From Eubacteriales bacterium (GTDB lineage Bacteria > Bacillota > Clostridia > Lachnospirales > Lachnospiraceae), in the NCBI GenBank assembly GCA_030526665.1, contig JAUNCI010000012.1:1-39304 (forward strand): a DNA stretch of 39,304 nt. Direction: 5' to 3'. Under the pieces are notes generated by a model that saw nothing but the letters and a program-made list of their open reading frames with translations, was not told the origin of the DNA and did not search any database. Below, in pieces: positions 1 through 39,304 of the stretch (the first letter of the stretch is position 1; the number at the start of each line of letters is the position of its first letter). The translations under genes and the position numbers were made by a program.

Positions 1-75
1 TAAAGAATTTTCGAGAATCGTATGTGTTTCACTGTTCAGTTATCAAGGTTTTTACTGCCTCGCGACAGCTTAGTT

Positions 76-104
76 AGAATATCATGTTCATTCTAACTTG
101 TCAA
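76..104 (-). promoter_or_regulatory. Promoter P2 pointing off the left edge (probably rRNA)
   Basis: On the minus strand there is TTGACA (99-104), a 17-bp spacer and TATTCT (76-81), with TG one base before the -10 box (extended -10). The following minus-strand bases to position 1 contain AACCTTGATAACTGAACAG, a type of sequence common in leaders and spacers of Firmicute rRNA operons. I infer that an rRNA operon starts just outside the window; no rRNA sequence itself is visible. Confidence 0.75.
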
Positions 105-168
105 GCACTTTTTTCAAGTTTTTTAAAAGCTTTTTTTGAAGTGCTTTGTCGTTTTTGACAGCTTTGAT

Positions 169-197
169 AGATTATCATATCTCATAAGCTTTGTCAA
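169..197 (-). promoter_or_regulatory. Promoter P1, tandem with P2
   Basis: TTGACA (192-197), a 17-bp spacer and TAATCT (169-174) on the minus strand, again with TG one base before the -10 box. Both P1 and P2 are followed by AAGCTGTC, so the two start regions look like copies of one another. Tandem near-consensus promoters 93 bp apart are typical of stable RNA operons. Confidence 0.75.
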
Positions 198-241
198 CAA
201 CTTTTCCAAAACTTTTTTCAATGAATTTCAACCGATCCTAT

Positions 242-258
242 CGTTTGAAATTCAAACG
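242..258 (-). repeat. Perfect inverted repeat at the 3' end of tRNA-Ser(GGA)
   Basis: CGTTTGAA (242-249), one base, TTCAAACG (251-258). The transcript would fold into a hairpin beginning at the tRNA discriminator base. No run of U follows, so it is not a classical terminator; it may act in trailer processing or weak termination. Confidence 0.5.
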
Positions 259-346
259 GAGAAGGAGGGATTTGAACCCTCGCGCCGCTGTTAACGACCT
301 GCACCCTTTCCAGGGGTGTCCCTTCGGCCAGCTTGGGTACTTCTCC
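257..346 (-). tRNA. tRNA-Ser (anticodon GGA)
   Basis: The minus strand folds into a 90-nt class II tRNA: acceptor stem GGAGAAG/CTTCTCC, anticodon stem CACCC/GGGTG with loop CTGGAAA (anticodon GGA, reads UCC/UCU), a long variable arm, and T loop GTTCAAATC. The discriminator is G, as in tRNA-Ser, and CCA is not encoded. The gene lies about 80 nt downstream of a second tRNA-Ser and probably belongs to the same transcript. Confidence 0.95.
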
Positions 347-425
347 AAATTGCCCTACTTATTATTTCGCTATATTTAGCCCATAAAAGCAAGATTGCCA
401 AGCGCTCAATAAGCACCTGGCAAAG

Positions 426-511
426 CGGAGAGGGTGGGATTCGAACCCACGTGCCCTTGCGGACAAACGGTTTTCAAGACCGCCTCGTTATGACCACTTC
501 GATACCTCTCC
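426..511 (-). tRNA. tRNA-Ser (anticodon TGA)
   Basis: The minus strand gives an 86-nt class II tRNA: acceptor stem GGAGAGG/CCTCTCC, anticodon loop CTTGAAA (anticodon TGA, reads UCN), a long variable arm, T loop GTTCGAATC and discriminator G. No CCA is encoded, so 3' maturation needs RNase Z and CCA-adding enzyme; an RNase Z gene lies 2 kb away. It is the first gene after the promoter at 559-587. Confidence 0.95.
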
Positions 512-558
512 ATGTTTTTTGTTTTCTGCGTTGTTTTGTTTCGCTCAACGCAAGACAT

Positions 559-587
559 ATATTATCATCACTCATTCTATATGTCAA
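559..587 (-). promoter_or_regulatory. Promoter of the tRNA-Ser pair
   Basis: Minus-strand TTGACA (582-587), 17-bp spacer, TAATAT (559-564), with TG one base before the -10 box. It has the same architecture as the two promoters at 76-104 and 169-197. The first transcribed gene is tRNA-Ser(TGA), about 45 nt downstream. Confidence 0.75.
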
Positions 588-661
588 CACTTTTTTTCAA
601 CTTTTTTAGATTTTTTTATTTTTTCTTTTTTCTTTCCAAAAAGCCATTTACGAACACGCAT
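584..661 (-). CDS. Possible 25-residue lysine-rich small protein
   Basis: An ATG begins one base after the ispD stop codon and opens a 25-codon frame ending in TGA that overlaps the -35 box of the tRNA-Ser promoter. The predicted peptide starts MRVRKWLFGKKKEK and ends KKVEKKC: 13 Lys and 2 Arg among 25 residues, with one aromatic patch (WLF). It has no ribosome binding site of its own, so it would depend on translational coupling to ispD. A-rich DNA in an ispD trailer can give Lys codons by chance, so the call is tentative. No family is recognised. Confidence 0.25.
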   Translation of the reverse strand: MRVRKWLFGKKKEKIKKSKKVEKKC

Positions 662-662
662 T

Positions 663-1358
663 TTAATGAACCAGAAACGCCTCTGCAATCAGGATATCTT
701 CGGGTGTCGTAACCTTGATATTACGATAAGATCCTTCTGTCAATACGATTGGAATCCCCATCTCATGCTCTACAACCATAGCATCGTCCGTTATCGATTC
801 CATCTCTTTTTTTCGTATACTTCTGTGTGCATCACAAATAAGCTGATACTCAAATATCTGCGGAGTTTGAATCGTCCAGACCTTACTTCTGGTCGGCGTA
901 CTCTCCACTTCTCCATGATCATTTGCAATTTTCACAGTATCTTTGCAAGGCATACCTATTACACATGCGCCTGTTCTTTGCACATCTTTCAATCCACGCG
1001 CAAGCATCTCCTCATCAACAAAAGGTCGTGCTCCGTCATGAATAAACACATACTTTGGATCTTCACATGCAAGCAATCCCGCATAAACAGAATCATAGCG
1101 TTCTTTTCCTCCCGCTACAATCTTTTTTACCTTTGTGAGCTGATATTTCTCAACGATTTCTTTCTCACAGTATTCGATTGCATCCTGATTTGTCACCAAT
1201 ATAATTTCATCTATTATAGAAGTATCCTGAAAGCATTTCAGCGCATAGTATACCAGAGGCAGTCCCCGGACTTCCAGAAACTGCTTCTGTATTTTACTAT
1301 TCATTCTCTTTCCCTGTCCTGCAGCCAATACAATTGCGCTGTTTTTCATAGGTGTCAT
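663..1358 (-). CDS. ispD: IspD, 2-C-methyl-D-erythritol 4-phosphate cytidylyltransferase
   Basis: Transfers CMP from CTP to MEP in the cytosol, the third step of the non-mevalonate isoprenoid pathway. The 231-residue protein has the usual family length. The nucleotide-binding motif LAAGQGKRM is at residues 11-19, followed by KQFLEV; the FIHDGARPFV segment and the C-terminal TTPEDILIAEAFL are typical of IspD. The first ATG is preceded by GGAG at 9 nt inside the end of tsaD, which supports this start over the ATG three codons later. It is the last recognised gene of the tsaE-to-ispD operon, with one base between the tsaD stop and its start. Confidence 0.93.
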   Translation of the reverse strand: MTPMKNSAIVLAAGQGKRMNSKIQKQFLEVRGLPLVYYALKCFQDTSIIDEIILVTNQDAIEYCEKEIVEKYQLTKVKKIVAGGKERYDSVYAGLLACEDPKYVFIHDGARPFVDEEMLARGLKDVQRTGACVIGMPCKDTVKIANDHGEVESTPTRSKVWTIQTPQIFEYQLICDAHRSIRKKEMESITDDAMVVEHEMGIPIVLTEGSYRNIKVTTPEDILIAEAFLVH

Positions 1359-1359
1359 T

Positions 1360-2379
1360 TTAACGTTCTCCCAATTTCAGATTCGGAACTGCATTTAAAT
1401 CCAGTCCATGTCTGGTTCCTTTTTGGTACTCATAGTAAGCCGCAACACCAATCATTGCCGCATTATCTGTACAGAAGATCGGCGAAGGACGATAAAACGT
1501 ATAATTATTCTCGTCACATGCTTTTTGCATCGCTTCTCGAAGCGCACCATTCGATGCCACGCCTCCGGCGATTGCAATTTTATTCATTCCCAGATTCTTG
1601 GCAGCAAGCATCGTATGTTCAACCAGAACATCTACTACCGCCTTCTGGAAGGAAGCTGCCAAATCTGCGCGATTTACCTCTTCCCCCTTCATGTTTGCAT
1701 TATTGATATAATTCAATACAGCAGATTTAACCCCGCTGAAGCTAAAATCGTACGGATTATCCCCGACTTTTGCGCGTGGAAATTCGATTGCGTCTGCATT
1801 TCCTTCTTTTGCCAGTTTATCCACTTTTGGTCCGCCCGGATATCCCAGTCCAATGGCTCTGGCTACCTTATCAAAAGCCTCTCCTGCAGCATCGTCCCTT
1901 GTTCTGCCTAAAATCTCAAATTCTCCATAGTCTTTTACAATAACCAGATGCGTATGACCGCCGGATACGATCAGGCACAGAAATGGCGGCTCCAGATCCG
2001 GATGTTCAATATAATTGGCAGAAACATGACCTTCTATATGATGCACGCCAACAAGCGGTAATTTTCGCGCATACGCAATCGCTTTTGCCTCTGCAACACC
2101 TACCAAAAGTGCGCCAACCAGTCCGGGGCCATAAGTAACACCAATCGCATCAAGATCGTCTAATGATACATTCGCCTCACTTAATGCCTGTTCAATCACC
2201 TGATTGATTTTCTCGATATGTTTACGTGACGCAATTTCCGGAACCACGCCACCGTATAATGTATGTAGTGCAATCTGTGATGAAATCACATTGGACATAA
2301 TCGTTCTGCCGTTTTTTACAACAGAAGCCGCTGTTTCATCACATGAGCTTTCAATCGCCAATATCAATGTATCTTTCAT
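1360..2379 (-). CDS. tsaD: TsaD, tRNA N6-threonylcarbamoyladenosine transferase subunit
   Basis: Catalytic subunit that, with TsaB and TsaE, transfers the threonylcarbamoyl group to A37 of ANN-reading tRNAs. The 339-residue protein shows the Kae1/TsaD features: [10 protein letters not shown] near the N terminus, the metal-binding HxxxH (H114, H118), the VSGGHTHL block, IAGGVASNG and the C-terminal CTDNAAMIG. The start lies 10 nt after the rnz stop; an AGGAG lies 13 nt before the ATG inside rnz, so translation is probably coupled. All three dedicated t6A proteins are in this operon; TsaC/YwlC, which makes the activated intermediate, is not in the window. Confidence 0.96.
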
Positions 2380-2389
2380 TTTGTAATTG

Positions 2390-3307
2390 TCACTCCTCTT
2401 CGAAATTCAATTCTAAACTTTTTCCGTCTTTTCCCGGATAGGCATTCGGAAAAATTTCTCGAACTCCCGGCATAAACTCATCCGGTCGTACAAGCGAAGG
2501 ACTGTAATGCGTCAGCCACATTGTATCCACTTTTGCTTTTTTGGCAAGTTCTGCTGCTTCTCTAAACATCATATGTTTATTTTCAATTGCTTTTACCTGT
2601 TTATCTTCTTCTCCGTACATGCCTTCGCATATAAAAAGATCCGATTCCTGTGCGTTTTTCAAAATGGATTCTGTAGGTCTTGTATCTGTACTATAAGTTA
2701 CCTTTATCCCTTTTCGGTCCGGTCCCAGTACCATCTCAGGAGTATAGACTTTTCCCGTTTCAGTGTCTTCGATTACATTCCCTTTTTGCAGAGGATTCCA
2801 GTATTTCAATGGAATCTCCTGTTCACGGGCACGTTCAGGCGAGAATTTCCCCTGACGTAAAATTTCAATCGTATATCCATAACACAATACATTATGATTC
2901 ACTCTAAAAGCAGTAATGCGGTATCCATTCATTTCAAATACCTGCTCTGCCCCCTGAATTTCAACGAATCGAATCGGAAACGGCAGTTCCGGCGCAATAA
3001 CACGCAATGCGTTTACAACACGTTCCAGTCCCTTTGGGCCAATCAGAGTCAAAGGTTCCGTACGATCTGCATTTCCCATCGTCAAAAGCAGACCCGGAAG
3101 TCCACTAATGTGGTCTCCATGATAGTGGGTAAAGCAAATGGTATCAATTGGCTTAAAACTCCACCCTTTTTCTTTAATCGCAACCTGTGTTCCTTCTCCA
3201 CAGTCAATCAACAGGCTGCTACCGTTATATCTCGTCATCAGCGCTGTCAGCCATCTTTTTGGCAATGGCATCATCCCGCCGCATCCGAGCAAACATACAT
3301 CCAGCAT
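2390..3307 (-). CDS. rnz: Ribonuclease Z (tRNA 3' endonuclease)
   Basis: Zinc-dependent metallo-beta-lactamase-fold endonuclease that cuts the 3' trailer of tRNA precursors after the discriminator base. The 305-residue protein opens with [16 protein letters not shown], and the metal motif HYHGDH is at residues 61-66. A second metal patch is seen at FRVNHN and a later one at LTHYSPS. A GEGT motif lies at residues 37-40. The two nearby tRNA-Ser genes lack an encoded CCA and are the type of substrate this enzyme needs. It sits between rimI and tsaD in the operon; only a weak AAGGA precedes the ATG. Confidence 0.95.
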
Positions 3308-3349
3308 AATCTATTTCTATTCCTTTATATTCAATCAAATCTATTTGCG

Positions 3350-3781
3350 CTACTTTCGTGTCATCAAAATCGCGTCTTCCACAGGATCCGTATAATAATT
3401 TTTGCGTATACCATCCTGTTCAAAACCAAGTCGGCTGTATAATCGTATTGCAGTCTCATTACTCTTTCGCACTTCCAGATGAATCACATTCACTCCTCGT
3501 TCCGAGCACAAACGAATCAGACCATCTACAAGGAAATGTCCGATTCCTTCCCCCTGTCGATCTGATCTGACTGCTACGTTTGTAATGTCTCCTTCATCCA
3601 AAACCAGAATAATACCGCAATACCCCAGTATTTTTCCTTTTTCCTCTACTACGAGAAACATTCCTTCATCTCGCATTAAATATGTAAAAAAACCTTCACG
3701 AGTCCAAGGCGGCTGAAACAGAGCCTCTTCAATTTCCATAACCTGATCCAGGTCTTCTACCAACATTTCGCGAAGTACCAT
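3350..3781 (-). CDS. rimI: RimI-type N-alpha-acetyltransferase (GNAT)
   Basis: Predicted to transfer acetyl from acetyl-CoA to a protein N terminus; the model substrate in Escherichia coli is ribosomal protein bS18. The 143-residue protein is a complete GNAT fold with the acetyl-CoA motif RSDRQGEGIGHFLVDGL and the typical HLEVRKSNETAIRLYSRLGF segment. The start is supported by GGAG at 6 nt and lies 3 nt before the tsaB stop. Its place between tsaB and tsaD matches the common tsaE-tsaB-rimI-tsaD arrangement of Gram-positive bacteria. The true substrate is not shown by the sequence. Confidence 0.9.
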   Translation of the reverse strand: MVLREMLVEDLDQVMEIEEALFQPPWTREGFFTYLMRDEGMFLVVEEKGKILGYCGIILVLDEGDITNVAVRSDRQGEGIGHFLVDGLIRLCSERGVNVIHLEVRKSNETAIRLYSRLGFEQDGIRKNYYTDPVEDAILMTRK

Positions 3782-3784
3782 AAC

Positions 3785-4498
3785 TTACTCCCCTGCTCTT
3801 TTTTCACGCTCCGCACGTTCTCGCTCAGCCTGCGAAACTCTGAGATAATCCGGCGCATGTTCTGATGCCTTTTCTGTTTTTCCATTTCTATAATACAGTG
3901 CTCCCAAAGCTCCAACTGCCGCCGCACGTTGTTTATTTACATGAGCCGGTGCAAATGCAAAAGGTACTTTCAGGTTCTCTTTGATCAATTCCTGAAATAC
4001 CGGAACTCCGTCTCCCAGAAATGTAACCGGTTCTCCGATTTCATTTAATTTATCCAAAAGTTCTTTCATCGGAACTGCCATCTGTCCTTCCACCGTTACC
4101 ATCTCATGATTCTCGAAACGATAAATTCCTGTGTATACCTGACTTCTTCTCGCATCCATGATTGGACAGATCAATGCCGTATGGTCATACAAATTATATG
4201 CAAGAGCTTCTACCGTAGGTACTGAAACCAACGGCTTATCAAGAGCAAGGCCAAGTCCTTTTGCTGTAGCAGATCCTATTCTGAGTCCGGTAAAAGACCC
4301 CGGACCGGCTGCAACTGCAATAGCATCGATGGAATTCAAATCTGTTTCTGTCATCTTTACCACTTCATCGAGCATCGGCAGAAGAGTTTGTGAATGCGTC
4401 TTTTTATGATTGATCGTATATTCCGCAACCAATATTTCGTCCTGAATAATCGCTACTGACGCAACGATACCGGAACTGTCTAATGCTAAAATTTTCAT
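3785..4498 (-). CDS. tsaB: TsaB, t6A biosynthesis scaffold protein
   Basis: Non-catalytic partner that bridges TsaD and TsaE in the t6A complex. The 237-residue protein starts MKILALDSSG, the standard TsaB opening, and has VAAGPGSFTGLRIG and the ICPIMDARRSQVYTG block. An in-frame upstream ATG at 4543 would overlap tsaE and add 15 unrelated residues. I chose the ATG at 4498 because AGGTG stands 8 nt before it and homologues begin there. It lies 41 nt after tsaE in the operon. Confidence 0.93.
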   Translation of the reverse strand: MKILALDSSGIVASVAIIQDEILVAEYTINHKKTHSQTLLPMLDEVVKMTETDLNSIDAIAVAAGPGSFTGLRIGSATAKGLGLALDKPLVSVPTVEALAYNLYDHTALICPIMDARRSQVYTGIYRFENHEMVTVEGQMAVPMKELLDKLNEIGEPVTFLGDGVPVFQELIKENLKVPFAFAPAHVNKQRAAAVGALGALYYRNGKTEKASEHAPDYLRVSQAERERAEREKRAGE

Positions 4499-4539
4499 TC
4501 TATTATCACCTATTTTTGATTTAATGTATTTTGCGCGAA

Positions 4540-4965
4540 TCAAATTTCCTCAATTGTGATTCGGCGATAATCAAATCCCTTCTCCAGATCTTTTTCAATT
4601 GTAATCTGTGTATAATGTTCCGGAAGAATTTCTTCTATTATATTTGCCCACTCAACCAAAGAAATACCTGTTCCGAAAAAGTAATCATTGTATCCTATTT
4701 CTTCCATTTCTTCCACATCACCAATTCGATATACATCAAAATGATAAAACGGAAGGCGTCCTGTTTCATATTCCTGAATTATTGTAAACGTCGGACTACT
4801 GATTGGTTCTGTAATGCCAAGGCCTGCCGCTACTCCCTGTGTAAGCACGGTTTTACCAACGCCAAGGTCTCCGATCAGTGTATAGAGCTGGCCCGGTTTA
4901 GCCTCCGCGCCGATTTTTCTTCCTAATTCAAATGTTTCTTCCGGAGTATAAGTTTCTATTATCAT
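4540..4965 (-). CDS. tsaE: TsaE, t6A biosynthesis ATPase
   Basis: P-loop ATPase that drives turnover of the TsaBD complex. The 141-residue protein has Walker A GDLGVGKT at residues 32-39, SSPTFTIIQEY and the FYHFDVYRI block, all standard for TsaE. AGGTG stands 5 nt before the ATG. It is the first gene of the six-gene operon; its promoter overlaps that of the divergent cyclophilin gene. Confidence 0.95.
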   Translation of the reverse strand: MIIETYTPEETFELGRKIGAEAKPGQLYTLIGDLGVGKTVLTQGVAAGLGITEPISSPTFTIIQEYETGRLPFYHFDVYRIGDVEEMEEIGYNDYFFGTGISLVEWANIIEEILPEHYTQITIEKDLEKGFDYRRITIEEI

Positions 4966-4981
4966 TCTATCACCTTTTTTC

Positions 4982-5010
4982 TTGCAGAATCATTCATTGC
5001 ATATTATAAT
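4982..5010 (+). promoter_or_regulatory. Promoter of the cyclophilin gene
   Basis: TTGCAG (4982-4987), 17-bp spacer, TATAAT (5005-5010), about 47 bp before the cyclophilin ATG. The -10 box lies in the palindrome ATTATAAT (5003-5010), which also supplies the -10 box of the divergent tsaE promoter. Confidence 0.75.
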
Positions 5011-5031
5011 AGAGCAATCAATGAAAAACAA
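5003..5031 (-). promoter_or_regulatory. Promoter of the tsaE-tsaB-rimI-rnz-tsaD-ispD operon
   Basis: Minus-strand TTGTTT (5026-5031), 17-bp spacer, TATAAT (5003-5008). It uses the same palindromic ATTATAAT as the plus-strand cyclophilin promoter, so RNA polymerase should be able to occupy only one of the two at a time. Confidence 0.65.
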
Positions 5032-5057
5032 CACTTTTTGAGAAGGAGACGAAATCG

Positions 5058-5576
5058 ATGGCAAATCCAATCGTTACGATTACTATGGATAACGGCGATA
5101 TCATGAAAGCAGAACTTTTTCCTGAAATCGCTCCAAATACTGTAAATAACTTCATCAGTCTGGTAAAAAAAGGTTTTTATGACGGCCTTATTTTCCACAG
5201 AGTTATCAGAGGTTTTATGATTCAGGGCGGATGTCCTGACGGAACCGGAATGGGCGGTCCTGGCTACCAGATCAAAGGTGAGTTCAACCAGAATCGTTTC
5301 AACAACCCGCTTGCACACACAGAAGGTGTTCTTTCTATGGCACGTGCAATGCACCCGGATTCAGCAGGAAGCCAGTTCTTCATCATGCACAAAAAAGCGC
5401 CTCACCTTGATGGTGCTTATGCTGCATTCGGTCAGATCATCGAAGGAATGGATGTTGTAAATCGTATCGCCGAAGAAGATACTGATTACAGCGATCGCCC
5501 GCTTGATGAACAGAAAATCAAATCTATGACCGTTGATACTTTCGGTGTAGAGTATCCGGAACCGGAGAAATGCTAA
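5058..5576 (+). CDS. ppiB: Cyclophilin-type peptidyl-prolyl cis-trans isomerase
   Basis: Catalyses cis-trans isomerisation of prolyl bonds, probably as a cytosolic folding helper since no signal peptide or membrane segment is seen. The 172-residue protein has the cyclophilin blocks FHRVIRGFMIQGG, MARAMHPDSAGSQFFI and HLDGAYAAFGQIIEGMDVV in order. The catalytic-site Arg is in FHRV. AGGAG precedes the ATG at about 9 nt. It is a single-gene unit, closed by the hairpin at 5601-5627. Confidence 0.94.
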   Translation: MANPIVTITMDNGDIMKAELFPEIAPNTVNNFISLVKKGFYDGLIFHRVIRGFMIQGGCPDGTGMGGPGYQIKGEFNQNRFNNPLAHTEGVLSMARAMHPDSAGSQFFIMHKKAPHLDGAYAAFGQIIEGMDVVNRIAEEDTDYSDRPLDEQKIKSMTVDTFGVEYPEPEKC

Positions 5577-5595
5577 ATTTCAAGAGTATATTTGC

Positions 5596-5627
5596 AAAAA
5601 GACGATTGCGTGGCAATCGTCTTTTTT
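5596..5627. terminator. Bidirectional terminator between the cyclophilin gene and yigZ
   Basis: Stem GACGATTGC (5601-5609) and GCAATCGTC (5613-5621) with a 3-nt loop, followed by six T on the plus strand and preceded by five A, so it can work for both converging genes. Confidence 0.85.
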
Positions 5628-5636
5628 CTATATATA

Positions 5637-6293
5637 TTAATCTTCAAATATAACAACTTCTCCGTCAATCACTGCAAAATACAGTTCCTTTTCTTTTTTC
5701 ATGACGGCACGTCCATTTGTTCCTTCTGTAATTTCTTTTTGTACTGCTTCTATTTCATCATCCGGAATCATCAAATGCAATTTGACTTTATCTGTATATT
5801 TCGAGTCAAGAATCGGGAGTTTTCGTTCTCCGGCTATGTATTGGAGTTTTCCGATCCCGGTATAGTCTGTGGAAACTTCAAGAGAGATACCATGAATTTT
5901 CTCAATGATCGTACTATTTCGAAGTCCTTCCTGTACCGCTCCGGAATAAGCACGTACGAGTCCGCCGGTACCAAGCAGCACCCCGCCGAAATATCTGGTT
6001 ACGACCACTGCGACATTATAGATATCCTCACCAAGAATCACATCCAGCATTGGACGCCCTGCTGTTCCGGATGGTTCACCATCGTCACTGCATCGGGTAA
6101 ATTCTCTCTTCTCACCAACTGAGTACACATGACAGTTATGTCTGGCATCCCAATATTTCTTTTTGGTTTCTTCGATGAATGCCTGTGCTTCTTCCTCCGT
6201 TTTTACAGGCTTTACAGTGGCTATAAATCTCGATTTTTTCTCAATCAGTTCTCCTTCGCCGCCTTCATACACTGTTTTATATCTGCTTAACAT
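5637..6293 (-). CDS. yigZ: YigZ/IMPACT-family protein (UPF0029 + DUF1949)
   Basis: A 218-residue protein of the YigZ family. The N-terminal UPF0029 domain holds KSRFIATVKPV and the family block CHVYSVG, SDDGEPSGTAGRPML, with GGVLLGTGGLVRAYS closing it near residue 120. The C-terminal half has the ferredoxin-like DUF1949 layout. Eukaryotic IMPACT acts in translation control; the bacterial role is not established. The only ribosome binding site candidate, AAGGA, is about 14 nt before the ATG, which is long. It is a single-gene unit converging on the cyclophilin gene. Confidence 0.88.
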   Translation of the reverse strand: MLSRYKTVYEGGEGELIEKKSRFIATVKPVKTEEEAQAFIEETKKKYWDARHNCHVYSVGEKREFTRCSDDGEPSGTAGRPMLDVILGEDIYNVAVVVTRYFGGVLLGTGGLVRAYSGAVQEGLRNSTIIEKIHGISLEVSTDYTGIGKLQYIAGERKLPILDSKYTDKVKLHLMIPDDEIEAVQKEITEGTNGRAVMKKEKELYFAVIDGEVVIFED

Positions 6294-6376
6294 AAATGCC
6301 GTATGTTTCCTTTCACTTTACTTTTTGAAATACCTTTATATTATCATGAAACCACAGTCGGCGCTAGTATTCATTA

Positions 6377-6405
6377 TTGTTTTTCCCTTCTATATTTGAT
6401 ATAAT
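6377..6405 (+). promoter_or_regulatory. Promoter of the class A PBP gene
   Basis: TTGTTT (6377-6382), 17-bp spacer and TATAAT (6400-6405), with TG one base before the -10 box. The ATG is 27 bp downstream, behind GGAGG at 6421-6425. Confidence 0.65.
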
Positions 6406-6431
6406 AGAACAGATTGTAAAGGAGGAATTCT

Positions 6432-9041
6432 ATGAATTATGGTAAAAAATCCTCATCGAAGAAACGAGGCGCTTTAATCTCCCGTACTTCGATGCTCGGT
6501 CAAAAGGCCCATGTTTCTCTGGTACGAGTAATATTTATCTCTCTGATTGCTCTTCTCGTCGCCTCTGCGTGCGTTGGGATCGGTGCTTACCGAGGTGTAA
6601 TCGACAATACGCCGAGTGTAGAGGAAATTGATATAATGCCACTTGGTTATGCGACATTTTTATACGATCAGAATGGAAATAAGCTCAGAAAATTATCGGC
6701 TGCCGATTCCAATCGTCTGCCGGTTTCACTTTCCCAGATTCCGACCGATCTGCAGCATGCAGTTGTTGCAATCGAGGACGAACGTTTTTATGAACATAAC
6801 GGCATAGACGTAAAAGGTATTCTTCGAGCTGCTGCCAAGGCAGTTTCCAGCAGAAGTCTTTCCGAAGGTGCCAGTACCATTACACAGCAGCTGCTGAAAA
6901 ACAACGTCTTTACCGGATGGACCACTGAATCAACCTGGCTGGAGCGTATCACTCGAAAACTTCAGGAACAGTATCTGGCCGTTCAGATTGAGAAAAAAAT
7001 TGATAAAAATGTTATTTTGGAAAACTATCTGAATACTATCAACCTCGGGGCCGGCTGTTACGGTGTTCAGGCAGCATCTCAGCAATACTTCAACAAAGAT
7101 GTATCACAGCTTACCTTGTCTGAATGTGTTACTCTTGCCGGTATCACTCAGAACCCGACACGTTTTAATCCGATTCAGAATCCGGAAGAAAACGCTAAAC
7201 GTCGTAAAGAAGTTCTTCAGCATATGCTTGATCAGAAATACATCGATCAGGCTCAATATGACGAAGCATTAAATGACGATGTTTATTCCCGAATCCAGTC
7301 TGCACAGACTGTAATTTCACAGGAAACCAACACCGTTTATTCTTATTATGAAGATGAATTGATCGATCAGGTTATCAAAGATCTGATGAATATCAAAGGC
7401 TATACCAAAACACAGGCAACAAACATGGTATACAGCGGCGGTTTATCTATCTACAGTACACAGGACGCTGCCGTTCAGCAGATTCTCGATGAAGAATATG
7501 CAAACGAAGCAAACTTCCCGGCAAACGTTCAGTTTGAATTGGAATATGCTTTAACTGTTACAACTCCGGAAGGAGAACAGGTAAACCACAGTAAAGAAAT
7601 GCTGGCAACGTATTTCAGAAATACGGATCCTACATTTGACCTCTTATTCTCGACACCTCAGGAAGGACAGACATACGTTGATCAGTATAAAGCCCATGTA
7701 CTCGAGGACGGAAGTACCGTACTGGCAGAGCGTGTAAACTTTGCACCGCAGCCTCAGTCTTCCGTAAGTATTATTGATCAGTCCACCGGTCGAGTTCTTG
7801 CTCTGGTAGGCGGACGTGGTGAGAAAACTGCCAGTCTTACCTTAAACCGTGCAACAGACACAACCAGACAGCCTGGTTCAACTTTCAAAATTGTTTCTAC
7901 CTATGCACCTGCATTGGATGCAGACAATATGACCCTGGCAACAACCTTTATGGACGAAGAATATAATTATCCGGATGGTTCTCCGGTAAACAACTACGCC
8001 AAAACTTATGGCGGAGAAACAACCATTCGACGTGCCATTCAGGAATCCTGCAACGTTGTTGCAGTAAAATGTCTCGAAGAAGTTACTCCGAAAGTCGGAT
8101 TAAAATATCTGGACAATTTCGGATTCACTACACTGGCACACGGAACAGAATCTGACCGTGATGCAAATGGTGATGTATGGAGTGATGAAAACCTTGCTAC
8201 TGCTCTCGGCGGTATCACAAATGGCGTTACAAATGTTGAGCTTTGCGCAGCCTATGCTTCTATCGCAAATGGAGGCCAGTATATTAAACCAATTTATTAC
8301 ACAAAAATCCTCGATCATAATGGAAACATTCTGATTGAAAATCCATCCACAGCACGTACGGTTCTAAAACCTTCCACAGCTTACTTATTAACAAGTGCTA
8401 TGCAGGGTGTTATTCAGAACGGTACCGGTAAAATGTGTCAGCTTGGTGATATGCCTGTTGCCGGTAAAACCGGTACAACCGAAGAATATAATGACCTTTG
8501 GTTTGTCGGCTACACGCCATACTATACATGTGCGATCTGGTCCGGTTACGATTACAATGAAAAAATCCCGGATGACCAGCGTGATTATCACAAAGTTCTC
8601 TGGCAAAAAATTATGACCCGACTTCACACAGGACTTCCTGCAATCGATTTCAAGAAACCTGGTACAGTCACAGAAACATATGTATGCAGTGAATCCGGAC
8701 TGCTTCCATCCGATGGCTGTTCTTCCATTCTTGAAGTATTCGAAACAGGCACAGAGCCAACCACTTATTGTTATGGACATTTCAGTACTTACAGCGAAGA
8801 TGAAGAATTTGATCCTGACAATCCTGATGGCACTCTGAAAAATCCGACGAAGTCAGAAGAATTGATCATTGAAAATGATAATGAAGATAACGGAGAAGTC
8901 AACTACAACACCGACGATAACTACAATGGAAACACTGAAGACAACGGCGGTGGAAATGAAGATACCGGAAACACCGATGGCGGCGGCGACGGTGGTGGCG
9001 GCGGAGAAGCAATTGATCTCGGCGGCTATGACGAAGAATAA
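6432..9041 (+). CDS. Class A penicillin-binding protein (PBP1A type)
   Basis: Bifunctional peptidoglycan glycosyltransferase/transpeptidase on the outer face of the membrane. The 869-residue protein has a short basic cytoplasmic N terminus and one membrane anchor near residues 31-53. The GT51 domain has catalytic Glu in EDERFYEHNGI (115-125) and GASTITQQLLKN (146-157). The transpeptidase domain has PGSTFK (active Ser 483), SCN (539-541) and KTGT (679-682). The last 80 residues form an acidic Asn/Asp/Gly-rich tail, probably unstructured and lying in the wall. GGAGG lies 6 nt before the ATG. It is monocistronic between its promoter and the hairpin at 9070-9107. Confidence 0.96.
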   Translation: MNYGKKSSSKKRGALISRTSMLGQKAHVSLVRVIFISLIALLVASACVGIGAYRGVIDNTPSVEEIDIMPLGYATFLYDQNGNKLRKLSAADSNRLPVSLSQIPTDLQHAVVAIEDERFYEHNGIDVKGILRAAAKAVSSRSLSEGASTITQQLLKNNVFTGWTTESTWLERITRKLQEQYLAVQIEKKIDKNVILENYLNTINLGAGCYGVQAASQQYFNKDVSQLTLSECVTLAGITQNPTRFNPIQNPEENAKRRKEVLQHMLDQKYIDQAQYDEALNDDVYSRIQSAQTVISQETNTVYSYYEDELIDQVIKDLMNIKGYTKTQATNMVYSGGLSIYSTQDAAVQQILDEEYANEANFPANVQFELEYALTVTTPEGEQVNHSKEMLATYFRNTDPTFDLLFSTPQEGQTYVDQYKAHVLEDGSTVLAERVNFAPQPQSSVSIIDQSTGRVLALVGGRGEKTASLTLNRATDTTRQPGSTFKIVSTYAPALDADNMTLATTFMDEEYNYPDGSPVNNYAKTYGGETTIRRAIQESCNVVAVKCLEEVTPKVGLKYLDNFGFTTLAHGTESDRDANGDVWSDENLATALGGITNGVTNVELCAAYASIANGGQYIKPIYYTKILDHNGNILIENPSTARTVLKPSTAYLLTSAMQGVIQNGTGKMCQLGDMPVAGKTGTTEEYNDLWFVGYTPYYTCAIWSGYDYNEKIPDDQRDYHKVLWQKIMTRLHTGLPAIDFKKPGTVTETYVCSESGLLPSDGCSSILEVFETGTEPTTYCYGHFSTYSEDEEFDPDNPDGTLKNPTKSEELIIENDNEDNGEVNYNTDDNYNGNTEDNGGGNEDTGNTDGGGDGGGGGEAIDLGGYDEE

Positions 9042-9069
9042 AACAAGAAGCCTGTAAAAGGTACACAAA

Positions 9070-9107
9070 AGGAGCGATCATATCAAATATGATCGCTCCT
9101 CTTTTTT
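9070..9107 (+). terminator. Terminator of the PBP gene
   Basis: Long stem GGAGCGATCATAT (9071-9083) and ATATGATCGCTCC (9087-9099), extendable by one A-T pair, a 3-nt loop, then C and six T. It also separates the PBP gene from the convergent glucokinase gene. Confidence 0.9.
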
Positions 9108-9123
9108 ATTCTCATAATACTTT

Positions 9124-10062
9124 TTATTCAAGCACCATTCTGGCAGCACCGTAAATTCCGGCATCATTTCCCAATGTCGCCAATACAATTTCTGTATTTT
9201 TGCTTGGTTTGAATGCATATTTATAATAATACTTTTTGATACAATCGATCAGAGGCTGTCCGGCCTTGGAAACACCGCCGCCAACAACAAATACCTCCGG
9301 ATCTACAATGCATGCACATAATGCAAGTGCACCGCCAAGCTTGTCACACACTTTCTCGATGACATCCACTGCAAGTTCGTCACCATCTTTATATGCATCC
9401 AGGACATCCTTCGCAGTCAGATTTTCTACTTTCCGAAGCACACTCTCCTTTACAGATTCCGCAAGTTCAATTTTTGCGACACGTACAATTCCGGTTGCAG
9501 AAGCATACTGTTCAAGGCACCCACGATTTCCGCAATTACAAGATTCTGTTTCTTCATGATTCATGTTAGCATGTCCAAGTTCACCTGCAGCACCATTAAA
9601 TCCGGAAACAATTTTCTCGTTCACAATAATACCGCCGCCAACTCCTGTTCCCAGAGTTACCATAACCGCACTGGAAGCGCCAGCTGCAGCACCTTTCCAG
9701 TTTTCACCTAAAGCCGCTACATTTGCATCATTTCCGGCTTTTGAAGGCAAACCTGTCAGTTCTTCCATTTCCTTTGCAACAGCTTTGAATCCCCAGTACA
9801 GATTTACAGCAACCAGAACTTCGCCTTTGGAATTTACCGGTCCCGGAATGCCGATTCCAACACCTTCAACATCCGTTTTCAAAATCTCTTTCTGGTTCAT
9901 TTTATCCTTGATCGTATCAGCGATATCCGGAAGAATTCCGGCTCCCGCATCTTCTGTTCTGGTTGGGATTTCCCATTTTTCCACCAATGTTCCATCTGTT
10001 CGGAACAGTCCGCATTTAATTGATGTGCCTCCCACATCAATTCCGAAACAATACTTAGCCAT
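9124..10062 (-). CDS. glk: ROK-family glucokinase
   Basis: Phosphorylates glucose with ATP to glucose 6-phosphate in the cytosol. The 312-residue protein has the N-terminal phosphate-binding DVGGTSIK (residues 9-16), the sugar-binding AGNDAN (109-114), GTGVGGG (138-144), and the ROK zinc motif with H164 and CNCGNRGC (C175, C177, C182). It begins 22 nt after hprK, probably in the same transcript, which joins glucose phosphorylation to HPr-Ser46 carbon-catabolite control. Confidence 0.92.
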   Translation of the reverse strand: MAKYCFGIDVGGTSIKCGLFRTDGTLVEKWEIPTRTEDAGAGILPDIADTIKDKMNQKEILKTDVEGVGIGIPGPVNSKGEVLVAVNLYWGFKAVAKEMEELTGLPSKAGNDANVAALGENWKGAAAGASSAVMVTLGTGVGGGIIVNEKIVSGFNGAAGELGHANMNHEETESCNCGNRGCLEQYASATGIVRVAKIELAESVKESVLRKVENLTAKDVLDAYKDGDELAVDVIEKVCDKLGGALALCACIVDPEVFVVGGGVSKAGQPLIDCIKKYYYKYAFKPSKNTEIVLATLGNDAGIYGAARMVLE

Positions 10063-10084
10063 GTTACGATTGCCTTTCCCTTAA

Positions 10085-11020
10085 CTATTTTTTCTTTGTA
10101 ATACTTGCCTGAACACGATTATACAGCTCTTCTGCTGCATTATAGCCCATCTTTTTCTGACGATGGTTAACTGCAGCCGCCTCAACGATAATCGCAAGAT
10201 TTCGGCCCGGTCGAATCGGAAGTGAATGACATACGATTTTGTTTCCAAGGTATTCTGTGTATTCACTATTCAGACCCAAACGATCATATTCTTTATCTTT
10301 GTCCCACTCTTCCAATTTAATAACAAGGTCAACGGACTGTGTATCTTTTACACTTTCAACACCGAACAATGTCTTTACATCAATAATACCGATTCCTCGA
10401 AGTTCAATAAAATGACGTGTAATATCCGGTGCAGATCCAACGATCGTAGCATCACTTACTTTTCGAAGTTCAACCACATCATCACTTACAAGACGATGTC
10501 CTCGTTTAATCAGCTCCAAAGCAGCCTCACTTTTACCGATACCACTTTCACCTGTAATCAGAACACCCTCGCCGTATACGTCGACCAATACGCCGTGAAT
10601 AGAAATACAAGGAGCCAGCTGAACTCCAAGCCAGCGGATCGTTTCAGCCATTACACTAGATGTTGTACGGTCTGTAATAAATGTCGGCACCTGATATTTC
10701 AGAGCAAGTTTAAGCATCTCTTCCGTAGGTGCTGTTTTCGTACAAAAAATAACGCATGGTATCTTGCTGGAAACAAATCTTTCATATGTAGCTAATCGTT
10801 CTTCATCACTCAGCTGCATAAGATAGGAAAATTCAACATATCCGATAATCTGTACTCGCTCATTCTCAAAATGCTCCAAAAATCCTGTAAGCTGAAGCGC
10901 AGGTCTGTTAATTTCTGCAGTTTTTATTAACGCACCGGTTAAGTCAATTTCCGGAGTAAGGTTTTTAAGCCCCACTGTTTCCGCTAATATGGTTATTTCA
11001 ACACCTTTCACAACCTTCAT
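10085..11020 (-). CDS. hprK: HPr kinase/phosphorylase
   Basis: Phosphorylates or dephosphorylates Ser46 of HPr according to the energy state, the sensor of CcpA-type catabolite repression in Firmicutes. The 311-residue protein has an N-terminal domain of about 130 residues. The kinase domain follows with IHGVLVDVYG, the Walker A GESGIGKS (157-164), VSDDVVEL, and the family signature LRGIGIIDV (208-216). GGAG stands 7 nt before the ATG. A promoter overlaps the end of uvrC, so hprK-glk can be expressed apart from uvrC. Confidence 0.96.
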   Translation of the reverse strand: MKVVKGVEITILAETVGLKNLTPEIDLTGALIKTAEINRPALQLTGFLEHFENERVQIIGYVEFSYLMQLSDEERLATYERFVSSKIPCVIFCTKTAPTEEMLKLALKYQVPTFITDRTTSSVMAETIRWLGVQLAPCISIHGVLVDVYGEGVLITGESGIGKSEAALELIKRGHRLVSDDVVELRKVSDATIVGSAPDITRHFIELRGIGIIDVKTLFGVESVKDTQSVDLVIKLEEWDKDKEYDRLGLNSEYTEYLGNKIVCHSLPIRPGRNLAIIVEAAAVNHRQKKMGYNAAEELYNRVQASITKKK

Positions 11021-11051
11021 ATGTTGTCTCCTTTTATCTCATAATTAACTA

Positions 11052-11084
11052 TCTTCCGCTTTTTTACACGCGCGCAGCGGAAGA
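11052..11084. repeat. Inverted repeat in the hprK leader
   Basis: TCTTCCGC (11052-11059) and GCGGAAGA (11077-11084) enclose a 17-nt loop with an alternating GCGCGC stretch. No T run follows on the minus strand, so it is not a standard terminator for uvrC. It lies in the 5' leader between the hprK promoter and start codon. Confidence 0.45.
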
Positions 11085-11106
11085 CAAATATTGAAACGCT
11101 CCTTTA

Positions 11107-11134
11107 ATTATACCATAGTCATTTCTAAAATCAA
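11107..11134 (-). promoter_or_regulatory. Promoter of hprK-glk
   Basis: Minus-strand TTGATT (11129-11134), 16-bp spacer, TATAAT (11107-11112). The -35 box overlaps the uvrC stop codon. Confidence 0.65.
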
Positions 11135-12987
11135 TCGGTGTTTTTTGCATGAAAGAAGTCATAGACCGCTTTTGCACTAAGTGCATTCATCGATTCTGCA
11201 TGTTCCAGCTGTTCCAATGATGCATCTCGAATATTTTCCAAAGATTTAAAAGTTCTCATCAGGGCTTTTCTGCGCGTATCGCCAATTCCCGGGATGTCAT
11301 CCAAAATAGAATGCACCTGTTCTTTTCCTCGCAGCGAACGATGAAATTCAATTGCAAATCTATGCGCCTCATCCTGAATTCTGGTAATCAGATGAAAACC
11401 TTCGCTCGATGTGTCGATTGGAATTTCTACATTGTTATAATAAAGCCCTCTTGTTCTGTGATAATCGTCCTTTACCATTCCGCAGACCGGAATTTGAATT
11501 CCCAGATTCTCAAGAACTTTCAATGCGATATTTACCTGTCCTCGTCCTCCATCCATCAGGATCAGATCCGGAAGTTTTGAAAAACTATCGAATTCATTTT
11601 TCCCTTCATGGGTAAATCGTCTTGTAAGAACCTCCTCCATGCTGGCATAGTCATTTGGTCCCTGCACCCATTTAATTTTGAATTTTCGATAATCACTGCG
11701 TTTGGGACGTCCTTTTTCATAGACCACCATAGAACCAACCGAATCAAAACCGCTGATATTGGAAATATCATATGCTTCCATTCGAACGATATTTTTCAGT
11801 CCAAGCCATCGCTCCACTTCTTTTACCGCCCCGATCGTTCTGCCTTCCTCACGTTTGATTCGCTCACGGTCTTTTTCCAATACCATCCATGCATTTTCCA
11901 CAGCCAGTTCCACAAGTTTCTCTTTTGTTCCTTTCTTCGGAACACGAACATGCACTTTCTGTCCTTTTCTGGCTGTGAGCCATTCTTCCACAATTTCTTT
12001 GTCTTCAATTTCTCTTTGCATCATGATTTCGGATGGAATAAACGGTGTACCTGCATAAAACTGTTTCACGAAGCTGGAGAGAACCGTTTCCTTTGTATCT
12101 CCGCGGGCAACGCGCAGATAAAAGTGATCTCTTCCGATCAGTTTTCCATCTCGAATAAAAAATACCTGAACTACCGCATCCTGTTCTCTCAGATCCAGAC
12201 TTTCCTCCATCGCCACGGCAATGATATCGCGATCCTCCTGTCCATATCCGGTAATTTTCTGTCGTTCTCCGATACGATGAATGCTTTGGATCAGATCACG
12301 ATATTCCATCGCTTCCTCAAAACGCATATCTTCGGACGCTGCCATCATTTTTTCCGTCAGTTCATCAATCGTATCCTTGAAATCACCATTCAGAAAGCGC
12401 AGCACCTTATCAATGTTTTTTCGATATTCTTCCTGCGAGATATATCCCTGGCACGGCGCATCGCATTGCTTCATATGGTGATACAGGCATGCACGATCTT
12501 TTCCAATATCACGTGGAAGGGTGCGATTACAGGAACGAACCTTGTACAGTTTATTCACCAGTTCGATAACATCCTTTACCGCCCCTGCACTCGTATACGG
12601 ACCAAAATATTTCGATTTATCTTTCTTCATCCTACGCGAAAAAAGCACACGAGGAAATGGTTCTCCAAGCGTTACTTTGATAAAAGGATAGCTTTTATCA
12701 TCCTTGAGCATTGTATTGTATTTCGGTCGATGCTCCTTAATCAGGTTACACTCCAGCACCAGTGCCTCAAGCTCAGAGTCCGTGATGATATATTCAAATC
12801 TGGAAATATGCGTAACCATCTGCTCAATTTTTGCGCCCTTATTTCTGCTGCTCTGGAAATACTGCCGCACACGATTTTTCAGGCTGACCGCTTTTCCGAC
12901 GTATATAATTTCATCCTTTTCCCCATGCATAATGTACACACCCGGTTTACCGGGCAGTTTTTTCAATTCTTCTTCAATCAAAAACAT
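11131..12987 (-). CDS. uvrC: UvrC, excinuclease subunit C
   Basis: Makes the two DNA incisions in nucleotide excision repair together with UvrA and UvrB. The 618-residue protein has the N-terminal GIY-YIG nuclease (PGVYIM at 15-20, YVGKA at 29-33), a Cys cluster near 155-180, the UVR domain near 203-240, the RNase H-like 5' nuclease ([23 protein letters not shown]) and the C-terminal helix-hairpin-helix region ([14 protein letters not shown]). GAGG lies 7 nt before the ATG. It lies between the ftsH terminator and the hprK promoter; no clear promoter of its own is seen, so read-through from ftsH is possible. Confidence 0.97.
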
Positions 12988-13019
12988 ATTCTGACCTCAT
13001 TGCTTACTTTTGCTTATAC

Positions 13020-13046
13020 AAAGAGCCGGATAAACTCCGGCTCTTT
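13020..13046 (-). terminator. Terminator between ftsH and uvrC
   Basis: Stem AAAGAGCCGGA (13020-13030) and TCCGGCTCTTT (13036-13046) with a 5-nt loop, 28 nt after the ftsH stop. The T run on the minus strand is only three long, so some read-through into uvrC is plausible. Confidence 0.7.
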
Positions 13047-13074
13047 ATTTCAAAGTACTTGTCGTACTTTCGAA

Positions 13075-15240
13075 CTATTCTTCTGTTGTTTCTACAGTTT
13101 TTGTTGTTTCAGCAGTTTCTATTGATTCTGTGTTTTCTGATTTCTCAGTTTCGTTGTTTTCCTCTGCAGAAGGATCTTCGATTACTTCTGTCACTTCTGT
13201 TTCTGTAACTTCAGCAGCTTCCTCGATTGTTTCAGTCACCTCAGTAACTTCTGCAGTTTCTGTTGAAGTCTCGCTCTGAGCTTCCTTCTGCTCTTCCTCT
13301 TCCTTCTTTTTATCGAAGTCAGGAAGTTCTGAGATATCTTCCGGAATTTCCATTCCATTCTGAACCGCACGTAAAATCTTCATGAATTCTTTTCCGGTAA
13401 TGGTTTCCTTGCGAATCAGGTATTCTGCGATCTGATCCAATGCAGTTCTGTTAGCGCTGAGAAGTGCTTTTGCCTCTTCATAAGAATCATGAAGCAGTTT
13501 CATAACTTCATGGTCTATTTCGGTCGCTGTATCATCACCGCAATTCAATACGGTATGACCTGATAAATACTGATTTTCTCTTTGTGCAAGACCCATCAGA
13601 CCAAATTTTTTCGACATACCATACTGCGTAATCATAGCACGGGCAACTTTTGTCGCCTGCTCAATATCGTTTGCAGCTCCGGTAGTAACTGTATCAAATA
13701 CGATTTCCTCTGCTGCACGGCCGCCGAGATATCCCACCAGCATTGCTTCGAGTTCTTTCTGGGTATTCAGATATTTCTCTTCCTCCGGCACATGCATAAC
13801 ATATCCCAAAGCACCCATTGTTCTAGGAACAATTGTGATTTTCTGTACCGGCTCTGCATCTTTTTGAAGAGCGCTTACCAGTGCATGACCAACTTCATGA
13901 TAAGAAACAATACGGCGTTCCTGCACACTCATGATGCGGTCTTTTTTCTCTTTACCGACAAGTACAACTTCAACGGACTCAAATAAGTCTTTCTGTGAAA
14001 CTGCAATTCGATTATTTTTGACTGCCAAAATAGCTGCCTCATTGATCATATTTGCAAGATCCGAACCTACAGCTCCGGAAGTTGCAAGTGCAATTTCTTC
14101 AAAGTTAACTGTCTCATCCAGTTTTACATTTTTTGCATGTACTTTCAAAATATTGATACGACCTTTTAAATCCGGGCGGTCTACGATGACACGTCTGTCA
14201 AAACGTCCCGGTCTCAAAAGTGCCGGGTCCAAAACTTCCGGTCTGTTCGTTGCAGCCAGAATCAAAAGACCTTTTGATGAATCAAAACCATCCATTTCTG
14301 CAAGCAGCTGATTCAAGGTCTGTTCTCTCTCATCGTTACCGCTGCCATATCTGGAATCACGGCTTTTACCAATGGCATCGATTTCATCGATAAACACAAT
14401 ACATGGTGCATTTTTCTTTGCTTCTTCGAACAGATCTCGTACTCGAGAAGCTCCGACACCTACAAACATCTCAACAAATTCAGATCCTGAAAGTGAGAAA
14501 AACGGAACATGTGCTTCACCGGCAACTGCTTTTGCCAGCAGTGTTTTACCTGTTCCGGGAGGTCCCACGAGAAGTGCACCTTTCGGAAGCTTCGCACCAA
14601 TTTCTACATATTTTCCCGGATTATGCAAAAATCCGACAACTTCCTGCAGAGACTCTTTCGCTTCATCCTGCCCCGCAACATCATTAAAGGTAACTCCTGT
14701 TTCCTTCTGAATATAGGCTTTTGCTTTGCTTTTTCCAACACCCATCATGCCGCCGCCATTTCTTCCCATACGGCGCATGAAAATCATCAGCATAGCAAAC
14801 AGCAGGACCGTCGGCAGCAATACATTCAGCATAGTTTCGACAAATGTACTCAGTGCATCCGGCGTCTGGCTTTCAAATTCGATTCCTGTTCTCTCAAGAC
14901 GTTTTGTTAACGCACTTTCATCTTCCATCAGATTCGTGTAATACTGTTTGCCTTCAGACAACAAAGTAGTTTTCGGAGTAATCTTCAAAGTATTGGACTG
15001 CAATACTACTTTTTTAATTTGCTCCTTATCAACCATTTCTATAAATTTGTCATACGAAATTTCACTGGATGAATCTTTGAACATATTTGTAAAAAGACTC
15101 AGACATACGAGTGTAATCAGCAAACAAATCAAAAATGCGAACACAGACTGTCTATTTTTATTGTTTCCCGGTCCCTGACGTTTGGGTTCATTGTTGTCAG
15201 GACGTTTGTTATTTGAATTATTATTCAATGGATTATCCAT
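13075..15240 (-). CDS. ftsH: FtsH, membrane AAA+ zinc protease, with a long Thr/Glu tail
   Basis: Processive, ATP-driven protease anchored in the membrane that degrades misfolded and regulatory proteins. The 721-residue protein has an Asn-rich N terminus, membrane segments near 31-52 and 136-156 around an extracytoplasmic domain, Walker A GPPGTGKT (226-233), Walker B IVFIDEID, the second region of homology near 338-350, and the zinc site HEVGH (448-452) with D525 as probable third ligand. The last 80 residues (about 641-721) are Glu/Thr/Val-rich with TEVTE/TETAE-like repeats, longer than in most FtsH proteins and probably disordered. AGGAGG precedes the ATG. Confidence 0.97.
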
Positions 15241-15268
15241 CTTAACCCTCCTATATCTAATCTTTTTT

Positions 15269-15297
15269 ATTATAAAGAGAATCTATTTCAAAATCAA
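15269..15297 (-). promoter_or_regulatory. Promoter of ftsH
   Basis: Minus-strand TTGATT (15292-15297), 17-bp spacer, TATAAT (15269-15274), 29 bp before the ftsH start. Confidence 0.7.
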
Positions 15298-15441
15298 CCT
15301 TTGTTTGTAATAATTAACCTGCTTCACAGTTTCTTCACAAACCACACATCAGATGAGAGATTTTATTTTTTTAAATATCCCAAATAATATCTGTTTTTTT
15401 TATTTGAATTGTAGTAAAATGGATTAAGTATTTTTTATCTC

Positions 15442-15468
15442 AGTCGAGAATTCTCGCAGAGCTCGACT
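15442..15468 (+). repeat. Inverted repeat in the leader of the DUF1846 gene
   Basis: AGTCGAG (15442-15448) and CTCGACT (15462-15468), with a GAGAATTCTC palindrome starting inside. It lies between a weak promoter candidate (TAAAAT at 15415-15420) and the ribosome binding site. It may be an operator or an RNA hairpin. The remaining 15298-15441 is AT-rich with nothing further recognised. Confidence 0.4.
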
Positions 15469-15503
15469 TGAATTTTACATTATATATAAGGAAAGGCAGA
15501 GAA

Positions 15504-16967
15504 ATGAAAATAGGATTTGATAATGATAAGTACCTGAAAATGCAATCAGAACATATCAAAGAACGAATCGGACAATTCGGAAACAAACTGTATCTTGAAT
15601 TTGGTGGAAAACTTTTCGATGACTACCATGCGTCCCGCGTCCTTCCTGGTTTTGAGCCGGACAGTAAACTGCGTATGCTTATGCAGATTTCAGATCAGGC
15701 AGAAATTGTAATTGTAATCAGTGCCGGAGATATTGACCAGAACAAAGTCAGAGGTGATCTCGGAATCACATATGATCTCGATGTTCTTCGTCTGATCGAG
15801 GCATTCCGTGCCCGCGGTTTATATGTCGGAAGTGTATGTATTACGAAATATACCGGTCAGAAAAGCGCCGATCTGTTTCAGAAGCGCCTGGAAGCAGCCG
15901 GAATCCCTGTATATCATCACTATCTGATTCCGGGTTATCCAAGCAACACATCCACGATCGTCAGTGATGAAGGTTATGGCAAAAACGATTATATCGAGAC
16001 CTCTCGTCCGCTTGTTGTTATCACTGCGCCGGGACCGGGAAGCGGAAAAATGGCAACCTGTCTTTCTCAGCTTTATCATGAATATAAACGCGGAGTAACT
16101 GCCGGATATGCAAAATTCGAAACATTCCCAATCTGGAATATTCCGTTGAAGCATCCTGTAAACCTTGCTTATGAAGCAGCAACCGCTGATTTAAATGACG
16201 TCAATATGATTGACCCGTTCCATCTGGAAGCTTACGGTGAAACAACCGTTAACTATAATCGTGACGTAGAAATTTTCCCTGTACTTCAGGCAATGTTTGA
16301 AAAGATCATTGGCGAGTGCCCATACAAATCTCCGACAGACATGGGAGTAAATATGGCCGGAAACTGTATCATTGATGACGAAGTCTGCAAAGAAGCTTCC
16401 CGTCAGGAAATCATTCGCAGATATTACAAGAGCAAAGCAGCTTTCCTTTCCGGAAAAGATACCGAAAACGAAGTTTTCAAAATCCAGCTTCTGCTTCAGC
16501 AGGCACATGCCAAACTTGAAGATCGTAAAGTTGTTCCTGCCAGCCTTGCCAGAGAAAAAGAAACCGGTGCACCTGCAGCTGCCATGGAACTTCCGGACGG
16601 AAGAATCATCCTTGGCAAAACAACAGACTTGCTCGGTGCCTCATCTGCGCTTCTGTTAAATGCATTGAAAGAACTTGCCGGCGGAATGGATCCACAGCTT
16701 CATCTGATTTCTCCGGATGCGCTTCGCCCGATCCAGCAGTTAAAGACAACCTACCTCGGCAGCAAAAACCCGAGACTTCATATTGACGAAACTTTAATTG
16801 CACTTTCCATCAGTGCAGCAGAAAGCGAAAATGCCCGCCGTGCACTTGAACAGATTCCAAAATTAAAAGACTGCAAGGTTCATACTTCTACCATGCTGTC
16901 TTCCGTTGATCTTTTAAGTTTCCGTAAACTCGGCGTAGATTTGACCTGCGAACCAAAATTTGTATAA
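15504..16967 (+). CDS. DUF1846 (UPF0371) family protein
   Basis: A 487-residue cytosolic protein of the DUF1846 family, whose function I do not know to be established. It begins MKIGFDNDKYLKMQ and has the segments HASRVLPGFEPD and RGDLGITYDLDVLRLI. A P-loop-like APGPGSGKMATCLSQL is at residues 176-190, which suggests nucleotide or phosphate binding. The in-frame ATG at 15468 has no ribosome binding site, whereas AAGGAAAGG stands before the ATG at 15504, so I used the latter. It is a single-gene unit between its leader hairpin and the terminator at 16982-17049. Confidence 0.9.
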   Translation: MKIGFDNDKYLKMQSEHIKERIGQFGNKLYLEFGGKLFDDYHASRVLPGFEPDSKLRMLMQISDQAEIVIVISAGDIDQNKVRGDLGITYDLDVLRLIEAFRARGLYVGSVCITKYTGQKSADLFQKRLEAAGIPVYHHYLIPGYPSNTSTIVSDEGYGKNDYIETSRPLVVITAPGPGSGKMATCLSQLYHEYKRGVTAGYAKFETFPIWNIPLKHPVNLAYEAATADLNDVNMIDPFHLEAYGETTVNYNRDVEIFPVLQAMFEKIIGECPYKSPTDMGVNMAGNCIIDDEVCKEASRQEIIRRYYKSKAAFLSGKDTENEVFKIQLLLQQAHAKLEDRKVVPASLAREKETGAPAAAMELPDGRIILGKTTDLLGASSALLLNALKELAGGMDPQLHLISPDALRPIQQLKTTYLGSKNPRLHIDETLIALSISAAESENARRALEQIPKLKDCKVHTSTMLSSVDLLSFRKLGVDLTCEPKFV

Positions 16968-16981
16968 ATCAAAGAAAATAT

Positions 16982-17049
16982 AAAAACTCAGTGAATCTTG
17001 ATTTTGTGCTCCTTAAACAGAGTCCATATCAGAAATTCACTGAGTTTTT
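16982..17049. terminator. Long-loop terminator between two convergent genes
   Basis: Perfect 15-bp stem AAAAACTCAGTGAAT (16982-16996) and ATTCACTGAGTTTTT (17035-17049) with a 38-nt loop. The A5/T5 ends allow use in both directions. Bases 17050-17162 are AT-rich and hold nothing recognised. Confidence 0.65.
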
Positions 17050-17162
17050 CATTTTATAATATTCTTATATTATTCTTATTCTTTTAGCATTTATATTCTA
17101 TTTATTTCATTCAAACATGATAGAATAATCAGCCACTTTTAATAATTCTATTATTTGGTATC

Positions 17163-18080
17163 TTACCAGTTCTGTGGATAGATTCCCTGGTCTTTCATAT
17201 TCTGGATTGCCGCTACAACAACCGGCTTATCTTCTTTGTAAGTAACACCATACCAGCGATCCAGTGATTTCAGCACTTTTACAGTCGCTTTGTTTTCTTT
17301 TAACAGCTCATCCACTACAAATGGAAGGAAATATTCACATTTCAATGGATTTTTCTCCAGATTTTCCTCCAAAAATGCTGCAAAACGATTTTTCAGTTCC
17401 TGAAGAATGCTTGCGGAAAATCCCCACATATTCATAGAAACCGTTGCATCTGTCGGCAGTTCGATCCAGGTTTCGCCCTCATCTTCTGTATAAGCAGCTC
17501 CATCCCCTTTACGTTCAATGCGTGTACGTTCATGAATTTCCTTCAGATATCCATTGTCATCCGTTACACATACGCCACGTGCAACATGTCCGTTTTCTGT
17601 CAGTGTATTGTCGAGGCGGTAGCCAACCATCATATAACGATATGCTTCCTCTTCTGATTTTTCTTCGGAGAGGAAATCGTAAGCCATCTGAAATGCATTT
17701 ACGCCATAATAATCATCCGCATTGATTACGACAAATGGTCCATCGATTTCTTCAATACAGCTCAAAACAGCATGTCCGGTTCCCCATGGTTTGATTCTGC
17801 CTTCTGGCACAGAAAATCCTTCCGGAAGATTTCGGATATCCTGGAACACATAAGAAACCTGCATTTTTTCGCTCAGGCGATCTCCGATAGCCTTTTTAAA
17901 ATCCTGCTCATTCTCTTTTTTGATAATAAATACAACCTTTTCAAATCCTGCACGTACAGCATCAAATACAGAAAAATCCATAATAATATGTCCCTGTTCA
18001 TCTACAGGATCGATCTGTTTTAAGCCTCCGTAACGACTTCCCATACCTGCTGCCATAACTACCAATACCGGCTTTTTCAT
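17163..18080 (-). CDS. NTP_transferase-family nucleotidyltransferase
   Basis: A 305-residue protein of the GT-A-like sugar-phosphate nucleotidyltransferase superfamily. It starts MKKPVLVVMAAGMGSRYGG, with the nucleotide-binding AAGMGSRYGGLKQ at residues 10-22, and an INADDYYG metal motif like that of GlmU/GalU/RmlA-type enzymes. The exact sugar substrate cannot be read from the sequence. The in-frame ATG at 18131 overlaps greA. The ATG at 18080 has GGAG 10 nt upstream, so I chose it. It follows greA by 19 nt and probably shares its transcript. Confidence 0.82.
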   Translation of the reverse strand: MKKPVLVVMAAGMGSRYGGLKQIDPVDEQGHIIMDFSVFDAVRAGFEKVVFIIKKENEQDFKKAIGDRLSEKMQVSYVFQDIRNLPEGFSVPEGRIKPWGTGHAVLSCIEEIDGPFVVINADDYYGVNAFQMAYDFLSEEKSEEEAYRYMMVGYRLDNTLTENGHVARGVCVTDDNGYLKEIHERTRIERKGDGAAYTEDEGETWIELPTDATVSMNMWGFSASILQELKNRFAAFLEENLEKNPLKCEYFLPFVVDELLKENKATVKVLKSLDRWYGVTYKEDKPVVVAAIQNMKDQGIYPQNW

Positions 18081-18099
18081 GATATTCATACTCCTTTTC

Positions 18100-18600
18100 C
18101 TAGAATCCGCGGATTCCTTCATCCTCCGCACCTGTTTTTGAAATCTCTATAATCTTCAACTGATAGCTGTAAGAATCATTTACCTTTACGTCAACAATAT
18201 CACCTACACGATGTCCTCGTAATGCTCTTCCGATCGGCGATTCAATACTAACTCTGTTTTCCAGTGAATTCCCTCTGATCGACGTAACCAGCTTGTAGCT
18301 TTCCACTTCTCCATCTTCCAGAAATTCAACCTTCACTTCATCATTCATTCCGACTTCGTTATCATTTGACTGATCTTCAACGATAATTGCCGTTTTCAGC
18401 ATACGTTCCAGATAACGAATACGTCCTTCATTTTGATTTTTGTATTTCTTTGCAGCATAATACTCAAAGTTTTCACTCAAGTCCCCCTGCGCTCTGGCTT
18501 CTTTCACCGCTTCGATTGCTTCCTTTCGAATTACAAGCTTACGATGCTCTATCTCCTGCTCAATTTTCTCAACATCTCTCTGTGTGAGTCTTTCTCCCAT
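18100..18600 (-). CDS. greA: GreA/GreB-family transcription elongation factor
   Basis: Rescues backtracked RNA polymerase by stimulating transcript cleavage through the secondary channel. The 166-residue protein has the N-terminal coiled coil with the acidic tip region (ARAQGDLSENFEYYAAK) and the C-terminal FKBP-like domain ending SPIGRALRGHRVGDIVDV. The order is standard for Gre factors and the length slightly above the usual. GGGAG stands before the ATG. The 113-bp gap upstream is very AT-rich with no convincing promoter. Confidence 0.93.
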   Translation of the reverse strand: MGERLTQRDVEKIEQEIEHRKLVIRKEAIEAVKEARAQGDLSENFEYYAAKKYKNQNEGRIRYLERMLKTAIIVEDQSNDNEVGMNDEVKVEFLEDGEVESYKLVTSIRGNSLENRVSIESPIGRALRGHRVGDIVDVKVNDSYSYQLKIIEISKTGAEDEGIRGF

Positions 18601-18713
18601 TTACATTGCTCCCTATTATATATCTTTTATTTTATATCTAACATTTTATATCTGATATTTATCTCTTGCATTTATATCATATATTGACAGTATTAATGTA
18701 ATTCCGAATTATA

Positions 18714-21419
18714 CTACTGTTTCTTCTTTCCTAGTCTAATATCTTCCACGTAATCGCTCAATTCATCCGACAGATTATCAAACAGGTAGGACTTACTGCT
18801 TTGTCTGCGTTCCTTCCATTCTGTCATCGTCTGCTGTTTTCGCAGCTCCAGATCTTCTTTCAGATCTCTGGCTGACATACGCAGAGCACCCTGTCCCATA
18901 ATAATAACCTGTTCCAGTCCATCCGATGTAGCTACGGTTACTTTATAATCTTTGCTCAGCTTATGAACTGTTTTTTCAATATACTGGTCCGCTGTTTCTG
19001 CTTCTTTTGTATATACCACATAAATATTGTGGTATTTCAGCACTTCCTCGGCATGCCCTTCTATTTTGTAAGCATCAAAAACAAGAATCAGATTCATTCC
19101 CGTATATCCCTGGTAATTGCTCATGATATCGATCAGTCGCGTTTGTGCGGCATGCAGATCATCCGCTGCCAGTTCCCGCAGTTCCGGCCAGGCATAGATA
19201 ATATTGTAGCCATCGACCAGCAGATATTCTTCCTGTGTGTTTACTTTTTTTCGGGCAGTTTTGGTCGGTGCTGAAGAACTCTGATACGTTTTTCGTTCTG
19301 TAAAACGTTGTCTTTTCACTGGTCCGAAAGTACGTTCAAAAATAGCCTGTAATTCCTTGTCTTCTTCAAAACTTCCCATACCGGAAGATCTGGAAGATCG
19401 TCCGGAATTCATCTCCTGCACTTCCATCTCTGTCGTATCCGGATCCAATTGCGCGCCTTCCAGATGCATGTACTCTTCCACCTGATTCCATGGAACAACA
19501 AAACCAGCTCCATGTGCACAGAAAACAGATCCTGTCGGATTCAGCAAATCTCTTTCCGAATCATATCCGATTGCTTCAACCACAGCATCCTGTTCGCTGC
19601 AAGGCTGATAGCCACCCAGTTCACAGAAAAGTCTGCCGCGTCCGCCTGTATATGCGAGAACTTCTTTTTGATAATCACGCATTGCGGATACCGGCGCCGT
19701 ACCCTTGATCACAGACATATCTTCGTCCATTTCCGGCGGCAAAAATGTTCCCTGCATTCTCTGAATATCTGAAATCGCTCTTCCTGACATTTCTGTTGGA
19801 ATTTCCATTCGAAATTCATAATATGGTTCCAGCAAAACAGATTTTGCTTTTTTCAGTCCCTGACGAATTGCCCGATATGTCGCCTGACGGAAATCCCCGC
19901 CTTCTGTATGTTTCAGATGTGCTTTTCCACTGATCAGTGTAATCTGCATATCCGTAATCGGTGAACCGGTCAAAACACCAATGTGTTCTTTTTCTTCCAG
20001 ATGTGTCAAGATCAGACGCTGCCAGTTTCTGCTAAGTGCATCCTCACTGCATGAGGTAAAAAACTGAAGTCCGCTTCCCGGTTCTCCCGGTTCCAGCATC
20101 AAATGCACCTCCGCATAATGTCGCAGCGGCTCAAAATGCCCAACACCTTCCACCGGTTTTGCAATCGTTTCTTTGTATACAATACTTCCCGAACCAAATT
20201 CAACTGCAACCTTAAATCGTTCCCAGATCATATGCTTCAGGATTTCAATCTGCACCTCACCCATCAGCATCGCGTGGATTTCACCCAGATGTTCATCCCA
20301 CACAATATGAAGCTGAGGTTCTTCTTCCTCGATCTGCTTCAGTTTTTTCAGCATCTGATGCACATCACATTCCGGAGGAAGTTTAATTTCATAATTAAGT
20401 ACCGGTTCCAGAAGCGGAAGTTCTGATTCGCTTTCGACCCCCAGTCCCTGTCCCGGATAAGTCTGTGTTAAGCCGGTAACTGCACATACCGTTCCTGCCA
20501 TGGCCTCTTTTTCCAATTCAAATTTTGCACCGGAATAAATTCGAATCTGATCGGCCTTTTCTTCCCAGATTTCCTCGGGCTGTCCATGTCGAATCGCAAA
20601 GTCTCTGTCCGGTCTTCGATTTGTCAAAATCTCTTTTACCTTCAAGCTTCCACCCGTTACTTTTAAATAGGTAAGGCGATTTCCCTGCTCATCTCTGGCA
20701 ATTTTGAATACCTTGGCTCCAAACTTCTCTTTGTACTGTGGAATCTGTGTGTATTTATTGATTCCCTGCAAAAATTCCGTCACACCTGTCATCTTCAGTG
20801 CCGAACCAAAGAAGCATGGAAACAATATTCGCTGTGAAATGCATCTGCGGATATCTTCTTCATTTACGGCATTTGTTTCAAAATACTGTTCCATCAGTGT
20901 TTCATCGCAAGCCGCAACATTTTCCATAAACAGATCTTCTGACTGGTTCGGATCAAAATCGATGCAGTTCGCATCCAGTCTCTTTTTCAATTCCTCCAGC
21001 AGACTTTCTTTGTTTACATCCGGCTGATCCATCTTGTTGATAAACAAAAAGGTAGGGATCTGATACTGACGCAAAAGTTTCCACAACGTCATCGTATGTC
21101 CCTGTACGCCGTCCGCCCCACTGATTACCAGAATTGCATAATCCAAAATCTGAAGCGTTCTCTCCATCTCTGCTGAAAAATCGATATGTCCCGGTGTATC
21201 CATTAATGTAATTTGTATATCATCCATATCCAGAACTGCCTGTTTAGAAAAAATGGTAATACCACGCTCTCTCTCCAGTTCGTACGTATCCAGATATGCA
21301 TCTTTATGGTCAACCCTGCCCAGTTTACGGATTTTTCCGCATTCATACAGCATACCTTCTGACAAAGTCGTCTTTCCGGCATCAACATGAGCAAGAATTC
21401 CTATCACAAGTTTTTTCAT
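18714..21419 (-). CDS. TetM-like translation GTPase fused to a C-terminal NYN (YacP/Rae1-like) nuclease domain
   Basis: A 901-residue fusion. Residues 1-650 are an EF-G/TetM-type GTPase: P-loop AHVDAGKT (10-17), RGIT (52-55), DTPGH (74-78), NKMD (128-131), then domains II-V with GYQP near 603. In the domain IV loop that in TetO/TetM carries the tetracycline-displacing SPVSTPADF, this protein reads LKHTEGGDF, so drug resistance should not be assumed. After a charged linker (about 655-728) comes a NYN/PIN-like domain: VDGYN (735-739), FDA (781-783), ETADQYIE (808-815) and TSD (831-833), the acidic pattern of YacP/Rae1, an A-site mRNA endonuclease in Bacillus subtilis. The ATG at 21419 (GGAG 6 nt upstream) fits TetM; the frame extends upstream without a binding site. 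Monocistronic. The joint role in ribosome control is inferred. Confidence 0.88.
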   Translation of the reverse strand: MKKLVIGILAHVDAGKTTLSEGMLYECGKIRKLGRVDHKDAYLDTYELERERGITIFSKQAVLDMDDIQITLMDTPGHIDFSAEMERTLQILDYAILVISGADGVQGHTMTLWKLLRQYQIPTFLFINKMDQPDVNKESLLEELKKRLDANCIDFDPNQSEDLFMENVAACDETLMEQYFETNAVNEEDIRRCISQRILFPCFFGSALKMTGVTEFLQGINKYTQIPQYKEKFGAKVFKIARDEQGNRLTYLKVTGGSLKVKEILTNRRPDRDFAIRHGQPEEIWEEKADQIRIYSGAKFELEKEAMAGTVCAVTGLTQTYPGQGLGVESESELPLLEPVLNYEIKLPPECDVHQMLKKLKQIEEEEPQLHIVWDEHLGEIHAMLMGEVQIEILKHMIWERFKVAVEFGSGSIVYKETIAKPVEGVGHFEPLRHYAEVHLMLEPGEPGSGLQFFTSCSEDALSRNWQRLILTHLEEKEHIGVLTGSPITDMQITLISGKAHLKHTEGGDFRQATYRAIRQGLKKAKSVLLEPYYEFRMEIPTEMSGRAISDIQRMQGTFLPPEMDEDMSVIKGTAPVSAMRDYQKEVLAYTGGRGRLFCELGGYQPCSEQDAVVEAIGYDSERDLLNPTGSVFCAHGAGFVVPWNQVEEYMHLEGAQLDPDTTEMEVQEMNSGRSSRSSGMGSFEEDKELQAIFERTFGPVKRQRFTERKTYQSSSAPTKTARKKVNTQEEYLLVDGYNIIYAWPELRELAADDLHAAQTRLIDIMSNYQGYTGMNLILVFDAYKIEGHAEEVLKYHNIYVVYTKEAETADQYIEKTVHKLSKDYKVTVATSDGLEQVIIMGQGALRMSARDLKEDLELRKQQTMTEWKERRQSSKSYLFDNLSDELSDYVEDIRLGKKKQ

Positions 21420-21548
21420 TGTAATCTCCTTTACATACCGCTCTATTTTACCACATACCTGATAGTATTGTATACAAACAAAACAGAATCCAGTTCTCCA
21501 GCTTAACAAGGGTCCTGCCCGCAGCATAACAAAATCTGTACAAACTAC

Positions 21549-21575
21549 AAAAAGGCGGCCGCAAATGCGACCGCC
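21549..21575 (-). terminator. Terminator of putP
   Basis: On the minus strand GGCGGTCGC and GCGGCCGCC pair (one G-T wobble; 21567-21575 with 21554-21562) around a 4-nt loop, followed by TTTTT. The rest of 21420-21661 holds the leader of the GTPase-NYN gene, with a TAAAAT box near 21445 but no clear -35. Confidence 0.88.
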
Positions 21576-21661
21576 GATTACATTTCACCATTTCAGTTTC
21601 TTATATCAGATATAAATTCGACAACAGATAATTTAGATTGAACTTTTTACAAGTCAAATTT

Positions 21662-23188
21662 CTATCTACCTGTCACTTCTTTGAATTCATCCAGAATGCT
21701 CTGATCCGGAGCAGGTGTTACGAGACTTCCGATTACGATTGCAACGCATGCAACGATAAATGCAGGAAGTAATTCATAGATATCCCAGGCACCGCCCATT
21801 GGTCTAACAAGGTATTTCCATACAAAGATCATAATACCTCCACTAAGCATACCTGCGATTGCGCCGAAACGATTGGAACGTTTCCAGAATAATGCAAATA
21901 ACATTACAGGACCAAAGGCTGCTCCAAATCCGCCCCATGCAAAGGATACGATCTGGAATACTGAGCTGTTAGGATCTCTTGCCAGAATCACAGCAAATAC
22001 AGAAATAATAACAAGTGTTACTCTCGCTGCAATGATGCCGCCTTTGTCACTCTTCTGGAATTTTTCTCCAAGCATATCCGAAGATACAGCGGAGGATGCT
22101 GCCAAAAGCTGTGAATCTGCAGTTGACATAGTTGATGCAAGAATACCTGCAAGAATGACACCTGCCAACAATGCACAAAGTACACCATGTCTGCTCAGCA
22201 CATCTGCAATTCTGATAATAATTGTTTCTGAATTAGAACCTTCCAGTACTTCAATTGCACCGGCTTTGCTCATTCCATAACCAACAACACCGATAAATAC
22301 CGCTACTCCCATAGAAATCACAACCCATGTAGCTGCAATTCTTCTGGAAAGAGGTAATTTTTTCTCATCTTCGATTGCCATGAAACGAAGAAGAATATGA
22401 GGCATTCCAAAATATCCAAGTCCCCATGCAAGTGTGGATACGATTGTAATCAATCCATAAGGTGTTGAGGAACCGGATGCAACATCATGCATAGCAAACA
22501 TGTTCAAGTATCCCGGAAGTGCTTTTGCATTATCAATAACTGCATTGATACCGCCTGCAGTACTGATACCAAATACCAGAACTACGATTAGCGCGATCGA
22601 CATAACGATACTCTGCATAAAGTCTGTTGTAGACGCTGCAAGGAATCCACCAAGTGTTGTATATCCAACGATAACGATCGCACTGATGATCATCGCTGTC
22701 ATATATTTGATTCCAAACAAACTTGAAAACAGTTTTCCACATGCAGCAAATCCTGAAGCTGTATATGGGATAAAGAAAATAACAATGATGATTGCGGAAA
22801 GCAAAAGCAATGCACCGCTTTCATCATGATAACGATTTTTGAAAAACTGTGGTACTGTAATCGAATTGTTCGCTACTTTTGAATAGCGGCGAAGTCTTTT
22901 GGCAACGATCAGCCAGTTGATATATGTACCAACCGCAAGACCAATTGCAGTCCATCCGGCATCTGCAATACCAGAGATATATGCAACACCCGGTAATCCC
23001 ATCAAAAGCCAGCTGCTCATGTCGGAAGCTTCCGCGCTCATAGCTGCAACAAACGGTCCAAGTTTACGTCCTCCCAAATAAAAATCATCTGAGTTTTTAT
23101 TCTGTTTGGAAAAACGATATCCAATGTATAATACAACACCAAGATATGCAATAATGGCAAGCAGAATACAGATTTTTTCTGTAGTCAT
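21662..23188 (-). CDS. putP: Sodium/proline symporter (SSS family)
   Basis: Sodium-coupled solute importer in the cytoplasmic membrane, most like PutP. The 508-residue protein is almost wholly hydrophobic with about 13 membrane segments. It has the SSS pattern DFYLGGRKLGPFVAAMSAEASDMSSW near residues 36-61 and GILASTMSTADSQLLAASSA in the middle. Proline as substrate follows from the overall PutP-like pattern and is not proven. AGGAGG precedes the ATG. It has its own promoter with an inverted repeat upstream and its own terminator. Confidence 0.9.
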   Translation of the reverse strand: MTTEKICILLAIIAYLGVVLYIGYRFSKQNKNSDDFYLGGRKLGPFVAAMSAEASDMSSWLLMGLPGVAYISGIADAGWTAIGLAVGTYINWLIVAKRLRRYSKVANNSITVPQFFKNRYHDESGALLLLSAIIIVIFFIPYTASGFAACGKLFSSLFGIKYMTAMIISAIVIVGYTTLGGFLAASTTDFMQSIVMSIALIVVLVFGISTAGGINAVIDNAKALPGYLNMFAMHDVASGSSTPYGLITIVSTLAWGLGYFGMPHILLRFMAIEDEKKLPLSRRIAATWVVISMGVAVFIGVVGYGMSKAGAIEVLEGSNSETIIIRIADVLSRHGVLCALLAGVILAGILASTMSTADSQLLAASSAVSSDMLGEKFQKSDKGGIIAARVTLVIISVFAVILARDPNSSVFQIVSFAWGGFGAAFGPVMLFALFWKRSNRFGAIAGMLSGGIMIFVWKYLVRPMGGAWDIYELLPAFIVACVAIVIGSLVTPAPDQSILDEFKEVTGR

Positions 23189-23223
23189 AATAGTTCCCTC
23201 CTAGTACTTCTTTTCATTGCTAG

Positions 23224-23252
23224 AGTATAACAGATTCCATGGTATACCGCAA
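23224..23252 (-). promoter_or_regulatory. Promoter of putP
   Basis: Minus-strand TTGCGG (23247-23252), 17-bp spacer, TATACT (23224-23229), with TG one base before the -10 box. The ATG lies 36 bp downstream of the -10 box. Confidence 0.7.
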
Positions 23253-23261
23253 CTAGACTAC

Positions 23262-23283
23262 AGTATAGACTAGGTTCTATACT
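23262..23283. promoter_or_regulatory. Perfect inverted repeat upstream of the putP promoter
   Basis: AGTATAGA (23262-23269), 6 bp, TCTATACT (23276-23283), ending 9 bp before the putP -35 box. A further half site TCTATACT occurs at 23332-23339. The position suits an activator or a repressor acting from upstream. The TetR-family gene 250 bp away is one candidate to bind it. A second AT-rich inverted repeat, ATTGTAT/ATACAAT, is at 23366-23387. Confidence 0.55.
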
Positions 23284-23400
23284 TATATCTTCTTTTTTCG
23301 TGTTAATCACTTATAAATTCTGTATTTTTTATCTATACTGTATCATAGAATATAATATGTACTATATTGTATTTTTTTTGATACAATTACAATATAAAAT

Positions 23401-23435
23401 AAGAGCCACAGAAAATCTACTTTTCTATGGCTCTT
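23401..23435 (-). terminator. Terminator of the TetR-family gene
   Basis: Stem AAGAGCCACAGAAAA (23401-23415) and TTTTCTATGGCTCTT (23421-23435), one wobble pair, 5-nt loop, followed on the minus strand by ATTTTATATT. It separates tetR from putP. Confidence 0.8.
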
Positions 23436-23439
23436 GTTC

Positions 23440-24027
23440 TTATTTTACAAAAAATCCTTCCAGAAAAACAGTAAGCATTCTCTGTGAATATCCTCGCAGC
23501 GAATACTCTCCTCCTGAAATGCACCAGTCGTACATAAACGATCGTTCACAGATGGCATATGCTTTTACGATTTCACCCACGGAAAAATCCGTACGTATCT
23601 CTCCTGCTTTCTGTCCTTCCAAAATTATGCGATTCAGAAGTCTATAGTAGAAACGATTTCGATCCAGCAGAGATTTCTCACCTCTGGTGATCAGCTGCGA
23701 AGACAATAGTCTCGCCAGCAGATCGATGGAAATGCTGTTTTCTATCATACTGAATTCTTCGTTATTCAGAAAAATCAGTTTTTCCCTGCTGGACATATTT
23801 TCATCCATAAGGTCCACAAGTTCTTCATATTTGCGGTCAAATAAATATGCCAGCGTACTCAGCAAAGCATCTTTTCCTTTAAAGTAATGATAAAAAGATC
23901 CCTTGGAGGTCTGTGCCGCTGCAATGATCTCATCTACTGTTGTATCATCATATCCCTGTTCATAGAACAATTTCCATGCAGCCGAAATGATTCTTCCCTT
24001 CGTATCCCGCGTCTGGTCTTTCTTCAT
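23440..24027 (-). CDS. TetR/AcrR-family transcriptional regulator
   Basis: A 195-residue DNA-binding regulator with the N-terminal TetR helix-turn-helix (IISAAWKLFYEQGYDDTTVDEIIAAAQTSKG, then SFYHYFKGKDALL, near residues 13-60) and a helical ligand-binding domain. The in-frame start at 24078 lies inside a hairpin. The ATG at 24027 has GGGAGG 6 nt upstream and gives the usual TetR beginning, so I used it. It follows tdk by 70 nt. Possible targets are its own leader inverted repeat and the putP upstream repeat; neither is proven. Confidence 0.88.
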   Translation of the reverse strand: MKKDQTRDTKGRIISAAWKLFYEQGYDDTTVDEIIAAAQTSKGSFYHYFKGKDALLSTLAYLFDRKYEELVDLMDENMSSREKLIFLNNEEFSMIENSISIDLLARLLSSQLITRGEKSLLDRNRFYYRLLNRIILEGQKAGEIRTDFSVGEIVKAYAICERSFMYDWCISGGEYSLRGYSQRMLTVFLEGFFVK

Positions 24028-24040
24028 GATTTGCCTCCCA

Positions 24041-24075
24041 GATGATTTCAAGCAGCTTACTGGATTGAAATCATC
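24041..24075. promoter_or_regulatory. Inverted repeat directly upstream of the TetR ribosome binding site
   Basis: Perfect 11-bp arms GATGATTTCAA (24041-24051) and TTGAAATCATC (24065-24075), 13 bp apart, ending next to the Shine-Dalgarno CCTCCC (24034-24039 on the plus strand). It could be an autoregulatory operator or an RNA hairpin. Confidence 0.45.
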
Positions 24076-24081
24076 CATACA

Positions 24082-24103
24082 GTTTGAAAATTTATTTTCA
24101 AAC
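24082..24103 (-). repeat. Inverted repeat over the tdk stop codon
   Basis: GTTTGAAAAT (24082-24091), 2 bp, ATTTTCAAAC (24094-24103). The hairpin includes the tdk stop codon and is not followed by a T run, so it may protect the 3' end or give weak termination. Confidence 0.4.
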
Positions 24104-24673
24104 CTTGTCTACCGGTCCCAGCATTCCTAATTTAAAATGTTTTCTGCACAACGATACATAACTGTCATTTGATCCAAGCATGACCTGTTCTCCATCGCGC
24201 ACGATTCCATCCTTGTTATATCTGGCATTACAGATTGCCTTATTTCCGCACCAGCAAACCGTCTTGATTTCACGAATTACATCTGCAATTGTAATGAGAC
24301 GTTCGCTTCCCGGAAACAGATGATTCTGAAAATCAGCTCGCAGTCCGTAGCAAATAACAGGCACATCACAAAAGTCTACGATATCTGACAGAAAATCAAT
24401 CTGTTCTTCACTCGCAAATTGAATTTCATCTACAACAATGCAGTCATAAGCGCGGATTTCCTCCTGCGACATTGTCTGCAATTCTTCCAAAAAGATTGCA
24501 TCCTTTGCAAGGCCGATTCTGGATTTTATGCATCTTATACCGTCTCTCGTATCTGTTTTTGTCTTACACAACAGTGCTTTTTGCCCTACTTCCTCATAAT
24601 TAAAATGTGTCATCAGAGCGTTTGCTGATTTTGAGCTATTCATTGCACCATAATAATAAATTAATTTTGCCAT
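24098..24673 (-). CDS. tdk: Thymidine kinase (type II, TK1-like)
   Basis: Phosphorylates thymidine and deoxyuridine with ATP in the cytosol. The 191-residue protein has the P-loop GAMNSSKS (9-16), the catalytic carboxylate in VVDEIQF (E83), and the C-terminal zinc site with CWCG, a further Cys in ICNARY and CRKH near the end. It begins 26 nt after udk, so the two salvage kinases are probably co-transcribed. The AGGAG is about 13 nt before the ATG. Confidence 0.95.
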   Translation of the reverse strand: MAKLIYYYGAMNSSKSANALMTHFNYEEVGQKALLCKTKTDTRDGIRCIKSRIGLAKDAIFLEELQTMSQEEIRAYDCIVVDEIQFASEEQIDFLSDIVDFCDVPVICYGLRADFQNHLFPGSERLITIADVIREIKTVCWCGNKAICNARYNKDGIVRDGEQVMLGSNDSYVSLCRKHFKLGMLGPVDKV

Positions 24674-24699
24674 TCTGTATAGAAAACTCCTTATAAATA

Positions 24700-25320
24700 T
24701 TAGAGTGTATCTCCATCCAAAAGAGATTTGATTTTTGATTTCATAACATCAAATGCAACATTGTTCATTCCACTGTTGATTACGATATCCGCTTTTGATC
24801 TCGTTGGTTCAACATACAGATAATGCATAGGTTTTACAGTTGTCAGATACTGTTCTACGATATTATCAATGTCTCTTCCGCGTTCCTTTACATCTCGAAC
24901 AACACGACGCAGAATTCTCTCATCCGCATCTGCTTCTACATAGATTTTAATATCCAGCAGATCGCGTGTTCTCGGGTCTGCCAGAAGCAGAATTCCTTCT
25001 ACAACAATAATTTTCTTCGGTTCAATATGAATGGTTTCATCTGAACGATTGTGTTTGCTGTAGTCATATACCGGACAATCAACCGCTTTTCCTTCTCGAA
25101 GCATTTTGAGATGTTCAAGCAAAAGTTCGGTTTCCAGAGAATCCGGATGATCATAATTAAGTTTTTTGCGTTCTTCAAAAGGAATATCGTCATGACGGCG
25201 ATAATAATTATCATGATAGATTACAGCGATATCATCTTTGAAGTTATCTTTTAATCTATTTGTAAATGTCGATTTTCCTGAACCGGTTCCACCGGCGATT
25301 CCAATGATAATACATTCCAT
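24700..25320 (-). CDS. udk: Uridine kinase
   Basis: Phosphorylates uridine and cytidine to UMP and CMP. The 206-residue protein begins MECIIIGIAGGTGSGKST with P-loop GGTGSGKST (10-18), then YHDNYYRRHDD and the NYDHPDSLETELL block typical of Udk. The in-frame start at 25368 lies in the hairpin upstream. The ATG at 25320 has GAGGGAA before it. No promoter is visible between the hairpin and the ATG, so expression may depend on read-through from the nucleoside importer operon. Confidence 0.95.
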   Translation of the reverse strand: MECIIIGIAGGTGSGKSTFTNRLKDNFKDDIAVIYHDNYYRRHDDIPFEERKKLNYDHPDSLETELLLEHLKMLREGKAVDCPVYDYSKHNRSDETIHIEPKKIIVVEGILLLADPRTRDLLDIKIYVEADADERILRRVVRDVKERGRDIDNIVEQYLTTVKPMHYLYVEPTRSKADIVINSGMNNVAFDVMKSKIKSLLDGDTL

Positions 25321-25344
25321 TGTTATTCCCTCACTTTGTAAACA

Positions 25345-25373
25345 GAAAGGTGCTTCAAATACAAGCACCTTTC
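25345..25373 (-). terminator. Hairpin between the nucleoside importer and udk
   Basis: GAAAGGTGCTT (25345-25355) and AAGCACCTTTC (25363-25373) pair perfectly around a 7-nt loop, 14 nt after the importer operon. The minus strand continues TGTTTAC, a poor T run, so termination is likely partial. Confidence 0.6.
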
Positions 25374-25386
25374 ATAAACGTTCTTA

Positions 25387-26325
25387 TTATTTAGATTTGT
25401 AAAATGGTTTTCCGTTTGCTGCAGGAGCATGTGCTTTACCAACAAACAGAATCAAGGCCAGAATTGTAACAATGTAAGGAATCATGGAAATCAGGTTTGG
25501 AGAAACTACATTTCCCTGACTGGCAAGTGTTTTTACACCATTACAGAAGCCAAATAACAGACAAGCCGCTGCTGCACCACCCGGTGAGAATTTACCGAAA
25601 ATTACCGCAGCGATTGCGATAAAGCCCTGACCAACGATTACACTTGGACGGAACTGGTTTACTGTAGCAAGTGTACAGAATGCACCGCCAAGGCCGGCCA
25701 TAAAGCCTGAAACAATAACACAAATATAACGAACACGATATACATTGATACCAAGTGACTCACATGCTTCCGGATGTTCTCCGACAGCTCTCAGATGAGC
25801 ACCAAGTCTTGTTTTGTAGAATACAAACCAGCAGATTACTGCAAAAATGAATACCAGGTACGCTACGGAATAAACGTTCAATACGTTGCTTCCAAAAGAT
25901 CCTGTTTTGAATACACCGTTAAACATTTTCGGAAGTTTTGCACTCGCTTCCAAAGCAGGTGTATCAGAAGAGTTATCATACATTGCTTTACAAAGGAACA
26001 CTGCAAGTCCAGGTCCGATGAAGTTGATCGCTGTACCGGCGATTGTCTGATCCGCATGCATGGAAACACATGCAATTGCATGAATCACTCCAAAAACAGC
26101 TCCGGCAAGACCGCCGCACAAAAATCCGATCCATCCATTTCCGGTTGCCAGCGCAACGGCAGCTCCGGTAAACGCACCGATTGTCATCATTCCTTCAATA
26201 CCGATATTTACAACACCACTACGTTCTGAAAAACAAGATCCCAGAGCCGCCAAAAGAAGCGGAGGCGTTGCGATTAATGTAGCATTGATCAAAAGTCCTA
26301 AGTTTTTAACAATCACAGCCCACAT
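25387..26325 (-). CDS. nupQ: Nucleoside ABC importer, second permease (NupQ/YufQ type)
   Basis: Membrane subunit of a BMP-dependent ABC importer (BPD_transp_2 family, as in branched-chain amino acid and ribose permeases). The 312-residue protein has about 8-10 membrane segments and the family blocks GIEGMMTIGAFTGA and AVGEHPEACESLGINV, the latter being the likely coupling loop to the ATPase. It begins 2 nt after the first permease with AGGAGG upstream. With the ATPase and other permease it forms the translocator for nucleosides such as guanosine, by similarity to Bacillus NupNOPQ. Confidence 0.9.
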   Translation of the reverse strand: MWAVIVKNLGLLINATLIATPPLLLAALGSCFSERSGVVNIGIEGMMTIGAFTGAAVALATGNGWIGFLCGGLAGAVFGVIHAIACVSMHADQTIAGTAINFIGPGLAVFLCKAMYDNSSDTPALEASAKLPKMFNGVFKTGSFGSNVLNVYSVAYLVFIFAVICWFVFYKTRLGAHLRAVGEHPEACESLGINVYRVRYICVIVSGFMAGLGGAFCTLATVNQFRPSVIVGQGFIAIAAVIFGKFSPGGAAAACLLFGFCNGVKTLASQGNVVSPNLISMIPYIVTILALILFVGKAHAPAANGKPFYKSK

Positions 26326-26327
26326 AA

Positions 26328-27386
26328 TTATTTACCTCCTTTTTTTCCTAAACGACTCAAAGCCATTTTGATACCAGGTGAAATTGCGATACACAGAACG
26401 ATACATCCCATGATAATGTTAACAACTTCAGATGGTGCATGAACCATAGTCAGTTTTGTTCCGCCATATTTCATTGCGCCATAGAAAATTCCGGAGAAAA
26501 TACATCCAATCGGATTAGAACCACCAATCAGAGCAACTGTGATTCCGTCAAAACCATAACCTTCCTGTCCGGCAAACTGGCTCAGACGACCAGCCATACC
26601 AAGAACCTGAACTGCACCGCCAAGTCCTGCAAGCGCACCGGAAATACCAAGTGCAGTTAAAACAGAACGATCGGAATTGATACCTGCATATAATGCAGCA
26701 CTGTTGTTAGATCCAACCGCTTTTAATTTATAACCAAGTGTTGTTTTTTCAATAATTACCCAAATGATAATAGCAGCTACGATAGCCATTACAAATCCCC
26801 AGTTTGCTGCTTTACACTCAACAAGCTTGAGAAGGCTTTTCGGGAACAGGATTCTGGCGGAATCCATAACGTCTTTTGTTGCTTCACTGCTCGGTTTATG
26901 AATTGCACGTAAATTTACTACATAGTTTGAAAGATAAAATGCAATCCAGTTGAACATGATAAAGGAAAGAACTTCATGAATACCACGTTTGATTTTCATC
27001 ATCGCAACCAGGAATGACCAGAAAAATCCGGCCAGTGCACCAACCAGAATACATAACGGAACATGAATGTAAGCAGGAACATCTACAAGAATACCTACTA
27101 CACAGGCAGCCAGACTTCCTACAACGAACTGTCCCTCAGCTCCGATATTGAAGATACCGGTTCTAAATGAGAAGGCTACTGATAAACCAGTAAAAATCAA
27201 AGGACTCGCATAGGTAAATGTCCACATCCAGTATTTCGGTTTATCCATAACACTGTGCCACAATTTTCCATATGCTTCCGCAGGACTGATTTTGGCTACT
27301 ACCAAAAAAATCGCGCCAATGATAAATCCAATTACGATTGACAGGAGTGTGAATATCAAATTACTTTTTAATATTTTCTGTTTCAT
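26328..27386 (-). CDS. nupP: Nucleoside ABC importer, first permease (NupP/YufP type)
   Basis: Partner permease of the same importer. The 352-residue protein has an N-terminal segment near residues 10-30, an additional segment pair typical of the longer subunit, and the blocks FNIGAEGQFVVGS and AVGSNNSAALYAGIN (coupling loop). Its ATG overlaps the ATPase stop codon by four bases (ATGA), which indicates translational coupling, and GGAGG lies upstream. The pair of unequal permeases is the hallmark of the BMP-type nucleoside importers. Confidence 0.9.
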   Translation of the reverse strand: MKQKILKSNLIFTLLSIVIGFIIGAIFLVVAKISPAEAYGKLWHSVMDKPKYWMWTFTYASPLIFTGLSVAFSFRTGIFNIGAEGQFVVGSLAACVVGILVDVPAYIHVPLCILVGALAGFFWSFLVAMMKIKRGIHEVLSFIMFNWIAFYLSNYVVNLRAIHKPSSEATKDVMDSARILFPKSLLKLVECKAANWGFVMAIVAAIIIWVIIEKTTLGYKLKAVGSNNSAALYAGINSDRSVLTALGISGALAGLGGAVQVLGMAGRLSQFAGQEGYGFDGITVALIGGSNPIGCIFSGIFYGAMKYGGTKLTMVHAPSEVVNIIMGCIVLCIAISPGIKMALSRLGKKGGK

Positions 27387-28924
27387 TCTTTTTTACCTCC
27401 AGCCATCATATATCCAAGTTCTTTTTCATCTGCTTCTTTGCCGCTTACACTTCCGGTAATCTGACCGTCAAAGATAACTTCAATGCGGTCGGAAAGGTCC
27501 ATGACCTCATCCAATTCAAAGGAAACAAGAAGTACCGCGCGGCCTTTGTTTCTCTGTTCTACCAGATATTTATGAACGAATTCAATCGCACCAACGTCCA
27601 GGCCTCGAGTCGGGTTAACCGCAATCAGAAGTTCCTTGTCATTTGTTACTTCACGAGCAATGATAACCTTCTGCTGATTTCCACCAGAAAGTGTTTTCGC
27701 CGGTTTTCCTTCTGTTCCACGTGGACGAACATCGAATTTTTCCATCAATTCCGTTGCATTTTTACGAATTGCTTTACGCTGCAAAAATCCTTTGCTTGCA
27801 AATGGTTCTTCGTTAAAATGCTGCATAATCAAATTATCTTCGATTGCAAAGTCGAGAATCAGACCGTGTTTCTGACGGTCTGCAGGAATACTGGATACCC
27901 CTGCATCAAATGTAGCTTTTGGAGATTTGTTGAAAATATCTTTTCCAAGAACACGAACTTCTCCGGATTCTGCTTTCTTTAAGCCGGTCAGAATTTCTAC
28001 AAGCTCGGTCTGACCGTTTCCGTCAACACCGGCAAGACCGGTAATTTCACCTGCATGTACTTTAAGGTTTAAACCTTTGAGTACTTCTACGCCACGGTAG
28101 TCTTTTGCATGTAGATTTTTGACTTCAAGAACAAGTTCTCCCGGTTCCTGATCTTTTTTGTCAACTTTGAAGTTAACCTCTCGGCCAACCATCATAGCTG
28201 CGAGTTCATTTTCGCTGGATTTTGATACGTCAACGGTATCAATATATTTTCCCTGGCGAATAATCGTACAATTATCAGAGGAAGCCATAATTTCTTTTAA
28301 TTTATGGGTGATGATAATAACACTCTTTCCATCTTTTGTAAGATTCGCGATAATGTCCATCAATCCTTCGATTTCCTGTGGTGTCAGTGACGCTGTCGGC
28401 TCATCGAGAATCAAAGTCTCCGCACCACGATATAAAACCTTCAGAATTTCAACACGCTGCTGCATACCTACCGAAATATCTTCGATTTTGGCATCCAGAT
28501 CAATTTTCATGGCATACTGTTCTGAGAGTTCCATGATTTTTTTGCGTGCGTCCTTTTTGTTGATTACAAGTCCTGAAGTTGGCTCAACACCCAAAATGAT
28601 ATTATCCAAAACCGTAAATGGCTGAATCAACATAAAGTGCTGATGAACCATACCGATTCCCTGATCGATTGCATCTTTTGGGCCTGAAAATACTGTTTCT
28701 TTTCCTTTGATGTAGATCTGTCCGCTTGTCGGTCTGTAAAGTCCGCATAAAACATTCATCAGCGTACTTTTTCCGGCACCGTTTTCTCCAAGAATCGCAT
28801 GGACTTCACCTTTGTGCAGTGTGAGATTGATATGATCATTTGCAGTAAAATCGCCAAATTTTTTTACAATATCTTTCATGGCAATGACTTCTACTGCAGG
28901 ATCCATATGGCTTACTCTTCCCAT
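27383..28924 (-). CDS. nupO: Nucleoside ABC importer ATPase with two ABC domains (NupO/YufO type)
   Basis: A 513-residue ATPase with duplicated nucleotide-binding domains. Domain 1 has Walker A GENGAGKS (46-53), signature SVGMQQRVEILK and Walker B LILDEPTASL. Domain 2 has a degenerate Walker A (GVDGNGQTEL), signature LSGGNQQK and IAVNPTRGLDVG. The degenerate second site is normal in this family (RbsA/MglA/YufO). GGAGG at 9 nt supports the ATG at 28924. A 30-codon frame from the repeat array overlaps its first codons in another frame. Confidence 0.93.
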   Translation of the reverse strand: MGRVSHMDPAVEVIAMKDIVKKFGDFTANDHINLTLHKGEVHAILGENGAGKSTLMNVLCGLYRPTSGQIYIKGKETVFSGPKDAIDQGIGMVHQHFMLIQPFTVLDNIILGVEPTSGLVINKKDARKKIMELSEQYAMKIDLDAKIEDISVGMQQRVEILKVLYRGAETLILDEPTASLTPQEIEGLMDIIANLTKDGKSVIIITHKLKEIMASSDNCTIIRQGKYIDTVDVSKSSENELAAMMVGREVNFKVDKKDQEPGELVLEVKNLHAKDYRGVEVLKGLNLKVHAGEITGLAGVDGNGQTELVEILTGLKKAESGEVRVLGKDIFNKSPKATFDAGVSSIPADRQKHGLILDFAIEDNLIMQHFNEEPFASKGFLQRKAIRKNATELMEKFDVRPRGTEGKPAKTLSGGNQQKVIIAREVTNDKELLIAVNPTRGLDVGAIEFVHKYLVEQRNKGRAVLLVSFELDEVMDLSDRIEVIFDGQITGSVSGKEADEKELGYMMAGGKKE

Positions 28925-29004
28925 ACTCCTATTCCTCCTTTGTCTTCCTTATCGAAGTTGTATTCCCCATCGAAGTTGTTTTCCCCATTGAAGTTATATT
29001 TCAT
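28912..29004 (-). CDS. Possible 30-residue repeat peptide between yjjI and the ATPase
   Basis: A minus-strand ATG at 29004 opens 30 codons in the same frame as yjjI, made largely of 18-bp repeats (YNFNGE, NNFDGE, YNFDKE), and stops inside the ATPase gene after VWEE. It has no ribosome binding site. It would also be reached by reading through the yjjI TAG stop, 15 nt earlier in frame. It may be only the translation of a tandem repeat. Confidence 0.2.
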   Translation of the reverse strand: MKYNFNGENNFDGEYNFDKEDKGGIGVWEE

Positions 29005-29022
29005 ATCGAAGTTGTGTTTCTA
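28951..29022 (-). repeat. Four 18-bp tandem repeats between yjjI and the ATPase gene
   Basis: Four exact-length units on the plus strand at 28951, 28969, 28987 and 29005. The first two are ATCGAAGTTGTATTCCCC and ATCGAAGTTGTTTTCCCC; units three and four are diverged (ATTGAAGTTATATTTCAT, ATCGAAGTTGTGTTTCTA). The last unit includes the yjjI stop codon. A decayed fifth unit seems to run into the Shine-Dalgarno of the ATPase gene. The 18-bp period keeps the frame. Confidence 0.85.
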
Positions 29023-30564
29023 TCTGATTTTTCGTTCCAAAATATGTCCTGAATGCGTTGCTTCCAGTCCAAGTGCGGTTGTATCCTGCAATACAGCCTC
29101 ACCTTTGTCTAATTTTTCCATTTCAGATCGTTTCACCAAATATCCGGTTACACGAATTACATCACTGTCACTGGAATAGAATGACAGGTAACGCAGATCG
29201 ATCTGAAAAGCACCTTTGATAATATCAAGGATATATTCCGGATTTTTGTGAACCGTTATATCAATTGGGAAAATATCTCCTGTTCCCGAAACGAAATATT
29301 TATGGAAGTTTTTCAATACCATCAGCTGATCTGCCAGTTCATCCGGTTCTTCACCGATCGGAATTCTGGTTCCAGGAGTGATATCGTAATCATCAGAAAT
29401 ACCAACCTGAGCATGCAAAAGGAAATGCCCATCTGTCACTTCACAATATTTATTTTTATGATTGTTATTGAAATCATTGATAATTTCCATAATTTCAACG
29501 CCAAGCTTTGTTGCATTCTCCGTATGACCGAAGCGTCCTTCAATGCCTTCTTTTTCAAACAGAATGTTCACACATTCCGCCATTCCTACCAGGCCGAACA
29601 TTGCTGTAAAACGGTCTCTGTGGATAAAGCCTTCTTTTGCAAGGAAATTATTTTCAAAGAATCCACTTTCTTCTACTTCAAAACGAATTCTTTCATCCAT
29701 ATATCCGGCCATAATATCCATTACATAAGGCAGCTGATTCTCTTTGAAATCCTGAATATTTTTTGCACGTTTTGCAATATTTCCAAGGATCAGACGGCAA
29801 AGAGTATAGGAACCTCCGCCATAAGGAAGTCCGTTATAGCAGCTTGCAATTACATAGTCCTCTGTCAATTCACTGCGGAACATCGCATGATTTGCAAAGC
29901 TTGGTTTTGCACTATGCAGAGCACAGTCAATTGCTTTTAAAGCAAAAGCATCATCTGTCACACCCTCTTCGTATTTCATCGTCAGGTTTGGCACTGCCTG
30001 TTCCAGTTCTGCTTCTACTTCCAGAATGATTTCGCCGGCTTTTGTCATTTTCGGTCCGATATTAGCATGTGAAAATGAATCCAGCACGGTACGATCCACG
30101 TTGATTAAAAACAGACGAATCATTTTTTTGGCGATTTCTCGCGGAACCGTATCAATGAAAGGCTCCAGCAATGTATCAAGAGCACCTACATATACCGGGT
30201 AATTTGTTACACTAGGTACATGTTTGTAAAAGATCAAAAGGCTGTTTAATGCCTCATACAAATCCTGAGGCGGATCAAGCTGCAGGAATTTACTTCCCTC
30301 TTTCATAAATTTTGCATAATCAGGAACAATATATCTTGGACGTAAAGGTGCATGTCCCTCACTCAGATCACAGATACACTGTGTTTCTTTTGGTGCATTC
30401 AGCAATTCATCCAGACCTTCCGGAAGATCCAGGACTTCCATCAGAGAATCTGCTTTGTTAGCCAATGCAGCAACCTTCTGTTCATGAGTCAATGTTGCAC
30501 TTTTTATAACACTCAAGATTTCTTCACGTGTATTCTGCACGCGTTCCATTGAAATCTCTCTCAT
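29020..30564 (-). CDS. yjjI: YjjI-family glycyl radical enzyme
   Basis: A 514-residue protein of the YjjI (DUF3029) glycyl radical enzyme family, whose reaction I do not know to be established. The radical motif RVTGY is at 471-475 (Gly474), near the C terminus as required. The likely thiyl Cys is C242 in ASCYNGLPYGGG. The length matches E. coli YjjI (about 516). A radical-SAM activase of the YjjW type is needed but none is in the window. GGAGG 7 nt before the ATG supports this start. It precedes the nucleoside importer on the same strand; E. coli yjjI-yjjW lies beside the deo nucleoside genes, which fits a role linked to nucleoside sugars. The oxygen-sensitive enzyme fits an anaerobe. Confidence 0.87.
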   Translation of the reverse strand: MREISMERVQNTREEILSVIKSATLTHEQKVAALANKADSLMEVLDLPEGLDELLNAPKETQCICDLSEGHAPLRPRYIVPDYAKFMKEGSKFLQLDPPQDLYEALNSLLIFYKHVPSVTNYPVYVGALDTLLEPFIDTVPREIAKKMIRLFLINVDRTVLDSFSHANIGPKMTKAGEIILEVEAELEQAVPNLTMKYEEGVTDDAFALKAIDCALHSAKPSFANHAMFRSELTEDYVIASCYNGLPYGGGSYTLCRLILGNIAKRAKNIQDFKENQLPYVMDIMAGYMDERIRFEVEESGFFENNFLAKEGFIHRDRFTAMFGLVGMAECVNILFEKEGIEGRFGHTENATKLGVEIMEIINDFNNNHKNKYCEVTDGHFLLHAQVGISDDYDITPGTRIPIGEEPDELADQLMVLKNFHKYFVSGTGDIFPIDITVHKNPEYILDIIKGAFQIDLRYLSFYSSDSDVIRVTGYLVKRSEMEKLDKGEAVLQDTTALGLEATHSGHILERKIR

Positions 30565-30749
30565 ACGAATTCCTCCGTTTATTTAATTTCATACAGGTGA
30601 TGTTTTAATTCATCAAAACAGGAAACTGTGTTTATCAATATCTGAATAACATCCGCATTGTTCACGTTTTCCTCTTTTCATAAATCAAAAATCCACTCTA
30701 CTCCATCCTTTAGATATGTTTCTTATTGAAATAGTATTTTTACAATAAA

Positions 30750-30771
30750 ACCGGTGTATAAAAACACCGGT
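30750..30771 (-). terminator. Terminator of the BMP gene
   Basis: ACCGGTGT (30750-30757) and ACACCGGT (30764-30771), 6-nt loop, followed on the minus strand by TTTTATTG. Between it and yjjI (30565-30749) the sequence is AT-rich; TTGATG-17-TATGAA is a weak promoter candidate for yjjI, and partial read-through from the BMP gene is possible. Confidence 0.75.
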
Positions 30772-30820
30772 CTTATTGCATGTATAATCACATTGTCAAA
30801 TCATTTCCCGAATCTGATTA

Positions 30821-31864
30821 TTATTCAACGTCAAGTGAATATGCATCGTCTCCGTATTTTTCATCAAATTCTTCTTTTGAAGAAGGAACTACGATTTCAC
30901 CAGATTTGATTTTTTCAGCTGCTTCGTTAACTGCTGCGATTACGTCTTCCGGAAGGAGATCCTGTGTAGGAGCAATACCAACACCATCAGATGCAAGGTC
31001 ATATACTACGATACCGGATTCAAGTTCACCTTTAAGAAGTCTGTCAACTGAGTCATATACACTTGTGTCTACTCTCTTCATAGCAGAAGTGATAACTGTT
31101 TCTGGAGCAAGTGGAGCCTGGTCTGTATCAACACCGATTGCATATACGCCATCAGCTTCATCACAAGCTTCGATAACACCACGACCTGTACCACCAGCTA
31201 CCTGATAAATGATATCAGCGCCGTTTGTGATCATAGCGTTTGCATCAGCTTTTCCTATTTCAGCATTAGCAAAGCTGTTTGCGTTCATCTGCTGAATTTC
31301 GCATTCTGGATTTGTGTCAAGAACACCTGCAACATATCCATATCCGAACTGGTGCATTGTTTCTGTAGCCATACCAAGAACGATACCTACGTTGTTTGCT
31401 TTTGTCATTTTACCAGCAACTGTACCTACAAGGTAAGAGCACTGTTCCTGTTTGAACATCAGGCATGTAACGTTGTCAAGGTCAGCGTTTGTAGAGTCAT
31501 CAATGATTGCAAATTTAACATCCGGGTTTTCTTCAGCTGCTGCTCTGATACCATCTGCAAGCATGTATCCAACACCGATGATCAGATCATATTCTTCATC
31601 AAGGAATGTATCGATGTTTGCTGCATAGTCAGCATCGTTGTTTGATTCAAGGTATGTACCCTGAACTCCGAAATCTTCAACTGCTTTCTGAAGTCCTTCC
31701 CATGATGTCTGGTTGAAGGAACCATCATTAACACCACCAACGTCAAGTACAAGACCTACTTTAACTTCTGATGGATCTTTTTCTTCTGCCTGTACCATTG
31801 TTACAGATGCCATGGATGCTACCATAGCTGTGGATAACATTGCTGCTAATAATTTTTTGCGCAT
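30821..31864 (-). CDS. bmpA: BMP-family nucleoside-binding protein with a Sec signal but no lipobox
   Basis: Extracellular binding protein of the basic membrane protein family, which feeds nucleosides to NupOPQ-type importers. The 347-residue protein starts with a basic end, a hydrophobic stretch (about 5-22) and a probable cleavage site at VQA-EE near residue 26. The mature part has VGLVLDVGGVNDGSFNQTSWEGLQKA and the C-terminal GIAPTQDLLP block of the family. No Cys lies near the cleavage site, unlike most Gram-positive family members, which are lipoproteins. GGAG precedes the ATG. It is a separate transcription unit, consistent with high expression of a binding protein. Confidence 0.93.
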   Translation of the reverse strand: MRKKLLAAMLSTAMVASMASVTMVQAEEKDPSEVKVGLVLDVGGVNDGSFNQTSWEGLQKAVEDFGVQGTYLESNNDADYAANIDTFLDEEYDLIIGVGYMLADGIRAAAEENPDVKFAIIDDSTNADLDNVTCLMFKQEQCSYLVGTVAGKMTKANNVGIVLGMATETMHQFGYGYVAGVLDTNPECEIQQMNANSFANAEIGKADANAMITNGADIIYQVAGGTGRGVIEACDEADGVYAIGVDTDQAPLAPETVITSAMKRVDTSVYDSVDRLLKGELESGIVVYDLASDGVGIAPTQDLLPEDVIAAVNEAAEKIKSGEIVVPSSKEEFDEKYGDDAYSLDVE

Positions 31865-31907
31865 TTTGTCTCTCCTTTTTTATATTAAATTTTTTCGCTA
31901 TCGACTT

Positions 31908-31936
31908 ATTGTATCATTTATTGATATCGATGGAAA
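31908..31936 (-). promoter_or_regulatory. Promoter of the BMP gene
   Basis: Minus-strand TTTCCA (31931-31936), 17-bp spacer, TACAAT (31908-31913), with TG one base before the -10 box. The weak -35 box would fit an activated or extended -10 promoter. Confidence 0.5.
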
Positions 31937-31958
31937 GAGTTTTTTTAATTCTCATAAT

Positions 31959-32000
31959 CTGAGTTTTTTCAAATCTCAAAATTCAGGTTTCCAAACTCAG
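31959..32000. repeat. Inverted repeat at the end of the carbonic anhydrase gene
   Basis: CTGAGTTT (31959-31966) and AAACTCAG (31993-32000), including the carbonic anhydrase stop codon, with a 26-nt loop. No T run follows the stem, so it is only a weak terminator candidate. Confidence 0.35.
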
Positions 32001-32539
32001 CAAATCGGATATAATTCGCCTGTCTTTGTATCCATTACATAGCCCGTAATTCCAACGTCATTTGGAATCAACGGATGCTCTTTCAAAAGCTTCACGGTGT
32101 TTTCAACGGACTCTCTGACTGTATTGAAACCACATAGCCATTTTTCAAAATCTACACCGGCGTATTTCAGCATTTCGACATTTTCAGTACTGATTCCCCG
32201 TTTATGAAGGTCTTCCAAAATAATTTCTGAGTCAATATGCTGCACACCACAGTCTGTGTGCCCGATTACCATAACATTTTCAACTCCCAGTTCCACAATT
32301 GCAATCAGAAGGCTTCGGACAACTGAACCAAATGGATGGGTTATCACCGCACCGGCATTTTTGATAATTTTGGCATCGCCGTCTTTTAGCCCAAGTGCCG
32401 CCGGCAAAAGTTCTGTGAGCCTCGTATCCATACAAGCCAAAATTGCAAGTTTCTTCTCCGGCATCTTACCTGCCTGATACTTTTCGTATTCCTTGTTTTC
32501 TACAAAACGTTTGTTGTACTCCAATACTTTGTCGATCAT
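31997..32539 (-). CDS. Beta-class carbonic anhydrase
   Basis: Zinc enzyme interconverting CO2 and bicarbonate in the cytosol. The 180-residue protein has the beta-class zinc ligands C36, H94 and C97 with the Asp38-Arg40 dyad (ACMDTR at 35-40; VIGHTDCG at 91-98). It is a short form of the family. AGGAGG stands before the ATG. It is apparently monocistronic with a possible extended -10 promoter at 32604-32612. Confidence 0.92.
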   Translation of the reverse strand: MIDKVLEYNKRFVENKEYEKYQAGKMPEKKLAILACMDTRLTELLPAALGLKDGDAKIIKNAGAVITHPFGSVVRSLLIAIVELGVENVMVIGHTDCGVQHIDSEIILEDLHKRGISTENVEMLKYAGVDFEKWLCGFNTVRESVENTVKLLKEHPLIPNDVGITGYVMDTKTGELYPIC

Positions 32540-32603
32540 GTATGCCTCCTTTTCATATAATACGGGAATTGAACGAGAGATTATCGTTCCGTTTTACTTC
32601 TAT

Positions 32604-32612
32604 ATTATATCA
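32604..32612 (-). promoter_or_regulatory. Extended -10 promoter candidate for the carbonic anhydrase gene
   Basis: Minus-strand TGATATAAT (TATAAT at 32604-32609 with TG one base before it) 65 bp upstream of the ATG. No good -35 box is found at 16-18 bp. Confidence 0.4.
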
Positions 32613-32664
32613 TCAGGCTTACAGCTTCGTCTATCACAAGTACTTCGATTTTCATAAGCAAATA

Positions 32665-33312
32665 TCACAAAATCTGATCCAGAATCTGCGCCGGCTTTTC
32701 CATAATTTTCTCGGCACCTAATTCCATTAAACTCTCTGCACTTCGGAATCCCCAGCCGACCATCAAAACATCAAGGCCGGCATTTTTTGCTGTAGCGAAA
32801 TCCACTTCCGAATCTCCAATATATACCGCATCCTTTTTTTCAACACCGAAGCGATTCAAAACCGCCAGTACACTATCCGGATATGGTTTTCTGCGGATTC
32901 CCTGCTTTTCTCCTACTGCAAAATCAAACATTCCCGGAAAATAGTCTTCACACAATGACTGCACGCCATAGTCAGCCTTGTTCGATACCACTGCCGTAAG
33001 TACACCATTTTCTCTAAGTGCTTTTAGCACGTCCATAATTCCATCATAAGGCTGTGTCTTGTCTGCACAATGCTCACGATAATATTCGTTAAAAATATCA
33101 AAAGCACGATCCACGCCTTCATCCGTTGTCCCTTCTACAACTGCCAGTTCCAGCAAACGATGAATCCCGTTTCCGACAAATCGACGCACTTCTTCAATCG
33201 TACGCTTCGGCATACCTAATCTGTCCATTACGTAATTCGTAGCATCCGCCAAATCTTCCAATGTATTTAATATCGTTCCATCCAAATCAAAAATCGCTAA
33301 TTTATATCTCAT
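32665..33312 (-). CDS. HAD-superfamily phosphatase (phosphoglycolate phosphatase-like)
   Basis: A 215-residue HAD subfamily IA hydrolase. Motif I is FDLDGT (nucleophile D9, acid D11), motif II lies in TAVVSNK, motif III in RKPYPDSV and motif IV in VYIGDSEVDFATAKNAG. The helical cap lies between motif I and II. The fold and motifs resemble Gph, but the substrate cannot be told from the sequence. AGGATGATAAGGT precedes the ATG. It is a single-gene unit on the minus strand. Confidence 0.88.
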   Translation of the reverse strand: MRYKLAIFDLDGTILNTLEDLADATNYVMDRLGMPKRTIEEVRRFVGNGIHRLLELAVVEGTTDEGVDRAFDIFNEYYREHCADKTQPYDGIMDVLKALRENGVLTAVVSNKADYGVQSLCEDYFPGMFDFAVGEKQGIRRKPYPDSVLAVLNRFGVEKKDAVYIGDSEVDFATAKNAGLDVLMVGWGFRSAESLMELGAEKIMEKPAQILDQIL

Positions 33313-33382
33313 ACCTTATCATCCTCTCCGGTAAATTATTATATATATAATAAAAAGTATACTCTGTTTTTCTTTATTTTCC

Positions 33383-33428
33383 TGTATGCAAAATCTGTTT
33401 TACTTTATATCTTTTGTATGCAAAATCT
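33383..33428. repeat. Direct repeat upstream of the HAD phosphatase gene
   Basis: TGTATGCAAAATCT occurs at 33383-33396 and again at 33415-33428, a 32-bp period, close to three helical turns. It lies between the alkD-like gene end and the HAD gene start and could be a regulator site or a chance duplication. No clear promoter is seen. Confidence 0.45.
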
Positions 33429-33436
33429 AATTTGCA

Positions 33437-34141
33437 CTACTTTCTCCTCAATGTACGCAAGAACGTTTTCTGTTCATCTGTAATGCGATAGCTCTCAACA
33501 GCTTTCTGAATCGTTTTGTTGTGAACCCATCTATCCAACCGTTCTTCTGTCAAATATATAACAGCAGCATCCCACTGCTTTGCAAGTGCTGTAGCAAAAT
33601 ACCAGGCAAGCATCATATTGACATAGTATTCTTCTGAATGAACGGATGCCGGAATCTCCAGATACTCTTCCAGAAAATCATCATCCAGAAAATGGGCCAT
33701 TAACATTCCAATGCCAAAACGACATGTATAAGTATCTTCCGAAGATGACCATTCTCTGATTTTTTCAATCAACTGTGGTCTGTGTTTTTTGAACACTTTT
33801 GGGGACATCGTATCACATACCGCCCAGTTATCCACAAACGGAAGAAATTTTTCCAATTCTTTTACACATTCCTCATAGTCCTTGATCTGTGCTATCAGCT
33901 GCGCATGAATCAGATTTTCATCATAGTACTCGTGTGGAAGAGCTTTCATAAATGCATAATGCTCCTCTTCCTTAAAAAATTCTTTTGCCAGTTTTCTCAC
34001 CGCCGGCATACGCACACCGATCACCTTCCCCGCATCTACGGAAGGTGTCAACTTTGCCTGAAATTCTGCGTATTTCACATCCTGAAGTTCAAACAATCTA
34101 TCCTGTATGCTTTTATTTATAGAAGTATTTGTATTATTCAT
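33437..34141 (-). CDS. AlkD-like DNA alkylation repair protein (HEAT-like repeats)
   Basis: A 234-residue all-helical protein of the DNA alkylation repair family (ALK/HEAT-like repeats), related to the AlkD glycosylase that removes bulky or charged alkyl bases. FVDNWAVCD holds W106 and D110, spaced as the W109/D113 pair of Bacillus cereus AlkD; the region GVRMPAVRKLAK is also typical. An upstream TTG would add seven residues, but the ATG at 34141 has AAGG 8 nt upstream and is preferred. It is followed by 124 bp of AT-rich DNA. Confidence 0.88.
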   Translation of the reverse strand: MNNTNTSINKSIQDRLFELQDVKYAEFQAKLTPSVDAGKVIGVRMPAVRKLAKEFFKEEEHYAFMKALPHEYYDENLIHAQLIAQIKDYEECVKELEKFLPFVDNWAVCDTMSPKVFKKHRPQLIEKIREWSSSEDTYTCRFGIGMLMAHFLDDDFLEEYLEIPASVHSEEYYVNMMLAWYFATALAKQWDAAVIYLTEERLDRWVHNKTIQKAVESYRITDEQKTFLRTLRRK

Positions 34142-34163
34142 AATCATATCCTTACTGCACAAA

Positions 34164-34197
34164 CAAAAAAAATAAGAGGGACAATATTTTGCCCCTC
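34164..34197 (-). terminator. Terminator of the secreted protein gene
   Basis: On the minus strand GAGGGGCAA and TTGTCCCTC pair (34189-34197 with 34176-34184, one wobble) around a 4-nt loop, followed by TTATTTTTTTT. Confidence 0.85.
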
Positions 34198-34224
34198 ACA
34201 TTTTAGCTTATCTGCTTCCTATAC

Positions 34225-34818
34225 TCAATATTGAATTGTACCAAAATAATTTACAACATTAAATTCTAAAGTTGAGTTGTCACTCTCATAATCAATTTTC
34301 ATGTTATCACCAGTTGTAAATCTCAGGTTATAAGGCCAATAAGAATTGTAAGCCAATGAATTCACTCTGCTCATTGTTTTTCCATTGCGGTCCGCGATAA
34401 AAAGGTCCGGACCATAATAGCCGCACAGATATACTTTTCCGGAAGAACTTACCTGAAAACCATTCTGGGATGGGCAGCCTCTGAAATCACTGTTCGTCCA
34501 CATGATTTGTCCGGTTGAACAATCCAATGCAACCACTGTTCCGGATTCTACCAGATAAAATCGATCATCTCTGATTCCGAGCATCGTTACCGAATCTAAT
34601 TCCGTACGAGAATAGCTTCCGCACTGATAATACCAGATCTGATTTCCGGAAGAATCGTAACCTTTAACATTTCCACTTTGCTGATTATTGCCCATATCAT
34701 ATACCTGCCATTCCAGGTAAACACGGCCTCCTGCATGAACAGGTACCGCAAATAACATTGCAATTGCGGCAACAATTAAGCATTTGATCCATTTGTTTAA
34801 AAATCCGCTTCTCTTCAT
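34225..34818 (-). CDS. Secreted protein with PQQ/quinoprotein-like beta-propeller repeats
   Basis: A 197-residue protein not assigned to a named family. It has a Sec signal peptide (Lys/Arg-rich start, hydrophobic core CLIVAAIAMLFAV, cleavage near VHA-GG). The rest is beta-rich with short repeats of the propeller type: VKGYDSSGNQIWYYQ, VVALDCSTGQIMWTN and LFIADRNGKTMSR. About three blades are seen, too few for a closed propeller unless it oligomerises. No Cys lipobox and no wall-sorting signal are seen. The ATG at 34818 follows GGAGG by 10 nt; the ATG at 34836 overlaps that site and is rejected. Confidence 0.6.
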   Translation of the reverse strand: MKRSGFLNKWIKCLIVAAIAMLFAVPVHAGGRVYLEWQVYDMGNNQQSGNVKGYDSSGNQIWYYQCGSYSRTELDSVTMLGIRDDRFYLVESGTVVALDCSTGQIMWTNSDFRGCPSQNGFQVSSSGKVYLCGYYGPDLFIADRNGKTMSRVNSLAYNSYWPYNLRFTTGDNMKIDYESDNSTLEFNVVNYFGTIQY

Positions 34819-34944
34819 TTGCTCTTTTCCTCCCATTTATATATGCTACACCCTTGCATATATTCGTTATAATTTAATAATACCGAACCCTTCTATTAAT
34901 GTCCATCATTATTATCAAAATTGTTGAGAGTATTCAGCCATTTA

Positions 34945-35625
34945 CTAAAATAATCTGATCACTGCACAAAACAGAATCGGTATAATCAGAGATGGCAGCA
35001 TATTCATTGTCTTGCAATCTTTGATATTCAACATGGAAATTCCGGAACTAGCAATCAGAAAGCCTCCAACCAGAGACAGTTCCGTCATCATTTCAGCAGT
35101 CATGAACGGTCCCAGCAGCTTGGCCAGAAGATAAATGGCTCCCTGCCAGCAAAACAGAACAATTGCCGTTAATGCCATTCCAATTCCATATGTCGATGCC
35201 AATGCCATAGATGTGACAAAATCAAGTGTTGCATTTGTAAACAAATAGGTATTATCGCCATTTAAAGCACTGTTTATTGGTCCCAGAATCGAAAGGGTCC
35301 CAATACAAAATAACAATACACCTGTCGATAATCCTTTTGCCAGATTTCCTCCGGACGAAAAACGATTCGTTATTGAATCGAACTTTTCGCTTAGATTTAA
35401 TGAAGTTCCAATCAGACTTCCAAGCGCCAGGCTTACGATAAAAAGTACCGGATAGCTGCTTTTGGGCATATTCTGCACAATCGAATTAATTCCCAATCCC
35501 GTTGCCGCCAGCCCCATTGCAGTAAAAAGCGCCTGCTGCTGTTTTTCATTGATTCCTTTTTTTAATACACTTCCAATCACACTTCCAACCAAAATAGTCG
35601 TAGTGTTGGCAATTGTCCCTATCAT
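34945..35625 (-). CDS. DUF554 family membrane protein
   Basis: A 226-residue integral membrane protein with about 6-7 membrane segments. It begins MIGTIANTTTILVGSVIGSVLKKGI, the usual start of DUF554, and has the GINSIVQ and CIGTLSILGPINSAL blocks. The biochemical role is not known to me. It has a good promoter (35681-35709) and AAGGA before the ATG. Bases 34819-34944 contain nothing recognised. Confidence 0.88.
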   Translation of the reverse strand: MIGTIANTTTILVGSVIGSVLKKGINEKQQQALFTAMGLAATGLGINSIVQNMPKSSYPVLFIVSLALGSLIGTSLNLSEKFDSITNRFSSGGNLAKGLSTGVLLFCIGTLSILGPINSALNGDNTYLFTNATLDFVTSMALASTYGIGMALTAIVLFCWQGAIYLLAKLLGPFMTAEMMTELSLVGGFLIASSGISMLNIKDCKTMNMLPSLIIPILFCAVIRLF

Positions 35626-35680
35626 ATCCTTCTTCCTTTACACTTTTGTTGAAACTTTTTTTCGAAAATAAACGAAACAT

Positions 35681-35709
35681 ATTATACAATACCTTTTTAC
35701 TTTTTTCAA
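35681..35709 (-). promoter_or_regulatory. Promoter of the DUF554 gene
   Basis: Minus-strand TTGAAA (35704-35709), 17-bp spacer, TATAAT (35681-35686), 56 bp before the ATG. Confidence 0.7.
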
Positions 35710-35752
35710 CTAAAGTGTCAAAGCAGTGGATTTTAAAAATGATATGATGAAA

Positions 35753-35772
35753 TGAAATAATCCATTATTTCA
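35753..35772 (-). repeat. Perfect 9-bp inverted repeat at the end of the MFS gene
   Basis: TGAAATAAT (35753-35761), 2 bp, ATTATTTCA (35764-35772), covering the MFS stop codon. On the minus strand TTTCATCATATCATTTTT follows, so it is a possible weak terminator. Confidence 0.5.
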
Positions 35773-37000
35773 CTATGGAGCGTCCGCCCTTAACTTTTTC
35801 AAACATTACTACCATCAAAATCAAAATCGCGAGTATATAAATCGGCAGTAATCCAATTCCAATCGCATTCGCAATTACACCAAACAACGGCGGCATTACG
35901 CAGGTTCCGACGTATGCACTTGCCATCTCAACGCCAATAATTGCCTGAGACTGATCTGCGCCAAACTGCTCCGGTGTGGCATGAAGCATACATGGATAGA
36001 TCGGCGCACATCCCAGACCGATCAAGATCAGCCCTATCAATGCAAACGTACTGGAAAATGGCAGCAGCATCACAACCACTCCCAATGCAATGATTCCCTG
36101 GCCTAAACGTACCATTTGTCGATCATTCCATCGAATCGTCAAAAATCCGCTGAGTGCTCTTCCGGCTGTTATGCCAAGGAAAAACATAGAAGCAAAGCTT
36201 GCAGCAAGTTCTGCAGTGAGTCCTTTTTGAAGCGTCAGATAACTGGCCGCCCACAAACCTGCGGTCTGTTCGATCGCACAATAGCAGAAAAAAGATACCA
36301 TGATTGCCTTTGCCCCGGGTATGGAAAAGATTTCTGACAGTGACAGTGCTTTTCTTTTCCTCCCTGTCTGTTCATCAACCTTCTCCACCCTTGTAGACTC
36401 TTTGCTTGTATCTTCGCTTGTTTCTTTACTGTTTTCTAAATTAACCGATTCATGATTTGATTTCCATAGCGGTAAGCTGAATACCAGAATTGCGGTCAGC
36501 ACTACCTGCAAAACAGCGATAACACGATATCCATTGTTCCATGGCATTCCTCCTGTCAGAACCGCCCCCATAATATATGGTCCAACGCTGGCACCAATTC
36601 CCCACATACAGTGCAGCCAGCTCATATGTCTGCTTTTGTAATGAAGTGCCACATAATTATTTAGGCTGGCATCTACACTTCCTGCCCCAAGTCCATATGG
36701 AATTGCCCACAGACAAAGTGCTACAAACGAGTGGGATATCGAAAATCCAAACAGTGCCGCTGCTGTCATACCAACACTGGCCGCCGTAATTTTTCCGGTT
36801 CCGTATTTCACAGTCAGACGGTCGCTCTGCAAACTTGAAAAAATAGTTCCAAGCGCAATAATCATGGAAATAATTCCGGCATAGGATACCGGAACCGCAA
36901 ACTCCGGATATATGGATGGCCATGCCGAACCAAGCAGTGCATCCGGCAGACCAAGACTGATAAATGCGATATAAATAATAATCAAAAGTAAATGTGTCAT
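35765..37000 (-). CDS. Major facilitator superfamily transporter
   Basis: A 411-residue membrane carrier with about 12 predicted membrane segments in two halves, joined by a hydrophilic loop (about 181-222) rich in Glu, Ser and Lys. The first half has SDRLTVKYGTGK, the conserved loop 2-3 region, and HCMWGIGASVGPYIMG. The substrate is not shown; the layout resembles sugar or drug:proton carriers (FucP/YbjJ-like). GGAG stands 7 nt before the ATG. It is divergent from an AraC regulator that probably controls it. Confidence 0.88.
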   Translation of the reverse strand: MTHLLLIIIYIAFISLGLPDALLGSAWPSIYPEFAVPVSYAGIISMIIALGTIFSSLQSDRLTVKYGTGKITAASVGMTAAALFGFSISHSFVALCLWAIPYGLGAGSVDASLNNYVALHYKSRHMSWLHCMWGIGASVGPYIMGAVLTGGMPWNNGYRVIAVLQVVLTAILVFSLPLWKSNHESVNLENSKETSEDTSKESTRVEKVDEQTGRKRKALSLSEIFSIPGAKAIMVSFFCYCAIEQTAGLWAASYLTLQKGLTAELAASFASMFFLGITAGRALSGFLTIRWNDRQMVRLGQGIIALGVVVMLLPFSSTFALIGLILIGLGCAPIYPCMLHATPEQFGADQSQAIIGVEMASAYVGTCVMPPLFGVIANAIGIGLLPIYILAILILMVVMFEKVKGGRSIVK

Positions 37001-37021
37001 GTTGCTTCTCCTTCTTTATGA

Positions 37022-37037
37022 TGATATGATTATATCA
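37022..37037 (-). promoter_or_regulatory. -10 region of the MFS promoter inside a palindrome
   Basis: TGATAT (37022-37027), GATT, ATATCA (37032-37037). The minus strand reads TGATATAATCATATCA, an extended -10 with TATAAT at 37029-37034. No proper -35 box is seen at 17 bp (TGTATT), so an activator is likely needed. Confidence 0.5.
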
Positions 37038-37067
37038 GCATAAAAAGAGCAAATACATGAAATAATC

Positions 37068-37083
37068 GTCATATTTATATGAC
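37068..37083. promoter_or_regulatory. Palindrome between the AraC and MFS genes
   Basis: GTCATAT (37068-37074), TT, ATATGAC (37077-37083), centred about 54 bp upstream of the likely MFS transcription start. It is a candidate activator site. The rest of 37084-37243 has no clear promoter for the AraC gene. Confidence 0.45.
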
Positions 37084-37243
37084 AAAACATTCATCCTGAT
37101 TCAAGCGAGAAAATATATGGTAAGTAAATACTGCGTAAAAGCCATGTAAATCAACCACGAGAAGAAATTTATTAGAGAAAATCCAGAGAATAAAATCATA
37201 AGAATAAATCATGAAAGAAATTTTATAGAAGGAGAAATCAACT

Positions 37244-38134
37244 ATGGGATTATCTGTGTGCAACATTATAACAGACTTACACGAACAAGAATTAACTACT
37301 CACGGAAATACTGCATTTCCGATAGCCTGCTATGCAGATGATTTATGTTTGATGGAAGTAGAATGGCATTGGCATGATGAATGGGAACTGATCGTCGTAA
37401 CAGAAGGTGTTTTACATTTTGATATCGAAAACACGCACTTTGTATTACCCTGCGGAGACGGACTTTTTATCAATTCCAAGGTGCTGCATGCCGTTCGCTG
37501 TGTTCCGGGTTCTCCGGGAAAATTGCATTCCGCTGTGTTTCACCCTCGCCTCATTGGTGGAAATATGGACAGCGTTTTCTGGCAGAATCTGGTACAGCCA
37601 TTTTTCACCAATGCCTCCACACGTTTTCTCGTACTAAAACAGGATATTTCCTGTCAAAAAGATGTGCTTCACTGTCTTTTGACCGCCTGGACTGCAATTT
37701 CAGAAGAACAGGATGATTTTGAAAACCTTGCACGTTATGAATTATCCAAAGCTGCTCGAAAAATTTTACAGAATAATGATTTCTCACAGCACAATATGTC
37801 CGACCAGGATCTAACCAATGTAAGCCGCATTCGAACCATGATGGAGTACATTGATCTTCATTATATGGAAGACTTAACCGTTGATAAAATTGCCGCAAGC
37901 ATTTCCGCAAGCAATAGTGTCTGTCTGCGCTGTTTTCACGAAATGCTGGACACAACTCCTATGAAATATGTCATGGATACCCGGCTTCGTAAAGCTGCCG
38001 GACTGCTTCGTACCACACAAAAGTCCGCCAGAGACATCGCCCTTGACTGCGGTTTTAACGATACCAGTTACTTTACCAAAGTCTTTCGCTTAAAATATCA
38101 ATGTACTCCTGTAAATTACCGTAAGTCATCTTGA
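37244..38134 (+). CDS. AraC-family transcriptional regulator with cupin domain
   Basis: A 296-residue regulator. The N-terminal half is a cupin-like sensor (WHWHDEWELIVVTEGVLHF at 41-59, then LPCGDGLFINSKVLH), typical of sugar-sensing AraC proteins. The C-terminal part (about 195-296) carries the two helix-turn-helix motifs: LTVDKIAASISAS, CLRCFHEMLDTTPMKYV, then ARDIALDCGFNDTSYFTKVFR. GGAG lies 9 nt before the ATG. Its divergence from the MFS gene suggests it controls that transporter. Bases 38135-38260 after it hold no clear terminator. Confidence 0.92.
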   Translation: MGLSVCNIITDLHEQELTTHGNTAFPIACYADDLCLMEVEWHWHDEWELIVVTEGVLHFDIENTHFVLPCGDGLFINSKVLHAVRCVPGSPGKLHSAVFHPRLIGGNMDSVFWQNLVQPFFTNASTRFLVLKQDISCQKDVLHCLLTAWTAISEEQDDFENLARYELSKAARKILQNNDFSQHNMSDQDLTNVSRIRTMMEYIDLHYMEDLTVDKIAASISASNSVCLRCFHEMLDTTPMKYVMDTRLRKAAGLLRTTQKSARDIALDCGFNDTSYFTKVFRLKYQCTPVNYRKSS

Positions 38135-38260
38135 TGATCATGAATCATTTCAGATTATGATCGACGATTTTATATTTATTATATTGATTCAGTAACATCT
38201 GATTTTTTATATCTGACTGCCAACTATCAAATATTTAGCACTGATGATTACTGATTATCG

Positions 38261-38929
38261 CTACTTAATCTGAGTAAGCAATTCAGTTACTTTCTCCTGT
38301 GTAAGTCCTTCTGTCGAACCTATCGAATAGTTAAATTTTTCATCCGACCATGTTGCGACATAAACTTTACCGGAATTTCCACGAACTGCTGCTTTCGTTC
38401 CATTTACTTCAAGCTCGCTTTTTTCTGAATATTCCGTATAATCCCCGCTGATATCCGTTACACCATCTGTTCCAATTGTTCCTTTACGAATCAGAAGTTC
38501 TTTTTCATCCTTAGAATAGGTCACCTGAATCATCTTGTCATCGATGTTCAGTACAGAAATATTTTTGTCATTATATCCATCGATTGTGTCCGGTGCATCC
38601 ATACTGAATCCGGCAATTTCTTTTGCTTCCTCTAGGGATGTCACTTCTACAAATGGATTCGGGATCTGCACTGTATTATCGTTTTCGTCTGAAGATTTTG
38701 CTTCGTTTTCTTCGGCAATTGTTTCTGCTGTTTCTTTGGCAGATTCTTCAGCAATTGTTTCCGCTGTTTCTTTTGCAGGTTCTTCAGTTGTTTCTTCTAC
38801 AGTTTTTTCTGTAGTCTTTTCTATTTTTTCTTCTTTCGTATCTTTACTTGTACCGCAAGCCGTCATGGATAAAAACATGGTTCCCATAAATACAACTGCG
38901 AGCAATTTCTGTATTTTCATTTTTTTCAT
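38261..38929 (-). CDS. Lipoprotein with a Thr/Glu repeat stalk and a DUF4367-like domain
   Basis: A 222-residue lipoprotein: signal peptide with lipobox LSMTAC (lipid-bearing Cys25), then an acidic Thr/Glu/Lys-rich stalk (about 28-80) containing two 12-residue repeats AKETAETIAEES and AKETAETIAEEN, and a C-terminal beta-rich domain (about 90-222) with TSLEEAKEIAGFSMDAPDTI and VLNIDDKMIQVTYS, resembling DUF4367. It should lie on the outer face of the membrane. GGAGG stands 9 nt before the first ATG. Function is unknown; the leader upstream is long and structured. Confidence 0.75.
   Translation of the reverse strand: MKKMKIQKLLAVVFMGTMFLSMTACGTSKDTKEEKIEKTTEKTVEETTEEPAKETAETIAEESAKETAETIAEENEAKSSDENDNTVQIPNPFVEVTSLEEAKEIAGFSMDAPDTIDGYNDKNISVLNIDDKMIQVTYSKDEKELLIRKGTIGTDGVTDISGDYTEYSEKSELEVNGTKAAVRGNSGKVYVATWSDEKFNYSIGSTEGLTQEKVTELLTQIK
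38705..38776 (-). repeat. Two 36-bp tandem repeats coding the lipoprotein stalk
   Basis: Codons 52-63 and 64-75 of the lipoprotein encode two near-identical 12-residue units (AKETAETIAEES and AKETAETIAEEN). The DNA of the units is also very similar, which suggests recent duplication in frame. Confidence 0.75.
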
Positions 38930-38957
38930 TTTGTCAGTCCTCCTATTGTTTAATCAC

Positions 38958-39001
38958 TAAAAGCCTGTAGAGCCCCTTACGACCCAAGTCGCGTGCTTTT
39001 A
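38958..39001 (-). ncRNA. Structured element in the lipoprotein leader (possible IS605-end or leader RNA)
   Basis: On the minus strand TAAAAGC (39001-38995) pairs with GCTTTTA (38964-38958), enclosing a nested hairpin CGAC-TTGG-GTCG (38991-38980). It is the only GC-rich structured part of the 375-base stretch 38930-39304 and lies within about 30-70 nt of the lipoprotein start. CGACTTGGGTCG resembles the terminal hairpins (CGACTTTAGTCG type) found at ends of IS200/IS605 elements, but no transposase is present. It could equally be a leader RNA. Confidence 0.3.
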
Positions 39002-39150
39002 AGTCAAGCTCACCACTTACACTATGTTTATAGATGGGAGTCATCTCACAACTGATATAGCTTCATAATACATTGAGAACTTTATACTTTGTAACTTGCA
39101 TTTATCGCTTTATTACCTGTGCATCCTTTCGGAGCGTTTTATAATTATAT

Positions 39151-39156
39151 ATTATA
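39151..39156 (-). promoter_or_regulatory. -10 box candidate for the lipoprotein gene
   Basis: Minus-strand CTGTATAAT places TATAAT at 39151-39156; no good -35 box is found 17 bp upstream. If used, the lipoprotein mRNA would have a leader of about 215 nt. The remaining leader (39002-39150) shows GTGAG-ATGA-CTCCC near 39034-39050 and nothing else recognised. Confidence 0.35.
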
Positions 39157-39180
39157 CAGAACACTATTTTCCTAAATATA

Positions 39181-39218
39181 AAAGGCTGCTATCCCTTCTT
39201 AGCAAAGAAATAGCAACC
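39181..39218 (-). terminator. Terminator of a gene entering from the right edge
   Basis: On the minus strand GGTTGCTATT (39218-39209) pairs with GATAGCAGCC (39193-39184), with G-T wobbles, followed by TTTTATATTT. It lies 24 bp after the stop codon at 39242. Confidence 0.7.
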
Positions 39219-39241
39219 CTATCATTCATATCAAAGACACG

Positions 39242-39304
39242 TTATATGACTTTTATTATATAACCTTTATTTTGAGCGAATTTATATGCTTGATTTAATT
39301 GGTC
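39242..39304 (-). CDS. C-terminal end of a gene cut by the right edge
   Basis: The minus strand reads 20 codons without interruption from the edge, ending NKGYIIKVI and TAA at 39242. A terminator follows 24 bp later, which supports a genuine gene end. Too short to assign a family. Confidence 0.45.
   Translation of the reverse strand, partial: DQLNQAYKFAQNKGYIIKVI

Follow-up and report, generated by a model that had tools for sequence, protein, structure and literature searches.

Does a gene that joins a tetracycline-protection-like GTPase to a ribonuclease domain protect its host against a drug, or does it bring a nuclease to the ribosome? The question is raised by a 901-codon gene in the window, the whole 39,304-nucleotide stretch of Lachnospiraceae DNA analyzed here, and the features of this gene are listed in Table 1. 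The fusion frame is encoded on the minus strand, a point left unstated in the original prediction, and translation of the plus strand over the same interval gives many stops. The protein begins with MKKLVIGILAHVDAGKTTL. The reading frame is also open further 5′, to an ATG at 21527, and the start at 21419 is favored because it is preceded by an AGGAG ribosome-binding site and agrees with the alignment.

Table 1. Positions in the window of the fusion gene, its domains and key residues, and candidate upstream signals
Feature	Position	Strand	Basis
Whole fusion gene, 901 aa, ATG at 21419	18714..21419	-	ORF and ribosome-binding site
GTPase (G) domain, residues 4-224, G motifs AHVDAGKTT, DTPGH, NKMD	20748..21410	-	Pfam GTP_EFTU PF00009, 9.7e-51
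EF-G domain II, residues 233-320	20460..20723	-	Pfam, 22.2 bits, under cut-off of 27
EF-G domain III, residues 338-409	20193..20408	-	Pfam
EF-G domain IV, residues 412-526	19842..20186	-	Pfam
Domain IV loop HLKHTEGGDF, residues 501-510	19890..19919	-	Occupies place of TetM SPVSTPADF
EF-G domain V, residues 528-610	19590..19838	-	Pfam
Family-specific C-terminal extension, SVFC.HG..V.W motif, residues 611-652	19464..19589	-	Alignment
Charged linker, 80 residues, 653-732	19224..19463	-	Alignment
NYN_YacP (Rae1-like) nuclease domain, residues 733-895	18735..19223	-	Pfam, 4.5e-52
D736 (= D7 of YacP)	19212..19214	-	119/119 rows
D782 (= D53 of YacP)	19074..19076	-	119/119 rows
D811 (= D81 of YacP)	18987..18989	-	119/119 rows
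D833 (= D104 of YacP)	18921..18923	-	119/119 rows
Candidate extended -10 promoter, 25 bases before ATG	21445..21474	-	Consensus match only
Terminator-like hairpin after upstream putP-like gene, before candidate promoter	21554..21575	-	Consensus match only

The Pfam domains bear out the predicted arrangement of a GTPase, a charged linker and an NYN domain within one 901-residue frame. The EF-G/TetM-like nature of the GTPase also holds, but its proposed extent of residues 1-650 requires division, as the Pfam match to domain V stops near residue 610 and a separate extension continues to about 652. All five EF-G-like domains typical of the Tet proteins are present (domain II scoring under the Pfam cut-off). 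A chance pairing is ruled out by the same domain pair in all 34 of the long-frame genomes retrieved and in each of the 80 named loci. An alignment of the fusions contains 119 rows, representing 117 clusters at 95% identity, and the linker span from W644 to D736 varies in it from 79 to 154 residues, with 91 in the window protein.

The fusion itself has been in print since 2015, when Tet-NYN proteins were noted in ten clostridial species and RNase-based resistance was suggested (Atkinson 2015; PMC4342817, accessible text). The window protein has the same pair of a Tet/EF-G-like GTPase and a YacP-like NYN domain and comes from the same bacterial group. However, those fusions were called Tet proteins in that text, whereas we find them outside the Tet clade, in 20 families, and where yacP was lost. 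This is the only description of the fusion that we found; our coverage of the Rae1 literature is incomplete and that literature may mention it, and the main text of a survey of tetracycline resistance genes (PMC7725328) does not mention NYN. New here are the frequency in Lachnospiraceae, the separate GTPase clade, the lysine in place of Pro509, the conserved aspartates, and the exclusion with stand-alone yacP.

The nuclease assignment is clear, with the NYN_YacP model scoring 176.8 bits against a cut-off of 24.6, and Bacillus subtilis YacP (Rae1; PDB 5mq8, 5mq9) being the nearest solved relative by sequence. The four acidic residues picked out beforehand are correctly placed, aligning with D7, D53, D81 and D104 of YacP (5mq9), and all four are intact in every row of the fusion alignment; a member from one genome (G307) has DSYN instead of DGYN. 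Rae1 differs in being a stand-alone protein, with a solved chain of 181 residues and a gene beside yacO/rlmB, rather than the C-terminal domain of a GTPase. YacP is described as an A-site mRNA endonuclease in the accessible portions of three papers (PMC6613710, PMC12320835, PMC8266666). In a tree of NYN domains, nine stand-alone sequences from Lachnospiraceae group with the fused ones, and the NYN domain of the G200 fused protein lies on a long branch outside the others. Origin of the stand-alone Lachnospiraceae genes by splitting of a fusion was rejected as a general account because two genomes (G017 and G169) keep the gene at its usual rlmB-adjacent place; in two others (G048 and G182) it lies away from rlmB.

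The GTPase also retains its motifs, with V12, D13, K16, T17, T55, D74, H78, K129 and D131 invariant in 119 of 119 rows and N128 kept in 118. It departs from the Tet proteins in several respects. First, as originally proposed, the TetM loop SPVSTPADF aligns with LKHTEGGDF at residues 502-510, in which K503, H504, T505, D509 and F510 are present in every row; thus Lys503 invariably stands at the position of TetM Pro509, and the Pro509-type domain IV tip is the part with which Tet protection proteins contact C1054 of the drug site (PMC8161019, accessible text). Secondly, tet_protect is the best NCBIfam match, but its 421.8 bits fall short of the cut-off of 775, and tet_protect_M_W reaches 297.8 bits against 1100. 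Thirdly, although TetO and TetM are the best solved relatives and share the EF-G-like architecture, identity to them is about 29% (28-30% to mobile Tet proteins among the matches listed), and the fusion differs from them in having a KHTEGGDF tip, an extra C-terminal extension and a nuclease domain. The extension is shared by the nine unfused GTPases aligned and is absent from nine Tet-type and two EF-G rows. In a quick tree of 69 rows the fusions make one clade, and the fused GTPases lie apart from EF-G and outside TetM/O/W/S and the OtrA-like row, the separation from these last two having 100% SH-aLRT support in a tree with flagged long branches. Unfused GTPases with the same KHT loop and extension (about 650 amino acids in the rows aligned) group with the fusions but have no nuclease.

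These comparisons bear on the proposal that the protein belongs to the tetracycline ribosomal protection proteins and acquired an RNase as a second resistance mechanism, as suggested in the accessible text of Atkinson 2015 (PMC4342817). The NCBIfam match and the solved relatives speak for it, as does the RefSeq name of the Agathobacter rectalis member (TetM/TetW/TetO/TetS family, tetracycline resistance); the expectation that automatic annotation would call the fusion tetracycline resistance is thus borne out for A. rectalis, but not for the Monoglobus member, named 'translation factor GTPase family protein'. The tree, the low identity, the sub-threshold score and the invariant lysine all argue against it, as do the presence of the fusion in most Lachnospiraceae genomes sampled, its occurrence where yacP was lost, and its rarity on plasmids: 24 of 72,556 plasmid records match the NYN domain, and among the 20 matches listed two are annotated as fusions. 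We consider drug protection highly unlikely, in agreement with the original view that this is not mainly a resistance protein, for which the separate clade, the loss of Pro509, the housekeeping neighbors and the commonness in Lachnospiraceae all speak.

No conserved neighbor genes were found, the commonest cluster occurring at 22 of 118 loci (some of them short) and seeming to be a mix of broad families; the housekeeping character of the neighbors supports the case against a drug-resistance role. Leader attenuation as in tet(M) was considered and there is no sign of it at the window gene, where the hairpin, a consensus match, lies upstream of the candidate promoter. A defense origin was likewise dismissed, the PADLOC match being at 0.009 only. 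The PHROGs family phrog_6880 ('translation elongation factor') matches residues 1-652 with 456.6 bits, so relatives of the GTPase part occur in phage-labelled sequences. Two 'Bacteriophage sp.' records, MT835514 and MT835563, carry the fusion; the eight proteins scanned in MT835514 include AddB, FeoB, RsmH and a class I tRNA synthetase, and this record looks like bacterial chromosome rather than phage.

NYN_YacP lies in a frame of at least 800 amino acids in 162 of 200 sampled Lachnospiraceae genomes. A further 21 have no NYN_YacP match, and the family GTPase is absent from all 20 of these in which it was sought; the function is therefore dispensable. Among 93 genomes with NYN_YacP in a class-wide sample, 50 have a long frame, one a split frame, 42 a short frame and none both, and the fusion is present in 20 families. 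Fused and stand-alone YacP are thus mutually exclusive in the sampled genomes, in keeping with the expectation that no intact stand-alone copy would accompany the fusion; the ambiguous case is G030, with a long frame and a second NYN piece, either fused or stand-alone, at a contig end. The NYN count per genome is nearly always one. Apparent second copies were discounted in G061 and G145 (pieces at contig ends), in G110 (a single frame matched as two pieces) and in G306, where a weak match sits by eye in a regulator-like frame and recurs in five other congeners, both fused and stand-alone.

What has become of the old yacP site is seen next to rlmB. The window genome (92% complete) has the order cysS-mrnC-rlmB-sigH, lacking the rlmB-adjacent stand-alone gene expected of Rae1/YacP, and no NYN_YacP was found in it besides the fusion, which is on a different contig from rlmB. 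An intact NYN gene beside rlmB was found in none of 22 fused genomes tested, and rlmB is followed by sigH in 16 of them. Within one genus of 11 genomes, four have rlmB-yacP-sigH and seven have the fusion and no intact yacP there. One of these seven (G219) retains a decayed yacP of 487 nucleotides with 68% identity (score 346, against a maximum of 54 in 500 shuffles) and another (G527) an 84-nucleotide remnant; the other five (G306, G528-G531) have none. A separate comparison of six fused genomes gave remnants in G219 and G287, a marginal one in G284 (37 vs 34), and none in G306, G241 and G109; the remnant comparisons took in part of the 22 genomes tested at rlmB. In a genome without NYN (G064), a 168-amino-acid ORF between rlmB and sigH has no likeness to YacP by eye. 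Replacement of yacP by the fusion shows overlap of function, not the mechanism. Because its carriers have no intact separate YacP, the fusion is probably a normal mRNA-cutting factor, not a resistance gene.

EF-G-type factors work on 70S ribosomes, which counts against a ribosome assembly or rRNA-processing factor whose GTPase would dock on subunits while its NYN domain trims rRNA. We regard such a factor as unlikely. NYN domains were earlier proposed to act in rRNA and tRNA maturation (PMC4342817), yacP adjoins the rRNA methylase gene rlmB, and B. subtilis rae1 and yacO (rlmB) mutants are placed in one pathway (PMC6613710); but the latter paper reports Rae1 as a cutter of translated mRNA (both papers as accessible), and the 21 of 200 Lachnospiraceae genomes without NYN_YacP also speak against it.

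The unfused GTPases bear on whether the two parts work together. Among the genomes tested, intact ones occur in 11 of the 51 that have a stand-alone YacP and in three of the 40 that lack YacP, all three among the 20 from outside Lachnospiraceae, which rules out a strict tie to YacP and indicates some independent role for the GTPase. The GTPase might then itself be the rescue or recycling factor, with the NYN domain riding along for concentration at ribosomes and cutting untimed by GTP. The occurrence of unfused GTPases with or without YacP favors this, and B. subtilis Rae1 functions without such a GTPase; but the fusions form a single clade with GTPase motifs kept, and a second full-length family GTPase was found in none of 61 fused genomes tested (G256 has an extra match of 85 residues, at a contig end). 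We think it improbable that the NYN domain is a passenger.

We favor as fairly likely that the fusion, the only YacP/Rae1 found in the genome, is an endoribonuclease directed to ribosomes and attached to a translational GTPase of its own. It would do the job of Rae1, probably by cleaving mRNA in a ribosome-dependent way, with the GTPase serving as a delivery module. We propose the following order of steps. The EF-G-like part in its GTP form would bind the factor site of a ribosome with a free A site, so that the tip of domain IV, with its conserved KHTEGGDF, comes to lie in the decoding region. A linker of about 80-90 residues, presumably flexible, would then let the NYN domain cleave mRNA at or close to the A site, a reaction that Rae1 carries out by itself in B. 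subtilis. The factor would be freed on GTP hydrolysis, and the cut ribosome could pass to tmRNA/SmpB rescue; SmpB is present in the window genome. The A site has no room for domain IV and the NYN domain together, and the model therefore requires either a hand-over or cutting at some other site. More tentatively, and with somewhat less than even confidence, we propose a GTP-gated A-site mRNA endonuclease, in which the GTPase checks for empty-A-site ribosomes through the KHTEGGDF tip and licenses the tethered Rae1 domain, an unfused GTPase and stand-alone YacP being the two-part version; this would be a housekeeping factor for quality control or mRNA decay in many Clostridia, sometimes mislabelled as tetracycline resistance.

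If the favored reading is correct, most of the sampled Lachnospiraceae and many other Clostridia use an endonuclease that is directed to ribosomes and has a translational GTPase built in, and Rae1-type mRNA cutting on ribosomes would be testable within one polypeptide, with the decayed yacP copies providing natural before-and-after pairs within one genus. Resistome surveys may then be counting a housekeeping gene as tetracycline resistance.

The predicted architecture, a TetM/EF-G GTPase and a NYN domain in one 901-residue frame, is borne out by Pfam on the minus strand: five EF-G-type domains (domain II under the cut-off) reach residue 610, and NYN_YacP covers residues 733–895. The top NCBIfam match is tet_protect, at a score far under the model cut-off; phrog_6880 ('translation elongation factor', PHROGs) scores 456.6 bits on the GTPase part. 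Among solved structures, TetO, TetM and EF-G come nearest to the GTPase part and B. subtilis YacP to the NYN part. The other proteins among the 28 scanned by Pfam (the fusion included) have housekeeping or transport functions (for example greA, a putP-like transporter, ftsH, uvrC, hprK and an MFS transporter), with no mobile element or resistance gene named among these others, and Rfam at gathering thresholds finds two tRNAs only in the whole window. The fusion itself is known, not new, being already in print in Atkinson 2015 (PMC4342817); Rae1, reported to be an endonuclease acting on A-site mRNA (PMC6613710, PMC12320835, PMC8266666), was described later, in 2017, as dated from reference lists.

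Coordinates of the fusion gene and of other features discussed
Sequence	Coordinates	Strand	Feature
Window	18714-21419	-	GTPase–NYN_YacP fusion, 901 aa
Window	29020-30564	-	YjjI-like glycyl radical enzyme, 743.9 bits
G219, L250	2281-2863		Decayed yacP flanked by rlmB and sigH; the genome carries the fusion
G115, C43	27866-28273		NYN inside a 690-aa frame
L. fermentum CP033372, L227	3001-4900		Unannotated broken fused-clade GTPase without NYN, close to gpsB

The original prediction would have been refuted by variation of the NYN acidic residues among homologues, and all four (D736, D782, D811 and D833) are invariant in the 119 rows of an alignment of 118 fused proteins and the window's own (118 distinct sequences, which fall into 117 clusters at 95% identity). 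The same holds for K16, T17, T55, D74, H78, K129 and D131 in the GTPase and for K503, H504, T505, D509 and F510 in the loop; the member in genome G307 has DSYN in place of DGYN. K503 aligns with TetM Pro509, which sits in the tetracycline site (PMC8161019).

The domain pair is widespread across Lachnospiraceae, where it had been proposed to look for it. NYN_YacP is present in 179 of 200 genomes of the family (the window's included); by frame length in these draft genomes, it lies in frames of at least 800 aa in 162, in frames of 174–210 aa in nine, and in frames of 214–690 aa in eight that were assigned to neither class (contig ends, frameshifts, odd cases). Among the last size range is a 690-aa frame in G115, a genome with no family GTPase found, which is possibly a divergent or different fusion. 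In the class sample NYN_YacP occurs in 93 of 137 genomes, with frames of at least 700 aa in 50 genomes from 20 families, frames of 168–216 aa in 42, and one split (G238). A GTPase profile matches 25 of 199 genomes of the phylum sample (1e-33), 13 of them with frames of 857–956 aa and 368–473 bits; nine of the 13 lie outside the class, their NYN domain being judged from frame length alone. Both domains were verified in all 34 long-frame genomes fetched, and in 80 of 80 named loci, which are the best 80 of at least 595 relatives and biased toward query-like sequences; these include Robinsoniella, Herbinix, Anaerovorax, Desulfosporosinus, Intestinimonas, Clostridium punense and Fusibacter.

The usual gene order is cysS-mrnC-rlmB-yacP-sigH. 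No NYN gene follows rlmB in the 17 fused genomes first tested, where rlmB is followed by sigH in 11 (the window's genome included) and by other genes in six. Among seven stand-alone genomes the NYN gene adjoins rlmB in four and lies elsewhere in two; for the seventh, the contig piece contains no gene after rlmB. Both states occur in families f1, f19, f20 and f23, and also within one genus, g224, in which seven of the 11 genomes searched have the fusion, four a stand-alone NYN, and none both above the family cut-off. There rlmB-yacP-sigH is intact in all four stand-alone genomes, and an intact yacP is absent between rlmB and sigH in all seven fusion genomes. As to whether stand-alone YacP is missing where the fusion occurs, none of the 22 fused genomes tested (G219 and G306 are common to both sets) has an intact yacP at the rlmB locus. 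The sampled species are related and the genomes not independent, and the probabilities calculated for zero overlap, which disregard this relatedness, carry no weight as tests here. One fusion carrier of g224, G219, retains a decayed yacP. Its alignment to the intact yacP of G245 spans 487 nt at 68% identity and scores 346, where 500 shuffles reach 54 at most; the copy has seven frame-changing indels, four stops and changes at two of three comparable aspartates. Shorter remnants are found in G527, where an 84-nt end scores 62 (shuffled, 42), and in G287, of another family, where 74 nt score 64 (shuffled, 46); no remnant was found in the other five of the seven g224 fusion genomes. This contrast within one genus provides the clearest evidence, though a single event may lie behind it.

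GTPases were sorted with a profile of domains IV–V and the extension, which gives mostly 378–482 bits for fused and 333–371 for unfused members of the KHT-loop family, 126–156 for Tet-like and about 127 or less for EF-G-like proteins, the last two ranges touching; three long-frame members score in or near the unfused range (G307, 332; G200, 361; G413, 368). An intact unfused GTPase is present in 11 of 51 stand-alone-NYN genomes tested, seven of them among the 9 from the window's family and four among the 42 from other families; G082 has a broken one. It also occurs in 3 of 40 NYN-less genomes tested, all outside the window's family, and in none of the 20 NYN-less genomes tested within it. No second full-length family GTPase was found in 61 fused genomes (5 + 56, the 56 at 1e-33); G256 has a partial second match at a contig end.

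In a quick maximum-likelihood tree with 69 rows (39 fused, 17 unfused, 4 EF-G, 9 Tet-type), which carries a long-branch warning from the program, fused and unfused KHT-loop GTPases form one group (100% SH-aLRT) apart from the EF-G and Tet-type rows; the family may be closer to either Tet proteins or EF-G (89%). The fused clade (100%) contains 39 fused rows among 40, the exception, a long-branched row, being the broken copy from Limosilactobacillus fermentum, which hints at the family's presence in Lactobacillales. The tree of NYN domains places the fused ones with the nine stand-alone domains of the window's family and that of G324 (96/98); most stand-alone domains of the class are separate, and the fused domain of G200 falls outside on a long branch. 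Some transfer of the fusion gene between groups is likely, since the proteins of G109 (L094, window's family) and Desulfosporosinus acididurans (L171) are 79% identical across distant groups, whereas the window's protein shares 54–64% identity with the named rows in its alignment.

In 72,556 plasmid records the NYN part has 24 matches, and two fusions are among the 20 matches listed, in Agathobacter rectalis and Monoglobus pectinilyticus; both replicons are large, and their annotated genes (secA in M. pectinilyticus) suggest chromosome-like pieces. Twelve Clostridioides difficile plasmids of 97–150 kb (H3–H14) have a gene annotated as NYN domain-containing protein, whose product shares about 44% identity with the NYN domain of the window. 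Among 13 phage records matched, MT835514 ('Bacteriophage sp.', unverified; L230) contains a full 869-aa fusion gene and looks like a bacterial chromosome by gene content.

In several groups the fusion stands where yacP has been lost, and congeners carrying the fusion show yacP in decay. Most simply, then, the fusion performs the same task as Rae1, which we consider probable from these genomic patterns. EF-G-type proteins bind a site adjoining the A site, and the GTPase would therefore be a natural delivery and timing part. We infer such delivery and timing of the NYN nuclease at the ribosome, and with it the order of steps; GTP-dependent cutting in the A site by the fusion is a more tentative proposal, to which we give slightly less than an even chance.
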